Part shown: positions 1-64,000 of the stretch, one piece after another
Numbering within the stretch: the stretch's first letter is position 1
Layout: each line of letters starts with the position of its first letter
NCBI RefSeq assembly: GCF_026870175.2
Contig: NZ_CP113977.2
Span: 3,224,001 to 3,288,000 of the forward strand
Direction: 5' to 3'
Source: Flavobacterium aestivum
GTDB taxonomy: Bacteria > Bacteroidota > Bacteroidia > Flavobacteriales > Flavobacteriaceae
Length of the DNA stretch: 64,000 nt
Notes under the pieces: model-generated
What the model saw: only the letters and a program-made list of their open reading frames with translations
Told to the model about the DNA's origin: nothing
Database searches by the model: none
Position numbers and translations under genes: made by a program

Positions 1-396
1 AATGGTGCAACCATTGAAATCAATTATGGAAGTCCATCCGTAAGAGGAAGAAAAATTTGGGGAGAATTAGTTCCTTTCAACGATATCTGGCGTGCTGGTG
101 CCAATGAAGCTACCACATTTGAAACCAACAAGGACATTACGATTGAAGGTTCTAAATTGCCAGCAGGTAAATATTCTTTCTTTGTAATTCCAAATGAAAA
201 AGAATGTGTTGTCATTTTTAATAAAGAAGCTAAACAATGGGGAGCTTATAAATATAATCAAAAAAACGATCAGCTTCGTGTAACTGTTAAACCAACAAAA
301 TCTAAATCAATGACTGAAAAATTGATTTATGCAATAAATCCAAATAACGTGACTTTAAGTTGGGATTCTTGGAATATTGGTTTTAATGTAAAATAG
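1..396 (+). CDS. DUF2911 domain protein, 5' end cut by window
   Basis: The frame is open from base 1 to the TAG at 394-396, so the N-terminus lies outside the window; 131 residues are visible. The visible start (EINYGSPSVRGRKIWG), followed by PFNDIWRAGANEATTFE and LPAGKYSFFVIP, is the typical core of the DUF2911 family, secreted or periplasmic proteins common in Bacteroidota with no established biochemical role. A short internal TTG at 157 could open a smaller frame, but the family motif clearly extends upstream of it. A strong hairpin follows at 416-448. The family call is confident; the function is unknown. Confidence 0.8.
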   Translation, partial: NGATIEINYGSPSVRGRKIWGELVPFNDIWRAGANEATTFETNKDITIEGSKLPAGKYSFFVIPNEKECVVIFNKEAKQWGAYKYNQKNDQLRVTVKPTKSKSMTEKLIYAINPNNVTLSWDSWNIGFNVK

Positions 397-415
397 TTTT
401 GCATAAAGTTTTTTT

Positions 416-448
416 AAATCATCGCCGTTATGGCGATGATTTTTTTTT
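416..448 (+). terminator. Intrinsic terminator after the DUF2911 gene
   Basis: The 11-bp arms AAATCATCGCC (416-426) and GGCGATGATTT (432-442) enclose a 5-nt loop and run into eight or more T residues. It lies 20 nt after the stop codon. Confidence 0.85.
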
Positions 449-655
449 ATCTAATAAATGCGTTTAGAATTTTAAAATGAGTTTGTATCGTTTACTGAGA
501 ATCGCATAAAATTATTTTTTTTAAAACTTTTCGGAAATAAGCGACGTATGATACATCATTCATTTGAAATTTAAATAGATTGAATACTATAATGGTGTAG
601 GTTTTAGAAAACTCTATTTTACATAATATAAATTATAGTTCATTTTTATACTTTG

Positions 656-684
656 ATAAAATCACCTTGTTATGGTGATTTTAT
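656..684 (-). terminator. Probable terminator of the secreted protein gene
   Basis: The perfect 11-bp arms ATAAAATCACC (656-666) and GGTGATTTTAT (674-684) enclose a 7-nt loop, 17 nt past the stop of the minus-strand gene at 701. The U-rich part lies inside the stem, so termination efficiency is uncertain. Confidence 0.6.
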
Positions 685-700
685 AGAATTGACAAACTTA

Positions 701-1114
701 TTAGTATTTTTTTAGAAAGACAGATTTACCATTTAAAAAAACTTCAAATTGATTTTTGTCATCATAATAAATGGTTTTATAAACGTCTCCTTTAAAAAGA
801 GAAATTTCTCCATGAGACTTTCCATCAGTTTTCGTTGTGTAATCAAATACCATTCTTTTGTTATAAGGTCCAATTCCTAAATTATAAGAAATAAAATCAG
901 TTCCTTTTAAATCAAATTCTTGCTTAGAATCAATTAATTTTCCATCAGTATAAAAATTTGTTATTTGTTTCGTAAGAGGAATGTCTGGATAAAACTGATT
1001 AACTTTTTTAATAAATTCATACTGATCAATACTCACAGGCTCAATTTTGGAAGTAATCGTTTGTGAAAATGAAATTGTGCTTGCAAAAAGAAATAACATG
1101 ATACATTTTTTCAT
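701..1114 (-). CDS. Small secreted protein of unknown function
   Basis: The product has 137 residues. It starts with a Sec-type signal peptide (MKKCIMLFLFASTISFSQ, cleavage likely after the Q near residue 18, as is usual in Flavobacteriaceae). The mature part is hydrophilic, with no motif I recognise and no lipobox: the only early Cys, at residue 4, lies before the hydrophobic core. The C-terminal half is rich in Lys, Asp and Tyr and may be a small beta-rich envelope protein, but that is a guess from composition. It is transcribed alone and ends at the hairpin at 656-684. Confidence 0.55.
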   Translation of the reverse strand: MKKCIMLFLFASTISFSQTITSKIEPVSIDQYEFIKKVNQFYPDIPLTKQITNFYTDGKLIDSKQEFDLKGTDFISYNLGIGPYNKRMVFDYTTKTDGKSHGEISLFKGDVYKTIYYDDKNQFEVFLNGKSVFLKKY

Positions 1115-1217
1115 AATTTTTAATTTTAGTTAATATTCTGAATCTTATTTAAAATATTCATTTATAAATACTTGAATTTAAAAATCTTGTATAAACTTCT
1201 AAGGTACGAAATTTTGC

Positions 1218-2489
1218 TTATGCCTCATCTTTCTTTCTTTTCTCCGGTCTAATAATCATTCGTAATGATTGGTCTTTAGAAAAATAAGCAATCATCCAAT
1301 GGTAAAAAGTGTTTAATCTATTACGATAACTTATCAAGGACATTAGGTGCACAAATAACCAAATCATCCAAGCCGGAAATCCTTTGAAATGCATTTTTGG
1401 TTTTGGTAAATCAACAACCGCTTTCTTTTTCCCTATGATAGCCATAGAGCCTTTGTCATTGTATTTAAATGGTTTAAGTGGTTTATTTTGAACCATTGAT
1501 TTAAAATTCTCAGCCAAATTTAGCCCTTGCTGAATGGCCACTTGCGCTACTTGCGGATGTCCTCCAGGGAAATTTTCATCACTAAGTTGGATACAGGTAT
1601 CCCCAATAGCATAGATATTATCCGTAGCATTTACTTTATTGAATGCATCTGTAGCCATTCGTTTGCCTCGACCGTAACTTTCTGCTGGAATTCCTTCAAA
1701 TTCTTTTGCTGAAACTCCAGCTGCCCAGATTAAATTTTTGGTTTGTATGGTTTTTCCGTCTGCAAAATAAACGATATCGTCTTTATAATCGACCACTCGG
1801 GTGTTTAGTTTGACTATTACTCCAAGTTGAGTTATCGCTTCAAGAGTATCTACTTGTGATTCCTTACTCATTGGTGATAATAAGGCATCACCTCCATCAA
1901 CCAAATAAATATTGCTGACTGATGTTTGAAATTCCGGATATTCTTTGAGCAAAATATTTTTTCGCATTTCAGCAAACATTCCGGAAACTTCTACTCCTGT
2001 GGGACCACCTCCAACAATAACAATTGTCAAATGTTTTCTGCGCTCATGAATATCCTTACAAATAGCAGCTTTTTCCAGATTTTTTAATAATGCATTGCGC
2101 ATCTCAATGGCATCATTGAGTGTTTTCATCGGAATGGCATTTTTCTTGACATTTTCCATTCCAAAATAACTCGTTTCAGCTCCTGTTGCAAAAACTAAAT
2201 GATCGTAATGCAATTCGCCATTATTGAGGACAATTTTATTCTCCGCAGGAATTACTTTTTGCAATTCTCCCAAGCGAAATTGCAGATTCTTTTTGCCAAC
2301 AAAAAATTTTCTAAAAGGATAACTGATACTTGAAGGTTCTAAAAAGGCAGTTGCTACCTGATAAATCAGTGGTGGAAAGAAATTATAATTGTTTTTGTCT
2401 ACAAGGGTTACATGAATGTCTTTTTGGTTTGCTAGTTCTTTGGCTAAATTTATTCCTGCAAAACCTCCACCTATTATTACAATTTCCAT
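1218..2489 (-). CDS. ndh: Type II NADH dehydrogenase (NDH-2)
   Basis: The product has 423 residues, a normal length for NDH-2. This monotopic flavoenzyme transfers electrons from NADH to (mena)quinone without pumping protons. The FAD Rossmann motif GGGFAG is at residues 7-12. A second dinucleotide fold (IVIVGGGPTGVEVSG, about 155-169) binds NADH. The third FAD motif (IYAIGDTC) lies near residue 297, followed by a glutamine-rich AQVAIQQG stretch typical of the quinone-site helix. The C-terminus has a hydrophobic amphipathic segment (MIWLFVHLMSLISY) expected to dock on the inner membrane. It lies downstream of the DEAD-box gene but is separated from it by a strong terminator, so it is probably transcribed independently. 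Confidence 0.9.
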   Translation of the reverse strand: MEIVIIGGGFAGINLAKELANQKDIHVTLVDKNNYNFFPPLIYQVATAFLEPSSISYPFRKFFVGKKNLQFRLGELQKVIPAENKIVLNNGELHYDHLVFATGAETSYFGMENVKKNAIPMKTLNDAIEMRNALLKNLEKAAICKDIHERRKHLTIVIVGGGPTGVEVSGMFAEMRKNILLKEYPEFQTSVSNIYLVDGGDALLSPMSKESQVDTLEAITQLGVIVKLNTRVVDYKDDIVYFADGKTIQTKNLIWAAGVSAKEFEGIPAESYGRGKRMATDAFNKVNATDNIYAIGDTCIQLSDENFPGGHPQVAQVAIQQGLNLAENFKSMVQNKPLKPFKYNDKGSMAIIGKKKAVVDLPKPKMHFKGFPAWMIWLFVHLMSLISYRNRLNTFYHWMIAYFSKDQSLRMIIRPEKRKKDEA

Positions 2490-2510
2490 ATTGTTTTTTT
2501 ATGATAGTAT

Positions 2511-2553
2511 TAAAAAAATAACATCCATAAATATACGCTATTTATGGATGTTA
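2511..2553 (-). terminator. Intrinsic terminator of the DEAD-box helicase gene
   Basis: A 15-bp perfect stem (2519-2533 with 2539-2553) has a 5-nt loop. On the minus strand a run of seven T residues follows at 2512-2518. It lies 33 nt past the helicase stop codon. Confidence 0.88.
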
Positions 2554-2586
2554 TAAAATTTAGAATATTAAAAAACTTATAAATAA

Positions 2587-3921
2587 TTAGTTCCTTTTTT
2601 GCTTTTTAACGGGTTTCTCTAATTCAATTTTGTTTTGCAACAAATAATTAGCCAACAATTTTTCAATCAATTCATCTTTAGTCAGATGATGAAAAATGGT
2701 TTTTATTTTTGTCTTCAATTCGGCATCAACATCATGATTTGGTTTGGTTTTGAAGATTTGTTTTGCCCATAAAAGTGTATTATTTTCTTCAATACTCGCT
2801 ACAGACGGCTTCTTGTATTCAGAAAATTGAATACCCAATTCTCTTTCGAAATCAACAATTTCATTAGCTTCCTCAGGTTGTAAAACAGTCAAAGAAAGTC
2901 CTTTGGCACCTGCTCTAGCTGTTCTTCCGCTACGGTGAACATAGACTTCATAAACATCTGGCAAATGGTAATTTACCACATAAGAAATCTCTTTAACATC
3001 TATTCCTCTTGCTGCCAAATCTGTCGCTACTAGAATATTGATGTGTCCTTCGCGAAATTGCTCCATGATTCTATCACGGATTCCTTGTGACAAACTTCCG
3101 TGTAATGCCCCTGATGAAAATCTATTGATGGCCAGATTTTTGGCTAACTTATTGACAGCTGCTTTGGTTTTACAAAAAATAATGCCACGTTCCCCTTCTT
3201 TTGTATTTAGGAAATGCATTAATACATCTAGTTTTTCAATAGGATCTACTACAATATAGTTGTGATCTATCCCTTGATTACCTGCTGTTTCCATGTTTGC
3301 GCTTACCTGAACTACATTCTTATTAAGGTAATTTTGGATTAATTGCTTAATGGTTCCTGGCATTGTAGCCGAAAACAAAAAGGTTCTATAGTTTTTAGGA
3401 AATTCGGTAATAATTTCGTCTAAAGCATCTTTAAGAATAGCCACCATTTCATCGGCTTCATCGAGAACTAAAAATTTAGTTTCTTTTAAGCTAATTGCTT
3501 TGCGTTGTACTAAATCGATCAAACGACCTGGTGTTGCCACTACAATGTGGGTTGGTTCTGTTAATCGTTCTATTTGTGGCTTAATTGGAATTCCTCCACA
3601 AATGGCCGCTATAGAAACATCTGGAAGATATTTAGCATAGCTTTCCAGATTATTGAAAATTTGTTGACCCAATTCTCTTGTAGGCACTAGAATTACGGCT
3701 TGTACAGCTGCAACTTCAGTGTCTATCAATTGTAATAATGGCAATCCAAAAGCAGCGGTTTTTCCCGTACCTGTCTTGGCAAGTCCCACAATATCTGTGT
3801 TATTTGACAAAAGTAACGGAATGGTTTTTTGCTGAATTTCTGTTGGATTTACAATTCCCATTTCGGTAATCGCTTTTAGTATATCTTTTGAAATTCCTAA
3901 ATCTGAGAATTGTTTTGACAT
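2587..3921 (-). CDS. DEAD-box ATP-dependent RNA helicase
   Basis: The product has 444 residues and the full set of DEAD-box motifs: a Q-motif (FSDLGI...PTEIQQKTIP) at the N-terminus, Walker A AKTGTGKT near residue 48, PTREL, TPGR, DEAD near 153, SAT near 185, and the C-terminal ARGID and HRSGRTARAG motifs. Such proteins unwind short RNA duplexes in ribosome assembly, mRNA turnover or cold adaptation. The tail after about residue 370 ends in a lysine-rich basic stretch that could bind RNA; I cannot confirm a DbpA-type RNA-binding domain. A TAnnTTTG box (3986-3993) and a repeat-like hairpin (3951-3976) lie in the upstream leader. Confidence 0.9.
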   Translation of the reverse strand: MSKQFSDLGISKDILKAITEMGIVNPTEIQQKTIPLLLSNNTDIVGLAKTGTGKTAAFGLPLLQLIDTEVAAVQAVILVPTRELGQQIFNNLESYAKYLPDVSIAAICGGIPIKPQIERLTEPTHIVVATPGRLIDLVQRKAISLKETKFLVLDEADEMVAILKDALDEIITEFPKNYRTFLFSATMPGTIKQLIQNYLNKNVVQVSANMETAGNQGIDHNYIVVDPIEKLDVLMHFLNTKEGERGIIFCKTKAAVNKLAKNLAINRFSSGALHGSLSQGIRDRIMEQFREGHINILVATDLAARGIDVKEISYVVNYHLPDVYEVYVHRSGRTARAGAKGLSLTVLQPEEANEIVDFERELGIQFSEYKKPSVASIEENNTLLWAKQIFKTKPNHDVDAELKTKIKTIFHHLTKDELIEKLLANYLLQNKIELEKPVKKQKRN

Positions 3922-3950
3922 TTTTTCTGTTTTTTTATTTTATAAAATTG

Positions 3951-3976
3951 TAGAGACGCACAGCAGTGCGTCTCTA
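3951..3976. repeat. GAGACGCAC palindrome in the helicase leader
   Basis: TAGAGACGCAC (3951-3961), AGCA, GTGCGTCTCTA (3966-3976) is a perfect 11-bp inverted repeat with a 4-nt loop. No T-run follows on either strand, so it is not a simple terminator. It lies between the proposed promoter and the start codon of the DEAD-box gene, so it would be in the 5' UTR. Similar GAGACGC-type palindromes are, from memory, dispersed repeats in several bacterial phyla. Confidence 0.7.
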
Positions 3977-3985
3977 TTGGATATG

Positions 3986-3993
3986 CAAAATTA
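3986..3993 (-). promoter_or_regulatory. TAATTTTG -7 box of the DEAD-box gene
   Basis: On the minus strand TAATTTTG matches the Bacteroidota TAnnTTTG -7 element. It abuts the stop codon of the upstream helicase gene (3994-3996). Transcription would start near 3979, just before the palindrome. Confidence 0.45.
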
Positions 3994-5532
3994 TTAATCC
4001 AGTTCGTTCATAACTTTCTCTCGGTATTTTTTACCTATCAATAAAAGAAGTCTCTGTTTATAATCATCTAACAGCCATTCTCTATAATTTTTGCTACATT
4101 GGCTAAGACATTTTGAGAAGCGCTTAACACGGTCTTCAATATCAGCTTCCAATTCTTTTGAAAGTGCTTTGGCTTCCTGTAATTCTTCAGTATTATCCAC
4201 ACACATCGCGGCATGTTGATCAATTGATTTATCCAAAACCACTTTAGATCTTAAGTTTTGAGCGATTGCTAGTTTGTGTTCTTCATCAACATCAAAAGTA
4301 ACATCGGCTGTTTTGCTGAATTTTGCGCGTAAATCTGCAGGCATCGAATATTTGAAATGCATTTCAATTTCGTTGTCATCACGTAGATTTTCTAAATAAA
4401 ATTCGGGCGATTTAAAAATATGCTGCCAGTTTACCGGATCACTCCACAATCCAAAACGAGCGGCATTATTACCCAAATCAATTACCGAAAATTCATCTTT
4501 TCCAGGTAATTTTCTAGAACCACGACCAATCATTTGGAAATACAATGTCAATGATTTTGTTGCTCTGTTTAATATAATGGTTTCTACTGTTGGCTCATCA
4601 AATCCAGTGGTAAGGATACCTACAGAAGTTAGAATCGCATCTGGAGTGTGCTTAAACCAATGCAGGATTTCTTTTCGTTCCTCATTACTACTGGTGTTGT
4701 CAAGGTGGCGTATGCCATAGCCTGCTTCCCTGAAAGTTTCATATACATAAAGAGAAGTGTTGATTCCGTTGTTAAAAATCAAGGTTTTCTTGCCCAATGA
4801 TTTTTCGGTATAGGCATGCAATAATTTTTCCTGCATGGCCATATTGGTATATAAATCATCCGAAGATTTTACGGTGTAATCTCCATTGATTCCTACTTTT
4901 AATGATGTTAACCCAACATCGTAGCTATAGGTAATTGCTCTTGCCAAGAAACCGTTTTCTATTAATGAATTAATGGTGTCTCCCACAATTAGTTCATTAT
5001 AGCTTTGGTGCATTGGTAATTTTATATTGGAGCTTAAAGGCGTAGCTGTTACTCCAAGAATGAATGCATTTTTGAAAGATTTCAATAATTTTCGGAAGGA
5101 ATTATAATGTGCCTCATCGATAATTACTAAACCAATATTGTCTAAATGCAATTTTTCGTCATTGATACGATTTTTCAAAGTTTCGACCATGGCCACAAAA
5201 CAAGAATATTCGTTTTGGTCTGGAAGTTCTTTTACTTTACTGTTTATGATTTTATTTTTTACGTCAAAACCTTTTAACATTTTTGAAGTTTGCTTACACA
5301 ACTCTATACGGTGTGTTAGCACAACAACTTTTTTATTGTGTTGAGATAAATAGCGACGAACGATTTCAGAAAAAATTACTGTTTTTCCTCCGCCGGTTGG
5401 CAATTGATATAATAAATGGTGTTGTGGCGGAGCATTATCTATACGCTCAAAAATGGCGTCAATATCTCCTTGTTGGTAAGCGTAAAGTTCTTTTCTGCTT
5501 TCAATTTCAATTTCTAAAGTGTCCTGATGCAT
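3994..5532 (-). CDS. Superfamily II DEAD/DEAH-box helicase (SSL2/RadD-like)
   Basis: The product has 512 residues. The helicase core includes Walker A (LPTGGGKTVIFSEI, about 44-57), DEAH in VIIDEAHYNSF near residue 139, GVTATP (motif III), and the C-terminal motifs LTTGFDEP and QMIGRGSRKLPG (motif VI). This is the compact SSL2-like architecture seen in RadD-type helicases, which act in DNA repair or restart. The last 130 residues (rich in Lys, Glu and Leu, with two Cys near CVD and CLSQCSKN) are not a domain I recognise. The exact role is not known. Confidence 0.8.
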   Translation of the reverse strand: MHQDTLEIEIESRKELYAYQQGDIDAIFERIDNAPPQHHLLYQLPTGGGKTVIFSEIVRRYLSQHNKKVVVLTHRIELCKQTSKMLKGFDVKNKIINSKVKELPDQNEYSCFVAMVETLKNRINDEKLHLDNIGLVIIDEAHYNSFRKLLKSFKNAFILGVTATPLSSNIKLPMHQSYNELIVGDTINSLIENGFLARAITYSYDVGLTSLKVGINGDYTVKSSDDLYTNMAMQEKLLHAYTEKSLGKKTLIFNNGINTSLYVYETFREAGYGIRHLDNTSSNEERKEILHWFKHTPDAILTSVGILTTGFDEPTVETIILNRATKSLTLYFQMIGRGSRKLPGKDEFSVIDLGNNAARFGLWSDPVNWQHIFKSPEFYLENLRDDNEIEMHFKYSMPADLRAKFSKTADVTFDVDEEHKLAIAQNLRSKVVLDKSIDQHAAMCVDNTEELQEAKALSKELEADIEDRVKRFSKCLSQCSKNYREWLLDDYKQRLLLLIGKKYREKVMNELD

Positions 5533-5552
5533 TATTTTTTATTGGATTTTTG

Positions 5553-5560
5553 CAAAAATA
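5553..5560 (-). promoter_or_regulatory. TATTTTTG -7 box upstream of the SSL2-like helicase
   Basis: TATTTTTG on the minus strand, 20 nt upstream of the ATG, fits TAnnTTTG. No clear TTG -33 element was seen. Confidence 0.5.
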
Positions 5561-5644
5561 CGCCTAAAAAACAGTTATTCTACTAAAATTTAATTAAAAA
5601 TTATAGGGCGGATTAAATAATATTAATTTAGAGGATATTACCTA

Positions 5645-6175
5645 CTAATAAAATTGTTCTATAATTCTTTTAAAATCAGGTTCGTTATACCATTTTTGTT
5701 CTGAAGCACGATGATGAATCTCTTTGATTCGAGTTTTAAATTCCGCTATTATTCCATTCGAAATAATAAAATTTATTCCCTGTTCAAAGGAATTGAACAT
5801 ACTTTTATAGAATAATTCCTGCTTTATTGTATTCTCTGCAGAAAAAGCTTGAGCAATTTCTATATTATAAAGCATTACATCTGCAATCACAAATGGATCT
5901 ACTCCCAATTGTATAAAGTGTTTGATGTATTTTTGAGCTACAGAACGTCTCATCTTTGCTTTTTTTCTCTTTCCTGTCGTCTTAACAGGGAAATATTCAT
6001 TAGAGATTTTGAGCTTACATTCCTGTAACAGTGTTTCTTCTTTTGGATTAAATACAAAATTATAGTACACTTTTACCGGACTGAATTTTTCATACAATTC
6101 GAGGATTTGTTCCTCTAATTGTTCTTTATTGAGTTCGTTTAAATATTTTTTTAAATCTCGCTTGCTCATTTTCAA
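5645..6175 (-). CDS. DUF6155-like conserved protein
   Basis: The product has 176 residues and no signal peptide. It starts with a highly charged helix (MKMSKRDLKKYLNELNKEQLEEQILELYEKF) followed by VKVYYNFVFNP, which I recognise as the conserved start of a Bacteroidota family that I believe is DUF6155. A very basic segment (KTTGKRKKAKMRRS, near 65-78) sits in the middle, and the rest appears helical. No catalytic motif is visible. The ATG at 6169 is an alternative start two codons in. It is a cytosolic protein of unknown role. Confidence 0.6.
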   Translation of the reverse strand: MKMSKRDLKKYLNELNKEQLEEQILELYEKFSPVKVYYNFVFNPKEETLLQECKLKISNEYFPVKTTGKRKKAKMRRSVAQKYIKHFIQLGVDPFVIADVMLYNIEIAQAFSAENTIKQELFYKSMFNSFEQGINFIISNGIIAEFKTRIKEIHHRASEQKWYNEPDFKRIIEQFY

Positions 6176-6357
6176 AGTTTAAGAATACAAAAGTAATTTA
6201 CTTTGGCATTGAATACTGCAATAATCAATGTTATTACTTAATTTTGTTTTTTTATTTTAGGGATTTAGTGTTACAAATGATTTAATTTCTAGTTTAGTAC
6301 TTAATTCTTTTTATATCACTCTTACCACTTAATAATTAAACACTTAATTTACTCCTT

Positions 6358-6633
6358 ATGCTCAAGATTTTTAAGATTACCGCTATTCTGGAAGGAATTT
6401 CTTATTTAGTTTTATTTTCGAATATGCTTTTTATTAAACCAACTCACATTGACTTATACAAAACATTACTGTACCCAATCGGGATGAGTCATGGTGTATT
6501 ATTTATTGGTTATGTTTTATTGGCTTTTTTATTAAAAAGTGCTCAAAACTGGGATTTTAAAAATTTCAGCTTTATACTAATTGCTTCACTATTGCCGTTT
6601 GGTACTTTTTATGTCGAAAAAAAATATTTGTAA
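6358..6633 (+). CDS. DUF3817 small integral membrane protein
   Basis: The product has 91 residues and three hydrophobic segments (about 8-27, 38-60 and 70-86). The opening FKITAILEGISYLVLF and the central YPIGMSHGVLFIGYVLL motif (Gly-Met-x-His-Gly) are characteristic of the DUF3817 family, a small inner-membrane domain of unknown function. It is the first gene of a plus-strand group with the MscS channel 61 nt downstream. Confidence 0.75.
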   Translation: MLKIFKITAILEGISYLVLFSNMLFIKPTHIDLYKTLLYPIGMSHGVLFIGYVLLAFLLKSAQNWDFKNFSFILIASLLPFGTFYVEKKYL

Positions 6634-6694
6634 TTAAGCTGCAAAGATTTCGATTTAGAATTAATCCCAAAATAGTCATAAATACTTGTAAAGC

Positions 6695-7951
6695 ATGAAT
6701 AAACTCATTCATCTCATTTTTAGTTTCCTCTACCCTATCTTCAGAAATTGGGGTTTGAGCCGAAATTTTTCGACTTATTTGAGTTTATTCTTCAATATAA
6801 TTGTACTCTGCTTTTTGGCATACGGTATATATATAGTGTCCCGATTTGTATTGGTTACTATAATGGCTGTTGTTGCACAGCGAACGAAAACTAAGTTTGA
6901 TGATTTGTTGGTAACCAATAAAACGGCCAAATACATTGCTTACTTGGTTCCGTTATTTTTTGTATTCAAGTCAGTTCCAGTAATTTTGGATAAGTTTGAA
7001 TACTGGGAAGACTTTTTCGGAAAATTAGTTGGTATCTATATCATTCTTTTGCTTTTATGGATCATCCGAACCATTTTTAATTCCTTACGTGACTACCTAA
7101 AACTGATTCCCAGATACAGCGACAAACCAATAGATAGCTTTATTCAGGTTATCATGATTGTGCTGTGGATGTTTGGAATTGCTCTGATCATCTCAAAATT
7201 ATTTGATATTGACCAAAAGGAATTATTAACTATTCTTGGAGCAGTTTCAGCAGTAATAATTTTGATTTTTAGAGATACCATTTTAGGTTTTGTGGCAAGT
7301 GTACAAGTAGCAATAAATGACATGGTACGTATAGGCGACTGGATTACAATGGATCGTTACGGTGCCGATGGTGATGTAATCGAAATTAATCTGGCAACCG
7401 TAAAAGTTCGAAATTTTGACAATACTACCACAACTATTCCAACCTATAGTTTAAGTTCAGATTCGTTTCAAAACTGGAGAGGAATGCTTAACTCAGACGG
7501 TAGACGTATCAAAAGACATATAATCATCAAAGCCAGTAGTATCCGTTTTATGCAAGATCAAGAACTCATAAATTTAAAAAGAATTGATCTTTTGAGCGCT
7601 TATATTGATACTCGAAAAGCTGAAGTGGACAATTACAATCGAAATCATAAAATTGATAAAGGCATAGCCATAAATGGTCGAAACTTGACTAATTTAGGTT
7701 TATTCCGAAAATATATTACGCAATATCTGCAACAATATCCAGGTTTGAATAAAGATATGCTAATGCTTTGCAGACAATTGCAGCCCACTCCATATGGTGT
7801 TCCGCTTGAAGTGTATGCTTTTTCTAAAGACAAACGTTTTGAAAATTATGAATATATTATGTCTGATATATTCGATCATATTTTTGCTTCTGTTCCCTAT
7901 TTTGATTTAGAAATTTTCGTAATGCCGACAGAAAATATTGTAAAGCCTTAA
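6695..7951 (+). CDS. MscS-family mechanosensitive channel (YbdG-like)
   Basis: The product has 418 residues, close to E. coli YbdG (about 415) in length and layout. Several N-terminal membrane helices (about 30-55, 75-95, 110-125, 150-170) lead to the pore-lining TM3 and beta domain near 180-260: ELLTILGAVSAVIILIFRDTILGFVASVQVAINDMVRIGDWI, then GDVIEINLATVKVRNFDNTTTTIP. The last 150 residues form the cytoplasmic alpha/beta region. These channels open under membrane tension and release osmolytes on hypo-osmotic shock. The ACT-domain gene follows after 4 nt, so the two are almost certainly cotranscribed. Confidence 0.88.
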   Translation: MNKLIHLIFSFLYPIFRNWGLSRNFSTYLSLFFNIIVLCFLAYGIYIVSRFVLVTIMAVVAQRTKTKFDDLLVTNKTAKYIAYLVPLFFVFKSVPVILDKFEYWEDFFGKLVGIYIILLLLWIIRTIFNSLRDYLKLIPRYSDKPIDSFIQVIMIVLWMFGIALIISKLFDIDQKELLTILGAVSAVIILIFRDTILGFVASVQVAINDMVRIGDWITMDRYGADGDVIEINLATVKVRNFDNTTTTIPTYSLSSDSFQNWRGMLNSDGRRIKRHIIIKASSIRFMQDQELINLKRIDLLSAYIDTRKAEVDNYNRNHKIDKGIAINGRNLTNLGLFRKYITQYLQQYPGLNKDMLMLCRQLQPTPYGVPLEVYAFSKDKRFENYEYIMSDIFDHIFASVPYFDLEIFVMPTENIVKP

Positions 7952-7955
7952 ATTT

Positions 7956-8360
7956 ATGGAAGGAGAAAAGAATTTAGAAAAGTTGCTTAAATCAATGAGA
8001 CCTTACCACAACGAAGGAGATTATGTTTTTTGTTTGGTAAATGACTTAACCACTTTTGAAAGTAATACTATTGTTATGCTTTTCAGAGAAACTGAAGGTT
8101 TTACTGTTATACTCAAAAAAGAATTGGCAGACAGTCTTAAACTGGAATATTCTTTTGTAGCCTCTTGGATTACTCTTACTGTACATTCATCACTTGAAGC
8201 AGTTGGATTAACAGCAGCATTTTCTAAAGCTTTATCTCAGGAAGGGATTAGTTGTAATGTTGTGGCGGCATTTTACCATGATCATATTTTTGTAGGCAAA
8301 AAAGACACCGATAAGGCTATGGAAATTCTTAATCGCTTTTCAGATACAACAGTTTTATAA
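7956..8360 (+). CDS. ACT domain-containing protein
   Basis: The product has 134 residues and consists of a paired ACT-like fold. The N-terminal half has the GDYVFCLVND motif, and the C-terminal half reads WITLTVHSSLEAVGLTAAFSKALSQEGISCNVVAAFYHDHIFVGKKD, the pattern of the small stand-alone ACT proteins (COG3602). ACT domains bind amino acids or other small ligands, but the ligand here is unknown. It starts 4 nt after the MscS channel stop, which suggests translational coupling and perhaps a shared response to osmotic or amino-acid status; that link is inference. Confidence 0.75.
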   Translation: MEGEKNLEKLLKSMRPYHNEGDYVFCLVNDLTTFESNTIVMLFRETEGFTVILKKELADSLKLEYSFVASWITLTVHSSLEAVGLTAAFSKALSQEGISCNVVAAFYHDHIFVGKKDTDKAMEILNRFSDTTVL

Positions 8361-8399
8361 ATATTTAGTCATTCTACATAAATCTCGTATTTTTAAAAA

Positions 8400-8440
8400 A
8401 AACCATATACAATCTTATAGACTGCATATGGATTTCTTTC
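8400..8440. terminator. Weak bidirectional hairpin between converging genes
   Basis: CCATAT (8403-8408) pairs with ATATGG (8426-8431), flanked by A-rich sequence on the left and a T-rich run on the right. It lies between two converging genes. The stem is short. Confidence 0.35.
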
Positions 8441-8455
8441 AATGATTGTTTGTAT

Positions 8456-8496
8456 AATCTTAGCTACTCAGAACTTAGCGCCTTAGCAACTCATTT
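8456..8496. repeat. CTTAG/CTCAG word repeat, copy 1
   Basis: The words CTTAG, CTACTCAG, AACTTAG, CCTTAG and CAACTCA occur in direct succession. Similar strings occur near 27745, 46473, 47465 and 63650, always between genes. Confidence 0.5.
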
Positions 8497-8883
8497 CTAA
8501 CCCATTCTGTTTTTAACATATTCTATTTCGGTTTTCCCGTGAGCTTTTGGTTTACCGTCCTCTCCTAGATTTACCATAGTAGTATTATCAATAGTAATGA
8601 TTGTTTCGCGAGTCATCATATTTCTGACTTCGCATTTTAACACCAATGAAGTTGTTCCAAATTTTACAACATCAAGACCTATTTCAACAATATCTCCCTG
8701 TTTAGCCGAGCTTCTGAAATTAATTTCAGACATGTGTTTGGTTACAATTCTTGGATTTTCTAATTGTATAATGGTATACAGTGCTAATTCTTCGTCAATC
8801 CAAGCCAATAATTTCCCTCCAAATAAAGTTCCGTTTGGGTTTAAGTCTTCAGGTTTTACCCATTTTCTAGTATGAAATCGCAT
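8497..8883 (-). CDS. Acyl-CoA thioesterase, hotdog fold (YciA-like)
   Basis: The product has 128 residues, a single hotdog domain. The signature NPNGTLFGGKLLAWIDEELALYTI (residues about 14-37) contains the catalytic Asp on the central helix, followed by SEINFRSSAKQGDIVEIG and TTSLVLKCEVRN. This matches the YciA/BACH-type acyl-CoA hydrolases that cleave acyl-CoA to fatty acid and CoA in the cytosol. The substrate chain length cannot be read from the sequence. The gene stands alone and is divergent from the next gene. Confidence 0.85.
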   Translation of the reverse strand: MRFHTRKWVKPEDLNPNGTLFGGKLLAWIDEELALYTIIQLENPRIVTKHMSEINFRSSAKQGDIVEIGLDVVKFGTTSLVLKCEVRNMMTRETIITIDNTTMVNLGEDGKPKAHGKTEIEYVKNRMG

Positions 8884-8956
8884 ATTTTTTTATTTAATAA
8901 CGCTAATTTAAGACATTGCTAACAGTAAATTTTATATTTTTAAAGAAAAAAGCAAG

Positions 8957-9379
8957 ATGAATCAGAGAGATATTTTTATAAAAGAAATTCGAGGGGAATC
9001 ATTTGGAAATGTAAACAATCAATCATCCTCAGAAGAGCTATTTCAAAATGAAGTACTCAGACCGATTTTAAAATTACAGAACGATTTATTTATCGCTTCT
9101 TTTTTGAATTATATCAGCAAGTACAAAAGAGATTTTTATTCTAAAACTGTCGAAAACAAATTGGCAATTATAGAAAACGCGATTCAAAAAGACATCAAGT
9201 TTAGAAATGCCTTAAAAGGAATGATCATCGGGTTGTTTACGACTGATGAATACGCTCTCTATATTCAGAATTCATCCAGTCTCAACAAAAGGATGATGAA
9301 TCTATTGATAGAAAGATTAAAAAGTCAAGTTCAATTATTTGATATTGAGGCTGAACAAAACGTGAATATCTCAAAATAG
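8957..9379 (+). CDS. Conserved hypothetical protein (Flavobacteriaceae type)
   Basis: The product has 140 residues, is mostly helical and has no signal peptide or membrane segment. The NNQSSSEELFQNEVLRPILKLQNDLFIASFLNYISKYK block looks like a conserved cytosolic family; relatives are sometimes labelled 'glyoxalase', but I see no VOC-fold metal-binding pattern that supports that label. A TATTTTTA sequence near 8935, resembling a -7 box, lies just upstream. The function is unknown. Confidence 0.6.
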   Translation: MNQRDIFIKEIRGESFGNVNNQSSSEELFQNEVLRPILKLQNDLFIASFLNYISKYKRDFYSKTVENKLAIIENAIQKDIKFRNALKGMIIGLFTTDEYALYIQNSSSLNKRMMNLLIERLKSQVQLFDIEAEQNVNISK

Positions 9380-9444
9380 ATTTCAATAATTGATGCAATT
9401 GAATTCTTCAATGTTTTCAACAAATTAGAATATTCTTAGGTTGA

Positions 9445-10569
9445 TTATTTATGATCTATTATTTTGTTTCTCAATTTCATAAATGGTTTTTCAATCGTGA
9501 AATTCAATATAAATGCAGCAACAGTACAAGTTACAACACAAATTACAAGCATCAGATTAGCATCTATTTTAAAATCTTCTAAAATCTGATGTGTTATATG
9601 AATTATTCCTTTGTGTGTCAAATAGATTGCATACGAAAGTGTTGCTATAAAAGTTGTTACTTTTGAATTCCATTTGAATAAGAAACTTGTTGGACTTACT
9701 GCTCCAATAACCATAAATCCATAACCTATTGCAACTACTGGAAAACCAAAAATTGAGGAAGAATAAGATTGACTATCTTCACATAAAAAGTAAGCTCCAG
9801 TCAAAACAAGTAAGCTAAGAATTAAAAACTGATTTCCAAATTTTGATATCCTACTCCAAAGTTTTGGCAAAAACTGATAAATTCCAGCAATAGATACACC
9901 CACTAAAAGTCCGTCTAAACGGTTATAAGTTGGATAATAAATGTATTTATACCAATACATCCAGCTATATTCATTATTAATTTCCGGCAGATATAAATTA
10001 TTGAAACTGTAGATTCTAATTGCAAAACCGAATAAAAATAAAACAATGATAAGCCAATAAGCTTTTTTGAACCATTTAGAAAACTGTAATGGAATCAGAA
10101 TAATTGGCAGGAATAAATAAAAATGCTCTTCAACACAAAGTGACCAAGCATGCGAAAATGTTCCAAAGTCTTTTAGATTAAGTCCTAAATTCTGTGTGAA
10201 AGTCAAAAATTTCCAAACTGGAGGCAAAGATTCTTTTTCACGAAAAACTGGGAAACAAAAATATAACCCCACAGTAACCCAAAATGCCGGAATAATTCTA
10301 AAAAAGCGTTTCAAAAAGAATAATCTAAATGAAATAGCTTTCCCAAGTTTGATTTGAGCAAAAAGTTGTGAAGAAATTAAAAAACCGCTTAAAACAAAGA
10401 ATAAATCTACCCCAGTCCAACCAAATTTAGCAAAACCAGGCAACCATTCTGGCTGCCCGCCACTAAGTATGAAATAATGAAATAGAAAAACAAATAAAAT
10501 TGCTAATGCTCGTAAATGATCTAGTCCATAAAGTTTTTCAGGACTGTTTGTTTTTAATTTTTCTGTCAA
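9445..10569 (-). CDS. Acyltransferase family 3 membrane protein
   Basis: The product has 374 residues and about ten hydrophobic segments. It opens with YGLDHLRALAILFVFLFHY, the conserved Arg/His motif of acyltransferase 3 (OafA/NodX type), followed by GWTGVDLFFVLSGFLIS and WSLCVEEHFYLFLP. Such proteins acetylate or otherwise acylate extracytoplasmic sugars in LPS, capsule or exopolysaccharide. No SGNH hydrolase domain is fused. The start is unusual: the only possible initiator before the first motif is a TTG at 10567-10569, since an in-frame TAA lies three codons upstream and no ATG exists in the first 80 codons. Confidence 0.85.
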   Translation of the reverse strand: MTEKLKTNSPEKLYGLDHLRALAILFVFLFHYFILSGGQPEWLPGFAKFGWTGVDLFFVLSGFLISSQLFAQIKLGKAISFRLFFLKRFFRIIPAFWVTVGLYFCFPVFREKESLPPVWKFLTFTQNLGLNLKDFGTFSHAWSLCVEEHFYLFLPIILIPLQFSKWFKKAYWLIIVLFLFGFAIRIYSFNNLYLPEINNEYSWMYWYKYIYYPTYNRLDGLLVGVSIAGIYQFLPKLWSRISKFGNQFLILSLLVLTGAYFLCEDSQSYSSSIFGFPVVAIGYGFMVIGAVSPTSFLFKWNSKVTTFIATLSYAIYLTHKGIIHITHQILEDFKIDANLMLVICVVTCTVAAFILNFTIEKPFMKLRNKIIDHK

Positions 10570-10666
10570 AGTTTTTTATTATTGAATTTCGAATCTTACT
10601 ACACTTTTTTGCAAGTCTATAGACTAACATTTTTTTTATCCCATTAAGCTTAAACTCATTATAAAA

Positions 10667-12322
10667 TTACTTTGCCATTTCATTGCTTAAAACATAATAA
10701 TCTTTATTCACTTCTACCTTTTCAATTTTAGAAGGGTTTGTAAATTCACTCCACTCCCCTTTTGGATTTAAAGCAACTTCATTTCCGTTTATCACAACTT
10801 TTACAGGCATATCAAAACCTGAAACAATATTTGTCCAACGGTATTTCAAAGTACTATCCTGAATGGTATATTCAAATGTTGGAATTCTAACATCTCTCAA
10901 ATATTGATTGAAAAAGGTATTCAAATCCATACCAACCTGTTGACTCAAATAATCTTCAATTTGTTTTGTAGTTACAGTTTGGTGGTAAAAAGTACTGTTT
11001 AAACCTCTCAAGATACTTCTCCATTTTTCATCATTATTTACAATTTGTCTTAGCGTATGTAGCATATTAGCACCCTTAAAGTACATATCGCCAGATCCTT
11101 CATTGTTTACATCATAATGCCCAATAATAGGTTTATCATTTTGAATGTTTTTTCGAACTCCTCTAACATATTCAAAACCTGCATCTTTGCCATAGTAATA
11201 TTCCACAAAAAGGCTTTCGGAATAATTGGTGAAACTCTCGTGAACCCACATATCAGCAATATCTTTGTAAGTGATATTATTGGCAAACCATTCATGTCCT
11301 GATTCGTGAACAATAATAAAATCAAACTTTAAGCCCCAACCTGTTCCGCTTAAATCACGCCCCAAATAACCGTTTTGATAACCGTTCCCATAAGTTACTG
11401 AACTTTGGTGTTCCATTCCTAAATACGGAGCTTCTACTAATTTATAACCATCTTCATAAAAAGGATAAGGTCCAAACCAATGTTCAAAAGCTTTCAACAT
11501 TTTTGGTACTTCTTTGAATTGCTCCTTTGCTTTTGCCAAATTATCTTTCAAAACATAGTAACTACAATCTAAATCACCTTTTTCTCCTTTATATTTCTCC
11601 GAAAAAGAAACATAATCACCAACATTAATATTTACTCCGTAATTGTTGATCGGATTTTTGACCACCCAAACATAGGTTGTAGTCCCATTTTTTAATGGTA
11701 TTACATTTTGTAGGCGACCATTAGAAACATCCATTAATTTTCTAGGAACGTTAACGCTAATTTTCATTCCTTCTACTTCATCATACATATGATCTTTGTT
11801 TGGCCACCAAACACTGGCACCTAATCCTTGGCAGGAAGAAGCAATAAAATCGTTTCCATTTTTATCTTTTTTCCATGTTAAACCTCCGTCCCATGGTGGT
11901 CTAACGGCTACTTTTGGTTTACCTTGATAAAAGACTTTTATTTCTTTTACAGCTCCCATATTTTGGGTAGCCGTTAATGTTATGAAGAAGACATTCCCTT
12001 CTCTTTTGTATTTTAATGCAACTCCATTCTGTGTCACCTTGGTAATTTCCATTGGGCTTTGTAGATCAATTTGCATTACATTATAAGGCTTTAAAACTTT
12101 ATATTGAATGGTATTAGAACCTGTAATTGTGCTATCTGCAGGATTTACTTTTATATCCAAAGAATAGTATTTTACATCCCACCATAATCTTTCTTTGGTA
12201 ATGCTTCCCCTTAAAGAATCTTGTCGAGTAAAATGGGTGTCCGACTTATTCAGTAATCCTTGTGCCAATAATCCATTGGAGATTAAAAATGAAATCAATA
12301 AAAGGTTAAGATGCTTTTTCAT
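10667..12322 (-). CDS. M1 family metallopeptidase (secreted)
   Basis: The product has 551 residues with a signal peptide (MKKHLNLLLISFLISNGLLAQ, cleavage near 21). The zinc site HESGH (in FIIVHESGHEWFANN, near residue 337) is an M1-type HExxH with the following Glu of the W-x-H-E-S-F-x-N-Y region as third ligand. LGMEHQSSVTYG is a variant of the GxMEN substrate motif: the usual Asn is replaced by His, as in several Bacteroidota M1 paralogues. The N-terminal beta domain (YSLDIKVNPADSTITG) is typical. It probably acts as a periplasmic aminopeptidase. A second M1 gene lies at 47609. The TAGTTTTG box at 12342 is the likely promoter. Confidence 0.88.
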   Translation of the reverse strand: MKKHLNLLLISFLISNGLLAQGLLNKSDTHFTRQDSLRGSITKERLWWDVKYYSLDIKVNPADSTITGSNTIQYKVLKPYNVMQIDLQSPMEITKVTQNGVALKYKREGNVFFITLTATQNMGAVKEIKVFYQGKPKVAVRPPWDGGLTWKKDKNGNDFIASSCQGLGASVWWPNKDHMYDEVEGMKISVNVPRKLMDVSNGRLQNVIPLKNGTTTYVWVVKNPINNYGVNINVGDYVSFSEKYKGEKGDLDCSYYVLKDNLAKAKEQFKEVPKMLKAFEHWFGPYPFYEDGYKLVEAPYLGMEHQSSVTYGNGYQNGYLGRDLSGTGWGLKFDFIIVHESGHEWFANNITYKDIADMWVHESFTNYSESLFVEYYYGKDAGFEYVRGVRKNIQNDKPIIGHYDVNNEGSGDMYFKGANMLHTLRQIVNNDEKWRSILRGLNSTFYHQTVTTKQIEDYLSQQVGMDLNTFFNQYLRDVRIPTFEYTIQDSTLKYRWTNIVSGFDMPVKVVINGNEVALNPKGEWSEFTNPSKIEKVEVNKDYYVLSNEMAK

Positions 12323-12341
12323 GAATTTGATATTTTTTTAC

Positions 12342-12349
12342 CAAAACTA
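12342..12349 (-). promoter_or_regulatory. TAGTTTTG -7 box of the M1 peptidase gene
   Basis: On the minus strand TAGTTTTG fits TAnnTTTG and lies 19 nt upstream of the ATG. A TTTTG lies 23 nt further upstream, slightly too far for a standard -33. Confidence 0.45.
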
Positions 12350-12371
12350 CATACTTTTTTTGATTTTTATA

Positions 12372-12415
12372 ACAAAAGAAAGCCCAATGGCAAATATTTT
12401 TTGGCATTGGGCTTT
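12372..12415 (-). terminator. Terminator at the end of the his operon
   Basis: AAAGCCCAATG (12379-12389) and CATTGGGCTTT (12405-12415) form an 11-bp stem with a 15-nt loop, 24 nt past the hisIE stop. A T-rich tract (CTTTTGTT) follows on the minus strand. Confidence 0.75.
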
Positions 12416-12439
12416 GCGAAATAGTATAGTAATTTGTTC

Positions 12440-13039
12440 TTACTTCTGACGGCTTTTTAAAACATCAACCACATCATTTAGTTGAAATCCTTTAGCTTGT
12501 AATAATATCAGGTAATGAAATAATAAATCAGCACTTTCACTCAAAAATAATTCATCATTATCATCTTTGGCTTCAATAACTACTTCTACGGCTTCTTCCC
12601 CAACTTTTTGGGCAATTTTATTGATTCCCAATTTAAACAAAGAAGCCACATAACTTTTTTCGGAATCAGCGTTTTCTCTTCTGGTTTTAATGGTGTTTTC
12701 CAGATTCGAAATAAAACCATATTCTTGTTTGTTTTCGGTCGCCCAACAAGTATCTGTTCCTTTGTGGCACGTTGGTCCAACTGGTCGTACTTGAATCAAC
12801 AGTGTGTCGTTGTCACAGTCGTTTTTAATATCAACCAAATTCAAGAAGTTACCACTTTCTTCGCCTTTTGTCCAAAGTCTTTGTTTGGAACGGCTGTAGA
12901 AAGTCACTTTTTGTGTATCTATTGTTTTTTGATAAGCCTCAGCATTCATGTACCCTAACATCAAAACGTTTTTAGTTTCACTATCTTGAATGATGGCAGG
13001 AATTAAGCCATGTGCACTTTTTGAAAAATCTATATCCAT
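12440..13039 (-). CDS. hisIE: Bifunctional phosphoribosyl-AMP cyclohydrolase / phosphoribosyl-ATP pyrophosphatase
   Basis: The product has 199 residues and fuses two steps of histidine biosynthesis. Residues 1 to about 105 are HisI (PRA-CH): LMLGYMNAEAYQ, TFYSRSKQRLWTKGE and the metal-binding region DCDNDTLL...PTCHKGTDTCW with its Cys residues. Residues about 110-199 are HisE (PRA-PH): SYVASLF, KVGEEAVEVVIEAKDDN with the acidic Mg-binding helix, and SADLLFHYLILL. It converts PR-ATP to PR-AMP and then to ProFAR. It is the last gene of the his operon, 55 nt after hisF and followed by a terminator. Confidence 0.96.
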   Translation of the reverse strand: MDIDFSKSAHGLIPAIIQDSETKNVLMLGYMNAEAYQKTIDTQKVTFYSRSKQRLWTKGEESGNFLNLVDIKNDCDNDTLLIQVRPVGPTCHKGTDTCWATENKQEYGFISNLENTIKTRRENADSEKSYVASLFKLGINKIAQKVGEEAVEVVIEAKDDNDELFLSESADLLFHYLILLQAKGFQLNDVVDVLKSRQK

Positions 13040-13094
13040 TATTATAATTTAATGATTGAATAATTAAAAGATCGAAAAATCTATTTTCTTTTCT

Positions 13095-13850
13095 CTATAA
13101 TCTAACTTCAATATGGTTATTTTTAAGTTCTCTTTTTAATGTCTTGATTTCAATTTCTTTGAAGTGGAATACGCTTGCCGCCAAAGCTGCATCTGCTTTA
13201 CCATCTATAAAAGCATCAGTGAAATGCTGTATATTTCCAGCTCCTCCAGAAGCAATTATTGGTATGTTAACCAATTGAGATAGTTTTGCCAAAGCTTCAT
13301 TGGCAAATCCGTTTTTGGTTCCGTCGTTATCCATCGAGGTAAAAAGGATTTCTCCGGCTCCTCTCTCTTCTACTTCTTTTGCCCAATCAAATAAATTCAG
13401 TTCAGTTGGTACTTTTCCACCAACTAAATGCACTATCCATTGGCCATCAATTTGCTTGGCATCTATCGCTACTACAACACATTGGCTTCCGAATTTTTGT
13501 GCCAAATCGTTTATTAATTGAGGGTTCTTTACCGCCGATGAATTAATAGAAACCTTATCTGCTCCGTTTTGCAACAAAACTTCTACATCTCCTACAGTCG
13601 AAATTCCACCTCCTACTGTAAACGGGATATTGATAGTTGAAGCCACTTTTCGAACCAAATCTATCAAGGTTTTTCTACGTTCTTCTGTCGCAGAAATGTC
13701 CAGAAAAACCAATTCATCTGCACCTTCATCCGAATAGATTTTTGCCAATTCTACAGGATCTCCAGCATCTCGCAAATCTACGAAATTAACACCTTTCACG
13801 GTTCTACCGTTTTTTATGTCTAGGCAGGGTATTATTCTTTTTGTTAACAT
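13095..13850 (-). CDS. hisF: Imidazole glycerol phosphate synthase cyclase subunit
   Basis: The product has 251 residues, a (beta/alpha)8 barrel. It opens with [18 protein letters not shown], whose Asp near residue 11 is the catalytic acid, and the second catalytic Asp lies in [11 protein letters not shown] (near 130). The GGGIST and ASGGAGN phosphate-binding loops are present. With HisH it converts PRFAR plus ammonia to IGP and AICAR. It lies between hisA and hisIE in the usual order. Confidence 0.97.
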
Positions 13851-13855
13851 CTTTT

Positions 13856-13935
13856 CTTAATGTGTTAATTAGACAATTAGTCAATTAGATAATTGTTTGT
13901 TTCGTTTCATAAATTATCTAATTTTCAAATTATCT
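13856..13935. repeat. TAATTAG/ATTATCTAATT word repeat in hisA-hisF spacer
   Basis: TTAATTAGACAATTAGTCAATTAG on the left faces ATTATCTAATTTTCAAATTATC and CATTATCTAATTA on the right. The same short words recur in both orientations and can fold imperfectly. It is one of several word-repeat spacers inside the his operon. Confidence 0.5.
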
Positions 13936-13937
13936 CA

Positions 13938-14660
13938 TTATCTAATTATAAAATCCTCCAATTGTTTCAACGAAATTCTGCCTTCATAAATAGCCTTTCC
14001 TATGATGGTTCCTTCACAGCCTAATTCGGCTAGCTTGGGTAATTCATCAAAAGTGGAAATTCCTCCAGAAGCGATTAATTTTATACCATTGGCTTCTGCT
14101 AAAATTTTAGCGTACAAATCAAAACTAGGTCCTTCTAACATTCCGTCTTTGGCTATATCTGTACAAATTACATACTCAATTCCTTTGTTTTGATAGTCCT
14201 TGATAAATGGAACCAAGTCTTCATTTGAATCTTCCAACCAACCTGAAACAGCTACTTTTTCGTTGGTAGCATCGGCTCCTAAAATGATTTTATCTGAACC
14301 ATATTCAGAAATCCATTTTTCAAAAATGGGTCTGTTTTTTACAGCAATACTTCCTCCGGTGATTTGGTTTGCACCACTTTCAAAAGCGATTTTCAAATCA
14401 GAATCCGCTTTTAAACCTCCTCCAAAATCAATTTTTAATTTTGTTTTCGTGGCGATTTGTTCCAATATTTTATAATTGACAATTTTGCTAGATTTTGCAC
14501 CGTCTAAATCTACTAAATGCAAATATTCGATTCCGTGAGCTTCGAATGACTTAGCTACTTCCAACGGATTTTCATTGTATATAATTTTAGTGTTGTAATC
14601 GCCTTTCGATAAACGAACACATTTTCCTTCTATAATATCTATTGCGGGGATTATTCTCAT
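13938..14660 (-). CDS. hisA: ProFAR isomerase (HisA)
   Basis: The product has 240 residues, a (beta/alpha)8 barrel homologous to HisF. The start [20 protein letters not shown] carries the catalytic Asp (residue 8), and the second catalytic Asp is in [16 protein letters not shown] (near residue 168). Phosphate loops DFGGGLK and ASGGIS are present. It carries out the Amadori isomerisation of ProFAR to PRFAR. The gene is 87 nt from hisF, with a word-repeat spacer between them. Confidence 0.97.
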
Positions 14661-14719
14661 GTTTTTAATTTAAATATTTAAAAAATTAAATGATTTAAAG
14701 ATTTACTGAACTCAATTTT

Positions 14720-15307
14720 TCAATTTTTCAATTTCAAAAAATTCTCTAAAATCTTCTCTCCAACATCACCACTCTTTTCCGGGTGAAATTGCGTTCCGTA
14801 GAAATTATTGTTTTCTAAAGCCGATGAATAGGCAACTTCATAATCAGTCGTTGCAATGGTTTCTTTACAAATAGGAGCATAAAAGCTATGCACCAAATAC
14901 ATGTATTCATTCTCTGCAATTCCTTTGAACAAATCCGATTTTAGATTATAAATGGTATTCCAACCCATTTGAGGGACTTTTACTTTAGGAGAAAACTTAA
15001 AGACATCTACATCAAAAATGCCCAAACCTTCTGTATTTCCCTCTTCGGATTTGTTGCACATCAATTGCATACCCAAACATATCCCGAAAACGGGTTGTTT
15101 AAGTGTTGGAATCAAAGTATCCAATCCGCTTTGTTTTAGCATTTTCATTGCATAACTAGCCTCCCCTACTCCTGGGAAAATAACTTTGTCAGCTGCTTTT
15201 ATTTCTTCCGGATCATTACTCAAAACTGCTTTGTATCCCAATCTTTCGATGGCAAACATGATGCTTTGAATGTTTCCTGCTCCGTAGTTTATGATTACTA
15301 TTTTCAT
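14720..15307 (-). CDS. hisH: Imidazole glycerol phosphate synthase glutaminase subunit
   Basis: The product has 195 residues, a class I glutamine amidotransferase. The nucleophile is Cys in FGICLGMQLMC (near residue 80) and the catalytic His/Glu are in GTQFHPEKSGD (near 178-180). The N-terminus IVIINYGAGNIQS and the oxyanion strand VIFPGVGEASY match HisH. It supplies ammonia to HisF. The ORF is full length, with hisA 59 nt downstream. Confidence 0.96.
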   Translation of the reverse strand: MKIVIINYGAGNIQSIMFAIERLGYKAVLSNDPEEIKAADKVIFPGVGEASYAMKMLKQSGLDTLIPTLKQPVFGICLGMQLMCNKSEEGNTEGLGIFDVDVFKFSPKVKVPQMGWNTIYNLKSDLFKGIAENEYMYLVHSFYAPICKETIATTDYEVAYSSALENNNFYGTQFHPEKSGDVGEKILENFLKLKN

Positions 15308-15330
15308 TAGTTTTTGTTTCAGGTTCGTTT

Positions 15331-15370
15331 TGTTTCAAGTTTCAGGTTCTGTTGCCTGAAACTTGAAACA
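15331..15370. repeat. Perfect 16-bp inverted repeat of TTTCAAG/TTTCAGG words
   Basis: TGTTTCAAGTTTCAGG (15331-15346) is the exact reverse complement of 15355-15370, with an 8-nt loop. It lies between the NTF2-like gene and hisH, preceded by further GTTTCAGG words. No T-run follows on the minus strand, so it is probably not a terminator but could stabilise or pause the his mRNA. Confidence 0.7.
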
Positions 15371-15380
15371 GTTCTTTAAT

Positions 15381-15731
15381 TTACAGATCAGCATAATGTG
15401 CTATCATTTTGTTTACCAATCCATTTTTATCAAAAAACATGATTTCAATTGCCATTTTATTCATAATCGATTTGTAATAAAGTGCCACAGAATTAACTCC
15501 AGATGTCACATCAACCAACTCAAAATGTAAGTCTGGAATCTTTGTTAATGCCTTCTCCCAATAGCCTCTCACTTCTTTTTTTCCTTGGAGTGAACCATTA
15601 TCAATTCCAGCTGCCAATTTTATCATTGGTGTCGTAATTTCAATATCTTCAGAATAATGCTTCATGATATCATCCAAATCATGCGAGTTCCAAGATTCTA
15701 TCCATTTTTGGGCAAACTTTTTTGCTTCCAT
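15381..15731 (-). CDS. NTF2/SnoaL-like protein inside the his operon
   Basis: The product has 116 residues, a single SnoaL/NTF2-like cone-shaped fold. AQKWIESWNSHDLDDIMKHYSEDIEITTP (residues 7-35) is the typical start, followed by LQGKKEVRGYWEKALTKIPDLHFELVDV and a C-terminal sheet strand (IEIMFFDKNGLVNKMIAHY). Members include small-molecule isomerases and many ligand-binding proteins; the substrate is not readable. It sits between hisB and hisH on the same strand (48 nt after hisB, 73 nt before hisH) and is almost certainly cotranscribed with the histidine genes. It is not a known histidine enzyme. Confidence 0.75.
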   Translation of the reverse strand: MEAKKFAQKWIESWNSHDLDDIMKHYSEDIEITTPMIKLAAGIDNGSLQGKKEVRGYWEKALTKIPDLHFELVDVTSGVNSVALYYKSIMNKMAIEIMFFDKNGLVNKMIAHYADL

Positions 15732-15779
15732 GTTTTTTTTGTTTCAAGTTCGTTAAAACTGTCTGATGCTTATAGCGTT

Positions 15780-16916
15780 TTACAACATTCCTTTTGTTGA
15801 TGGTAAAATCATTTTCTCCGTATCACGTTTAACTGCTACTTTTATTGCTTTTGCAAAAGCTTTAAAGATAGCTTCAATTTTGTGATGTTCGTTGGTTCCT
15901 TCCGCTTTGATATTGATATTGGCTTTGGCTCCATCAGAGAAAGACTTGAAGAAATGATAAAACATTTCTGTTGGCATTTTACCAACCATTTCACGTTTGA
16001 ATTCGGCTTCCCAAACCAACCAGTTTCTACCTCCAAAATCAATAGCTACTTGAGATAAACAATCGTCCATTGGCAAACAGAAACCGTAACGCTCAATTCC
16101 TAATTTATTCCCTAAGGCTTTGGCAAAAACTTCCCCCAAAGCAATAGCTGTATCTTCAATCGTATGGTGTTCGTCAACTTCAAGATCACCTTTTACGGTA
16201 ATTTCCAAATCCATTTGCCCGTGGCGGGCTATTTGATCCAACATATGGTCAAAGAAGGAAATTCCTGTATCAATTTTGCTTTTTCCAGTTCCGTCTAAGT
16301 TTAAGTTGATATAAATGTCAGTTTCGTTTGTTTTTCTCGAAATAGTTGCTGAACGGGCTTCGAGTTTCAAAAACTCATAGATTACTTTCCAATCGGTAGA
16401 CTGCAAAATGATTACTTCATCTAATTCCTCTTTTTTACTTGAGATTTCAGCTATTCCCAAATCGTCTTCTGATTTCAGAAAAATAGCTTTTGCCCCTAAA
16501 TTTTTAGCCAATTCCACATCGGTAATTCGATCACCTAAAACAAATGAGTTCGCTAAATCATACTCAGGATTGTCAATGTATTTGGTTAACATTCCCGTTC
16601 TTGGCTTACGAGTTGGTGCATTGTCTTCTGGTAAAGAATGATCTATAAAAATATCATCAAAAAGAACTCCTTCATTTTCAAAAGCTCTTAAGATAAAGTT
16701 CTGAGTTGGCCAAAAGGTTTCTTCCGGAAAACTGTCGGTTCCTAATCCGTCCTGATTGGTTACCATAACCAATTCGTAATCCATTTCTTTGGCAATTTTT
16801 GCCAAATACTGGAATGCTTTTGGATAAAATTCTAATTTTTCTAAACTGTCTAATTGATATCCTTCCGGTTCTAAAACAATGGTTCCGTCACGATCTATAA
16901 AAAGTACTTTCTTCAT
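15780..16916 (-). CDS. hisB: Bifunctional histidinol-phosphatase / imidazoleglycerol-phosphate dehydratase
   Basis: The product has 378 residues. Residues 1-165 are a HAD-family phosphatase (FIDRDGTIV with the nucleophile Asp near residue 7, [21 protein letters not shown]). Residues about 185-378 are IGP dehydratase ([58 protein letters not shown]), with the His/Glu clusters that bind Mn. It catalyses the seventh and ninth steps of the pathway. This fused form is known from enterobacteria and Bacteroidota. Confidence 0.97.
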
Positions 16917-16933
16917 AGGTTATTTTATTCTAA

Positions 16934-16962
16934 ACCTAATAGTGTTCAAAACACTGTTAGGT
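16934..16962. repeat. CCTAATAGTGTT inverted repeat in hisC-hisB spacer
   Basis: ACCTAATAGTGTT (16934-16946) faces AACACTGTTAGGT (16950-16962), with a single T.G pair breaking an otherwise perfect 12-bp stem and a 3-nt loop. It lies in the 55-nt spacer between hisC and hisB, with no T-run. It resembles dispersed palindromes of this lineage. Confidence 0.7.
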
Positions 16963-16971
16963 CTTAGTTAT

Positions 16972-18021
16972 TTAATTTTGTAGAGCTTCTATTAATTTTT
17001 TATTTTCTGATTCAGTTCCAATAGTCAAACGCAAAGTATTTTCACATAAAGGTTGAGTGGTTCTATTACGGATTACAATTCCTTTGGCTATCAAATCATC
17101 ATATCTTTTATTGGCATCATCTACTTTTATCAAGATAAAATTAGCCTCTGTTGGATAGATTTTTTCAACATAATTTACATGAAGTAAAACTTTAAGTAAC
17201 TCTTCTCTTTGTTCTATTATTAATTTAATTTCAGATTGTATCGCATTGGTATCATCCAATCTTTGTAAAGCTCTTTTCTGAGTTAATTCATTAACATTAT
17301 AAGGTGGCTTTATCTTATTTAAAATCGAGATTATTTCTGCAGACGCATAACAAATTCCCAATCGAATTCCCGCCAGTCCATATGCTTTTGACAGCGTTTG
17401 AGTGATTACCAAATTTGGGTATTGATCCATTTTTTCCAACCAGCTTTCTTTTTCGGAAAAGTCAATATAGGCTTCATCAATCACAACCAAGCCTTTAAAC
17501 TGTTCCAATAAAGTAGTCACACTTTCTTCAGAAAAAGAATTTCCGGTTGGATTATTAGGCGAACACAAAAAGATCATTTTTGTATTCTCATCAATTGCAT
17601 TAAATATTTTTTCAATTTGAGGCTGAAAATCAGTTGAAAGCAATACCTCTCTATTTTCTACTGCATTGATATTGGCAAGCACTCCATACATCCCGTAAGT
17701 AGGAGGCAATGTGATCACATTATCTACTTTAGGCTCACAAAATGCCCTGAACAATAAATCCAAAACTTCATCACTACCATTTCCTAATAGCATCTGGTTA
17801 CTATTCACCTTGTGCTGTTTGGCTAAAATACTTTTTACCGATGCTTGTTGTGGATCTGGGTAACGATTTACACCACTGCTAAATGGATTCTCATTGGCAT
17901 CCAAAAATACCATATCTGCGGTATCAAAATCCTCAAATTCATCTCTGGCTGACGAATATGGTTTTAAAACCTTTACATTATCACGTACTAAATTATTTAT
18001 ATCGAAATTCATTTCGTTCAA
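16972..18021 (-). CDS. hisC: Histidinol-phosphate aminotransferase
   Basis: The product has 349 residues, a PLP enzyme of fold type I. Landmarks are DANENPF near residue 44, the LGNGSDEVLDLLFRAF segment, CSPNNPTGN, VIDEAYIDFS and TLSKAYGLAGIRLG with the PLP-binding Lys near residue 213. It converts imidazole-acetol phosphate to histidinol phosphate. The stop of hisD lies 3 nt before the hisC start, indicating coupled translation. The ATG at 18012 (MNEMNF, third codon on) is an alternative start. Confidence 0.96.
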   Translation of the reverse strand: MNEMNFDINNLVRDNVKVLKPYSSARDEFEDFDTADMVFLDANENPFSSGVNRYPDPQQASVKSILAKQHKVNSNQMLLGNGSDEVLDLLFRAFCEPKVDNVITLPPTYGMYGVLANINAVENREVLLSTDFQPQIEKIFNAIDENTKMIFLCSPNNPTGNSFSEESVTTLLEQFKGLVVIDEAYIDFSEKESWLEKMDQYPNLVITQTLSKAYGLAGIRLGICYASAEIISILNKIKPPYNVNELTQKRALQRLDDTNAIQSEIKLIIEQREELLKVLLHVNYVEKIYPTEANFILIKVDDANKRYDDLIAKGIVIRNRTTQPLCENTLRLTIGTESENKKLIEALQN

Positions 18022-18024
18022 TCT

Positions 18025-19311
18025 TTAATTTTTTAAATCTTTCAATCTCAAAGTAACTGCATTTTTGTGGGCTTGTAACCCTTCGGCTTCTGCCATAATT
18101 TCAATAGCCGAACCAATATTTTGTATTCCAATTGGAGAGATTTTCTGAAAAGTCATTGCTTTGGTAAAACTATCAAGATTAACTCCACTATAATTTTTGG
18201 CATAGCCATTTGTAGGCAAGGTATGATTGGTTCCCGATGCGTAATCTCCCGCACTTTCCGGAGTGTAATTCCCGATGAAAACTGAACCTGCATTGGCGAT
18301 ATTGTCTACATAAAAAGCTTCATCTTTGACACAGATAATGAAATGCTCCGGTCCATATTCATTAATTAATTCTAAAGCTACGGAGTCATTTTCTACATAA
18401 ATCAATTTTGAATTGGCAATTGCTTTTTCTGCAATTTCTTTTCGTGGTAAAACATTCATTTGTGATTGAATTTCCAATTCTACAGCATCAATCAATGCTT
18501 TTGATGTAGAGACTAAAATCACCTGACTATCAGCGCCATGTTCTGCTTGCGATAATAAATCGGAAGCAACAAAAGCTGGGACGGCAGTATCATCTGCAAC
18601 AATCAGTAATTCTGATGGTCCCGCTGGCATATCGATAGCAACACCAAACTGAGTTGCCAATTGTTTGGCCACGGTTACAAACTGATTTCCTGGTCCAAAG
18701 ATTTTATACACTTTTGGAATAGTAGCGGTTCCAAAAGTCATACCTGCAATAGCCTGAATACCTCCTACTTTTAATATTTTGGTTACTCCACATAAATTAG
18801 CGGCATATAAAATAGCTGGATTTATATTCCCTTGCTTATCCGGTGGCGAACACAATACAATTTCATTGCATCCTGCAAGATTAGCAGGTACTGCAAGCAT
18901 CAATACTGTCGAAAATAAAGGAGCAGTTCCGCCTGGAATGTACAACCCTATTTTTTGAATTGGTCTTTTTTCTTGCCAACAATTTACACCTTCGATTGTC
19001 TCAATAGTAACACGATTTGTTTTTTGCGCAGCGTGAAATTTTTCGATATTCGATTTTGCTAATTGAATGGCTTGCTTTAATTCTTCAGAAATCGATGCGA
19101 TAGCTGTATCTATTTCGGCTTGTGAAACTTCTAATTGATCTACCGTAACCCCATCAAAAAGTGAAGTGTATTTTGAAACCGCACTATCTCCTTTTGATTG
19201 AACTTCTTTAAAAATCCCTTTTACTGTTGCTTCAATATCATCAACTGTTTTGGTAGGTCTTTCTAAAATTGCTGACCAAGTTTCTGGTTTTGGATTGTAT
19301 ATTTTATTCAT
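18025..19311 (-). CDS. hisD: Histidinol dehydrogenase
   Basis: The product has 428 residues, close to the standard length. The zinc and substrate site is in LLSQAEHGADSQVILVS, with the catalytic Glu/His pair in NEYGPEHFIICV (near 328-332). The C-terminal His is in SGTNHTLPTNG. KRPIQKIGLYIPGGTAPLFSTVLML is the characteristic NAD-binding region. It performs the two-step oxidation of histidinol to histidine. It is the second gene of the operon, separated from hisG by a 106-nt word-repeat spacer. Confidence 0.97.
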   Translation of the reverse strand: MNKIYNPKPETWSAILERPTKTVDDIEATVKGIFKEVQSKGDSAVSKYTSLFDGVTVDQLEVSQAEIDTAIASISEELKQAIQLAKSNIEKFHAAQKTNRVTIETIEGVNCWQEKRPIQKIGLYIPGGTAPLFSTVLMLAVPANLAGCNEIVLCSPPDKQGNINPAILYAANLCGVTKILKVGGIQAIAGMTFGTATIPKVYKIFGPGNQFVTVAKQLATQFGVAIDMPAGPSELLIVADDTAVPAFVASDLLSQAEHGADSQVILVSTSKALIDAVELEIQSQMNVLPRKEIAEKAIANSKLIYVENDSVALELINEYGPEHFIICVKDEAFYVDNIANAGSVFIGNYTPESAGDYASGTNHTLPTNGYAKNYSGVNLDSFTKAMTFQKISPIGIQNIGSAIEIMAEAEGLQAHKNAVTLRLKDLKN

Positions 19312-19315
19312 TTTT

Positions 19316-19410
19316 TTTTGTGTGCTTTATGCTTTAAGCTGTAGGCTATAAGCTAATTCTTTTTTTGTTTCAGATGACTTAAAGCTTATTGCCTAAAGCC
19401 TAAAGCGCGA
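19316..19410. repeat. GCTTTA/TAAAGC word repeat in hisG-hisD spacer
   Basis: The spacer contains GCTTTATGCTTTAAGC, TAGGCTATAAGC, ACTTAAAGCTTATTGCC, TAAAGCCTAAAGC and GAAGCTTTA. These short words in both orientations build an imperfect hairpin. There is no ORF. Confidence 0.5.
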
Positions 19411-19417
19411 AGCTTTA

Positions 19418-20275
19418 TTAAAGGACCATTTTCTCGATTGGACATACTAAAATTCCTTCGGCTCCAACATCTTTCAGTTTATCTATTACTTCCCAAAAAG
19501 TATCTTTATCTATTACCGAGTGCACACTACTCCATCCTTCCTGTGCCAAAGGCAACACTGTCAAACTTCTCAAAACTGGAAGAATCTCTCCAACTGCTTC
19601 AATTTTATCATTAGGTACATTCATCAATATGTATCTAGATTTTCTAGCTCTCAGAACTGATTCTATTCTAAATTTTAATGTATCTATTAATTTTTGATTT
19701 GCAGGATCTATCTTTGGAGAAACAGCTAAAACTGCTTCACTTTTTAGAATAACTTCTACTTCTTTCAAGTTGTTTTTAAACAAAGTACTTCCGCTAGATA
19801 CTATATCTACAATTGCATCAGCAAGACCTATATTTGGAGCAATTTCTACAGAACCCGATATTTGGTGAATATCTACACTAAGTCCAAAAGATTCAAAGTA
19901 ATCAGTAACAGTATTAGGGTAAGAAGTTGCTATACGTAACCCATCTAAATCTTTGATGGAATTGTATTTTGATGTTTTTGGAACCGCAACTGAAACCCTG
20001 CATTTTGAAAATCCTAATTTTTGGGCTACTTCAATTCCTTTTCCTTTTTCAACCAAAAGATTGTCTCCAACGATCGCAGCATCTACAACACCGTCAATCA
20101 GGTATTGTGGAATGTCAGAATTTCTAAGGAATAAAACTTCTAAAGGGAAATTAGTTGCTTCAGCTTTTAATTGATCGATTCCATTATCTATGGAAATTCC
20201 ACAATCTTTTAGAATTTGGATACTTTCTTCGTTTAAGCGTCCTGATTTTTGAATTGCAATTTTTAGTGTACTCAT
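19418..20275 (-). CDS. hisG: ATP phosphoribosyltransferase, long form
   Basis: The product has 285 residues, so it is the long HisG with a C-terminal ACT-like regulatory domain (about 210-285: SRYILMNVPNDKIEAVGEILPVLRSLTVLPL...WEVIDKLKDVGAEGILVCPIEKMVL) that binds histidine. The catalytic core starts with IAIQKSGRLNEES and carries the PRPP loop DAIVDIVSSGSTLFKNN near residue 153. It condenses ATP with PRPP, the committed step. It is the first structural gene, directly after the leader peptide and attenuator, so it has both feedback and transcriptional control. Confidence 0.97.
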   Translation of the reverse strand: MSTLKIAIQKSGRLNEESIQILKDCGISIDNGIDQLKAEATNFPLEVLFLRNSDIPQYLIDGVVDAAIVGDNLLVEKGKGIEVAQKLGFSKCRVSVAVPKTSKYNSIKDLDGLRIATSYPNTVTDYFESFGLSVDIHQISGSVEIAPNIGLADAIVDIVSSGSTLFKNNLKEVEVILKSEAVLAVSPKIDPANQKLIDTLKFRIESVLRARKSRYILMNVPNDKIEAVGEILPVLRSLTVLPLAQEGWSSVHSVIDKDTFWEVIDKLKDVGAEGILVCPIEKMVL

Positions 20276-20324
20276 TTTTTTTGTTTTTTTTTAGTTTTAG
20301 AATATGCTTGAGTACAAAGAATCG

Positions 20325-20362
20325 GTAATAAAAAACCCGTTTGATGTACTCAAACGGGTTTT
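20325..20362 (-). terminator. his operon attenuator (intrinsic terminator)
   Basis: On the minus strand the arm AAAACCCGTTTG (20362-20351) pairs with CAAACGGGTTTT (20343-20332) across the loop AGTACAT, followed by more T residues. It lies between the leader peptide and hisG. The leader-peptide stretch CTCAAGCG (20406-20399) can pair with CGTTTGAG of the left arm (8 bp, one G.U), giving an anti-terminator that would form when ribosomes stall on the His codons. Confidence 0.9.
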
Positions 20363-20389
20363 AGAATATTGTGAATTACACGCATACCA

Positions 20390-20449
20390 TTAACACATCG
20401 CTTGAGAGCAATTATGAAAATGATGATGATGTAATTGAATTGATAACAT
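20390..20449 (-). CDS. hisL: his operon leader peptide
   Basis: This is a 19-residue ORF, MLSIQLHHHHFHNCSQAMC, that starts at ATG 20447-20449 and ends at TAA 20390-20392. Four consecutive His codons plus one more (five CAT in six codons) make it a classical attenuation leader. A ribosome stalled there for lack of charged tRNA-His would leave the CTCAAGCG segment free to pair with the terminator's first arm; a ribosome reaching the stop codon would cover it. It is too short to be found by ORF length alone. Confidence 0.93.
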   Translation of the reverse strand: MLSIQLHHHHFHNCSQAMC

Positions 20450-20485
20450 AATTTTATAAAATTTGGTAATTCTTTGTTTCTTTTG

Positions 20486-20493
20486 CAAATATA
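20486..20493 (-). promoter_or_regulatory. TATATTTG -7 box of the his operon
   Basis: TATATTTG on the minus strand matches TAnnTTTG. It is 36 nt upstream of the leader-peptide ATG. No good TTG -33 element is visible. It also fits an independent transcript start upstream of the attenuator. Confidence 0.65.
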
Positions 20494-20581
20494 CAGGATA
20501 AAATAATTACCATCCTATTTTTATTTTAACGTTACATTACTAATTTGTTAAATAAATTAACCGGTTTTACTTTTTTATATT

Positions 20582-22558
20582 TTAATACTCCAAAAGCTCT
20601 TTCAATTCTTTTTCAAATCGCCCTTTTGGCAAATATTGATTTTCTAAGGCTTTTGTAAAAGGAATTGGAGAATCTAAACTCGCTACACGTTTTACCGGCG
20701 CATCTAAGTATTGGAAACAATTTTCCATAATTAATGCCGAAATATCGCTGGCAACACCACCAAACATTGAATCTTCCTGACAAATAATTACTCTTCCTGT
20801 TTTCTTAACTGAAGCGTAAATTGCTTCTGTATCTAGAGGCTGCAAGGTTCTTAAATCCAAAACATCGGCTTTAATATCTGGATTTTTATCTAAAGTCTCC
20901 AAAGCCCAATGTACTGCTGCTCCAAAAGAAACAATCGTTACATCAGTTCCTTCTCTTAATAGAGCTGCCTTACCTAATGGTAAAGTATAATAGTCCGTAG
21001 GAACATCTTGAGACAAGCTTCTGTATAATTGTTTGTGCTCAAAGAATAATACTGGATTTGGATCATTTATAGAAGCATTCAATAAACCTTTGGCATCATA
21101 TGGGAATGCTGGGTATACCACCTTTAGTCCTGGTGTTTTGGTAAACCAAGCCTCATTGGTTTGTGAGTGAAAAGGTCCTGCTTGAGTTCCTCCGCCGCAA
21201 GGCATACGAACCACAACATCAGCTTTTTCTAACCAACGGTAATGTGATTTTGCTAATAAATTGACAATTGGATTAAATCCTGTAGAAACAAAATCAGCAA
21301 ATTGCATCTCTACTATCGCTTTATATCCATTAATAGACAATCCCATTCCTGCTGAAACTACTGCACTTTCGCAAATAGGTGTATTGCGTACCCGCTCTTT
21401 TCCAAATTGCGCTACAAAACCATCAGTTATTTTAAAAGCACCACCATATTCTGCAATGTCCTGTCCCATTATAACTGAGTTTTCATATCGCTCCATTGAT
21501 TGTCTCAAACTGCTTGAAATGGCATCTATAAAACGAATATTTTCTGTTTTGTCAGAAGGATGTATTGCTTCATGTGTATATGGTTTGTATACATCATTCA
21601 ATTCTTCCTCATAAGAAGCTACTATTTCAGGCTCTGCATTGGCAATTGCCAAACTTTCTTCTATATCATTTTTTATTTCGGCTCTTACAGCTTCATCATA
21701 TTCTGAAGTAAGAATTTTGTTTCGAATCAAAAAGTTTCTGTAATTGTCAACCGGATCTTTTGCAGCCCACATATCCATCAACTCTTGCGGAACATATTTC
21801 GTACCACTCGCCTCTTCATGACCACGCATTCTAAAAGTTTGAAATTCCAATAAAACCGGACGTGGGTTCTCTATCATAGAAGCTTTCAACTCAGATAATA
21901 AATTATATACTTCTAATAAATTATTCCCATCAACAATATGACTTTCTATTCCGTAACCAACACCTTTATCGGCTAAGTTTTCGCAACGATATTGCTCATT
22001 TGTAGGTGTAGATAATCCGTAACCATTATTTTCAATGACAAACATAACCGGCAATTCCCAAACGGCAGCAATATTCAAAGCTTCATGAAAATCACCCTCA
22101 CTAGTTGCTCCTTCTCCCGTAAAAACAGCTGTTACTTTTCCGTTCTTTTTTAATTTATTAGCTAGAGCTATTCCATCTGCAACCCCCATTTGTGGGCCTA
22201 GATGTGAAATCATTCCAATAATTTTATATTGTTGTGTTCCAAAATGAAAACTTCTATCTCTACCTTTGGTAAATCCATTGGCTTTACCTTGCCATTGTGA
22301 AAATAAACGATACAAAGGAATATCTCTTCCTGTAAAAACGCCTAAATTTCTATGCATCGGCAAAATGTATTCGTCTTGATCTAAAACGGCTGTTACACCA
22401 ACAGAAATGGCTTCTTGTCCGATTCCTGAAAACCATTTAGACACTTTTCCCTGACGAATAAGGATAAGCATTTTTTCCTCTATCAATCTTGGTTTGAGTA
22501 TTCTTTTGTATAAATCTAATAATTTCTCGTCGGAAAGGTTTTTTCTATCAAAATTCAT
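20582..22558 (-). CDS. 2-oxoacid dehydrogenase E1, fused alpha and beta subunits
   Basis: The product has 658 residues. The N-terminal half is E1-alpha with the thiamine-pyrophosphate motif [22 protein letters not shown]...[11 protein letters not shown] (near 140-180); the C-terminal half from about 335 is E1-beta ([32 protein letters not shown], then [23 protein letters not shown]). The motifs fit the branched-chain 2-oxoacid (2-oxoisovalerate) type more than pyruvate dehydrogenase, but the substrate is not certain. No E2 or E3 gene is adjacent. A TATCTTTG box lies upstream, divergent from the oxygenase promoter. Confidence 0.9.
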
Positions 22559-22581
22559 TTTTTCGTTTTTGTTGTGTGGTT

Positions 22582-22589
22582 CAAAGATA
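22582..22589 (-). promoter_or_regulatory. TATCTTTG -7 box of the E1 gene
   Basis: The minus-strand TATCTTTG is 23 nt upstream of the E1 ATG and forms a divergent pair with the plus-strand box at 22674. Confidence 0.6.
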
Positions 22590-22673
22590 AAAAAATATAA
22601 CAGTTTTAGATTTTTTTGTTATATTTTTTTGATTTATTCATAATTTATAAAATGACTAGTTAAAATTATTCTA

Positions 22674-22681
22674 TACCTTTG
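22674..22681 (+). promoter_or_regulatory. TACCTTTG -7 box of the oxygenase gene
   Basis: TACCTTTG matches TAnnTTTG. Transcription would begin near 22688, which excludes the upstream GTG/TTG-type starts of the longer frame and supports the ATG at 22730. Confidence 0.6.
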
Positions 22682-22729
22682 TGGCAAGAAGCTTTAAAAA
22701 GTTTCGAAAGTATTAAATATAGACGTACT

Positions 22730-23680
22730 ATGCAAAACATTCCTAGTGTTAACTTGCGTGATTTCCTTTCGGACGACCCGAAACGTAAACAAAAATTTGT
22801 AAATGAAATCGGAAGTGCTTTTGAAGACATTGGCTTCGTAGCGCTCAAAGGGCATTTTTTAAACGATCAATTGGTTGATGAATTGTATGGAGAAATTAGA
22901 AATTTCTTTGCATTACCATTAGAAACCAAAAGCGGATATGAAATTCCGGGAATTGGCGGCCAAAGAGGTTATGTTTCTTTTGGAAAAGAACATGCCAAAG
23001 GCAGAAAAGAAGGTGATTTGAAAGAATTTTGGCATTTTGGTCAGTATGTGGACAAAGATTCCAAATACGCTTCAGAATACCCAGAAAATGTTGAAGTTAA
23101 AGAATTACCTCGTTTTAATGCTGTAGGTAAAGAGGCTTATCAAATGTTGGAAAAAACAGGAGTTTATGTCTTAAGAGCTTTGGCTTTACACCTTGGTTTG
23201 GATGAGTTTTATTTTGATGAATATGCCAAAGACGGAAATTCAATTTTAAGACCTATTCATTACCCTCCTATTACATCTGAACCTGCCAATGCCATTCGTG
23301 CAGCGGCTCATGGAGACATCAACTTAATTACTTTGTTGATGGGAGCTCAAGGTAAAGGATTACAAGTTCAGAATCATGATGGTGAATGGATTGATGCTAT
23401 TGCAGAACCAGATGAATTGGTAATAAATGTGGGAGATATGTTGTCTCGTCATACCAATAACAAACTGAAATCTACGATTCATCAAGTAGTAAATCCACCA
23501 AGGGAATTATGGGGAACTTCTCGTTATTCTATCCCGTTTTTTATGCACCCGGTTAGCGACATGAAATTGAATTGTTTAGCCAACTGTATCGATGCCGAAA
23601 ATCCTAAAAAATACGAGGATATAACTGCAGGAGACTTTCTATACGAACGTTTAGTAGACTTAGGTTTAATTAAAAAGTAA
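22730..23680 (+). CDS. 2-oxoglutarate/Fe(II)-dependent oxygenase, isopenicillin N synthase family
   Basis: The product has 316 residues from the ATG at 22730; a longer frame opening at 22679 has no ATG and would start upstream of the promoter's transcript start. The IPNS-type jelly roll is clear: the N-terminal DIGFVALKGH segment, then AAAHGDINLITLLMGAQGKGLQVQ with the metal ligands His and Asp, VINVGDMLSRHTNNKLKSTIHQVVNP with the second His, and RYSIPFFMHP with the cosubstrate-binding Arg/Ser. These soluble enzymes oxidise an unidentified substrate using Fe(II). It stands alone, with a terminator at 23706. Confidence 0.85.
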   Translation: MQNIPSVNLRDFLSDDPKRKQKFVNEIGSAFEDIGFVALKGHFLNDQLVDELYGEIRNFFALPLETKSGYEIPGIGGQRGYVSFGKEHAKGRKEGDLKEFWHFGQYVDKDSKYASEYPENVEVKELPRFNAVGKEAYQMLEKTGVYVLRALALHLGLDEFYFDEYAKDGNSILRPIHYPPITSEPANAIRAAAHGDINLITLLMGAQGKGLQVQNHDGEWIDAIAEPDELVINVGDMLSRHTNNKLKSTIHQVVNPPRELWGTSRYSIPFFMHPVSDMKLNCLANCIDAENPKKYEDITAGDFLYERLVDLGLIKK

Positions 23681-23705
23681 GAAATAAAATTCCAAAGCTA
23701 AAATT

Positions 23706-23749
23706 CCAAATTCCAATGACACACTTTTGGGATTTGGAATTTGGTTTTT
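23706..23749 (+). terminator. Terminator after the oxygenase gene
   Basis: CCAAATTCCAA (23706-23716) pairs with TTGGAATTTGG (23734-23744), 11 bp with a 17-nt loop and a following run of five T residues. Confidence 0.75.
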
Positions 23750-23764
23750 ATAAATAAAAAAGAG

Positions 23765-24094
23765 ATGGATTTACATGACCAATTAAAGAACCTTTTTCCG
23801 GATCACGAAATGTCTCCAGAAGAAGAAATTGAAAAAGAAGCTCATGAATTATACGTTCAAAAAGAACCTATGATTTGCAAATTCGAAAAAAGAAAAGGTA
23901 AAGCAACCACTATAATTGAAGGTTACGAAGGAACTGATGAGGATTTTAAAATTCTAGCCAAAGAAATCAAAACAAAATTAAGCGTTGGCGGTAGTTTTAA
24001 AGATGCTTCGATTATCATACAAGGGGATTATCGTGACAAAATAATGACAATTTTAAAAGAAAAAGGATTCAAAGTGAAGCGAGTTGGCGGATAG
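23765..24094 (+). CDS. SUI1/eIF1-like translation factor
   Basis: The product has 109 residues starting at MDLHDQLKNLFPDH; the frame extends a few codons upstream only with a non-ATG start inside the preceding terminator. The C-terminal half is a SUI1 fold: RKGKATTIIEGYEGTDEDFKILAKEIKTKLSVGGSFKDASIIIQGDYRDKIMTILKEKGFKVKRVGG, matching bacterial YciH and eIF1. YciH-type proteins influence the fidelity of start-codon selection or stress translation; the exact role here is inferred. The N-terminal 30 residues are acidic and may be disordered. Confidence 0.85.
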   Translation: MDLHDQLKNLFPDHEMSPEEEIEKEAHELYVQKEPMICKFEKRKGKATTIIEGYEGTDEDFKILAKEIKTKLSVGGSFKDASIIIQGDYRDKIMTILKEKGFKVKRVGG

Positions 24095-24102
24095 AAAAAA
24101 TT

Positions 24103-24228
24103 TATAGTTTATGACTTATTGTTTAAAGGTTAAAATTAGTTTTTAAAACCTAATCCTTTAAACTCTTAAACGTCAAAGCTTTTAAACCTTAAACTGTTTT
24201 AAACTCTTAAACCTTTAAACATTTCAAA
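24103..24228. repeat. TTTAAAC/CTTAAAC word-repeat spacer
   Basis: The 126 nt before the nucleoside phosphorylase consist largely of the words TTTAAAC, CTTAAAC, CTTTAAAC and AACCTTAAAC. There is no ORF. It resembles other word-repeat spacers in the window. Confidence 0.5.
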
Positions 24229-25104
24229 ATGGTAATACAACAATCTGAATTAATACTCAATCCTGACGGAAGTGTCTATCATCTTAATTTAAAACCAGAG
24301 CATATTGCTCATGATATTATTTTTGTAGGTGATCAAGATCGAGTAGAAAAAATAACCAAACACTTTGATACCATTGAATTTTCTACCCAGAAAAGAGAAT
24401 TCAAAACCCAAACAGGAACCTATAAAGGAAAACGCCTAACCGTGATGTCTACCGGAATTGGTCCTGACAATATTGACATTGTAATTAATGAGCTCGATGC
24501 TCTTGTCAACATTGATTTAGAAACCAGAAAACCAAAAGAAGAACTTACTTCTTTAAACATTGTCCGAATAGGTACTTCAGGCTCTCTGCATACTGATATC
24601 CCTGTGGATAGTTTTGTGTTGTCAAAATTTGGATTAAGTCTTGATAATATGCTCCGTTCCTATTTGATCTCTGAGGTTTCAAATACTGAAATCGAAAATG
24701 CATTTATTCAGCACACCAATTGGGATTTACAAAAAGGAAGACCTAGTGTTGTTTCTTGTTCTTCTGCATTAGAAAAAATAATCGAAAGCGATAAAATGCA
24801 CAAAGGAATTACAGCTACTGCTGGAGGTTTTTACGGACCTCAAGGAAGAATTTTACGTTTGAATATTCAAGATAACAACTTGAATTCTAAAATGGATAAT
24901 TTCCTTTTTGAAAACAATAGAATTACCAACCTCGAAATGGAAACTGCTGCTATTTATGGACTTTCAGCACTTTTAGGACATAATGCGCTTTCGCTAAATG
25001 CAATTATTGCGAATCGCGCTTCGGGGACTTTTAGCCAAGATCCATATAAAGCGGTTGATGAATTGATTTCATATACTTTAAATAAACTTTCAAATAGTAT
25101 CTAA
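24229..25104 (+). CDS. Nucleoside phosphorylase (uridine phosphorylase-like)
   Basis: The product has 291 residues of the PNP/UDP phosphorylase family. Landmarks are IIFVGDQDRVEKITKHF, GTYKGKRLTVMSTGIGPDNIDIVINELDAL, IVRIGTSGSLHTDIPVDSFVLS, and TNLEMETAAIYGLSALLGH with the substrate-binding Glu-Met-Glu motif. It should split a purine or pyrimidine nucleoside with phosphate into base and ribose-1-phosphate; the exact specificity is not certain. It is the first gene of a plus-strand operon, and the DinB gene starts immediately at the next base. Confidence 0.85.
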   Translation: MVIQQSELILNPDGSVYHLNLKPEHIAHDIIFVGDQDRVEKITKHFDTIEFSTQKREFKTQTGTYKGKRLTVMSTGIGPDNIDIVINELDALVNIDLETRKPKEELTSLNIVRIGTSGSLHTDIPVDSFVLSKFGLSLDNMLRSYLISEVSNTEIENAFIQHTNWDLQKGRPSVVSCSSALEKIIESDKMHKGITATAGGFYGPQGRILRLNIQDNNLNSKMDNFLFENNRITNLEMETAAIYGLSALLGHNALSLNAIIANRASGTFSQDPYKAVDELISYTLNKLSNSI

Positions 25105-25545
25105 ATGCAAAATGTAATTTTAAAATTCGAGCAGCTACTTAACGAAAATGCTATTTATTTTCCAACTATTGACAATGCGGTTTTAGAAGTAAAAAAACCT
25201 GGTAAATGGTCTAAAAAAGAAATCTTAGGACACTTAGTAGATTCGGCAATTCATAATTTAGTTCGTTTTACAGAAATAAATTATCTGGAGAAACCTTATC
25301 ACCACAGACCATATAGCCAGATTGATTTAGTTAATTTGAACCAATATCAAACGATGGATATTAACGAATTGGTACAGCTTTGGCTTTCATTAAACAAGCA
25401 AATTATTAGAATTTTCAAAAATGTTAATGAAAAAGCACTCGATTATAAAATTATCATGATTGATCAATCGGTAATTGATTTAAAATTTCTAATGACCGAT
25501 TATGTTGAGCATTTAGAATATCATATAAATCAAATTAAATCTTAA
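25105..25545 (+). CDS. DinB-family protein
   Basis: The product has 146 residues, a single DinB/YfiT four-helix bundle. KPGKWSKKEILGHLVDSAIHNLVRFTEI carries the first metal-ligand His, and the C-terminal DYVEHLEYHINQIKS carries the final His pair that completes a typical three-His site. Such proteins act as metal-dependent thiol transferases or stress proteins, and many are uncharacterised. The ATG directly follows the stop codon of the phosphorylase gene (no spacer), indicating coupled translation. Confidence 0.8.
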   Translation: MQNVILKFEQLLNENAIYFPTIDNAVLEVKKPGKWSKKEILGHLVDSAIHNLVRFTEINYLEKPYHHRPYSQIDLVNLNQYQTMDINELVQLWLSLNKQIIRIFKNVNEKALDYKIIMIDQSVIDLKFLMTDYVEHLEYHINQIKS

Positions 25546-25547
25546 CC

Positions 25548-26486
25548 ATGTTTTTAAGAGTTGCCAGACATACCAATAATTTAGAAAAAATAGAAACTTT
25601 CTATGTAAATATTCTAGGTTTTGAACGTCTGGGCGGCTTTCAAAACCATGATAATTATAATGGCGTTTTTATTGGAAAGTCTGGTTTAGATTGGCATTTT
25701 GAATTTACTGAATCAAATGATAATGTCAATCATCACCCTGATGAAGATGATATTATAGCCCTATATCCAACTACTGTTTTAGAATACAACAACCTGTTAG
25801 AAAACATTTCAAGAAATAATATCTCAATAATCACTTCAAAAAATCCGTATTGGAATCAGAACGGAAAAATGTTTCTTGATCCAGATGGCTATCGAATTGT
25901 TATTTCGCCTCTAAGAGCAAAAAACATAATTGCAAAAAATCAATCATCTAAATCAAATAAATCAATGAATATACTTTTAGAAACAGAACGCCTTATTTTA
26001 AGAGAAATATTGCCTACTGATGAAATGGCTATATATCGTTTAGACAGTAATCCTAATGTGCACAGATTTTTGGGAAACAACCCAATTACAACAATGGAAG
26101 AAAGTCGCAAATACATAGATCACATAAGAAATCAATATACACAAAATGGCATTGGGAGATTTGCAGTGGTTTTAAAAGAAACTAATGAAATGATCGGCTG
26201 GTCAGGAATAAAATTTATTACCGAGCCAGAAAACAACCATGTCAATTTTTATGAAATTGGTTATCGATTCATTGAAGAACATTGGGGCAAAGGATACGCT
26301 TATGAATCTGCTAAAGCTTGGCTTGACTACGGATTCAACGAAATGAAGATTCAAAAAATGTATGCGTCTGCCAATAAAGAAAACGTGGGTTCTATAAAAA
26401 TTCTTAAAAAAATCGGAATGCAACAAGTTTCTGAATTTGATTGGAATGGCATTCCTTGCTATTGGTTTGAGCTGGAAAACAAATAG
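25548..26486 (+). CDS. VOC/glyoxalase-like domain fused to GNAT acetyltransferase
   Basis: The product has 312 residues and two unrelated domains. Residues 1 to about 125 are a vicinal-oxygen-chelate (glyoxalase/bleomycin-resistance) fold: MFLRVARHTNNLEKIETFYVNILGFERLG, WHFEFT, FLDPDGYRIVIS. Residues 140-312 are a GNAT acetyltransferase (ETERLILREILPTDEMAIYRLDSNP, NFYEIGYRFIEEHWGKGYAYESAKAWLDYG, ANKENVGSIKILKKIGM) of the RimJ/RimL type. The linker (about 126-139) is rich in Ser, Lys and Asn and its DNA looks like an intergenic spacer. The GNAT part begins with a plausible independent ATG at 25965. It starts 2 nt after the DinB gene. Confidence 0.8.
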   Translation: MFLRVARHTNNLEKIETFYVNILGFERLGGFQNHDNYNGVFIGKSGLDWHFEFTESNDNVNHHPDEDDIIALYPTTVLEYNNLLENISRNNISIITSKNPYWNQNGKMFLDPDGYRIVISPLRAKNIIAKNQSSKSNKSMNILLETERLILREILPTDEMAIYRLDSNPNVHRFLGNNPITTMEESRKYIDHIRNQYTQNGIGRFAVVLKETNEMIGWSGIKFITEPENNHVNFYEIGYRFIEEHWGKGYAYESAKAWLDYGFNEMKIQKMYASANKENVGSIKILKKIGMQQVSEFDWNGIPCYWFELENK

Positions 26487-26583
26487 ATGACTCTTAAAAC
26501 ATAGGCAAAAAAGGATAAAATTTAACGTAATCTGAGGCAAATTTTCTATTGAATTTGGATTACCATAATTATTAGATAAGAGT

Positions 26584-26591
26584 TACATTTG
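26584..26591 (+). promoter_or_regulatory. TACATTTG -7 box of the SDR-like reductase
   Basis: TACATTTG matches TAnnTTTG; transcription near 26598 supports the ATG at 26611 over a TTG at 26596. Confidence 0.55.
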
Positions 26592-26610
26592 CATTTTGAA
26601 AAATACTACT

Positions 26611-27738
26611 ATGAAAATAATTCTTACTGGAGCTACTGGGGTTTTGGGATCGCATGTTATGTATGAAATTCTGGAGCTTTTTATAAAAAACAATAATAAT
26701 GATGACAAGCTTTATATCATTGCCAGAAACAAAGGGAATAACACGGCTCTAGATCGAGTAAATGAATTATTGTCGAGTACTTACACTCCAAACCTGCTTA
26801 AAGCAAAAGGATTAAAGAAGCTTCACGAATATCTGGAAATTATTGATGTTGATTTAGCTTCTATAAAAGATACTTTTTCAGAAAAAATAAAAGGAGCTTA
26901 TTTCATACATTCTGCCGGATACGTTAATCTATCTACAGATGAAGACTTAAAAGAGAAAATTTTTGATGAGAATGCCAAAATAACAAAAGCGTTATTTACA
27001 ATTTTTCATCCCTTTATAAAAAAGTTCATTTACATAGGTACCGCTTTTTCATCAGGAATTCGAAAGGGTCTAATCGATAATGATTTTCATAATTTAGATT
27101 TTACCCCTGAGCATCGCAATGCTTATGAAGACGCTAAATTTCATTCGGAAAACTTTATAGCTCAAGAATGTAAAAAATTAGGATTACCATTTCAAATTTT
27201 GCGCCCAAGTGTTATTGGCGGAAAAATGTTAGGAAATGAAAATAATTATTTCATTCCAAAATACATGGTTTTTTATCTTTTGGCCAAATTTTTTCACTTT
27301 ACTTCACAACGCAAAGGCGAACAAGAGAATGTACGTTTTATAATCAATGAAGAAACAGGCTTAAACATTATACCTGTTGATTATGTGGCAAAAGTAATTG
27401 TAAATACTTTTGAAAGAAACGATATCGAACAGCTTAATATTGTAAACAACAAAAGCTTTAATATTGTAAAAGGCTTGCAATTAATCATGAAAGAGGTTGG
27501 CTATACCAATTTTACTTTAATACAAAACACCTTAGATTTTAAGTATAAAAACACCATCGAGAAATTGTATTATGAAAGTATCGGAAAGCATCTAAAACCT
27601 TATTTTATTACAAATGCCAACGAATACGATACCACATTGTTGAATACAATTCTTGAAATTCCGAAATTAGACCATGAAGCATTTACGAATATGATTCGCT
27701 ATGCGATTTTAAATAATTTCAAAGACATTAATGTATAG
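26611..27738 (+). CDS. SDR-family / thioester reductase-like NAD(P) protein
   Basis: The product has 375 residues from the ATG at 26611. The extended SDR Rossmann fold is plain: IILTGATGVLGSHVMYEIL (GATGVLG near residue 7), YFIHSAGYVNLS, YIGTAFSSG and the catalytic YEDAK (near residue 175) in HRNAYEDAKFHSENFI. It fits the NAD_binding_4 'thioester reductase/male sterility' type, which reduces acyl-thioesters or acyl-CoA, but no carrier-protein or adenylation domain is attached, so the substrate is unknown. There is no signal peptide. It stands alone, with a long hairpin after the stop. Confidence 0.8.
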   Translation: MKIILTGATGVLGSHVMYEILELFIKNNNNDDKLYIIARNKGNNTALDRVNELLSSTYTPNLLKAKGLKKLHEYLEIIDVDLASIKDTFSEKIKGAYFIHSAGYVNLSTDEDLKEKIFDENAKITKALFTIFHPFIKKFIYIGTAFSSGIRKGLIDNDFHNLDFTPEHRNAYEDAKFHSENFIAQECKKLGLPFQILRPSVIGGKMLGNENNYFIPKYMVFYLLAKFFHFTSQRKGEQENVRFIINEETGLNIIPVDYVAKVIVNTFERNDIEQLNIVNNKSFNIVKGLQLIMKEVGYTNFTLIQNTLDFKYKNTIEKLYYESIGKHLKPYFITNANEYDTTLLNTILEIPKLDHEAFTNMIRYAILNNFKDINV

Positions 27739-27744
27739 TTACAA

Positions 27745-27780
27745 CTGAGTTTCTAAGAATCCAGATTCTTAGAAACTCAG
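27745..27780. repeat. CTGAGTTTCTAAGAAT perfect inverted repeat
   Basis: CTGAGTTTCTAAGAAT (27745-27760) is the exact reverse complement of 27765-27780, with loop CCAG. It lies 6 nt after the reductase stop but has no T-run, so it is only a possible 3' stabiliser. It is built from the same CTGAG/CTAAG words as the spacers at 8456, 46473, 47465 and 63650. Confidence 0.8.
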
Positions 27781-27895
27781 CATACTAGTATCATAAAATT
27801 GTTAAACAATATCTTAAATCAATAATTTGAGCTAGAAAGTATAAATAAAAAAAAGTACTTTTACGAAAAGCAATAGATCCCTACTTTTGGGTATT

Positions 27896-28828
27896 ATGAT
27901 ACAACCTAACAAAACTAATTTTCAAGCCCTAAAAACCAAGTTTCAGTTGAAAAAACCTTGGGATAGTGTTGTTATTTTAGTTTTAAGTGTCTTAATCACC
28001 ATTCCGCTTTTTATAATATTCCACGAAAATTTAATAAATCCCAATTGGTATTTTAATTGTGATAGAATTGTACTTTTTATAGTCCTTTTAGCTGTAATTC
28101 ATTACACTTTGTATTCCTTGCGAACGATCATTATCATTTGTATCGTTCTGTATCTTTTAGTATTGATTTATAGCAGTTTATTCGGTAATTTCAACTTCAA
28201 CAGTGTTTTTGATGATTACAATTCTATGTTATACTCCATGAACAACAACCCGTATCCACAAGATATTATTATTGCCAAGTTATTGCCTTTCCCTAATAAA
28301 TCGCAAATTATAAAAGCCATAGAATACGAAAATCCTAAGGTTAGAAATTTTGCTGTTTATGCTACAACAAAGCATTTTAAAAACATTAGAGGTTATTCTG
28401 AATACAGAAATATAATCCAATGTTTTGCCGTATTCAAAGAGGTAAATAGCCGTTGGAATTACGTTAATGACCCCAAAGATCACGACTACATCGCAACTGC
28501 ATCCGAATCTCTACTGTATTTTTCAGGAGATTGTGACGATCATTCCATATTGATGGCTGCAACTATCAAATCTATTGGAGGAACTCCTCGTCTCATTCAT
28601 ACCAAAGGTCATATATATCCAGAAATTTGGATAGGCTCTATGAAAGATCTGGAAAAAGTGAATTACCTGATAAAAAATATTCTATTTGCTCAAGAAAGTT
28701 ATAAAAAACAGCTTAATTACCACATCGATGAACGTGGCCAAGTTTGGCTAAACCTTGATTACACGGCAAAATATCCTGGTGGACCATTTTTATCCGAGGA
28801 AATACTGGGAGCTTTAACTCTTGATTAA
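27896..28828 (+). CDS. Membrane transglutaminase-like protein
   Basis: The product has 310 residues from the ATG at 27896. Two to three membrane segments lie in the first 100 residues (about 25-45, 55-75, 80-98). The soluble C-terminal domain carries the papain-like/transglutaminase triad pattern: Cys in SGDCDDHSILMAATIKSIGG (near residue 210), His in HTKGHIYPEIWIG (near 243) and Asp in WLNLDYTAKYPGGP (near 291). Such proteins hydrolyse or form amide bonds outside the membrane, but the substrate is unknown. TACTTTTG (27882-27889) overlaps the start region, so either the transcript is nearly leaderless or the TACTTTTA at 27856 is used. Confidence 0.7.
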   Translation: MIQPNKTNFQALKTKFQLKKPWDSVVILVLSVLITIPLFIIFHENLINPNWYFNCDRIVLFIVLLAVIHYTLYSLRTIIIICIVLYLLVLIYSSLFGNFNFNSVFDDYNSMLYSMNNNPYPQDIIIAKLLPFPNKSQIIKAIEYENPKVRNFAVYATTKHFKNIRGYSEYRNIIQCFAVFKEVNSRWNYVNDPKDHDYIATASESLLYFSGDCDDHSILMAATIKSIGGTPRLIHTKGHIYPEIWIGSMKDLEKVNYLIKNILFAQESYKKQLNYHIDERGQVWLNLDYTAKYPGGPFLSEEILGALTLD

Positions 28829-28882
28829 AATAAAAATAATTAGAAGCTAGTTTATTTTAGCCCCAATATTTTTCATCAAGAA

Positions 28883-29560
28883 TTACAACCAATTTATGAT
28901 TTGCAAATTATGGCTTTTTAAATATTCATTAGCTTGACTAAAATGTCTATTTCCAAACCATTTTCCTTGATTAGCACTCATAGGCGAAGGATGGCCAGAT
29001 TCTAAAACCAAGTGTTTAGTACGATCTATTTTAGCCCCTTTTTTTTGTGCAAAACTCCCCCAAAGCAAGAAAACCACATTTTCCTTTTCCTCTGATATTT
29101 TTTTAATAACGGCATCCGTAAAAACATTCCATTTGAGGTGTTTGTGACTATTTGGACTATCTTTTCTCACAGTTAATGATGCATTGAGCAGTAAAACACC
29201 TTGTTTTGCCCAAGATTCCAAGTTTCCTGAACTTGGCAAGAAAATAGAATCAAGATCAGTAGTTAATTCCCTAAAAATATTGCGTAACGATGGCGGAATT
29301 TTAACCGAATCATTAACCGAAAAAGATAAACCATTAGCCTCACCTTCTCCATGATAAGGATCCTGACCAATGATTACAATTTTTAGATTCTCTAAAGAAC
29401 AGTTATTAAAAGCTGAAAAAATTAAATCTTTTGGAGGAAAACAAGTAGAGTTTTGATATTCCTGATCAACTTCCTGAATCAAATCCTGAAAATAAGATTT
29501 TTCAATTTCATCAGATAATAAGGTTTGCCAAGAAGGAATTAAATCGATTTGCATATTCAA
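28883..29560 (-). CDS. ung: Uracil-DNA glycosylase
   Basis: The product has 225 residues, the usual length of family 1 UDG. The water-activating loop GQDPYHGEGEANGLSFSV (near 65-82) contains the catalytic Asp, and the Leu/His intercalation loop HPSPMSANQGKWFGNRHFSQ lies near 190. NASLTVR and the VVFLLWGS strand are also present. It removes uracil from DNA and starts base-excision repair. The ATG at 29554 is an alternative start two codons in. The preceding TATCTTTG box lies just 12 nt upstream. Confidence 0.95.
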   Translation of the reverse strand: MNMQIDLIPSWQTLLSDEIEKSYFQDLIQEVDQEYQNSTCFPPKDLIFSAFNNCSLENLKIVIIGQDPYHGEGEANGLSFSVNDSVKIPPSLRNIFRELTTDLDSIFLPSSGNLESWAKQGVLLLNASLTVRKDSPNSHKHLKWNVFTDAVIKKISEEKENVVFLLWGSFAQKKGAKIDRTKHLVLESGHPSPMSANQGKWFGNRHFSQANEYLKSHNLQIINWL

Positions 29561-29572
29561 AAATTATTCAAC

Positions 29573-29580
29573 AAAGATAC
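29573..29580 (-). promoter_or_regulatory. TATCTTTG -7 box of ung
   Basis: TATCTTTG on the minus strand fits TAnnTTTG and is 12 nt upstream of the ATG, giving a very short leader. Confidence 0.6.
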
Positions 29581-29706
29581 AGGAAGTTTTGTACGTGATT
29601 TGTAAAACAATCCAACAAAAAAACTACAATTTTACGATGAATTGTTCACTTTTCCTGTTTTATCAATCTCATAAAAATAACCCTATGTTTCTTTCTCAAA
29701 TAACCT

Positions 29707-29714
29707 TATTTTTG
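29707..29714 (+). promoter_or_regulatory. TATTTTTG -7 box of mutS2
   Basis: TATTTTTG, 22 nt upstream of the ATG at 29737, fits TAnnTTTG. Confidence 0.55.
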
Positions 29715-29736
29715 TATCGTAAAATCAAATTATTAA

Positions 29737-31902
29737 ATGATCTCCATTACCGAAAAAACATTACAAGATTTACAATTTCCCACGGTACTCGAAACGATTT
29801 CTGATATCTGTAATACCGACATAGGAAAGCAAAAAGCTTTAGAAATAACCCCTTTTAGAGACAAAGAGTCTTTGATGAGCGCATTATTGCAGACATCAGA
29901 GTATGTTTCCTCTTTTCAAAATAACAATGCAATTCCTAATCATGGCTTTGATGCCATTACAAACGAGATTAAATTTTTAGCCATCGAAGACAGCTTTCTG
30001 GAGGTAGGAGGTTTCAGGAAAATTGCCACAATATCAGAAACGACCAATGTTCTTTTGGCTTTTTTAAATAAATTCAACGACTACTACCCTAGCCTTTGTG
30101 CCAAAAGTTCTGGAATTCAGCTAACCAAAGAAATCGTTACGCTTGTTGATGCGGTTGTAGATAAATATGGAGAGATAAAAGACAATGCTTCTCCCCGACT
30201 TTTGGAAATACGCCGAGAAATGAATTTGGTTCGAGGAAAAGTGAATCAAAGTTTTGGTTCAGCCTTGACACAATACAACAGTTTGGGATATCTGGACGAT
30301 ATCAAAGAAAGTTTTGTGCAAAACCGTCGTGTTTTGGCAGTATTAGCCATGTACAGACGAAAAGTAAAAGGCTCTATTTTGGGAAGTTCCAAAACCGGAA
30401 GTATTGCCTACATAGAACCCGAAAACACACTGAAATATTCTCGTGAACTCAGCAATCTGGAATATGAGGAAAAAGAGGAAATCACAAAGATTCTAAAACA
30501 ATTAACGAATGCCATTCGTCCGTTTTTACCTTTATTGATCCAGTATCAAGATTTCCTGAGTGATATAGACGTAATTGCTGCCAAGGCGAAATATGCCAAT
30601 AGAATCAACGGAATTTTGCCAACAATTACTGAGGAACGCCGTCTATATTTCAGAGACGCCTTCCATCCTATTTTATACTTGACTAATAAACAAAAGAAAG
30701 AAGTCACACATCCGCAAACAATCGAATTGAGTCAGGAAAACAGAATAATTGTTATTTCTGGTCCTAATGCAGGAGGTAAAACCATTTCCATGAAAACCGT
30801 TGGTTTATTACAATTGATGTTGCAATCTGGAATGCTAATACCAGTTCATGAACGTAGCGAAACATTTTTATTCGACCGTATTCTTACAGATATTGGAGAC
30901 AACCAATCAATTGAAAATCACCTAAGTACATATAGTTACCGATTAAAGAACATGAACTACTTCTTGAAGAAGTGTAACAGGAGAACAATGTTCTTAATCG
31001 ATGAATTTGGTACTGGATCTGACCCTGAATTAGGAGGTGCTTTGGCCGAAATTTTCTTAGAAGAATTCTATCACCGTGAAGCTTTCGGATTGATCACAAC
31101 TCATTACTCGAATCTAAAAATTCTTGCCAACGAATTGCCTTGCGCCACGAATGCCAACATGCTATTTGACGAAAAATCATTAGAGCCTATGTATAAATTG
31201 GTTTTAGGACAGGCAGGAAGTTCTTTTACTTTTGAAGTAGCTTTAAAAAACGGAATTCCTTTTAGTCTAATCAACCGTGCCAAGAAAAAAATTGAGATTG
31301 GGAAAGTTCGTTTTGACAAAACCATAGCCAATCTACAGAAAGAGCGCTCTAAATTGGAAAAAACTTCCATAAATTTAAAGGAAGAAGAAACCAAAGCGCG
31401 TGAAGAAGGCAAAAAAATGGAAGACATCAATGTAAAAATCAAGCAAAAATTGGAAAGCTATCAAGAACTCTATGACAGCAACCAAAAAACAATTTATATT
31501 GGTCAAAAAATAGAAGACATTGCCGAAAAATATTTCAACAATAAAAACAAAAAAACTCTCATTGGCGAATTTTTGAAAATCGTTGAAATAGAAAATTCCA
31601 AACGCAAAAAAGCCACTCCAAAAGAGGCTAAAGCAATTATTCAAAAGAAGAAGGAAGTTATTGAGGAGGTTTCAGTTGTAGTTGAAGAAATCCGAAAGGA
31701 AAAGAAAGAAAAGAAACTAAAACCTGTTGTTGTAAAGCCAAAAGCTATTTTAAAAGTGGGTGACCGCGTACGAATGTTAGACGGAAAATCAGTAGGAAGT
31801 ATTGATAAAATAGAAAAAAATAAAGCAGTCGTAAATTATGGTCTGTTTACCTCCAAAGTAAGTCTAGACGACTTGGAATTGGTAGAAGCTGTTAAAAAGT
31901 AA
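29737..31902 (+). CDS. mutS2: MutS2 ATPase without a C-terminal Smr domain
   Basis: The product has 721 residues. The core/lever helices (EKTLQDLQFPTVLETI, YGEIKDNASPRLLEIRREM) lead to the ABC-type ATPase: Walker A ISGPNAGGKTISMKTVGLLQLM near residue 345, Walker B FLIDEFGTGSDPELGGALAEI, and the His switch in THYSNLKILA. A long charged coiled coil (about 505-590, Lys/Glu) follows, then a KOW-like module (KPKAILKVGDRVRMLDGKSVGSIDKIEKNKAVVNYG) that ends the protein. Canonical MutS2 is about 780 residues and ends in an Smr nuclease domain; none is present here. MutS2 acts on recombination intermediates or collided ribosomes. Confidence 0.9.
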   Translation: MISITEKTLQDLQFPTVLETISDICNTDIGKQKALEITPFRDKESLMSALLQTSEYVSSFQNNNAIPNHGFDAITNEIKFLAIEDSFLEVGGFRKIATISETTNVLLAFLNKFNDYYPSLCAKSSGIQLTKEIVTLVDAVVDKYGEIKDNASPRLLEIRREMNLVRGKVNQSFGSALTQYNSLGYLDDIKESFVQNRRVLAVLAMYRRKVKGSILGSSKTGSIAYIEPENTLKYSRELSNLEYEEKEEITKILKQLTNAIRPFLPLLIQYQDFLSDIDVIAAKAKYANRINGILPTITEERRLYFRDAFHPILYLTNKQKKEVTHPQTIELSQENRIIVISGPNAGGKTISMKTVGLLQLMLQSGMLIPVHERSETFLFDRILTDIGDNQSIENHLSTYSYRLKNMNYFLKKCNRRTMFLIDEFGTGSDPELGGALAEIFLEEFYHREAFGLITTHYSNLKILANELPCATNANMLFDEKSLEPMYKLVLGQAGSSFTFEVALKNGIPFSLINRAKKKIEIGKVRFDKTIANLQKERSKLEKTSINLKEEETKAREEGKKMEDINVKIKQKLESYQELYDSNQKTIYIGQKIEDIAEKYFNNKNKKTLIGEFLKIVEIENSKRKKATPKEAKAIIQKKKEVIEEVSVVVEEIRKEKKEKKLKPVVVKPKAILKVGDRVRMLDGKSVGSIDKIEKNKAVVNYGLFTSKVSLDDLELVEAVKK

Positions 31903-31921
31903 TTTCTTAAACCCTATAAGG

Positions 31922-32020
31922 GTCATTGCGAGGAACGAAGCAAACTCACTTAGTATGTCCGTCTCAATAATCTATAAAGTCTTCTCATGCTAGTGAGTTT
32001 GCTTCGTTCCTCGCAAAGAC
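31922..32020. repeat. Long palindrome of the TTGCGAGGAACGAAGCAAACTC family
   Basis: The left arm (31926-31950) and right arm (31992-32016) are exact reverse complements over 25 bp. After one mismatch, three further pairs extend the arms to 31922-32020, with a 41-nt loop. It lies between mutS2 and the DCC-family gene. The TTGCGAGGAACGAAGC core is a dispersed element that I recall from several unrelated bacterial genomes. No transposase or T-run is associated. Confidence 0.8.
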
Positions 32021-32038
32021 ATACCAAAAAACTTAGAT

Positions 32039-32455
32039 ATGCAAAATCTCCCTCAAAATAAAAAAATAATCCTCTTTGATGGTGTTTGCAATCTATGTAA
32101 TTCTGCTGTGCAATTTATTATCAAGCACGACAAAAATGATGTTTTCCGGTTTGTGGCTTTACAGTCAGAATTGGGTCAAGAAATCCTCACCTATATAGGC
32201 ATTGATTCAAAAAATATTGACAGTATTGTTTTGTACGAACCTAGAGTTGCTTACTATTACAAATCAGATGCTGCATTACAAATTTCAAAAAGCTTAAACG
32301 GATTATTTTCGCTTGGAATTATTTTTAAAATTATTCCAACTGGAATCAGAAACAGACTTTACGATTACATTGCCAAAAATCGTTACAAATGGTATGGCAA
32401 GAAAGAAAGTTGCATGATACCATCACCCGAGTTAAAAATAAAATTTTTAGAATAA
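32039..32455 (+). CDS. DCC-family thiol-disulfide oxidoreductase (DUF393)
   Basis: The product has 138 residues. The diagnostic start IILFDGVCNLCNSAVQFIIKHDK contains the CxxC redox motif (Cys 18 and 21), followed by FRFVALQSELGQ, a pattern of the DUF393/DCC family (a thioredoxin-like fold). The C-terminal half contains a hydrophobic stretch (LNGLFSLGIIFKIIPTGIRNRLYDYIAKNRYKWYGKKESC) that ends the domain. These proteins are predicted to be thiol-disulfide oxidoreductases; physiological partners are unknown. Confidence 0.88.
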   Translation: MQNLPQNKKIILFDGVCNLCNSAVQFIIKHDKNDVFRFVALQSELGQEILTYIGIDSKNIDSIVLYEPRVAYYYKSDAALQISKSLNGLFSLGIIFKIIPTGIRNRLYDYIAKNRYKWYGKKESCMIPSPELKIKFLE

Positions 32456-32677
32456 TTTGAGTTACATGATAAATATCATTTATTGTGTAAACCCATTATA
32501 TTAATTTTGACATATCTTAAAAAGTTATTTTTTTTTGAGAATTTTATCGCTTTACTATTATGGAAATGTTTTCATTATTATTTAATGTAAATTATTTTAA
32601 AATTTGGTAATTATTGGTTTAATTGGGTTAGTGTCAAGAGCGATTAATTCTCTTTAAAAAAAATTAAGATGCATAAA

Positions 32678-32711
32678 AAAAGAGGATGACTTTCTGTGGT
32701 CATCCTCTTTT
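32678..32711. terminator. Bidirectional terminator, mainly for ettA
   Basis: AAAAGAGGATGAC (32678-32690) pairs with GTCATCCTCTTTT (32699-32711), 13 bp with an 8-nt loop. On the minus strand seven T residues follow, 24 nt past the ettA stop. On the plus strand the 3' side is TTTTCTATTTT. Confidence 0.85.
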
Positions 32712-32734
32712 CTATTTTAAAACTCTATAAAAGC

Positions 32735-34429
32735 TTAGCCTCTAATTAATTTTCTGTATTTCAAACGTTTTGGAGTTAAATCACCACCTAAACGTTTCTT
32801 CTTGTTCTCTTCATAATCAGAGAAACCACCTTCAAAATAATACACTTCAGAATCTCCTTCAAAAGCTAGAATGTGCGTACAAATTCTATCTAAGAACCAT
32901 CTGTCGTGCGAAATAACTACAGCACAACCTGCAAAATTCTCTAAACCTTCCTCTAATGCACGAAGCGTATTTACATCCAAATCATTGGTAGGCTCATCCA
33001 GCAATAGTACGTTTCCTTCTTCTTTCAAGGTCATTGCTAAGTGTAAACGGTTACGTTCTCCACCAGAAAGCATTGACACTTTCTTGTTTTGTTCGCCACC
33101 ACCAAAATTAAAACGTGATAAATAAGCTCTTGAGTTAACTTGCTTTCCACCCATCATAATCAATTCCTGACCGTCAGCAAAGTTTTCCCAAATAGTTTTA
33201 TTAGGATCAATATTAGAATGCGATTGATCTACATAAGCGATTTTTACAGTTTCACCAACAGAAAATTCTCCGCTATCTGTTTGTTGTTCTCCCATAATCA
33301 TCTTGAAAATGGTAGATTTACCAGCACCGTTTGGCCCAATAATTCCAACAATTCCTGCCTGTGGCAAAGTGAAGTTTAGGTTATCATACAGTAATTTATC
33401 ACCAAAAGCTTTGGCTACATTTTTAGCTTCAATAACATTGGTTCCCAAACGTGGGCCATTTGGAATATAGATTTCCAAGTTTTCGTCCAATTGTTTTTGG
33501 TCTTCATTCAAAAGTTTATCGTAATTCTGTAAACGAGCTTTTTGTTTTGTCTGACGACCTTTTGCACCTTGACGAACCCATTCTAACTCACGTTCTAATG
33601 TTTTTCTGCGTTTAGAAGCTACTTTTTCTTCTTGTGCCATACGGTTCGATTTTTGGTCTAACCAAGAAGAATAATTTCCTTTCCAAGGAATACCCTCACC
33701 TCTATCTAATTCTAAGATCCAACCTGCAACATTATCCAAGAAGTATCTATCGTGTGTTACAGCAATTACAGTTCCTGAGTATTGGGCTAAATGTTGTTCC
33801 AACCAAAGAACACTTTCTGCATCCAAGTGGTTGGTAGGCTCATCCAAAAGCAAAACATCCGGTTGTTGCAACAACAAACGACATAAAGCAACACGACGAC
33901 GCTCACCACCTGAAAGATGCTTAATAGGTGTATCCCCTTCTGGAGTACGCAATGCATCCATTGCGATTTCTAACTTAGTATCGATTTCCCAAGCACCAAG
34001 AGCATCAATTTTGTCTTGTAATACAGCTTGACGATCCATAAGCTTGTCCATTTTATCCTGATCTTCATAGTTTTCCGGAAGACCAAATAAATCGTTAATC
34101 TTATTGTATTCTTCAAGAACAGCCATCGTTTCAGCAACACCTTCGCGAACAATTTCGATAACAGTTTTTGAATCATCAAGAATAGGCTCTTGCTCTAAAT
34201 AACCTACAGAGTAACCAGGCTGAAAAACAACATCTCCTTGATAGTTTTTATCAACTCCGGCAATAATCTTCAATAAAGAAGATTTTCCAGAACCATTTAA
34301 ACCTAAAATACCAATTTTTGCTCCATAAAAGAAACTCAAATAGATGTTTTTAAGAACAGGTTTGTCTGCTCCTTGATAGGTTTTACTCAATTTTTGCATT
34401 GAGAAAATTACTTTCTTATCGTCTGACAT
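32735..34429 (-). CDS. ettA: Energy-dependent translational throttle protein EttA (ABC-F)
   Basis: The product has 564 residues, close to E. coli EttA (555). It has two ABC cassettes without membrane segments: Walker A GLNGSGKSSLLK (near residue 43), signature LSGGERRR and Walker B VLLLDEPTNHLD in the first; GPNGAGKSTIFK (near 362), LSGGERNR and LLLDEPTNDLD in the second. The inter-domain linker (VASKRRKTLERELEWVRQGAKGRQTKQKARLQNYDKL) and an arm insert in the first domain match EttA. EttA binds the ribosomal E-site and gates the first elongation step according to ATP/ADP. Confidence 0.95.
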   Translation of the reverse strand: MSDDKKVIFSMQKLSKTYQGADKPVLKNIYLSFFYGAKIGILGLNGSGKSSLLKIIAGVDKNYQGDVVFQPGYSVGYLEQEPILDDSKTVIEIVREGVAETMAVLEEYNKINDLFGLPENYEDQDKMDKLMDRQAVLQDKIDALGAWEIDTKLEIAMDALRTPEGDTPIKHLSGGERRRVALCRLLLQQPDVLLLDEPTNHLDAESVLWLEQHLAQYSGTVIAVTHDRYFLDNVAGWILELDRGEGIPWKGNYSSWLDQKSNRMAQEEKVASKRRKTLERELEWVRQGAKGRQTKQKARLQNYDKLLNEDQKQLDENLEIYIPNGPRLGTNVIEAKNVAKAFGDKLLYDNLNFTLPQAGIVGIIGPNGAGKSTIFKMIMGEQQTDSGEFSVGETVKIAYVDQSHSNIDPNKTIWENFADGQELIMMGGKQVNSRAYLSRFNFGGGEQNKKVSMLSGGERNRLHLAMTLKEEGNVLLLDEPTNDLDVNTLRALEEGLENFAGCAVVISHDRWFLDRICTHILAFEGDSEVYYFEGGFSDYEENKKKRLGGDLTPKRLKYRKLIRG

Positions 34430-34531
34430 TTTTTATATTTTTATTGTTTTATTTTTTTTTAAATTGTTCAATGACTTGTATTTAGAACGATATTATTTAT
34501 CTGAATCCTAAATTAACTAAATTTTCTAATA

Positions 34532-34714
34532 CTAAAGTCTTCCTTTTAATGCGTTAAATACCCAAGCATTAGCCAAAAATCCAATTCCAACAGCAGCAAA
34601 TCCCCAACCCGCTACATCATCATATCTAAAAGCGCCTAATGATATGAGCAACAATCCCATGAGTACCATTATTAAAGTTGCCCATCCTAAAATGGTGTTT
34701 TTATTCATTCCCAT
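34532..34714 (-). CDS. Small two-TM membrane protein (CAL67264-like)
   Basis: The product has 60 residues and two hydrophobic segments (about 8-27 and 34-52), joined by SLGAFRYDDVAGWGF. I recognise the pattern NKNTILGWATLIMVLMG...RYDDVAGWGFAAVGIGFLANAWVFNALKGR as the small CAL67264-type membrane protein, found almost only in Flavobacteriia; its role is unknown. MNKN at 34708 is an alternative start. It lies upstream of ettA on the same strand, but no coupling is evident (102-nt gap). Confidence 0.75.
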   Translation of the reverse strand: MGMNKNTILGWATLIMVLMGLLLISLGAFRYDDVAGWGFAAVGIGFLANAWVFNALKGRL

Positions 34715-34766
34715 ATATTGTAGTATTTGTTTTTTTAGAAGCTACAAATATCGGCATTTTAAAACT

Positions 34767-35771
34767 TTAATTAAAAATTTTATATAGCATTTCTCGTAAC
34801 AAATCGGCTTGTGATAAGCTATTGGCACCAACTCCCTTGCTCTTTACATCTGTATCTCTTAAAGAAGCTACAATCTGGCTCACTTTTTTCATAGGGTAGT
34901 TTTTTATAGCTACATCGTAATCTTTTAGAAAAAAAGGATTCACTCCTAAAACAGAGGCCACATTTTTTGGATTTTTATCTTTCAAACCATGGTATTTTAA
35001 TAACTGAATAAAAAAGCCAAAAACCAAACCCGTAGTCATTACCAATGGATTATCTTTTGGATTTTGCGCAAAATTCTCAGCGATTTTATACGCTTTTAGT
35101 TGGTCGCGTTCACCAATGGCTTTTCTTAATTCGAATACATTATAGTCCTTACTGAATCCTATATTCTCTTCGATATCTTTGGCTGAAATAGTACTTCCCG
35201 CAGGTAAGATGATTTGCAGTTTTTCAAGTTCATTATTGATTTTACTTAAGTCTGTTCCCAAAAACTCTACCAACATAGCAGAAGCTTTAGGTTCTATAGC
35301 GTATTTTTTTCCGGATAATACACGCTTAATCCAGTCCCCTACTTGATTTTCATACAATTTTTTACTTTCATAAACCACACCATTTTTAGCCAAAAGCTTA
35401 GTAACTTTTTTTCTTTTGTCTAATGTTTTGTATTTATAACAAAAAACCAAAACCGTTGTTAGCATTGGATTTTCTACATAACTTTCAATCTTGTCAATTG
35501 TTCTCGATAAATCTTGCGCTTCCTTGACAATAACCACCTGACGATCGGCCATCATGGGATAACGCTTGGCTGTAGAAACCACATCTTCTATAGAAACATC
35601 TCTACCATATAAAACGGTTTGATTAAACCCTTTTTCATCTTCCGATAAAACATTTTCTTCTATATATTCAGATAACTTGTCAATGTAATATGGCTCTTCT
35701 CCCATCAAAAAGTAAATAGGTTTGATGTTTCCGCCTTTTATATCATTCACAATTTTTACAACTTCATCCAT
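34767..35771 (-). CDS. holA: DNA polymerase III subunit delta
   Basis: The product has 334 residues, the usual length of HolA. IKPIYFLMGEEPYYIDKLSEYIEENVL is the typical start; RYPMMADRQVVIVKEAQDL (near 70) and the C-terminal YDVAIKNYPMKKVSQIVASLRDTDVKSKGVGA... regions match the clamp-loader delta family. It opens the beta sliding clamp during loading. Divergent from the HSDR_N-domain gene with a 96-nt intergenic region. Confidence 0.93.
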   Translation of the reverse strand: MDEVVKIVNDIKGGNIKPIYFLMGEEPYYIDKLSEYIEENVLSEDEKGFNQTVLYGRDVSIEDVVSTAKRYPMMADRQVVIVKEAQDLSRTIDKIESYVENPMLTTVLVFCYKYKTLDKRKKVTKLLAKNGVVYESKKLYENQVGDWIKRVLSGKKYAIEPKASAMLVEFLGTDLSKINNELEKLQIILPAGSTISAKDIEENIGFSKDYNVFELRKAIGERDQLKAYKIAENFAQNPKDNPLVMTTGLVFGFFIQLLKYHGLKDKNPKNVASVLGVNPFFLKDYDVAIKNYPMKKVSQIVASLRDTDVKSKGVGANSLSQADLLREMLYKIFN

Positions 35772-35845
35772 TCATTATTTTGTTTCAGGTTTCAGGTTTC
35801 AGATTTTCATTTCAACAACTTGAAACTTTAAACTTAAAACCTACA
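35772..35845. repeat. GTTTCAGG/AAACTT word-repeat spacer
   Basis: TTTGTTTCAGGTTTCAGGTTTCAG followed by CAACTTGAAACTTTAAACTTAAAACC. Words recur in both orientations as in the hisH spacer. Confidence 0.5.
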
Positions 35846-35855
35846 AACTATTTTA

Positions 35856-35863
35856 TATTTTTG
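35856..35863 (+). promoter_or_regulatory. TATTTTTG -7 box close to the HSDR_N-domain gene start
   Basis: TATTTTTG ends only 4 nt before the ATG at 35868. Transcription from this box would start at or just after the ATG, which suggests a leaderless mRNA. Confidence 0.45.
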
Positions 35864-35867
35864 CTAC

Positions 35868-36335
35868 ATGCAAAAACTCAATTTTCCTTCTTATATTTTT
35901 CGATTCAAAAATAACGAAAATAAAGTATCTATTTTTGATGCCATCAGGAAAAAATTCATCATTCTCACACCTGAAGAATGGGTTCGCCAGCACGTGGTGA
36001 GTTATTTAATCGAAGAAAAAAAATACCCTAAATCTTTAATCAATGTCGAAAAAGTTTTAAAAGTCAACGGCTTAAGAAAGCGATATGATATCGTAGTTTT
36101 CAATACAGATGGAACAATTTTCATATTAATAGAATGCAAAGCCCCTGAAGTTAAAATTTCTCAAGCCACATTCGATCAGATTGCAAGATATAATATGACA
36201 CTGGAAGCCGAATTTTTGATGGTAACCAATGGACTTAATCATTATTTTTGTCTCATGGATTTTGAGAATGAAAGATATGAATTTTTGAGAGAGCTTCCAG
36301 ATTACAATGAAAAGAAAGCAGAAAACAAAGTGTAA
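35868..36335 (+). CDS. HsdR N-terminal (HSDR_N_2) nuclease-like protein
   Basis: The product has 155 residues and corresponds to the isolated N-terminal PD-(D/E)xK domain of type I restriction endonucleases. The nuclease core is visible: TPEEWVRQHVVSYLIEEK...KRYDIVVFNTDGTIFILIECKAPEVKISQATFDQIARYN, with the D and E-x-K catalytic residues. No helicase, methylase or specificity gene is adjacent, so it is not a full restriction system. It is widely conserved as a stand-alone protein in Bacteroidota, of uncertain role. Confidence 0.85.
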   Translation: MQKLNFPSYIFRFKNNENKVSIFDAIRKKFIILTPEEWVRQHVVSYLIEEKKYPKSLINVEKVLKVNGLRKRYDIVVFNTDGTIFILIECKAPEVKISQATFDQIARYNMTLEAEFLMVTNGLNHYFCLMDFENERYEFLRELPDYNEKKAENKV

Positions 36336-36412
36336 AAAAAGAATTATATAAAATTAAATATTTAAAGACCTTTAAATATTAATTTCAAATTCATTAAATA
36401 AAACAAATCTAC

Positions 36413-37408
36413 TTGGAAAAAATAGCCGTTGTTATACTAAATTGGAATGGAGTGAAATTATTAGAACAATTTTTGCCTTCCGTAATTCAATTTTCTCCAG
36501 AAGCCGATGTATATGTTGCTGACAATGCTTCTACAGATGAATCGGTAACTTACATAAAAAATAATTTCCCTACTGTCAAAATAGTACAAAACAAAACCAA
36601 CCAAGGCTTTGCTGGAGGCTATAATGAAGCACTTCAACACATTGATACAGAGATTTATGCTTTAGTGAATTCAGACATAGAAGTAACAGAAAATTGGCTA
36701 AAACCAATACTAGAAACATTTAGCACTGAACCAAAAACAGCTATAATCCAACCTAAAATATTAGACTTTAAGCGAAAAGAATACTTTGAATACGCAGGTG
36801 CTGGTGGTGGATTCATTGATCAATTTGGATACCCATACTGTCGCGGGCGGATTTTTGATACTCTAGAAAAAGACAATGGACAGTATAATGATGAAAAGGA
36901 AATCTTCTGGGCATCTGGAGCTTGCTTCTTTATTCGTAGTGCCGTTTATAAAGATTTGAAAGGTTTTGATCAAGATTTTTTTGCACATCAGGAAGAAATT
37001 GATTTATGTTGGCGAGCAATTAACAAAGGACATGTAATAAAATACACCTCAGAATCAATTGTTTACCATGTAGGTGGTGCAACTTTACAACAAGCTAATC
37101 CTCAAAAAACATACCTTAATTTCCGCAATTCTTTGCTAATGTTAACCAAAAATTTGCCACAAAACACCCTCTATCAAGTACTTATAATTAGATTATTGTT
37201 GGATGGTGTTGCAGGTGTTAAATACGTATTTGGAGGTCAATTTAAACATTGTTGGGCTATTATTAGAGCACATTTCTCTTTTTACAGCTTATTTTTAAGA
37301 AATTATAAAAAAAGAGAAAAAAATCAAGTTGAGAAATACTTTAAAGCGAAAAGCATCGTTTATGATTACTATGTTAAAAATGGCACAGTTTTTGTTGAAA
37401 TAAATTAA
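36413..37408 (+). CDS. Glycosyltransferase family 2
   Basis: The product has 331 residues, a GT-A fold of the rhamnosyltransferase-like type. Landmarks are IAVVILNWNGVKLLEQFLPSV, YVADNASTDES, NQGFAGGYNEAL, LVNSDIEVTENWL (the DxD-like metal site), GAGGGFIDQFGYPYCRGRIF and FFAHQEEIDLCWRA. It transfers a sugar from a nucleotide donor to a cell-surface polysaccharide or lipid. It must start at TTG 36413: a TAA lies six codons upstream, with no ATG before the first motif. The next gene is an independently promoted lipoprotein. Confidence 0.9.
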   Translation: MEKIAVVILNWNGVKLLEQFLPSVIQFSPEADVYVADNASTDESVTYIKNNFPTVKIVQNKTNQGFAGGYNEALQHIDTEIYALVNSDIEVTENWLKPILETFSTEPKTAIIQPKILDFKRKEYFEYAGAGGGFIDQFGYPYCRGRIFDTLEKDNGQYNDEKEIFWASGACFFIRSAVYKDLKGFDQDFFAHQEEIDLCWRAINKGHVIKYTSESIVYHVGGATLQQANPQKTYLNFRNSLLMLTKNLPQNTLYQVLIIRLLLDGVAGVKYVFGGQFKHCWAIIRAHFSFYSLFLRNYKKREKNQVEKYFKAKSIVYDYYVKNGTVFVEIN

Positions 37409-37443
37409 CAATAATTTACATTTTAAATTAATAATTAAAAAAC

Positions 37444-37451
37444 TAACTTTG
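37444..37451 (+). promoter_or_regulatory. TAACTTTG -7 box of the OmpA lipoprotein gene
   Basis: TAACTTTG fits TAnnTTTG and lies 30 nt upstream of the ATG at 37482. Confidence 0.6.
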
Positions 37452-37481
37452 TAATTCACGTTTAATTAAATTTTGCATTTT

Positions 37482-38333
37482 ATGAAAAAATTAATGATCA
37501 CTCTGTCCGCTTTAGCGCTCCTAACTTCATGCGTTTCTAAAAAAGAATACGCAGCCTTGGAAGCTAAAAATAAGGAAACACAGGATTTATTAAATACTTG
37601 TACAGTAAAACTAAATTCTTGCTTAGAAGAAAAAGCTGGACTTACCGCAACAGTTGCTGGTCTAAAAGAAACCAATCAGCACTTAATAAACACTTCTAAG
37701 GATATGACGCTTTTAACAACTAAAGGAGCTGAAAATATCGAGAAAGCTTTAGAGTCTATCAAAGAAAAAGATTTGAAAATTAGCAGAATGCAAGATGCCT
37801 TGACTAAAAAGGATAGCGTTACACTTGCAGTAGTAACTAGTTTGAAATCTGTTGTTGGAATGGATGATAAAGATATCGAAATCAATGTTGATAAAGGAGT
37901 AGTATTCATCTCTATCTCTGATAAAATGTTATTCAAAAGTGGTAGTTATGAAGTAAGCGACAAAGCAAAAGGAGTTTTGACTAAAGTTGCTAAAGTAATC
38001 AATGACAAACCAGATTTTGAATGTATGGTTGAAGGTCACACTGATACTGATGTTTTAAGAGGAAACTCTTGTTTAATTGATAACTGGGATTTAAGTGTAA
38101 AACGTTCTACTGCTATTATCCGTATTTTATCTAATGATTTAGGAGTAAAACCAGAGCAATTAATCGCTGCTGGTAGAAGTTCATTCGTTCCTTTGGTACC
38201 AAATGATTCTCCAGAAAACAAATCTAAAAACAGAAGAACTCGTATCTATGTAATGCCAAAAATTGATCAGTTCTATGATATGGTTGAAAAAGAAATGAAA
38301 AAACAACCAGGAGCAGCACCAGCAGGAAAATAA
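37482..38333 (+). CDS. OmpA-family outer-membrane lipoprotein
   Basis: The product has 283 residues. A lipoprotein signal ends in the lipobox LLTSC (Cys near residue 17). A coiled-coil linker (AALEAKNKETQDLL...KETNQHLINTSKDMTLLTTKGAENIEKALESIKEK) precedes the OmpA peptidoglycan-binding domain (MLFKSGSYEVSDKAKGVLTKVAKVI, VEGHTDTDVL, LSVKRSTAIIRIL, AAGRSSFVPLVPN, NRRTRIYVMP). It should anchor the outer membrane to peptidoglycan. It is preceded by its own promoter and ends in a strong terminator, a highly expressed gene pattern. The start at 37482 replaces a TTG three codons upstream. Confidence 0.9.
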   Translation: MKKLMITLSALALLTSCVSKKEYAALEAKNKETQDLLNTCTVKLNSCLEEKAGLTATVAGLKETNQHLINTSKDMTLLTTKGAENIEKALESIKEKDLKISRMQDALTKKDSVTLAVVTSLKSVVGMDDKDIEINVDKGVVFISISDKMLFKSGSYEVSDKAKGVLTKVAKVINDKPDFECMVEGHTDTDVLRGNSCLIDNWDLSVKRSTAIIRILSNDLGVKPEQLIAAGRSSFVPLVPNDSPENKSKNRRTRIYVMPKIDQFYDMVEKEMKKQPGAAPAGK

Positions 38334-38354
38334 TAGTCTTTTTTCTTTCGCAAT

Positions 38355-38389
38355 AAAAAAACGCCTCGATAAATTCGAGGCGTTTTTTT
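38355..38389 (+). terminator. Strong terminator after the OmpA gene
   Basis: AAAAAAACGCCTCGA (38355-38369) pairs with TCGAGGCGTTTTTTT (38375-38389), a 15-bp stem with a 5-nt loop whose lower part is the A/T run. It lies 21 nt after the stop codon. Confidence 0.92.
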
Positions 38390-38460
38390 ATACCCATTTC
38401 TTTTGCTACCAAGGATTTATTAGGCAAAGCAAATTTCATTTCCCATAAACTTCTTTAAAG

Positions 38461-39486
38461 TTACAATATACCATAATTTAGAGGTAATGTATCTCCCATT
38501 TTCTTTTCAGACATATCACCTAAAAAAGTAATACTTCCAATATTAGAATTATTACCATACTTATAAATATAGAATGTATTGGTTTCAAAAATAATTTTTG
38601 ATTGTTCTCTATCGTCATATTCTATATCAAAAGAAGCAAAAACACCTTTATCTAATTTTTGTGCCTTCTGCGGAAGTATTTCAACTTTTATCAAATCCTC
38701 TCCTTCTTTAATTACTTTAAAACAAGTATTTGGATTTACAGCCAATTGATTACTATATATCAAAAATTTATCTTTACCTAAAATGTTATTTGAAAGATCT
38801 CTAAAAAAATGAACTTGAGAGCCTTGAAATGTTTTTTCCCGTTTGGCTAAAACTTCATTTGAGTTATTTGTTTCCACAAAACGACTAAAGCCTTGATAAA
38901 GACACTTAACAGCATTATCAGGCTTCACACTTAAGCTATTAAAATTAACCTCAAAAGTTACCAGTTCATAGTTTATTTTATAACCTAAAGAAGTATTTAA
39001 TATTATCAAAGGTTTATCCGAGAAAGCTTTTAGAATATAATTCTCCTTGTCGTATTTAAAATAAATATCATCTTCATTTTGAATAAATGTATTTAAAGCA
39101 TTAATTGTTTCTCCTAAAAAAAATCTTCTAAACAGCTGGAGCTTCTCCTTTCTTGTAAATTTATCATTTCGGGTGATTACAACCTCATTAAGTTTATTCA
39201 ACAAAGGTTTCATTAAGATATTTAGCTCCTTCTTGGAATCAAACGATGACAAAAAAATAGTTTGATACCCAGGACAACTTATTACCAGAACATTATTTGC
39301 TTCATAATTATAATCTAAACTAAAATGTCCTTCTTTATCAGAAGTTGCCGAAATTGTAGTTCCGTCTAAATAGACATCAGCATCAGATAATGGTATTTTT
39401 TTTTCATTAAAAATTGTGCCGTTAACAATTTGAGCAACAGAATTTAAAGAAAAAACTAAAGATAAGATTGTAATTAGTACTCTCAT
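38461..39486 (-). CDS. Secreted protein with carboxypeptidase-like regulatory domain
   Basis: The product has 341 residues with a signal peptide (MRVLITILSLVFSLNSVAQ, cleavage near 19). Residues about 20-95 form a CarboxypepD_reg-like beta sandwich (VNGTIFNEKKIPLSDADVYLDGTTISATSDKEGHFSLDY...VLVISCPGYQTIFLS) like that at the start of TonB-dependent receptors, but the protein has no barrel. The remaining 240 residues are beta-rich, with no known motif. It is a common stand-alone family in Flavobacteriia. The function is unknown. Confidence 0.75.
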   Translation of the reverse strand: MRVLITILSLVFSLNSVAQIVNGTIFNEKKIPLSDADVYLDGTTISATSDKEGHFSLDYNYEANNVLVISCPGYQTIFLSSFDSKKELNILMKPLLNKLNEVVITRNDKFTRKEKLQLFRRFFLGETINALNTFIQNEDDIYFKYDKENYILKAFSDKPLIILNTSLGYKINYELVTFEVNFNSLSVKPDNAVKCLYQGFSRFVETNNSNEVLAKREKTFQGSQVHFFRDLSNNILGKDKFLIYSNQLAVNPNTCFKVIKEGEDLIKVEILPQKAQKLDKGVFASFDIEYDDREQSKIIFETNTFYIYKYGNNSNIGSITFLGDMSEKKMGDTLPLNYGIL

Positions 39487-39582
39487 AAATAATATAATAT
39501 TAGGGGTTGTTTTAATCGTACAACGCCTAAAATGTTATTTTATTACGAAATTTACAACGTTTTATATAAATAAAGATTTTAC

Positions 39583-40203
39583 TTATAAGATATCTATACT
39601 TCCCTTTCCTTCCCTAATAACAATAGGTTCATATTCTGACAAGTCTATGATAGTAGATCCAATATTATCACCATATCCACCATCAATTACCAAATCAACA
39701 AGATTTTGCCATTTTTCAAAAATAAGCTCAGGATCAGTAGTGTACTCAATCACTTCATCCTCATCGTGAATAGAAGTTGAAACAATTGGATTTCCTAATT
39801 GACGAACTATTTCTAAAACTATAGCATTATCAGGTATACGAATACCAACGGTTGTTTTCTTTTTAAACTCTTTAGGTAAATTATTATTCCCCGGAAGAAT
39901 AAATGTATAAGGCCCCGGCAATGCTCTTTTAAGCAATTTAAAAGTAGAAGTATCTATTTGCTTTACATAATCTGATAAGTTACTCAAATCATGGCAAATA
40001 AATGAGAAATTTGCCTTTTCTAATTTTACTCCTTTTATTTTAGCAATTTTTTCAAGAGCCCGAGAATTAGTAATATCGCAACCTAATCCATAAACAGTAT
40101 CTGTTGGATAAATGACCAGGCCACCTTCTTTTAGTACTTTTACCACTTTAGCTATAGCAGCTTCACTCGGCTTATCGGGATATATCTTTATTATTTGAGC
40201 CAT
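39583..40203 (-). CDS. TsaC/YciO-family protein (Sua5-like)
   Basis: The product has 206 residues. GGLVIYPTDTVYGLGCDI, KANFSFICHDLSNLSDYV, LPGPYTFILPG, TTVGIRIPDN and NPIVSTSIHDED trace the Sua5/YrdC/YciO fold that binds ATP and L-threonine. The full-length pattern IYPDKPSEAAIAKVVKVLKEGG...VIDGGYGDNIGSTIIDLSEYEPIVIREGKGSIDIL resembles E. coli YciO (also about 206 residues) more than TsaC. NCBI-style annotation would call it L-threonylcarbamoyladenylate synthase; whether it makes t6A alone cannot be settled here. Confidence 0.85.
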   Translation of the reverse strand: MAQIIKIYPDKPSEAAIAKVVKVLKEGGLVIYPTDTVYGLGCDITNSRALEKIAKIKGVKLEKANFSFICHDLSNLSDYVKQIDTSTFKLLKRALPGPYTFILPGNNNLPKEFKKKTTVGIRIPDNAIVLEIVRQLGNPIVSTSIHDEDEVIEYTTDPELIFEKWQNLVDLVIDGGYGDNIGSTIIDLSEYEPIVIREGKGSIDIL

Positions 40204-40285
40204 AAGATTTTTTGTTTAAAGTTTAGAAAAAAATTTTAAAGATAAAAGTCTTACATAATAAAAACTTGAAACCAGAAACATTTTC

Positions 40286-42619
40286 TTAACCTATGATATC
40301 CAATTTTGCAAAACGCAGTAATAATTTTTTAATACCACCAACTTCAAATTTAATTTCCGCTTTTTTATCCGCTCCTACACCTTCCATATTGATTACTTGA
40401 CCTTTTCCAAAACGTTCATGCATAACTACATTTCCAGCAACTAGCTTATTATCAAACAAATTAGCCTTTCCAGATGAAGCATCACTAGATACTGGCTTCA
40501 ATTTGCGCAAATTGATATCCGATTTTGGTTCATTGTCTGTAACGTATTTAGGTGGCGTACTTCCTACCGGCTTAGCCAAACGTAATTTAGATTTATCCAC
40601 ATCTCCAAATACATCACCATCATTTGCAGGACTATAGCGGTAGTTCCTTTCTGGTGGCGTAAGATATTCCAAATATTGGCTTTCTATTTCTTCAATAAAA
40701 CGAGAAGGCTCACTATCTGTCAGTTTACCCCAACGGTAACGCGATTGTGCATAAGTTAAATACGCTTGATGCTCTGCACGTGTTAAGGCTACATAAAATA
40801 ATCGTCGTTCTTCTTCTAATTCACTTCGTGTACTCATACTCATGGCACTAGGAAACAAATCTTCTTCCATTCCAACCACAAATACATGTTGAAATTCAAG
40901 TCCTTTTGCCAAGTGTATCGTCATCAAAGCCACACGATCTTCATCGCTGGTATCTTTATCAAGATCAGTAGCAAGTGCTACGTCTTCCATAAATTCAGAT
41001 AATGCTCCACGAGCGCCATCTACTTCTTTTTGTCCTTCAGTAAAATCCTTAATTCCGTTTAACAACTCTTCTATATTCTGAATTCTTGCCATTCCTTCGG
41101 GAGTAGCATCTTTTTTCAGCTCTTGAATCAAACCCGTTTTTTTGGCTACATGATCTGTTAAATAAAAGGCATCTTGATTTTCATTAATCACCTGAAAACT
41201 CTGAATCATAGTCACAAAATCAAGCAATTTTTGTTTGGTTCCCGAATTCAACTTCAAATCAATTCGCTCAATGTTTTGCATCACTTCAAAAATCGAACGT
41301 TTATAGTGATTGGCGGCAATGGTCAGTTTTTCAATAGTCGTATTCCCAATTCCACGTGCTGGGTAATTGATCACACGAATCAAAGCTTCCTCATCTTTTG
41401 GATTAAGAACCAATCGCAGATAGCACAATACATCTTTTACCTCTTTTCTTTGATAAAAAGACAATCCTCCATAAATACGGTACGGAATATCTCTTTTTCT
41501 GAGCGCATCTTCCATTGCACGGGATTGCGCGTTGGTACGGTACAAAATGGCAAAAGCTCCATTATGCAATTGATGGTTCATTTTTTGTTCCCAAATTGTA
41601 CTGGCCACAAAACGCCCTTCTTCATTATCTGTAATACTACGGTGTATTTTTATTTTAGGGCCAAACTCATTGGCTGTCCAAACTACCTTATCCAGTTTTA
41701 CCTTATTTTTATCAATAATAGTGTTGGCCGCTTCTACAATATTTCTGGTCGAACGGTAATTTTGTTCCAATCTAAAGGTTTTTACTCCTTCATAATCTTT
41801 CTGGAAATTCAAGATATTATTGATGTTCGCTCCACGAAATGCATAAATACTTTGCGCATCATCCCCAACCACACAGATATTCTGAAACTTATCTGACAAA
41901 GCACGAACAATCAAATACTGAGAATGATTCGTATCCTGATACTCATCTACCAAGATGTAACGAAAACGGTTTTGGTATTTCGCTAGAACTTCTGGGAAAC
42001 GTGTTAGCAATTCGTTAGTTTTTAACAACAAATCATCAAAATCCATCGCACCAGCTTTAAAACAACGATCCACATAATGCTGATAAATTTCTCCCATACG
42101 AGGCTTTTTACTCATTGCATCAGCCTCCTGTAAATCCCTATCGTTAAAATATGCTTTTACGGTAATCAAACTGTTCTTAAAGTTTGAAATCCTACTTAAA
42201 ACTTGTTTAGGTTTATACACATCACGATCCAATTGCATTTCTTTGATAATCGCCGAAATGGCACGTAAGGAATCCTGAGAATCATAAATCGTAAAGTTAG
42301 ATGGATATCCTAAATGGTCTGCTTCAGAACGCAAAATTCGGGCAAAAATAGAGTGAAAAGTCCCCATCCATAGATTTTTAGCTTCACTGGCTCCCACAAT
42401 ATCCGAAATACGATTCTTCATCTCCCGCGCTGCCTTATTGGTAAAGGTAAGCGACAAAATATTAAATGCGTCAATGCCTTGATGCATCAAATAAGCAATT
42501 CTGATGGTAAGTACACGTGTTTTCCCTGAGCCAGCACCGGCAATAATAATCATAGGACCATCCTTTTGCAATACTGGTTCACGTTGTGCCTCGTTAAGTT
42601 GTTCTATATATTTTTGCAT
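40286..42619 (-). CDS. uvrD: UvrD/PcrA-type ATP-dependent DNA helicase
   Basis: The product has 777 residues from ATG 42617-42619; the frame extends 17 codons further but the TATTTTTG box at 42640-42647 lies inside that extension and excludes it. Superfamily I motifs: EPVLQKDGPMIIIAGAGSGKTRVL (Walker A near 24-35), SLTFTNKAA, ILVDEYQDTN, VVGDDAQSIYAFRGA, LEQNYRS, LMTIHLAKGLEFQHVFVVG and VALTRA. The C-terminus (MHERFGKGQVINMEGVGADKKAEIKF) is the UvrD/PcrA tail that contacts RNA polymerase. It unwinds DNA 3'-5' in repair, replication restart and transcription-coupled repair. Confidence 0.95.
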   Translation of the reverse strand: MQKYIEQLNEAQREPVLQKDGPMIIIAGAGSGKTRVLTIRIAYLMHQGIDAFNILSLTFTNKAAREMKNRISDIVGASEAKNLWMGTFHSIFARILRSEADHLGYPSNFTIYDSQDSLRAISAIIKEMQLDRDVYKPKQVLSRISNFKNSLITVKAYFNDRDLQEADAMSKKPRMGEIYQHYVDRCFKAGAMDFDDLLLKTNELLTRFPEVLAKYQNRFRYILVDEYQDTNHSQYLIVRALSDKFQNICVVGDDAQSIYAFRGANINNILNFQKDYEGVKTFRLEQNYRSTRNIVEAANTIIDKNKVKLDKVVWTANEFGPKIKIHRSITDNEEGRFVASTIWEQKMNHQLHNGAFAILYRTNAQSRAMEDALRKRDIPYRIYGGLSFYQRKEVKDVLCYLRLVLNPKDEEALIRVINYPARGIGNTTIEKLTIAANHYKRSIFEVMQNIERIDLKLNSGTKQKLLDFVTMIQSFQVINENQDAFYLTDHVAKKTGLIQELKKDATPEGMARIQNIEELLNGIKDFTEGQKEVDGARGALSEFMEDVALATDLDKDTSDEDRVALMTIHLAKGLEFQHVFVVGMEEDLFPSAMSMSTRSELEEERRLFYVALTRAEHQAYLTYAQSRYRWGKLTDSEPSRFIEEIESQYLEYLTPPERNYRYSPANDGDVFGDVDKSKLRLAKPVGSTPPKYVTDNEPKSDINLRKLKPVSSDASSGKANLFDNKLVAGNVVMHERFGKGQVINMEGVGADKKAEIKFEVGGIKKLLLRFAKLDIIG

Positions 42620-42639
42620 GAAAAAAAATCTGTTTAATG

Positions 42640-42647
42640 CAAAAATA
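42640..42647 (-). promoter_or_regulatory. TATTTTTG -7 box of the UvrD-type gene
   Basis: TATTTTTG on the minus strand is 20 nt upstream of the ATG at 42619 and fixes the start choice. Confidence 0.6.
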
Positions 42648-42741
42648 GCAATTTTAGAATGAATATGCATCCCTTACCCGAATTCAGATTACAGCTTTAT
42701 CAGAATAGAAAGAATGCAGTTCTCTAAATAAACCAAAAGCA

Positions 42742-43161
42742 TCAATTAGGATACAGTTCCTTAATATGCTCAATAGATTTCTTTACTAATTGACTCAGTA
42801 TCTCTATATCAATATCTTCTATTTTTTGAATGTACAAACAAGCTTTACTGGTCTTATGTTTTTCTAATTTAGAAAGCAACAATTCTTTCTCTTCAAAAGT
42901 TGAAGCCAGATATATAGTAAGGGCATTTTTCCTTGATGCCAGTCCTACAAGTGGAGCATTTCCGGCATGTCCGCTTTCGTACTTGTAATTATATATACCG
43001 AATCCAACAATACCTGTTCCCCACATTTTCGGCTCAAATCCAGACAGTTTACTTAGCAAATCAATTATAAAAATACAGTCTTCATGTCTTTTTGCATTAC
43101 TAATGGATACTAAAAAGTCGGCGACACTATTTTCAGTTTCAATTGTTTTATTTTTTGCCAT
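42742..43161 (-). CDS. DUF1801 (YdhG-like) protein
   Basis: The product has 139 residues. ADFLVSISNAKRHEDCIFIIDLLSKLSGFEPKMWGTGIVGFGIYNYKYESGHAG is the DUF1801 core, and the C-terminal EDIDIEILSQLVKKSIEHIKELYP matches. No catalytic residues are known. It is a small cytosolic protein of unknown role. It follows the NTF2-like lipoprotein gene on the same strand but lies beyond a terminator. Confidence 0.8.
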   Translation of the reverse strand: MAKNKTIETENSVADFLVSISNAKRHEDCIFIIDLLSKLSGFEPKMWGTGIVGFGIYNYKYESGHAGNAPLVGLASRKNALTIYLASTFEEKELLLSKLEKHKTSKACLYIQKIEDIDIEILSQLVKKSIEHIKELYPN

Positions 43162-43217
43162 TATCTCTAGGTTTTACAGTTGAATAATACATTTTAGTAC
43201 CAATAAATTTTAAAAAT

Positions 43218-43251
43218 AAAAAAAGCTACAATTTTTATAATCATAGCTTTT
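43218..43251 (-). terminator. Terminator of the NTF2-like lipoprotein gene
   Basis: AAAAGCTA (43221-43228) pairs with TAGCTTTT (43244-43251), 8 bp with a 15-nt loop, followed on the minus strand by TTTATTTTT. It is 44 nt past the stop codon. Confidence 0.7.
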
Positions 43252-43294
43252 CATTTTTATTCTTTATATAGCAAATATTTTCTTAAACGACGAG

Positions 43295-43825
43295 TTACTT
43301 AGCTTTAATAGAATCCATTTTTTTATTCATCGAACTCGACTCGTTCATTTGTTTCATCATAACCGTAGGGTCAGTATAACTCCAATGCTCAATAACTTTG
43401 CCATCTTTTATTTTTACTAGATCAACTACATTTTCATTCATTACGGTTCCGGCAGGCATCCCCATACTGGCATCTATTGCTGTACCGGTTATTTTTGAAA
43501 GCGTAAAAACATAATCCGCATTTGCAGATGTTGTAATGATATCAAATTTTAAATCTTTCATATGGTTATGCATATCAATAAGCATAGGCTTGAGGCTATC
43601 CCCTCCTTTTATTTCTTTTCCACTAGGCCCCATGTGATCAACTACATCGTCTGCAATTAGACTATTTATAGTTTCTGCGTCGCCAGTTTCAATGGCCTTA
43701 ATAATTTTGGCGTTAATGTCTAAATTTTTCTGATTTGGATCCGCCATCGAAGTAGTCCCTGAATCTTTGCAGGAGACAAACAAACAAAATAAACCTGTTA
43801 CCGTTAAAGCTAGATTTTTTTTCAT
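43295..43825 (-). CDS. NTF2/SnoaL-like lipoprotein
   Basis: The product has 176 residues. The signal peptide ends in the lipobox LFVSC (Cys near residue 19). The mature domain is SnoaL/ester-cyclase-like: NAKIIKAIETGDAETINSLIADDVVDHMGPSGKEIKGGDSLKPMLIDMHNHMKDLKFDI, then a beta strand ending in VDLVKIKDGKVIEHWSYTDP. The polar tail (MMKQMNESSSMNKKMDS) is Met/Ser-rich. It probably sits in the periplasmic or outer-membrane leaflet; the ligand is unknown. It is not similar enough to the NTF2 gene in the his operon to be a recent paralogue. Confidence 0.78.
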   Translation of the reverse strand: MKKNLALTVTGLFCLFVSCKDSGTTSMADPNQKNLDINAKIIKAIETGDAETINSLIADDVVDHMGPSGKEIKGGDSLKPMLIDMHNHMKDLKFDIITTSANADYVFTLSKITGTAIDASMGMPAGTVMNENVVDLVKIKDGKVIEHWSYTDPTVMMKQMNESSSMNKKMDSIKAK

Positions 43826-44125
43826 ACCATTTTAATTTAAATTAAACTAACTATTTGAAAATAAAGCATCTAATTTAACAAATTAAATAAAATATTGTAG
43901 CTTTTTTTTGAAAAAAAATCTATTTATATGTTTTCGAGAATAGAAACCACAAATAGAGTATCAATAAAACCATATCCAAAAAAAAGTCCCACTAGAATTC
44001 TAATGGGACAAATTATTTCTATATCCTTTTAGTGAATATAACATCTTTATGAACAAGAAATACATCTGAATAACTGAATTAAATCATTTTCATAGCAAAT
44101 ATTAGTATTCACCAGTAAAAGAATA
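43826..44125. other. Intergenic region, 300 nt
   Basis: AT-rich, no ORF. It holds the terminator of the SYLF gene (43978-44009) and an oligo-T/oligo-A fold-back near 43905. Confidence 0.5.
43978..44009 (-). terminator. Terminator of the SYLF gene
   Basis: GTCCCA (43986-43991) pairs with TGGGAC (44004-44009); the interior TAGAATTCTA is itself palindromic. On the minus strand a run of eight T residues follows. It is 117 nt past the stop codon. Confidence 0.7.
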
Positions 44126-44665
44126 TTACATTTTATCAAATTTAAACTTTTGACCACCAACTGAGGCTTCATACATCAAACCACCTTTTTCCATGGTGAA
44201 TACCATAACTCCGTCAGTATATTTTGCGTTTCCTGACACACCAGCACTTACAGCTACTGCTGATGCTTGAGCAGCAAATTCGAATTTACTTTCTTTAAAA
44301 TGATCCATTCCTTCTTTTGTCTCAAAAAAGATTACTTCACGATATGCTTGTCCACCAGCTTGGAGACCAATACTTAACTGTGTCAACTTAGCCATACCTA
44401 TTAATTTACCTTTTTCATAAACTGCACCATTACCAGCTGCCCCTCCAACTCCAACTCCTCCTTTACCAACATTAGGAAAGATAACATACCCCTGAGCATT
44501 ATCAAAGATTGCTTTCATAAGATGGTCAGTTTTAATAAACTCAGCTTTTGCTGTATTACTGTCAGCTATAATTTTATCTTTTTTAGAGTCTGATTGTCCC
44601 AATATAGGCGCTATATTTATAAAACAAGCTACCAATATTATCCAAATAACATTTAATTTTTTCAT
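44126..44665 (-). CDS. SYLF-domain (YSC84-related) lipid-binding protein
   Basis: The product has 179 residues with a signal peptide (MKKLNVIWIILVACFINIAPILGQ, cleavage near 24). The SYLF domain follows: ADSNTAKAEFIKTDHLMKAIFDNAQGYVIFPNVGKGGVGVGGAAGNGAVYEKGKLIGMAKLTQLSIGLQAGGQAYREVIFF...FAAQASAVAVSAGVSGNAKYTDGVMVFTMEKGGLMYEASVGGQKF. SYLF domains bind phospholipids or phosphoinositides. In bacteria the role is unknown; the signal peptide suggests the periplasm or outer membrane. Confidence 0.85.
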   Translation of the reverse strand: MKKLNVIWIILVACFINIAPILGQSDSKKDKIIADSNTAKAEFIKTDHLMKAIFDNAQGYVIFPNVGKGGVGVGGAAGNGAVYEKGKLIGMAKLTQLSIGLQAGGQAYREVIFFETKEGMDHFKESKFEFAAQASAVAVSAGVSGNAKYTDGVMVFTMEKGGLMYEASVGGQKFKFDKM

Positions 44666-44703
44666 CTTATAAGTGTATTAAATTGTTGCAAAATTTCCTC
44701 CAT

Positions 44704-44711
44704 CAAAGTTA
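44704..44711 (-). promoter_or_regulatory. TAACTTTG -7 box of the SYLF gene
   Basis: TAACTTTG on the minus strand fits TAnnTTTG, 38 nt upstream of the ATG. Confidence 0.6.
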
Positions 44712-44858
44712 ATACAAACTTCTTAAATAAGTACAAATATATCTGATTATCAATATTTTAAACATATTTCGTTTTATGATTCTTACAAGAATTTGTTCCG
44801 CGTAGTAACTACAAATTTCCAAAACAAAAAAACACCTTCGCTTACTCAAATTATGTCT

Positions 44859-44972
44859 GCGTAAAGGATAGAAGCAAGCTACCGAAGTAGCGCGGATAGC
44901 CTGACCCCCACTAGAAAAAGGGCGCATAAGCGGCACTATTGGTTAGCCCTTTTTCTAGTGGGGGTTACGCCC
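44859..44972. ncRNA. Multi-stem structured RNA candidate (GCGTAAAGGATAGAAGC motif)
   Basis: Three nested or adjacent stems are visible. A closing stem joins GCGTAA (44859-44864) to TTACGC (44965-44970). A hairpin pairs GCTAC (44878-44882) with GTAGC (44887-44891) around CGAA. A long 19-bp hairpin pairs 44905-44923 with 44946-44964 around a 22-nt loop. Conserved single-stranded blocks (AAAGGATAGAAGC and GCGGATAGCCTGA) separate them. I recall this GCGTAAAGGAT...GGATAGCCTGACC...ACGCCC pattern from other Flavobacteriia; it might be the Flavo-1 RNA motif (Rfam RF01705), but I could not check. The transcribed strand is unknown. Confidence 0.6.
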
Positions 44973-44988
44973 AAAAAATTAGTAAATA

Positions 44989-45756
44989 TTACTTAAAAAA
45001 AACATCGTAGGCAAAACGGAGCAATGTACCTATTACAACTACCAAAAAGAAAATTCGGATGAATTTGTTTCCTCTATTTATGGCTAGTTTGGCTCCTATC
45101 CATCCTCCTACAGCATTGCTGGCAGCCATGGGCAAAGCTATAACCCAAATAATTTTTCCTTTGAGCATGAACAAACAAATAGAACCAAAATTGGTTGCTA
45201 GATTAACCATTTTGGCATTGGCAGATGCATGTAAGAAATCAAATCCCATGATGGCAATGAAAGCCACTACAAAGAAACTCCCTGTACCTGGACCAATGAA
45301 TCCATCATAAAAACCTACTACAAAACTGATTCCTACTGCATTAAAGATTTGAGTTCTTGCAGAAATATCTTTAATTTGGTGTTGCCCGAAATTTTTCTTG
45401 GCATAAGTATAAATGGCTAATAATGAGAGTACCACCAGTAATAAAGGTTTCATAAAATCATTACTCACATAGGTCAACAATGTCGATCCTAAAAATGCAG
45501 ACGGAAAAGCCAATATCATCATAATCCCTAGGATTTTCCAATTGATTGTAACTTTCTTCATGTATTGGTAAGCTGCAAATGCGGTTCCGCTAAAAGATGG
45601 AATTTTAAGAGATCCTATTACGGTTGACACGGGAAGATTAGGTAACAGTATAAGCCCCATGGGTGTTTGTATAAGTCCGCCTCCGCCAACAACTGCATCT
45701 ATGAATCCTGCGAAAAAGGCAGCTAAACAAAGTAATAGTATAATGTAAGTTTCCAT
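44989..45756 (-). CDS. TauE/SafE (TSUP) family permease
   Basis: The product has 255 residues and about eight membrane segments. The two repeats of the family are visible: FFAGFIDAVVGGGGLIQTPMGLILLP near the start and GISFVVGFYDGFIGPGTGSFFVVAFIAIMGFDFLHASANAKMVNLATNFGSI near 135-185. TSUP permeases export sulfite, sulfoacetate or other organosulfur anions; the actual substrate is not readable. It is in the inner membrane. The next minus-strand gene lies beyond a 323-nt region with a structured RNA candidate. Confidence 0.88.
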   Translation of the reverse strand: METYIILLLCLAAFFAGFIDAVVGGGGLIQTPMGLILLPNLPVSTVIGSLKIPSFSGTAFAAYQYMKKVTINWKILGIMMILAFPSAFLGSTLLTYVSNDFMKPLLLVVLSLLAIYTYAKKNFGQHQIKDISARTQIFNAVGISFVVGFYDGFIGPGTGSFFVVAFIAIMGFDFLHASANAKMVNLATNFGSICLFMLKGKIIWVIALPMAASNAVGGWIGAKLAINRGNKFIRIFFLVVVIGTLLRFAYDVFFK

Positions 45757-45880
45757 ATATTTTGATTTCTATCCGATTTTGGCAGGCTCACGAAGTTCCT
45801 AACTGCTTCTCTGTGTTTTTGTCATTTTGTCTGAAAAACAAAAATACTATTCCACTATTTATTATTGCGATAATTTGCCA

Positions 45881-45909
45881 TTGATTTTGACCCGAAAATA
45901 TTATTTTTG
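45881..45909 (+). promoter_or_regulatory. TTG-N18-TATTTTTG promoter
   Basis: A TTG at 45881-45883 is followed by 18 nt and TATTTTTG at 45902-45909, a full Bacteroidota-type promoter. It lies 22 nt upstream of the ATG of the anchored protein gene. Confidence 0.7.
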
Positions 45910-45931
45910 CCTTTTTTAAAATAAAAATAAA

Positions 45932-46453
45932 ATGGATTTATCTAAAATACTTGAATTATTGGGTTATACTGTTCCTGCAGTTATTACCGGAATGGTTGCC
46001 TATAAATTTTTTAATATTCATACTAAAAACGAAGAAGGAAGACGTCGTTATTTATTGAGCAAAGAAGCTCAAAAAAATGCTTTACCCCTACGCTTACAAG
46101 CATACGAGCGTATGACTTTGTTTTTGGAACGCATAAGTCTTGCTAATTTATTGACTAGAATTGCACCTATTTCTAACGATAAAAACGACTATTGTAATTT
46201 TGTTATTGCTCAAATCGAGCAAGAATTCGAACACAATTTAGCACAACAAATTTACATGACTAATGAGTGTTGGACTATTATTGCAACTGCAAAAAATGCT
46301 ACAATCCAAATGATTCGTAAAGCTGCTTTGAAAGATTCTGTAAGTAATGCAAATGGCTTAAGAGAAGAGCTTTTGAATGAATTGCTTGAAAAACAAACAC
46401 CAAGTAGTGCAGCTTTAGAATATATTAAAAAAGAAGTGAGCCAAATGTGGTAA
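45932..46453 (+). CDS. Membrane-anchored conserved protein (DUF7935-like)
   Basis: The product has 173 residues. A single N-terminal membrane helix (about 7-27, ILELLGYTVPAVITGMVAYKFF) precedes a cytoplasmic, highly helical domain (RLQAYERMTLFLERISLANLLTRIAP...FVIAQIEQEFEHNLAQQIYMTNECWTIIATAKNATIQMIRKAA). I believe this is DUF7935, a Bacteroidota-restricted family without known function. A clear promoter precedes it, and the spacer after it contains a large inverted repeat shared with the convergent patatin gene. Confidence 0.65.
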   Translation: MDLSKILELLGYTVPAVITGMVAYKFFNIHTKNEEGRRRYLLSKEAQKNALPLRLQAYERMTLFLERISLANLLTRIAPISNDKNDYCNFVIAQIEQEFEHNLAQQIYMTNECWTIIATAKNATIQMIRKAALKDSVSNANGLREELLNELLEKQTPSSAALEYIKKEVSQMW

Positions 46454-46472
46454 TTCTTTTTTAAGATACAAC

Positions 46473-46552
46473 GTTTCTGAGAAACTAAGATTCTAAGTTT
46501 TTTTATTCTATTATAAAGATCTTAGGCCTTAGTAACTTAGCTTCTCAGAAAC
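46473..46552. repeat. CTTAG/CTCAG inverted repeat between convergent genes, copy 3
   Basis: GTTTCTGAGAAACTAAGATTCTAAG (46473-46497) faces its near reverse complement, CTTAGTAACTTAGCTTCTCAGAAAC ending at 46552. The hairpin fills most of the spacer between the plus-strand DUF7935-like gene and the minus-strand patatin gene and ends in T-rich loops, so it may act as a bidirectional terminator. Confidence 0.7.
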
Positions 46553-46559
46553 TTTACTC

Positions 46560-47459
46560 TCACCTAATTTCGGACATTATTTCGCTCTTATTTTGGGCAT
46601 AAATAAAACCTAACTGCCACCATTTTTTCATCTTTACTTTATTAAAAATGAGTGCATTATTGGTTAATTTGGTCGGTGTGTAATATAAATTGAGTTTTAC
46701 GTTTTTATTTTTTGCAGCGAGTTTACCGTTCAACAAATCAAGTTTTCCAACTTGATCCAACGTAAATAAAAACAAATCGATTAATAACGAAAAAGGATTT
46801 TTCCCTAAGATAGTTCTTGTAATGCTAATTTCGGTTTCTAAGATAATAACATCAATTTCTGTAGCTCCGCGATTAATCGCTTCCCTAATTGGAATTAAAC
46901 TGGAAAATCCGCCATCGCCATATTCGCAACGATCTTTTTTGACGATGCTCATAAACGGAATATAATTACTCGATATCCAAATCCAGTCACAAAACTCCTC
47001 GTAAGTACAATTTTTTACCGACTTATATTCAGCTTCATTTTTAGAGATATTCGTAACCGTTACCACCACATCTTTTGCTAACGACTGTAAATGATGAAAT
47101 TCTGAAACTGAAATACTGGCTTTAATAAATTCCCGTAATTTTCGGCTTTCTCCAAAAGTTCTTTTGCCTCTAAAAAATTGCCGAACCACGTTGAAATGGT
47201 TGATGGTTATATATTCTACGCCTTTTTTCTTTTTGATAATAAATGGATTGATATCAAATATCTTATCCATATCAACACTTGTATAAATGGAATGAAGCTT
47301 ATCTATATTCCCTAAAGCAAGATGAGGAATCAATAAACTCCCTGTCGAAGTCCCAATAAACAGATCATAGGAATGCCCTTTGTTTTGCAGTAAATACTGG
47401 GCAACTCCCCCTGCAAATGCACCTTTACTTCCACCACCAGAAATGACTAATGCTCGCAT
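46560..47459 (-). CDS. Patatin-like phospholipase family protein
   Basis: The product has 299 residues with no signal peptide. ALVISGGGSKGAFAGGVAQYLL gives the oxyanion-hole GGGxKG motif (near residue 7), FIGTSTGSLL the GxSxG nucleophile Ser (near 40), and CEYGDGGFSSL the DGG/DGA catalytic Asp (near 182). It is a Ser-Asp dyad hydrolase that cleaves phospholipids or other acyl esters. The intracellular location suggests membrane-lipid turnover; the exact substrate is not known. Confidence 0.88.
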   Translation of the reverse strand: MRALVISGGGSKGAFAGGVAQYLLQNKGHSYDLFIGTSTGSLLIPHLALGNIDKLHSIYTSVDMDKIFDINPFIIKKKKGVEYITINHFNVVRQFFRGKRTFGESRKLREFIKASISVSEFHHLQSLAKDVVVTVTNISKNEAEYKSVKNCTYEEFCDWIWISSNYIPFMSIVKKDRCEYGDGGFSSLIPIREAINRGATEIDVIILETEISITRTILGKNPFSLLIDLFLFTLDQVGKLDLLNGKLAAKNKNVKLNLYYTPTKLTNNALIFNKVKMKKWWQLGFIYAQNKSEIMSEIR

Positions 47460-47464
47460 GTAAA

Positions 47465-47600
47465 ATAAGCTCTAAGATTCTGAGTTACTAAGGTACTAAG
47501 TTTTTTTTGAAAGTTTATATGATTCTCAGAAACTAAGCTATTGAGTTTATTATTAAAACTATGTTTAGCCGCTTAGAAACTTAGTTCCTCAGCAACTTAA
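47465..47600. repeat. CTAAG/CTCAG word-repeat spacer, copy 4
   Basis: CTCTAAGATTCTGAGTTACTAAGGTACTAAG on the left and CTCAGAAACTAAGC, CCGCTTAGAAACTTAG and TTCCTCAGCAACTTAA on the right repeat the words of the spacers at 8456, 27745, 46473 and 63650. There is no ORF. Confidence 0.55.
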
Positions 47601-47608
47601 ATCAATCT

Positions 47609-49672
47609 CTATTCCTTTAACAATCTATCCAATTGAAATTGTTCTTTTTCGTTTAAACTAGGCAATATGGTTTGGAAAGCAGTCCTGATTTCTGGAGTTT
47701 TTAATAAAATACGAATGTTCTCTCTACCAAATTTTGAAAATTGCCACATATGATGCGTTGTGGCATTGACTAAATTCTTTAAAACATCTTCGTTGATAAC
47801 GTTAAAATTGATTAGATATTCTAAAGCATTTTGTCGTGTTGTGGCCTCATATTTAGGAGAAGAGTAATTAACTAACTCTTGAAGATACGTTTCTTTGTTG
47901 GTTAAGTATTCAGGTGTTGAAGCTGCTAAAGACAACCACAGAATTCGAAGATTAAAATCATTAAATCCCATCCAATCTTTTGATTTTTCTAAATAATCGA
48001 CTCTTTTATTTTGAAAACTATTCCATAAATAATACAGAGCAGATTCCTGTGTTTGATAGGATTTATCATTCAGTAATGTTTCATACTCGGTTCTGAATTC
48101 TTCGGGTATTTTTTGAAGTGTATTTGCTACAGCCTGACGAACCTGAAGATTTTGAGTTTGTAGCGCCAATCGCAATAACTGTTTTTTATCTTCAAATTTC
48201 TCTTTCATGAGCTGACTAACAATAGACACTTTTACTGTAAAATAAACATCAGATTGTAGTGTTTTTTCGAAGAAGGCATATTTTTCCGAAAGTGGTTTAT
48301 TCCTTAGTTTAGCAACTTCAAGCTGAATCTTCATTGCATTATTTTTCATCAATAAACTATTGGCTTCCTCAGTATTAAACACAGGTGTTTCAAGCCACAC
48401 TTTACTAAAAGTCTCTAAATCATAATCCGACACTTTCTTGATTTCGTCAAAGAAATTTTGCGTTGTCACATTTTGATAAGCATATTTTTTAAGATAGTTT
48501 TTTACCGCTTTCCTAAAAGCTTTCTCCCCTATTCCTTCTCTTAAAACATGCAGAGCCCAAGCTCCTTTTTGATAAAAAGATAAAGAACTTGCTTTGGTAT
48601 TTAAAACCGGAATTGTATCCGTTTTGGAGGCTTGCTTGAGTTGCATTGACGATTCATATAGTTTGGAATAAAAATAATCGTCACCATAGATAGATCTCTC
48701 CGCCAGTAATGCATAATAGGTTGCAAAGCCTTCTTGTAACCAGTGGTCTTTCCCACTTTGAGCAGTGATTAAATCTCCAAACCATTGGTGCGCCAGTTCG
48801 TGGGCATTGACATTGGTATAACTGCGATCTTCAAAACCAATAGCATCCACCACATAACGTGTTGTGAATAATGTTGTGCTAGTGTTCTCCATACCTGCAT
48901 ACAAAAACTCTGAAACAGGGATTTGTCTATAGATTTTCCAAGGATATTTCACTCCTATTTCTTTTTCCAAATAATTAAAAATTTCTTTAGAATAACGATA
49001 GGTTGGTTCTCGTCTAGAAACATCCTTCGGATCGATATACATTTCTAATGAAACTCCTGATTTTGCATTTGCTATGCTTTTATCAAATCTTCCAATAGCA
49101 ACCATTAATAAGTAGGAACTCATTGGTTTTTCCATTTGATAACTCCAAAGGGTTACATTGTTATTCCCTGCTTTGTTTTTTAAAACGCCATTTGACAACA
49201 CCTGATATTTAGAATCAAAAGCAACATCCATATTAAAAATTACTTTCTCATTGACATCATCAAAACTCGGAAACCAATGACTGGTGTATTTTCCTTGCCC
49301 TTGTGTCCAAATCTGTAAATTATTTGTGGCTTCAGATCCCACAAAATACATAGTTTGCTTAGGCTTGGCTTCGTATCTAAACTGAATGGAATTTTTGCCT
49401 TTTTGAAACCGATATATCAAAAGCAATTCTTTTCCGTTGGTTTGAAATGGAATATTTTTTTGATTCAACTCCACTTCAGAGAATATCATATTTTGTGCAT
49501 CAATTTTGATGGTATCAATAGGTTTCAATACCTCAAACGTGTAGTTTACTAACCCTGTAATGCTTTTGTTATTTAGATTTATAGTAATTTGACCATAAAC
49601 GGTTTTAAAATCTACTGATTTTGTTTGTTGTGCTAATACAATTGTGGATAAAAACAGGAAAATGTATTTCAT
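47609..49672 (-). CDS. M1 family metallopeptidase with HEAT-like C-terminus
   Basis: The product has 687 residues with a signal peptide (MKYIFLFLSTIVLAQ, cleavage near 15). YAGMENTSTTLF carries the GxMEN aminopeptidase motif and VNAHELAHQWFGDLI the zinc site HELAH (near residue 292), with the third ligand Glu in WLQEGFATYYALL. The C-terminal 250 residues form helical HEAT-like repeats (LRLALQTQNLQVRQAVANTLQKI...), as in other Bacteroidota M1 enzymes. It should trim N-terminal residues from peptides in the periplasm. It is longer than the M1 gene at 10667 and not a recent duplicate. Confidence 0.92.
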   Translation of the reverse strand: MKYIFLFLSTIVLAQQTKSVDFKTVYGQITINLNNKSITGLVNYTFEVLKPIDTIKIDAQNMIFSEVELNQKNIPFQTNGKELLLIYRFQKGKNSIQFRYEAKPKQTMYFVGSEATNNLQIWTQGQGKYTSHWFPSFDDVNEKVIFNMDVAFDSKYQVLSNGVLKNKAGNNNVTLWSYQMEKPMSSYLLMVAIGRFDKSIANAKSGVSLEMYIDPKDVSRREPTYRYSKEIFNYLEKEIGVKYPWKIYRQIPVSEFLYAGMENTSTTLFTTRYVVDAIGFEDRSYTNVNAHELAHQWFGDLITAQSGKDHWLQEGFATYYALLAERSIYGDDYFYSKLYESSMQLKQASKTDTIPVLNTKASSLSFYQKGAWALHVLREGIGEKAFRKAVKNYLKKYAYQNVTTQNFFDEIKKVSDYDLETFSKVWLETPVFNTEEANSLLMKNNAMKIQLEVAKLRNKPLSEKYAFFEKTLQSDVYFTVKVSIVSQLMKEKFEDKKQLLRLALQTQNLQVRQAVANTLQKIPEEFRTEYETLLNDKSYQTQESALYYLWNSFQNKRVDYLEKSKDWMGFNDFNLRILWLSLAASTPEYLTNKETYLQELVNYSSPKYEATTRQNALEYLINFNVINEDVLKNLVNATTHHMWQFSKFGRENIRILLKTPEIRTAFQTILPSLNEKEQFQLDRLLKE

Positions 49673-49700
49673 TTAAATTAAAATTGACGCTTAAGTTATT

Positions 49701-49708
49701 CAAAGTTA
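49701..49708 (-). promoter_or_regulatory. TAACTTTG -7 box of the M1 peptidase gene
   Basis: TAACTTTG on the minus strand lies 28 nt upstream of the ATG and fits TAnnTTTG. Confidence 0.55.
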
Positions 49709-49776
49709 CAAAGGTTTGACCAACAAATCGAACTTAATTTGTAAGTTTACTTCCAGAATAATCTAACCTATTACCA

Positions 49777-50514
49777 TTGAAGAAGAAAGCCCTTTTTAAT
49801 TGGAGCAGCGGAAAAGATTCTGCTTTAGCTCTTTATAAAATACTACAAGACGAAGAATATGAAATTAGCTGTTTATTAACGAGTGTCAATCATCAGTTTC
49901 AGCGTATTTCTATGCATGGCGTTCGGGTTGAATTACTAGAACAACAAGCTAAAAGCATTGGATTACCACTAGAGATCATGCAAATTCCAGAAATGCCAAC
50001 GATGGAAGTCTATGAGTCCGTTATGCAAACTACCCTCACCAAATTAAAAGAGCAAGGAATTACACATTCTGTTTTTGGAGATATTTTTCTGGAAGATTTA
50101 CGAAAATACAGAGAAAATAAATTGTCCGAAATGGGTTTTGAAGGCGTGTTCCCGCTCTGGAAAATACCTACTCATGATTTAATTCAAGAATTTATTGCAT
50201 TAGGATTCAAAACCATTGTGGTTTGTGTTAACGAAAGATTTTTGGATAAAAGTTTCGTTGGTCGAGTGATTGATCAAGACTTCATTAATGATTTACCAGA
50301 AAATGTAGATGTCTGCGGTGAGAATGGGGAATTTCACACCTTTGCTTTTGACGGACCTATTTTCTCCAAACCAATTGAATTTGAAATTGGTGAAGTTGTT
50401 TATCGCAAATATGAAAAACCAAAAGAAGAAGATTCCTCAGATACGGCTTGTGATACTTCGGCATCGGATGCTTTTGATTATGGTTTTTGGTATTGTGATT
50501 TGGTGGTAAAATAA
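49777..50514 (+). CDS. Diphthine-ammonia-ligase-like ATP pyrophosphatase
   Basis: The product has 245 residues. It begins ALFNWSSGKDSALALYKIL, whose SGKDS PP-loop binds ATP, then ISMHGVRVELLEQQAKSIGLP, VFGDIFLEDLRKYRENKL, FPLWKIPTHDLIQEFI and VDVCGENGEFHTFAFDGPIF, the conserved GENGEFHT block of the MJ0570/Dph6-like family. In eukaryotes and archaea this domain amidates diphthine; bacteria lack diphthamide, so the substrate here is unknown. It must start at TTG 49777, since a TAA lies six codons upstream with no ATG. The HEAGH gene follows 39 nt later. Confidence 0.82.
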   Translation: MKKKALFNWSSGKDSALALYKILQDEEYEISCLLTSVNHQFQRISMHGVRVELLEQQAKSIGLPLEIMQIPEMPTMEVYESVMQTTLTKLKEQGITHSVFGDIFLEDLRKYRENKLSEMGFEGVFPLWKIPTHDLIQEFIALGFKTIVVCVNERFLDKSFVGRVIDQDFINDLPENVDVCGENGEFHTFAFDGPIFSKPIEFEIGEVVYRKYEKPKEEDSSDTACDTSASDAFDYGFWYCDLVVK

Positions 50515-50553
50515 ACTTATCGCAGAAGATGAATTAACCTTTAATAAATTATT

Positions 50554-51063
50554 ATGATAACCAAAAACGATAATGAAGCATTAGAAAAAGTTTTGTTTTT
50601 TTTGAATACTATCGGAATTGATATTATCGAAAAAAAGTTGGACGAAACTACCTTTTTACCGGGATTATGCCTAGGAGCAAATTGCATTTATATCGATTTT
50701 GAAAAGTTATTATATCCAGGCGATATTTTACACGAAGCTGGACATTTAGCAGTTACAACCTCATCAGAAAGGAAACTGGTTGGGACAGAAGAAATGCCAA
50801 AAGACTGGCCAACTCAGGGCGATGAGATTGGTGCCATTTTATGGTCGTATGCAGCCATTTGTCATTTAGAATTGCCTCTGGAATTTGTTTTTCATCCCAA
50901 TGGATATAAAAATAATTCAGATTGGTTTATTTCAAATTTTAGCAGCGGGAATCATATCGGTTTGCCTTTTCTGGAATGGGCTGGACTTACTTTGAGTGAA
51001 AACAGAGCAGCAATTGAAGGAAAAAAAGCTTTTCCTATAATGCAAAAATGGTTAAGAGACTAA
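50554..51063 (+). CDS. HEAGH-motif protein, unknown function
   Basis: The product has 169 residues with no signal peptide. The only familiar motif is DILHEAGHLAVTT near residue 60, an HExxH that could bind zinc, and a downstream acidic region (GDEIGAILWSYAAICHLELPLEFVFHPNGY). The surrounding FLPGLCLGANCIYIDFEKLLYPGD block also contains two Cys. It resembles a minimal metallopeptidase or metal-binding fold, but the full family is not recognised. It starts 39 nt after the ATP-pyrophosphatase gene and ends 3 nt before the beta-hydroxylase gene, so the three are likely one operon. Confidence 0.65.
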   Translation: MITKNDNEALEKVLFFLNTIGIDIIEKKLDETTFLPGLCLGANCIYIDFEKLLYPGDILHEAGHLAVTTSSERKLVGTEEMPKDWPTQGDEIGAILWSYAAICHLELPLEFVFHPNGYKNNSDWFISNFSSGNHIGLPFLEWAGLTLSENRAAIEGKKAFPIMQKWLRD

Positions 51064-51066
51064 GTT

Positions 51067-51756
51067 ATGGAAGAGCTAATACGCACAATAAAATTCCCTA
51101 TTGTTTTTGATACAGAACGTTTGAAAGCTGATGTTCAAAAAGTATTGAAACAAAATTGGGTTGATCATTACAACACCAATGATTATTCAGGCAAATGGAC
51201 TTCTATAGCCCTGATGTCACAAGGAGGAAAATCGGATGCTATATATGCTTTACCAAATAATAATGAACCCATTATAAATACAGAGGTTCTGGATTCTTGT
51301 GATTATTTTAAAGCCATTCTAGATGGTTTTTTATTCGAAAAAACTGCAGTACGCTTGTTACAATTAGCCGTTGGGGCGGAAATAAAACCTCACAGTGATC
51401 ATTGCTTGGGATATGAAGATGGTTCTTTTAGATTGCATATCCCAATTATTACCAATAGTGAAGTAGAGTTTATTTTGGATGGCAATCGTATTATAATGAA
51501 TGAAGGTGAATGCTGGTATATTGATGCAAATTTTATACATTCTGTAGCGAATCGGGGAACAAATGACCGCATACATTTGGTTATCGACGGTATTCGGAAT
51601 GATTGGACAGATCAACTCTTTTTTGCGGAAGCCCACCCTGATCAATTCATAAGACCAAAACCTATGATGAGTGATGAACAAAAACAACTCATAATAGCTG
51701 AGTTACAACGTATGGGCTCAGTCGTGGCTAATGATCTAATTAAAGAGATTAAATAA
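51067..51756 (+). CDS. Aspartyl/asparaginyl beta-hydroxylase domain protein
   Basis: The product has 229 residues. The cupin-type Fe(II)/2-oxoglutarate site is visible: VGAEIKPHSDHCLGYEDGSFRLHIPIITN, with the HxD ligands near residue 110, and NDRIHLVIDG, with the distal His near 176. The VEFILDGNRIIMNEGECWYIDANFIHSVANRG strand-turn-strand is the expected jelly-roll core. It would hydroxylate an aspartyl/asparaginyl residue or small molecule. The ATG is 3 nt after the HEAGH gene stop. Its stop (51754-51756) lies 1 nt from the stop of the convergent carbamoyltransferase gene. Confidence 0.82.
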   Translation: MEELIRTIKFPIVFDTERLKADVQKVLKQNWVDHYNTNDYSGKWTSIALMSQGGKSDAIYALPNNNEPIINTEVLDSCDYFKAILDGFLFEKTAVRLLQLAVGAEIKPHSDHCLGYEDGSFRLHIPIITNSEVEFILDGNRIIMNEGECWYIDANFIHSVANRGTNDRIHLVIDGIRNDWTDQLFFAEAHPDQFIRPKPMMSDEQKQLIIAELQRMGSVVANDLIKEIK

Positions 51757-51757
51757 A

Positions 51758-53470
51758 TTATTCTGAAGCATTATTTTTTTCGATTACCACATTTTCAAGA
51801 ACTAAAATATCCAATGCTGAAATTCCAAATAAGTACAGAGCCTCCTCTGGAGTTTCTACTATTGGCATTCCTTTTTTGTTCAAACTCGTATTGAGCAATA
51901 CGGCTATACCACTTTGTTTTTCAAATTCTTTTAACAATTTAGCAAATCTTGGATTCCAGTTTTCCTCAACAGTTTGCACTCGAGCTGATCCATCGCAATG
52001 CGTTACATTACACAATTGTTCGAGATATTCGGCACGGGTTTTATCAACCAATATCATATAAGGGCTATTTCTGCCGGATTCAAAATAATGTGTAACTTTT
52101 TCTTTTAAAACTGCTGGAGCAAATGGACGAAAATCTTCCCTAAACTTGATATTTCTATTAATATGAGCTTTCATTCCCTGTATTCCGGGATGCGCCAAAA
52201 TACTTCTTCTTCCTAACGAACGAGGTCCAAATTCTGAACCTGATTGAAACCAAGCTATTGTTTTACCTTCGTTTAACTTTTTGGCACAGTATAAAATTAA
52301 ACTCTCCTCACTTTCAAATTTCTTTTGAGTATAGTTTTCATTAGATTCTTTATCGAGTGCTTCATCTATCAGTTCTTCATTGTATTGCTTGCCAAAACAA
52401 GTACTTCCATCGTGAGTTACCTTTGGCATTTTTAAATATTCAAGCCAGCCGTAATAAGCACAGCCCAATGCTAGCCCATTATCACCAGCGGCTGGTTCGA
52501 AATAAATATTCTGAACTATTTTGGTATCTTCAAGTTTAGCATTAGCAACTGCATTAAGAGCAACGCCACCTGTATAACATAAATTTTTATGTGGAAATCG
52601 TTCCAATCGATTAGCAATACAACTAATAACTGCTTTTTCTACTTGCTCTTGCGCCCATTTTGCAACATTGGCATAATAGGAAAAGTGTTCTTTAAAATAA
52701 TCATACCCTTTTGATGGATTCCTAAAGTGTTTTTTCCAACTATCCTTAACCAATAAACTACCGGATTGAAATTCAAAAGCATCAAAATTAAAATCCTTTG
52801 CATCTCCAAATGGAGCAAGTCCCATTAATTTACCCACATCGTCCATATCTCCAAATACATACAAACTTATTGCTGCATAAAAACCACCTATGGAATGTTG
52901 TGTGGTTGGAAGTTTTAGTTCACTAACAGCTGCATCGGACATTTTGCTGAAATCTTTAAGCAATGGAGTGAGTTTTTGACCATCAAAATGATAAAAACTA
53001 TCTTTTTCGCATATCATTTGGCTTTCATTCAAAAATGAAGGATCAATATACCTTTCTTGTTCCGGATGCATGCTTAAAAACTGATGCAATGGACTACCGC
53101 AACCATCAATTACCATTACTGCGCATTCAGAAAAAGGTGAGGTTCCTACAGCACTATAAGCATGTGCTAAATGATGCGATATATTTACAATCTCTGGTTC
53201 ATTTGTTCTTGCAAAAATTCTTTCGCCTTTAAACTGATTCCGGTCAGGAATATCAAAATTGGCGCATTGTACTACTAAGGCAACATCACTTAACACTATA
53301 CCTTCCGCATCCAAACAGTATTGAATCGCCAAGTTGTCATTACCTCCATCATGTTTTTTTCTGCTGATTCGTTCTTTTTCTATACCTACACAAACACGGC
53401 CATTTTTTAACAATACAGCCGAACCGTTATGCGAAAGTCCTGTTCCTAGAACATATATGGGTGGAGTCAA
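51758..53470 (-). CDS. Carbamoyltransferase, NodU/CmcH/TobZ family
   Basis: The product has 570 residues. The Kae1-like N-terminal domain starts YVLGTGLSHNGSAVLLKNGRVCVGIEKERISRKKHDGG and carries the metal site ISHHLAHAYSAVGTSPF (near 108-124) and MVIDGCGSP. GGVALNAVANAKL and DNGLALGCAYYGWL complete that fold; FGPRSLGRRSILAHP and FRPFAPAVLKEKV lead into the YrdC-like-linked C-terminal region. Such enzymes transfer a carbamoyl group from carbamoyl phosphate, via carbamoyl-AMP, to a hydroxyl on a sugar or natural product. The acceptor is unknown. The start is TTG 53468-53470: TAA lies directly upstream and no ATG occurs for over 100 codons. Confidence 0.9.
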   Translation of the reverse strand: MTPPIYVLGTGLSHNGSAVLLKNGRVCVGIEKERISRKKHDGGNDNLAIQYCLDAEGIVLSDVALVVQCANFDIPDRNQFKGERIFARTNEPEIVNISHHLAHAYSAVGTSPFSECAVMVIDGCGSPLHQFLSMHPEQERYIDPSFLNESQMICEKDSFYHFDGQKLTPLLKDFSKMSDAAVSELKLPTTQHSIGGFYAAISLYVFGDMDDVGKLMGLAPFGDAKDFNFDAFEFQSGSLLVKDSWKKHFRNPSKGYDYFKEHFSYYANVAKWAQEQVEKAVISCIANRLERFPHKNLCYTGGVALNAVANAKLEDTKIVQNIYFEPAAGDNGLALGCAYYGWLEYLKMPKVTHDGSTCFGKQYNEELIDEALDKESNENYTQKKFESEESLILYCAKKLNEGKTIAWFQSGSEFGPRSLGRRSILAHPGIQGMKAHINRNIKFREDFRPFAPAVLKEKVTHYFESGRNSPYMILVDKTRAEYLEQLCNVTHCDGSARVQTVEENWNPRFAKLLKEFEKQSGIAVLLNTSLNKKGMPIVETPEEALYLFGISALDILVLENVVIEKNNASE

Positions 53471-53522
53471 TTAAATATGAATTTTGATTATGAAAATATT
53501 TAAAACTAGTTTATGGATTGTT

Positions 53523-55007
53523 TTAATTCAACTTTGGTAAATCAAAAGCATCCAAAACACTTTTCTCAGCCATAAGGCTTTCTATTTCATTTGATTTTCT
53601 AGGTGCATCTGCAGATAAATTTATTGGCTCATTTGCTGTAACCAATATATCATCTTCAATTCGTACCGCTATTCCCCACCATTTTTTATCACAATCACTT
53701 CCTATCGGAATATAAATACCCGGTTCAACAGTAAGTACCATATCTTTCTCGAATGTGTTATATAGTCCTGGATCGTGTACATCCAAACCTATATGATGAG
53801 AAGTTCCATGTGGGAAGTATTTTCTTGATTCTTCTGGTGTTTTAATGATTCCCAATTTTACCAAACCATTGCTGATTATATTTCGAGCCGCTTCATCTGG
53901 TGCTGCAAAACTATTACCAATTTTAACCATGGCAATACCTGCTTCCTGAGCTTCGTACACTAAATCATAGATTATTTTTTGTTCTGGTGAAAATTTACCG
54001 TTTGCAGGAATCGTTCTGGTAACATCGGCTGTATAGCCGTGGTACTCGGCCCCTAAATCCATTAACACTAGATCATTTTCGACTTTCATTTTGCTGTTTT
54101 CTATATAATGCAAAACACAACCGTTATTTCCTGCACCTACTATAGAAGGATATCCTTCAAACTCACTACCATATTTTTTATAGACAAATTCATGAATTCC
54201 TTGAATTTCTGTTTCTGACATTCCGGGATGCATTGCTTTCATTGTTTCGCGCTGTCCTATTGCCGAAATTTTAACTGCTTTAGTCAATAAAACCATTTCT
54301 TCTTTCGACTTAACTTCACGTAAACTTGCCATATAAGCAGTAATTGTTTTAGTATCTATATTAGCTTTTTGGGGAGTTATACTTTTATTTACTGTAATCT
54401 CATTTTTAAGACTAGAATTGGTTTTAGCTTCCGTTTTTACATTGTATCCAATTTGCTTTTTAAAAGAAGCTATTAACTTGTATAAACTAGCTTCTTCTTT
54501 TTGAGAATCACGATAATCATCTTTAAAATCGGTAAAGAACACGTTACTAAAGCTATAAAAATCAATGCCTGAGTTTAAAAATTCTTTTCCGTTAAGAGCA
54601 TTATCAAAACCCAAGCTCTTTTTAGCTCCATCTACCCCTAAACGCACACCTGTCCATTGTTCTGCATTTGGATTTTTTTCCTGAACATAAATCAATTCAT
54701 TATAGGTTTTCCCTTCCTTATTGGTTTGATTATCCGAAAATAGAACCAAAACACAATTAGGTTCATTATATCCGGTTAAGTAATAAAAATTTGGATCTTG
54801 ATGATATACATAATCTACATCATTGGCTCTGTTTCTGACTGCATTTCCAAAAAAGACTGCTACACTATTCTTTGGCATTTTTTTACGCAAAGCCTCTCTT
54901 CGGTCTTTATGAAACTGAGCCGATAAATAATCAGTAGGGTTTCCATTTTGCGCTATTGTCGCATAAACTAATGTTAGAGTGAAAATAATCGAAAGTTTAA
55001 ATTTCAT
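53523..55007 (-). CDS. Aminopeptidase P family protein (M24), secreted
   Basis: The product has 494 residues with a signal peptide (MKFKLSIIFTLTLVYATIAQ, cleavage near 20). The N-terminal domain (AQFHKDRREALRKKMPKNSVAVFFGNAVRNRANDVDYVYHQDPNFYYLTGYNEPN) is that of aminopeptidase P. The pita-bread catalytic domain carries the dinuclear metal ligands in LVLMDLGAEYHGYTADVTRTIP (Asp, Asp), FPHGTSHHIGLDVHDPG (His), VLTVEPGIYIP (Glu) and VRIEDDILVT (Glu). It cleaves the N-terminal residue before proline in periplasmic peptides. It is single-gene, 51 nt from the carbamoyltransferase. Confidence 0.93.
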   Translation of the reverse strand: MKFKLSIIFTLTLVYATIAQNGNPTDYLSAQFHKDRREALRKKMPKNSVAVFFGNAVRNRANDVDYVYHQDPNFYYLTGYNEPNCVLVLFSDNQTNKEGKTYNELIYVQEKNPNAEQWTGVRLGVDGAKKSLGFDNALNGKEFLNSGIDFYSFSNVFFTDFKDDYRDSQKEEASLYKLIASFKKQIGYNVKTEAKTNSSLKNEITVNKSITPQKANIDTKTITAYMASLREVKSKEEMVLLTKAVKISAIGQRETMKAMHPGMSETEIQGIHEFVYKKYGSEFEGYPSIVGAGNNGCVLHYIENSKMKVENDLVLMDLGAEYHGYTADVTRTIPANGKFSPEQKIIYDLVYEAQEAGIAMVKIGNSFAAPDEAARNIISNGLVKLGIIKTPEESRKYFPHGTSHHIGLDVHDPGLYNTFEKDMVLTVEPGIYIPIGSDCDKKWWGIAVRIEDDILVTANEPINLSADAPRKSNEIESLMAEKSVLDAFDLPKLN

Positions 55008-55129
55008 TTTTTTGAGCTTAAAGAATTAGTATAGTGTTACTTCTCGGTAAAATAAAAGTAAATATAAATATTTTTTGCAGTTTGAATCTTTTTTTTCTAA
55101 AATGTCATTCTACCTCATCCAGAAATAAA

Positions 55130-55171
55130 AAAAGAGAACAATAAAGCTCTTATGCTTTAGAGTTCTCTTTT
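55130..55171. terminator. Bidirectional terminator after the small lipoprotein gene
   Basis: AAAAGAGAAC (55130-55139) pairs with GTTCTCTTTT (55162-55171); inside, AAAGC (55143-55147) pairs with GCTTT (55154-55158). On the minus strand the outer arm runs into seven T residues. Confidence 0.8.
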
Positions 55172-55231
55172 CAAAATTTGCAATAATTGAAATTAATCAA
55201 ATTATTAACAAAACATGGTAAACAATCCTCA

Positions 55232-55657
55232 TTAATCTACCTTTTGGTATTCTAGTCCGGGGCCATCGCAAGCACTCCATTCACTAGATAAAATATTATT
55301 AGTTTTAAAATGAAGCACTTCTTTTAAATTTCCGAAACAACTTCCTATAATTTCACTGTCTTTTAGGTATGTTAATTCTAAATATTTTCCGTATTGATAA
55401 TCTATTGTAGTGTATGTTCCTATAGCTTTTGTTTCAATATTGTTTCGAATTCTGGATTTTGTAAATGTTCCGTCTTTGTTGAACAAATAATATTCCTGCC
55501 ATTCCATTGCTACTTCAGTAGTTACTGAATCAAACATAGATCCATACATTTTCACTAACGTCCATTTTTCAAGATGATTGTCTGCGGTTTCTTCTGTGTC
55601 TTTCGAGCAGGAAGAAAAAACAGTAATAAAAGCGATAATAAAAGTAAGATATCTCAT
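55232..55657 (-). CDS. Small lipoprotein, lipocalin-like
   Basis: The product has 141 residues. The signal ends in the lipobox VFSSC (Cys near residue 17). The mature part has alternating beta strands typical of lipocalin-like Bacteroidota lipoproteins (EKWTLVKMYGSMFDSV...YYLFNKDGTFTKSRI...AIGTYTTIDYQYGKYLELTY...EVLHFKTNNILSSEWSACDGPGLEYQKV). No ligand can be named. It is an outer- or inner-membrane lipoprotein (the +2 residue is Ser). It ends at a strong hairpin. Confidence 0.7.
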   Translation of the reverse strand: MRYLTFIIAFITVFSSCSKDTEETADNHLEKWTLVKMYGSMFDSVTTEVAMEWQEYYLFNKDGTFTKSRIRNNIETKAIGTYTTIDYQYGKYLELTYLKDSEIIGSCFGNLKEVLHFKTNNILSSEWSACDGPGLEYQKVD

Positions 55658-55741
55658 TTTTCGTTTTTACAATTATCTATTAGACGCAACAAATTGCAAA
55701 AAGTTGCGTCTAATTATGTTTTTTTTTGAAAAAAATTTCAT

Positions 55742-56287
55742 TTATCTCTCTCCAAATATTTTCAATAACTGTGTCACTGTGTTCCAATTGCGCATGGTAG
55801 CTGTTACATTCAGCTTTTTTTCAATGTATTTTTGGTCAAATCTGGTTTTCCCTGCTCCTACTGAATATTTAATGTAGATTCTGCTTTCATCTATATGTGC
55901 CTCATCAGGTTTTACTTGACTCATTTTTAAATCATTGATGCTTTCGCTTCGTAAAGCTATCGAAATAAAAGCCACATACAATCTTTTAGTATCAACTTCT
56001 GATTCTTTCAAAAACACATTGTTCTTGAAACAACTTTCTAAGTCCGATTTGCCAATAACAACAATAGGCACTTCATGTCCAAAAACCTTAAAAATCTCCT
56101 GTTTGATTAAAAATCCAACTTTCGCAGGATTTTCCTCCTCTGTATCCACAAAAACATTTCCGGATTGTATATACGTTTGCACATTTTGAAAACCTATTGC
56201 TTCTAAAGTTGCTTTCAAAGCGTCCATTTTTATCATATTGTGACCAGAAACATTGATGCCACGAAGGAGTGCGAGATGAGTTATCAT
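55742..56287 (-). CDS. DUF1697 family protein
   Basis: The product has 181 residues. MITHLALLRGINVSGHNMIKMDALKATLEAIGFQNVQTYIQSGNVFVDTEE is the diagnostic N-terminus of DUF1697, and the AIALRSESINDL...IYIKYSVGAGKTRFDQKYIEKKLNVTATMRNWNTVTQLLKI block matches the conserved C-terminus. It is a soluble cytosolic family with no proven biochemical function. It stands alone between a lipoprotein gene and a probable small RNA. Confidence 0.85.
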   Translation of the reverse strand: MITHLALLRGINVSGHNMIKMDALKATLEAIGFQNVQTYIQSGNVFVDTEEENPAKVGFLIKQEIFKVFGHEVPIVVIGKSDLESCFKNNVFLKESEVDTKRLYVAFISIALRSESINDLKMSQVKPDEAHIDESRIYIKYSVGAGKTRFDQKYIEKKLNVTATMRNWNTVTQLLKIFGER

Positions 56288-56384
56288 TTTTTAAACTGTT
56301 TTGTTTTGCGAAGGTAAATTGAATAATAACGATTTCCAATTATTCTCATAATCCTTAATATTTTAATAAGCTTATGTGGCATAA

Positions 56385-56525
56385 AAGAAAAAACTCTACC
56401 GGCTAACCGATAGAGTAAAGAAAAAAAACACAATTTGAATTAGTAAAAAGTTAATATATTAAATCAATATAGCTTCATTAAGACTGTTCGTTTATTTCAG
56501 AATGTTTTTATAAAATCATTTGTTG
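56385..56525 (-). ncRNA. Candidate small RNA with own promoter and terminator
   Basis: On the minus strand a full TTG-N19-TATATTTG promoter (56532-56561) is followed after about 130 nt by a terminator: ACTCTA (56393-56398) pairs with TAGAGT (56411-56416) and CGG with CCG inside, then TTTTTTCTTTT. The segment between is AT-rich with no coding ORF (only two- to four-codon ATG frames). The arrangement fits a stand-alone small RNA of about 130-140 nt. No known family was recognised. The start is estimated from promoter spacing. Confidence 0.55.
56393..56416 (-). terminator. Intrinsic terminator of the sRNA candidate
   Basis: Stem ACTCTA/TAGAGT with an inner CGG/CCG pair and loop CTAA. A T-rich tract (TTTTTTCTTTT) follows on the minus strand. 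It does not lie just after any ORF stop. Confidence 0.7.
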
Positions 56526-56531
56526 TATAAC

Positions 56532-56561
56532 CAAATATATATAAAATTTAATACAAAACAA
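56532..56561 (-). promoter_or_regulatory. TTG-N19-TATATTTG promoter of the sRNA candidate
   Basis: On the minus strand TTG (56561-56559) and TATATTTG (56539-56532) are separated by 19 nt, matching the Bacteroidota -33/-7 consensus. No gene starts within 200 nt downstream. Confidence 0.6.
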
Positions 56562-56716
56562 CAAATTAGACCTTTTTTATTACAAAATAAGTATTATTAC
56601 CTAGGAAAAAGACTAGTATTTTTAAAATATCACATCTTTCAAATATTAGATATATAAAAAACACATCCCAGATTATAAACATTATTTAAGTTTATCCTGA
56701 AAATTATAACTTATAT

Positions 56717-56755
56717 CCTAAAAAAATAGGCTACCAGTAATGATAGCCTATTTTA
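56717..56755 (-). terminator. Terminator of the M43 metalloprotease gene
   Basis: AAAATAGGCTA (56724-56734) pairs with TAGCCTATTTT (56745-56755), 11 bp with a 10-nt loop, followed on the minus strand by seven T residues. It lies 29 nt past the stop codon. Confidence 0.9.
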
Positions 56756-56783
56756 GCATAGTTAGGTATTTATGATTTTGGAA

Positions 56784-59700
56784 TTATTTCACAATTAAAC
56801 TCTTAGTTACTTCAATAGAATTATCTACTAATTTTACGATATAAACACCTTTTGGTAAATGACTAACAGAATAATTAGATTGATTTCTTACAACATCCAC
56901 TAATTTTCCAAAGGAATTGTAAATGTATAAAGTTCCCGATGTAATGTTTTCATTATTTAAACTAAAATTAACATTGCTAGATGCTGGATTAGGATAAATT
57001 AAAAATGCTTGTTTATCTGTTGATCCATTTGGTTCATTTGCAGCCACAGGTCCAGCTAATGGTAGAGAAATATCTACATAATTACTCCACTCACTAATAC
57101 CAGTTGCATTTACTGCTCTTACTCTAAACCTGTAATTTACATCAGTTCCTTGTTTAGGAATCCATAAATAATAAATAGTTGAAGTACCAAATGTAGACCA
57201 ACCAGTAGCAGAATTATACAATTGTACTTCATAACTAGTTGCGTTATTTACTAATACCCAAGAAGAATAAAATCCTGAAGCATAAATTCCTGAATTACCC
57301 GGAGTTGGTGTCGCTAAAGCTCCCGGTAAAGTAACATCTACAACATTACTCCAATTGCTAGTTCCTGAAGCGTTAATAGCTCTTACTCTAAATGTATAAC
57401 TAGTGGTAGCTCCTTGTTTTGGAATATACAAATAATACGTAGTAGAAGTCCCAAAAGTAGTCCAACCTGTAGCAGAATTATACAACTGCACTTCATAACT
57501 TGTTCCGCTGATCGCCGATCCCCAATAAGTATAAAATCCATCAACATAAACTCCATTGGCTGAGACTACTGGTGCAGCAACTCCTGTAGAAGCAATTGTT
57601 GCTGTGCCAACATTAGAATAACTTGAATAAGTGGTTCCTGCATTGGCTCTTACTTTATAAGAATAAGTAGTTCCTGCTGCAAGTCCTGTATCTGTATATG
57701 AAACTACATTAGCACCTAGTGTTGCAATCACACTATATGATCCGCTACCAGTTGCTCTTTCTACAGAATAAGCCGTTTCGTTCGTTGCATTATCTGTCCA
57801 AGTCAATCCTACTTGCAATGCTGTTGAATTAGCAGTTGCAACAAGGTTGCTTGGAGTATTTACAGTAATGGCTCCGTTTATAGTTGCAGAAGCAACATTA
57901 GAATAATTTGAATAGGTAGTTCCTGCATTAGCTCTTACTTTATAAGAATAGGTAGTTCCTGCAGCAAGTCCTGTATCTGTATAAGAAGCCGCATTTGCTC
58001 CTAGGAATGCAATAACAGTATATGCACCGCTTCCTGTAGCTCTCTCAACTGTATAAGCAGTTTCGTTGGTTGCATTATCTGCCCAAGTTAATCCTACTTG
58101 CAGTGATGCTGAATTAGCAGTTGCTACAAGATTACTAGGAGTATTTACGGTAATAGCACTGATAGTAGCAGTTGCAACATTAGAATAATTTGAATAGGTA
58201 CTTCCTGCATTGACTCTTATCTTATAAGAATAAGTAGTTCCTGCTGCAACTCCTGTATCTGTATAAGAAGTCGCATTTACACCTAAAGTAGCAATAACAC
58301 TATATGCACCACTTCCTGTTGCTCTTTCAACAGTATAGGCAGTTTCATTGTTTGCATTATCCGTCCAGGTTAATCCTACTTGCAATGATCCTGAATTAGC
58401 AGTAGCAACTAAATTACTTGGAGCATTTACGGTAACAGGAAAGCTATTCCCCGTATATATAGTTCCTCCGGGTTGTGTATTGTATCCATACTCTAAAACT
58501 GTATAGCTATTACCATCTGCAGCTACAGTTGCTTTTAACCAACCATAACAAATACGCCCTCTATTTAAGTATTCAAAACCAATATATCCAGTTTGCCCAT
58601 CCCACGCTTTATAAGTTGGTGTGCGAAGATCTAATTGGTCAGGATATGCTCCAGGCGCAGTTATGTTTCTTGTGCCATTCACAGCTTCGCCCAATCCTAA
58701 TTTAGTGATATTTCTAGTACCTGTTTGACATACTAATTTTTTTGTATAGGTTTCTAATTTTAAGTGATTAGCAGCATACCACCAAGCTCCAAAAGGCGAA
58801 TCATCACTAGGCATAGTTTCAAAATATTTCCATTGGTTATTTGTGTCAGCGCTAGCATCAGCCATATCGACATAGTATATTCCATAAGGATTTTCAAATG
58901 CTATTTTAACGGTAACTTTATCAGATGCAAGAATAGATGTACCACCAGTAATTGCGGCATTCAAAAATGTTACTACAACTGAAGCGCTATTTGTTTCTAA
59001 ATGTTGTGAAGCTGCACCTGTAAAAGAAAGAGCTACATTAGCATTATTTTGCATAGTTAATACAGCGTTTAAACCAGAAGGAACACCAGAAATGGTGTAA
59101 TCTGTCCCTAGAACTAAATTTCCTGAGCTTTTTGTAAAAGTGGCATTATTAGTTGACAAAGTAATTATACTATTAGAAGTAACACTACCATTGTTAGTAT
59201 CAGCTTCATATAAAGTATCTGCAGAAACTGTTACGGCGGCTTTTGCAGTAATTCCGGTGTATATTGCTGCATTTGGTTGTGTGTTATATGCATACTCAGT
59301 TATGGAATATCCATCGCCATTAGCATTTACACTTACCTTAAACCATCCATAACAAGGAAGTCCATCTATAAGATATTGAAACCCTACATAACCTACTTGT
59401 CCATCCCAAGTTGTATATGTAGACGTTCTAAGATCCAATTCATCTGGATAAGCATTAGGTGCTACAAAATTTGAGCTTCCGCTAATTGGTACATTGTAAC
59501 CTAATTTTGTTATGTTTCTTGATCCTGCCTGGCAAACTAATTTTTTATCATACGTCTCAATTTTCAGATGATTTGCTGCGAATCTCCATCCTCCATAACG
59601 AGCATCATCACCTTTGACAATTTCAAATGCTTTCCAAGTTTGAGCGGCAGAAATATTTACATCAGCCATATCAACATAAAATATCCCATAAGGATCTACA

Positions 59701-61034
59701 AAATTCATAGAGAAATTCAAACTAGTACAAGACAAACCGGATAATCCGCCTGTAAATGCAGCATCCTTGAATGTAATTGATCCTATTGAATTATTGATAA
59801 CTGCATGATTCGTTGCGGCACCAGTAAATGAGAGTGTTAATTGAGAATTGCTATTAACTGTTAAGACAGGAGTTATTCCAGCCGGAAATGTAGAAGTATA
59901 GTCTGTTCCAGCTACTAAAGTTCCAGATGATTTAGAAAAAGTTTTTGTTCCGCTTATTGCTATTACTGATGTACCATCAAATGTACCATTGTTTGCAACT
60001 GCTTCCTTAAAAGCACTTACTACCGAAGCTATTGAAGCTCCTCCAGAATTAACACCTGTAGCAATTAAGTTAGCTGGTTGCCATAATGATTTTCGTGCCG
60101 GATGTTCTAAAGCTGCCAACATTCTTGTAACTTGTCCTTGGGTAAACATTTTGTAACAGCCTTGTGCACCATTATATCCCATGTAATTCTCGATATTAAC
60201 CTTATCACCCGAACAGTTTGTCCCCGGAGTACAGGATAAGGTGTGTTTAGCATCTTCAACTGGAGTATCATCTACTTCATCAGTTCCTGTACATCCACCT
60301 TCAAAAGTGTGGATTAAGTTTAGAAAATGACCAAATTCATGTGTCAATGTAGAAGAGAATTCTTTATTTGCAGAATTATCATAAAGATAAGCACCATTAA
60401 AAACAACTCGAGCTGTATTGCTTGCTGTCATTCCAGAATCTGGATACCAAGCTACACCCGAATTATTTAAGGTGCCATTATTATACAAATCATTCTGAAT
60501 ATAAATATTCATATACTTTGTATTATCCCAGGCATCTGCAGCAATCTGGTCGTCATAACCTCCCCCATTGCCGTATCCATTTTTAGCAGAGTGAAACACT
60601 ACTCCTGTAGTACAACCTCCGTTTGGATCAATTTTAGCCAGTTTGAACTGAATATTTAAAGTTGATCTTCTTGCCTGGAAGAAAGGTTCAACTGTATTAT
60701 AATCAGCATTTAGTCCATTAAAATCATCATTAAGCTGCTTAAGATGATTTACAATTTTTTCGTAAGTCACTGTTTTACCACTTTGTACTGTCCCGTAGAC
60801 ATGAAATACCACAGGAATAGTATAAGTTACAGCAGCCGCTTTGCTAGTAGTTGATTTTGCACGTTGTACTGCAAATTTTCTACTATAGACATCAAAATCG
60901 GAACGCTCTTTTCGAGAATTCGGATTGTTCTTGTAAATGAGCTCATTTTCTTCTTTGGCTCTACAACTTTGCTCTTGAGCATTTATGTTTATCACAAATA
61001 GATAAAACATAAGCAGAAATAATTTTTTTTTCAT
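56784..61034 (-). CDS. Secreted M43 zinc metalloprotease with tandem modules and T9SS tail
   Basis: The product has 1416 residues. A signal peptide (about 1-20) and a propeptide lead to a pappalysin-type (M43) catalytic domain: THEFGHFLNLIHTFEGG, with HExxHxxxxxH at 232-242 and the Cys cluster CTGTDEVDDTPVEDAKHTLSCTPGTNCSGD typical of the family. Two homologous modules of about 260 residues follow (about 330-600 and 602-862; each ends RNITKLG...AYPDxLDLRT...YGWxK...YNTQP). Then come three near-identical fibronectin III domains (about 868-1148), two related beta modules (about 1150-1330) and a type A T9SS sorting domain (about 1345-1416: LIYPNPASSNVNFSL...LPKGVYIVKLVD). It is secreted or surface-attached through T9SS. 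Confidence 0.92.
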   Translation of the reverse strand: MKKKLFLLMFYLFVININAQEQSCRAKEENELIYKNNPNSRKERSDFDVYSRKFAVQRAKSTTSKAAAVTYTIPVVFHVYGTVQSGKTVTYEKIVNHLKQLNDDFNGLNADYNTVEPFFQARRSTLNIQFKLAKIDPNGGCTTGVVFHSAKNGYGNGGGYDDQIAADAWDNTKYMNIYIQNDLYNNGTLNNSGVAWYPDSGMTASNTARVVFNGAYLYDNSANKEFSSTLTHEFGHFLNLIHTFEGGCTGTDEVDDTPVEDAKHTLSCTPGTNCSGDKVNIENYMGYNGAQGCYKMFTQGQVTRMLAALEHPARKSLWQPANLIATGVNSGGASIASVVSAFKEAVANNGTFDGTSVIAISGTKTFSKSSGTLVAGTDYTSTFPAGITPVLTVNSNSQLTLSFTGAATNHAVINNSIGSITFKDAAFTGGLSGLSCTSLNFSMNFVDPYGIFYVDMADVNISAAQTWKAFEIVKGDDARYGGWRFAANHLKIETYDKKLVCQAGSRNITKLGYNVPISGSSNFVAPNAYPDELDLRTSTYTTWDGQVGYVGFQYLIDGLPCYGWFKVSVNANGDGYSITEYAYNTQPNAAIYTGITAKAAVTVSADTLYEADTNNGSVTSNSIITLSTNNATFTKSSGNLVLGTDYTISGVPSGLNAVLTMQNNANVALSFTGAASQHLETNSASVVVTFLNAAITGGTSILASDKVTVKIAFENPYGIYYVDMADASADTNNQWKYFETMPSDDSPFGAWWYAANHLKLETYTKKLVCQTGTRNITKLGLGEAVNGTRNITAPGAYPDQLDLRTPTYKAWDGQTGYIGFEYLNRGRICYGWLKATVAADGNSYTVLEYGYNTQPGGTIYTGNSFPVTVNAPSNLVATANSGSLQVGLTWTDNANNETAYTVERATGSGAYSVIATLGVNATSYTDTGVAAGTTYSYKIRVNAGSTYSNYSNVATATISAITVNTPSNLVATANSASLQVGLTWADNATNETAYTVERATGSGAYTVIAFLGANAASYTDTGLAAGTTYSYKVRANAGTTYSNYSNVASATINGAITVNTPSNLVATANSTALQVGLTWTDNATNETAYSVERATGSGSYSVIATLGANVVSYTDTGLAAGTTYSYKVRANAGTTYSSYSNVGTATIASTGVAAPVVSANGVYVDGFYTYWGSAISGTSYEVQLYNSATGWTTFGTSTTYYLYIPKQGATTSYTFRVRAINASGTSNWSNVVDVTLPGALATPTPGNSGIYASGFYSSWVLVNNATSYEVQLYNSATGWSTFGTSTIYYLWIPKQGTDVNYRFRVRAVNATGISEWSNYVDISLPLAGPVAANEPNGSTDKQAFLIYPNPASSNVNFSLNNENITSGTLYIYNSFGKLVDVVRNQSNYSVSHLPKGVYIVKLVDNSIEVTKSLIVK
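57595..58435. repeat. Three tandem near-identical FN3-encoding units
   Basis: Units of about 280 nt (near 58433-58155, 58152-57873 and 57870-57595) encode NxPSNLVATANS...GLTWxDNAxNETAYxVERATGSG...SYTDTGxAAGTTYSYKxR. DNA identity is high throughout, so this region is prone to recombination and to assembly collapse. Confidence 0.8.
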
Positions 61035-61543
61035 AATGTAGGTTATTTTTTGTAAAATTAAACATAGAATACATGCAAAATTTACATTATCTTAACATGA
61101 AACAATATTAAAATATCACGTTTTTGATAAAAATTTGGCTATTTTTTTTTGTTTTTCGTAATTTTTGATATAAAAAAATATCATATACACAATGTGAAGC
61201 CTTTATTTTAAAGGGCTCGCAAGAATAGCGATTATTTTTTTGTAAATAATTTCCATGAAAATGTTATATATTCATAAATACCTACAAATCAAGTATTTGA
61301 TTATTTTTAATTTCAATCAAAAAAAGAAAGACTAAACAAAGATTTCTATGTATAAATTCAAAAATTTGTATCTTTTAAATTCGCAAACAAAAAACTATCT
61401 TCGCTTTCAAAAAATAAATAGAAAATAGAATAAAAAGAATAGACTTAAAAACATGAAACTCTAACTCACAAAATCTATTTTCTAAATTCTTTACTCTATT
61501 CACTAAAAATATAAAATCTGCATTCTAAAATATAAAATCAATA
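61035..61543. other. Intergenic region, 509 nt, between divergent genes
   Basis: Very AT-rich. It holds the putative protease promoter and, at 61428-61543, AATAGA/TCTATT words in both orientations, resembling the other word-repeat spacers. No ORF, RNA gene or strong terminator is seen. The recG promoter is not identifiable. Confidence 0.5.
61076..61084 (-). promoter_or_regulatory. Probable promoter box of the M43 protease gene
   Basis: TAAATTTTG on the minus strand is a one-base-longer version of TAnnTTTG, with a TTG 18 nt upstream. It lies 41 nt upstream of the ATG. The extra base lowers confidence. Confidence 0.4.
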
Positions 61544-63652
61544 ATGTCTAATAATCTCCTAGAAACTCCCATAGAATATCTTAAAGGTGTTGGTCCCAAT
61601 CGAGGTGCATTATTGCGTAAGGAATTAGGTATTTTTAAGTATGGAGATTTAGTCAATTTTTTTCCGAATCGCTATATCGATCGCACTCGCTATTATAAGA
61701 TTAATGAACTACAAAATAATATTGCTGAGGTTCAGATTATTGGTAAGATCATCAATATTAAAACAGTTGAGTTTGGTCGCAATCAAAAACGATTGGTTGC
61801 CACATTTATAGATGATACCGGACAGATGGATCTGAACTGGTTTCAAGGCCACAAATGGATTAGAGAAAGTCTAAAGCTTAACGAAGTGTGTGTTATTTTT
61901 GGAAAATGCGCACAATACGGTAGTCAATACAGCATGGCGCATCCCGAAATCGAATTATTGAGCGAGCACCAAAAAAGTCTGCGTTCAGCCATGCAGCCTG
62001 TTTATCCATCTACTGAAACGTTGGCCAATCGCGGAATAACGAATCGTGTGGTAAACAAAATGATGCAACAATTGTTTCTGGAAACCCAAGCTCTGTTTAG
62101 CGAAACCTTACCTTCTTATTTAACTAACGAACTCAAGCTGATACCCAAAAATGCAGCTTTATTCAATATTCATTTTCCAAAGAGTGCCGAAATTTTAGCG
62201 AAAGCCCAATTCCGATTAAAATTTGAGGAGTTGTTCTTTATTCAACTGCAATTGATAACAAAGAATTTGATTCGGAAACATAAAATTAAGGGCTTTCCGT
62301 TTACCAAAGTAGGCGAACTTTTTAATGAATTTTATCAGAATCATTTGCCATTTGAATTGACAAATGCTCAAAAAAAGGTTATTAAAGAGATTAGAACCGA
62401 CATGGGCAGCAATGCTCAAATGAACCGATTACTACAGGGAGATGTAGGTTCAGGAAAAACCATTGTAGCTTTTATGAGTATGTTATTGGCACTGGATAAT
62501 GGTTATCAGGCCTGCTTAATGGCTCCAACCGAAATTTTGGCCAATCAGCATTTTATCGGACTGTCTAAATTGGCCGCTTCCTTGAATATCAACATAAAAA
62601 TCCTAACCGGCTCTACCAAAATTGCAGCACGAAGAATCATACATGAAGAGCTGGAAAACGGAAGTTTGCAGATACTTATTGGTACACATGCTCTATTAGA
62701 AGACAAAGTAAAATTCCAAAATTTAGGCTTAGCTGTTATTGATGAGCAACACCGTTTTGGTGTTGAGCAACGCTCTAAATTATGGAAGAAGAATACTGTC
62801 CCGCCACATATCTTGGTAATGACAGCTACTCCTATTCCCAGAACTTTAGCGATGAGCTTGTATGGAGATTTAGATATTTCGGTCATAGATGAATTGCCTC
62901 CAGGCAGAAAACCCATTCAGACTGTACATCGTTTTGATTCTAATCGATTAAAAGTTTGGAAATTCATTCGGGATGAAATTGCTCTGGGACGTCAAATTTA
63001 CATTGTGTATCCTCTGATTCAAGAATCGGAAAAAATGGATTTTAAAGATTTAATGGACGGTTACGAGAGTATTTCTCGCGATTTTCCACTCCCAAAATAT
63101 TCAATCTCGATTCTTCACGGAAAAATGAAACCTGCCGAAAAAGATGAAGAAATGAAACGCTTCGCAGAAGGAAAAACCAATATTATGGTTGCCACAACCG
63201 TAATTGAAGTTGGTGTAAATGTTCCTAATGCCAGTGTGATGATAATAGAAAGTGCAGAGCGTTTTGGATTATCACAACTTCATCAATTACGAGGTCGCGT
63301 AGGCCGTGGTGCTGACCAAAGTTATTGTATCTTGATGACTTCCTTTAAATTATCAAGCGACAGCAAAACCCGTATGGAAACTATGGTGAGTACCAATGAT
63401 GGTTTCGAAATTGCTGAGGTAGATTTAAAACTTCGTGGCCCGGGAGATTTGATGGGTACCCAACAAAGTGGTGTTCTCAATCTTCAAATTGCCGATATTG
63501 TTCGCGATAGAGACGTTCTGATTTTAGCACGAAACTATGCCATACAAATTCTGAAGAATGATGCTCCTTTACAAAAACAGGAAAACGCCATTCTAAAAGC
63601 CGTTTTCATCGAATTGACGAAAAAGAAAAACATTTGGAATTATATTAGTTGA
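61544..63652 (+). CDS. recG: ATP-dependent DNA helicase RecG
   Basis: The product has 702 residues, the standard length. The N-terminal wedge (PIEYLKGVGPNRGALLRKELGIFKYGDLVNFFPNRYIDR) binds branched DNA. The SF2 motor has Walker A LLQGDVGSGKT (near 302), DEQHRFG (near 400), TATPIPRTLAMSLYGDLD, IYIVYPLIQESE, TVIEVGVNVPNA and QLRGRVGRGADQSYC, then the C-terminal TRAM-type hairpin (LRGPGDLMGTQQSG). It remodels stalled forks and Holliday junctions. No adjacent partner gene. Confidence 0.97.
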   Translation: MSNNLLETPIEYLKGVGPNRGALLRKELGIFKYGDLVNFFPNRYIDRTRYYKINELQNNIAEVQIIGKIINIKTVEFGRNQKRLVATFIDDTGQMDLNWFQGHKWIRESLKLNEVCVIFGKCAQYGSQYSMAHPEIELLSEHQKSLRSAMQPVYPSTETLANRGITNRVVNKMMQQLFLETQALFSETLPSYLTNELKLIPKNAALFNIHFPKSAEILAKAQFRLKFEELFFIQLQLITKNLIRKHKIKGFPFTKVGELFNEFYQNHLPFELTNAQKKVIKEIRTDMGSNAQMNRLLQGDVGSGKTIVAFMSMLLALDNGYQACLMAPTEILANQHFIGLSKLAASLNINIKILTGSTKIAARRIIHEELENGSLQILIGTHALLEDKVKFQNLGLAVIDEQHRFGVEQRSKLWKKNTVPPHILVMTATPIPRTLAMSLYGDLDISVIDELPPGRKPIQTVHRFDSNRLKVWKFIRDEIALGRQIYIVYPLIQESEKMDFKDLMDGYESISRDFPLPKYSISILHGKMKPAEKDEEMKRFAEGKTNIMVATTVIEVGVNVPNASVMIIESAERFGLSQLHQLRGRVGRGADQSYCILMTSFKLSSDSKTRMETMVSTNDGFEIAEVDLKLRGPGDLMGTQQSGVLNLQIADIVRDRDVLILARNYAIQILKNDAPLQKQENAILKAVFIELTKKKNIWNYIS

Positions 63653-63790
63653 GTTGCTAAGCTACTGAGCACCGACAAAGCAATGTTAGGACTAAAAAAC
63701 AATCATTTTTTTTCGAAACCAAAAGAAAATATTATTCTAAGATTATCGGTAACTTACAAGCTTAGCATCTCAAAAACTTAGAAACTCACC
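63650..63790. repeat. CTTAG/CTCAG word repeat, copy 5
   Basis: TGAGTTGCTAAGCTACTGAGCACCGA (63650-63675) faces GTAACTTACAAGCTTAGCATCTCAAAAACTTAGAAACTCA, an imperfect reverse complement. Same words as the spacers at 8456, 27745, 46473 and 47465. It follows recG directly. Confidence 0.6.
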
Positions 63791-63983
63791 TCTCCCCTAT
63801 TAAACCTTTCAGTTTTTTGATTATCTAAGTATCTATGTACAAAGTAAATTTTTGCTTAATTTTAATATTTGTATGTACAAACGTTAAATAAAAATTAACA
63901 GCTCTATTTTTAACAATTCTAAAACCTAAATTTGTATTATCCTCATCAAAGGATTTTTTAAACTTCTTTTACACTCTTATAAT
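63653..63983. other. Intergenic region, 331 nt, after recG
   Basis: Holds the repeat copy at 63650-63790 and a TAAATTTG promoter (63927-63934). No other feature was recognised. Confidence 0.5.
63927..63934 (+). promoter_or_regulatory. TAAATTTG -7 box of the last gene
   Basis: TAAATTTG fits TAnnTTTG, 49 nt upstream of an ATG that runs off the window. Confidence 0.5.
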
Positions 63984-64000
63984 ATGAAAATAAAAAATGT
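63984..64000 (+). CDS. Probable gene start, cut by window end
   Basis: ATG at 63984 followed by lysine/isoleucine/asparagine codons (MKIKN) after a plausible promoter. Only five codons are visible, so the product cannot be named; the basic start would suit a signal peptide. Confidence 0.35.

Follow-up and report, generated by a model that had tools for sequence, protein, structure and literature searches.

Organization of the his leader region

The window analyzed here is a 64,000-nt stretch of the Flavobacterium aestivum genome (contig NZ_CP113977.2, positions 3,224,001 to 3,288,000 of the forward strand), and it carries a his operon on the minus strand. The closest named relatives of its HisG protein are found in Flavobacterium species. 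We take the operon order to be hisG-hisD-hisC-hisB-(SnoaL-like)-hisH-hisA-hisF-hisIE; the gene names, except those of hisG and the SnoaL-like gene, are based on reading the ORF translations. The SnoaL-like gene (Pfam SnoaL_2, 47.6 bits; 15381-15731, minus strand) lies inside the operon, between hisB and hisH. The features of the region are listed below, with the basis of each in brackets.

20582-22558, minus strand: dehydrogenase E1 gene, upstream of the leader and in the same direction (ORF list)
20493-20486, minus strand: Bacteroidetes-type -7 promoter element TATATTTG, consensus TAnnTTTG (read from the sequence)
20449-20390, minus strand: leader ORF MLSIQLHHHHFHNCSQAMC, 19 codons and the stop codon TAA (sequence; conservation)
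20436-20374, minus strand: predicted pause/protector hairpin (MFE fold)
20431-20414, minus strand: control codons CAT CAT CAT CAT TTT CAT (sequence; stall scan)
20406-20399, minus strand: antiterminator strand CTCAAGCG, within the leader ORF (pairs with the terminator arm)
20362-20332, minus strand: intrinsic terminator hairpin (11 consensus pairs, 3 of them with double changes)
20362-20350, minus strand: 5' side of the terminator stem, AAAACCCGTTTGA (13 bp by the stem rule used)
20356-20349, minus strand: CGTTTGAG, segment of the terminator 5' arm and partner of CTCAAGCG (pairing)
20349-20345, minus strand: terminator loop GTACA (sequence)
20344-20332, minus strand: 3' side of the terminator stem, TCAAACGGGTTTT (sequence)
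20335-20330, minus strand: T run of the terminator (sequence)
20316-20306, minus strand: element D, TGTACTCAAGC, beyond the terminator and before hisG (duplex energy; loop covariation)
20275-19418, minus strand: hisG, first gene of the operon, ATG at 20275 (Pfam HisG, 174 bits)
20275-12440, minus strand: his operon (ORF list; hisG and the SnoaL-like gene by Pfam)

A preliminary description of this locus had claimed a promoter box, a His leader ORF in which five of six consecutive codons are CAT, and hisG; all of these were found at the correct coordinates, with the leader ATG (20449) 36 nt downstream of the TATATTTG box. The terminator that it had placed between the leader and hisG is also present, with a stem of 13 rather than 12 bp by our stem rule, and the terminator arm does pair with CTCAAGCG as had been proposed. 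The description did not include the third partner of this arm, element D. By eye, the interval from the dehydrogenase gene to the his promoter (20497-20581) contains no clear terminator, and the his terminator may therefore also end the dehydrogenase transcript.

The 207-nt leader folded 7.2 SD better than dinucleotide-shuffled sequences, none of which (0/200) was as good. In the MFE structure, the His-codon side (from 20436) pairs with GGTATGCGTGTAATT located after the stop codon (to 20374), and the resulting pause/protector hairpin encloses CTCAAGCG. The consensus fold of 43 loci did not recover this hairpin, and therefore its evidence is weaker. The MFE structure also contained a pairing of the 5'-end segment CAAAGAA (20476-20470) with TTCTTTG (20321-20315), located just before D. 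The locus's own pairs were better than swapped ones in 60/80 Flavobacterium loci and 44/80 loci of other genera, with a difference of 0.3 kcal/mol, and we set this pairing aside as unproven.

Conservation of the His leader

Conservation of the His codons among relatives had been suggested as a check of the attenuator, and its outcome was favorable. Using as a criterion an ATG ORF with at least 3 His in 8 residues, located no more than 300 nt from hisG (reached by 1.2% of shuffles), we found a leader before hisG in 79/79 Flavobacterium loci with enough upstream sequence (of 80), 92/96 other genera of the family (one genome per genus), 18/18 loci from other families of the order and 23/24 loci from other orders of the class. 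When the 300 nt preceding hisG were shuffled 1000 times, 0.1% of the shuffles contained an ATG ORF with 4 or more His in 8 residues. Three of the four family misses have leaders carrying two His (L091, L124, L176), and the fourth has a full leader starting with GTG (L107); within the class-level sample, one locus (L207) had no such leader. These counts exclude L038 (too little upstream sequence), L142 (contig end) and L208 (no gene start found). They cover 97 of the 98 other genomes with hisG (G112 was left out), and two further searches, in which hisG was present in 48 and 68 genomes, contributed at most the best 30 loci each.

In the Flavobacterium leaders, the His run and the tail that follows it are nearly invariant, including the third codon positions, while the first codons are variable. 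An exact TAnnTTTG box was located no more than 80 nt from the leader ATG in all 80 Flavobacterium loci, including the window, in 40/93 loci of other genera, and in 5.4% of shuffles. The promoter box, leader and terminator occurred in the same order in 80/80 Flavobacterium loci, so that a short ORF rich in His codons lies between the promoter and the first gene, and an intrinsic terminator between this ORF and the first gene. In the family sample, terminators were called in 94/97 loci, and both terminator and leader in 93.

A model built from the 43 loci had one match in the F. aestivum genome, at hisG (150 of 6190 candidates were scored). Across 119 genomes of the order, the same model gave 34 matches of at least 50 bits, and all 29 of those in genomes with a known hisG place were directly upstream of hisG; the remaining 5 came from genomes that were not searched for hisG. 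Five of the weaker matches away from hisG (39-45 bits) were examined as potential copies of the element and taken as chance terminators. Four of them had no His-rich ORF. At the fifth (L254; genome G365, contig C15, 47327-47432, minus strand), a 53-aa ORF is preceded by a short ORF, MHKKHFTHHFQQFGLI, and a terminator, and this match is probably due to chance as well. Overall, the survey indicates that classical histidine attenuation, in a compact form, precedes nearly all sampled hisG genes of one bacterial class.

Comparative evidence for the antiterminator

The CTCAAGCG/CGTTTGAG pairing was compared across the 43 loci used for the consensus fold. Of 344 cells, 97.4% were paired, in contrast to 18-48% when the strands were slid by 1-3 columns; this percentage is to be read as an upper bound, since the 43 rows were picked by hand because their leaders and terminators were clean. 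Compensatory changes in the family are confined to one of the eight pairs: all 8 arms with C at the variable position have G opposite in the leader, which gives 8 double-change cells, a number reached in 0/500 shuffles. By two other measures, pairs with double changes (1) and pair types (5), the loci did not exceed the shuffles, 488/500 of which reached the observed number. Thus, the check for covarying strands asked for at the outset found the pairing kept, with compensatory change at a single pair.

The loci of other genera had not been selected, and 86 of these 93 had a recognizable arm. The leader strand paired with it over 8/8 nt in 59 loci, over 7 in 24 and over 6 in 3, and all 7 arms reading CGTCTGA have TCAG opposite in the leader. 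With G-U pairs allowed, on average 20% of the leader shuffles contained an 8-nt match as good. In other orders of the class the two strands have unrelated sequences, for example GGTAAGC with GGCTTACC, and a locus's own arm and leader paired better than the swapped mean in 18/19 loci; the corresponding numbers were 15/16 for the order and 73/95 for the family. An antiterminator that excludes the terminator is therefore kept by compensatory change, which in the family involves one pair.

Counted from the first His codon, the antiterminator strand begins at a median of 24, 24, 24 and 27 nt (80, 93, 15 and 18 loci, respectively), and this holds also for strands of unrelated sequence. This constant spacing suits a ribosome waiting at the His codons, as the strand is free with the ribosome in that position and becomes covered once the ribosome has moved to the stop codon.

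Folding with a ribosome on the leader

We calculated the fold at the decision point, using RNA that ends with the terminator loop and an assumed ribosome footprint of 27 nt. For the window, the predicted probability of the antiterminator was 0.89 with the A site at His codons 1-4 or at the Phe codon and 0.75 at the last His codon, and it was 0.25-0.41 before the His run, after the run and at the stop codon. In the calculation, the position of the ribosome decides between the two mutually exclusive folds, as the preliminary description had it. The 80 Flavobacterium loci gave 0.88 with a stalled ribosome, 0.40 with the ribosome at the stop codon and 0.41 for the unoccupied leader. The value for the stalled state exceeded that for the stop codon by more than 0.2 in 79/80, 84/93 and 31/33 loci, and the reverse was seen in none.

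At equilibrium, the full-length leader favors the terminator (0.90-1.00) even with a stalled ribosome. Because the finished terminator wins under these conditions, the antiterminator must act kinetically, while the arm is being transcribed. The strand is predicted to be hidden without a ribosome in 78/80 Flavobacterium loci, yet in only 50/93 loci of other genera, in which the antiterminator reached 0.60 without a ribosome and 0.72-0.85 for stalls before the His codons. Given these values, the His specificity in other genera rests on the position of the slow codons.

In the E. coli his leader, used as a control, a stall at any of the sense codons gave the on state (0.61-0.85), and the leader was off with the ribosome at the stop codon (0.26) and when unoccupied (0.19). 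The method thus recovers the known switch, not its codon specificity.

A probable ribosome-mediated attenuator of the his operon

This element is best explained, with a probability of roughly 0.87, as a compact, ribosome-mediated transcription attenuator controlling the his operon. The sequence of the element, its conservation, its pairing potential and its covariation were observed directly, and from them we infer the switching and its direction. Transcription would start just past the TATATTTG box, and a ribosome would enter the 19-residue leader. When His-tRNA is scarce, the ribosome is expected to wait at the CAT codons, where its footprint would open the pause hairpin and keep CTCAAGCG, located approximately 24 nt further on, available for pairing with CGTTTGAG as the arm emerges. 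This pairing would block the terminator, and RNA polymerase could continue into hisG. When His-tRNA is plentiful, the ribosome would reach the stop codon and cover CTCAAGCG, so that the terminator could form and transcription would end near 20330. Without a ribosome, the pause hairpin of Flavobacterium would hide CTCAAGCG, and termination would be the default.

Two other explanations were weighed against this attenuator. The RNA could sense something besides leader translation, as a riboswitch or a protein-bound leader would, with the His-rich ORF being incidental. Past the His codons, the nucleotides of the leader tail are conserved, as expected for an RNA binding site; however, the pairing with the terminator arm explains this conservation at least in part, and the His-rich ORFs persist across the class while other sequence varies, with the spacing kept relative to the His codons. 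In addition, no Rfam family scored over threshold in the window, and only a tRNA did so in 20 relatives, which makes a sensor of this kind very improbable. Even less credit is due to the possibility that the hairpin is merely the end of the dehydrogenase gene and the leader spurious. That gene is indeed close and runs in the same direction, but the order of promoter box, leader and terminator holds throughout the Flavobacterium loci and the leader is conserved across the class.

Element D

The partner of D is GTTTGAGTACA (20355-20345), which comprises part of the terminator 5' arm and the loop. The predicted duplex has an energy of -16.1 kcal/mol, and 0/500 shuffles were as good, compared with -12.6 kcal/mol (p 0.03) for the leader strand. 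Across genera, D varies together with the loop, as in the combinations GTAAAT/ATTTAC, GACAAT/ATTGTT and GCAATT/AATTGC. Covariation was tested with D placed by an anchor that was picked blind to the loop. The test included 72 of 109 loci, leaving out 7 without the arm motif, 12 with too little room and 18 without an anchor, and the anchor requirement favors loci that have D. In total, 327/432 positions were paired versus 256.7±7.7 when permuted; 0/2000 permutations reached the observed number, although such counts are not strict probabilities, because loci within the sample are related. For the 80 family loci that offer 30 nt of room or more, the own duplex had an energy of -13.9 kcal/mol, while swapped and shuffled duplexes were weaker by 4.3 and 8.0 kcal/mol, respectively. 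The own duplex was better than the swapped mean in 63/80 of these loci, 30% ranked in the best 5%, and the median rank was 0.11.

By a stricter rule, D was found in 84/85 Flavobacterium loci, 57/94 other genera and 14/16 loci from other families of the order; it was found in 0/15 genera whose terminator is less than 30 nt from hisG and, by the same stricter rule, in 0/19 loci of other orders. Thus, D seems to belong to this order, which we take to be Flavobacteriales, and to have been lost in some genera, and selection seems to have maintained its pairing throughout the order. An action of D on termination is ruled out by its position, because D emerges only after the polymerase has passed the terminator. 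A selected pairing that is transcribed too late for termination would point to an unrecognized step after read-through.

As to what this step could be, our preference is a weak guess: D may keep the terminator hairpin open on the read-through his mRNA, in cis. On such an RNA, D could take over the terminator arm, with the loop serving as a toehold. We rank this lock, weakly, above an effect at the start of hisG, and the latter above an action of the short RNA in trans. A role at the hisG start, in which the arm:D duplex tunes ribosome loading or a polymerase pause, is possible but doubtful. Outside Flavobacterium, the end of D is close to the ATG, with a median of 16 nt in the family (10-90%, 13-35) and 14.5 nt in other families (13-21); in Flavobacterium, however, the distance is 26 nt (10-90%, 24-34), and the 37/94 genera without D by the stricter rule nevertheless keep the hisG of the operon. 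The terminated leader RNA might alternatively act in trans, its exposed loop and arm pairing with D on the full-length his mRNA and repressing it, which we regard as unlikely. In Sinorhizobium, products of the trp attenuator are known to act in trans, and D, which covaries with the loop, matches loop and arm together, as in antisense loop recognition; yet the same pairing is available in cis, and the short RNA would have to be stable and abundant. Slightly less likely still is a broader version, in which the arm and loop would serve three partners in turn and, when histidine is plentiful, the short leader RNA would bind D in trans on the his mRNAs that survive and shut down hisG throughout Flavobacteriales. 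If true, the attenuator would double as a small regulatory RNA and add a second layer of control to the operon.

Relation to published work

A 2021 transcriptome study of F. psychrophilum (PMC9723704) gives, in its main-text parts, strong clues that operons for amino acids are preceded by leader-peptide attenuators, and it describes a structured 5' element at hisG that is conserved in other Flavobacteriaceae genera and has no Rfam hits. Judging from these parts, this is very likely the same element, and his attenuation, which was outlined there for F. psychrophilum, is not new to Bacteroidota; the same parts do not include the leader sequence, the pairing scheme, the class-wide range or D. In the available text of PMC8305728, on the his genes of this superphylum, attenuation is mentioned once, for S. 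enterica and E. coli. The available text of PMC2965389 (2010) states that, apart from its own finding in Firmicutes, only Proteobacteria and Actinobacteria were known at the time to have leader peptide systems. Among titles and the starts of abstracts, neither the pairing scheme nor D was found; subscription papers, such as Lopatovskaya et al. 2010 on attenuation across bacteria, lie outside this scope and may include Bacteroidetes his operons. The element is real, and a his attenuator explains it well; its kind was known before, and it has been reported in part. As far as the literature was searched, the compact architecture, the class-wide range and, above all, strand D are new.

Comparison with known attenuators

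The E. coli/Salmonella his attenuator (hisL; RF00514, His_leader) shares with the present element a leader ORF with His codons, mutually exclusive hairpins and a terminator before hisG, and in the same calculation both are on when the ribosome stalls and off at the stop codon. The RF00514 model aligns to the window element from its first to its last position, but with 30.4 bits versus a threshold of 49 bits, and the threshold was reached in none of 20 relatives (0/20). The public RNA family model thus did not recognize the compact form in the window or in these relatives. Unlike in E. coli, the antiterminator strand here follows the His codons immediately, still within the leader ORF, and its partner is the terminator arm itself; in E. 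coli, additional hairpins located past the leader are used. The E. coli his leader also lacks D (p 0.41).

An exact 13-mer following the His codons, TCAGGCGATGTGT, is common to 16/80 Flavobacterium leaders and the E. coli his leader, and the E. coli his pause site falls at this 13-mer. The identity to E. coli was reached in 0/2000 shuffles for locus L006 and, for the window (20405-20393), where it is a 9-mer, in 28/2000. The motif TCARGCGATGTGT is present in 76/80 Flavobacterium leaders and 0/94 other genera. Since the other genera do not have the motif, convergence is likelier than common descent for the match to E. coli.

A further parallel is offered by the Bacteroid-trp RNA (RF01692), a predicted leader attenuator of Bacteroidetes; within the available text, it is described in PMC2864571 and discussed in PMC6414381. 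RF01692 has one match in the F. aestivum genome (3933660-3933785), with a Trp-Trp-Trp leader and a strand past the control codons that pairs with the terminator, and does not match the his element. The two differ in amino acid and sequence, and the copy in this genome has no D (p 0.17); nor was D found at the pheA and ilvD attenuators. The leader ORFs of the same genome include those before trp (MKTITNNTWWWNNLRQSS, under the RF01692 match), pheA (MSTNRFYFSNSFYFFFRK) and ilvD (MKLIINLILIVSVIVITTYGKGLV), together with a Thr-rich ORF upstream of a gene that encodes a homoserine dehydrogenase domain. Apart from his, these leaders correspond to the trp, Phe, Ile/Val/Leu and Thr pathways, and the set of pathways with leader peptides is much like that of E. 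coli.
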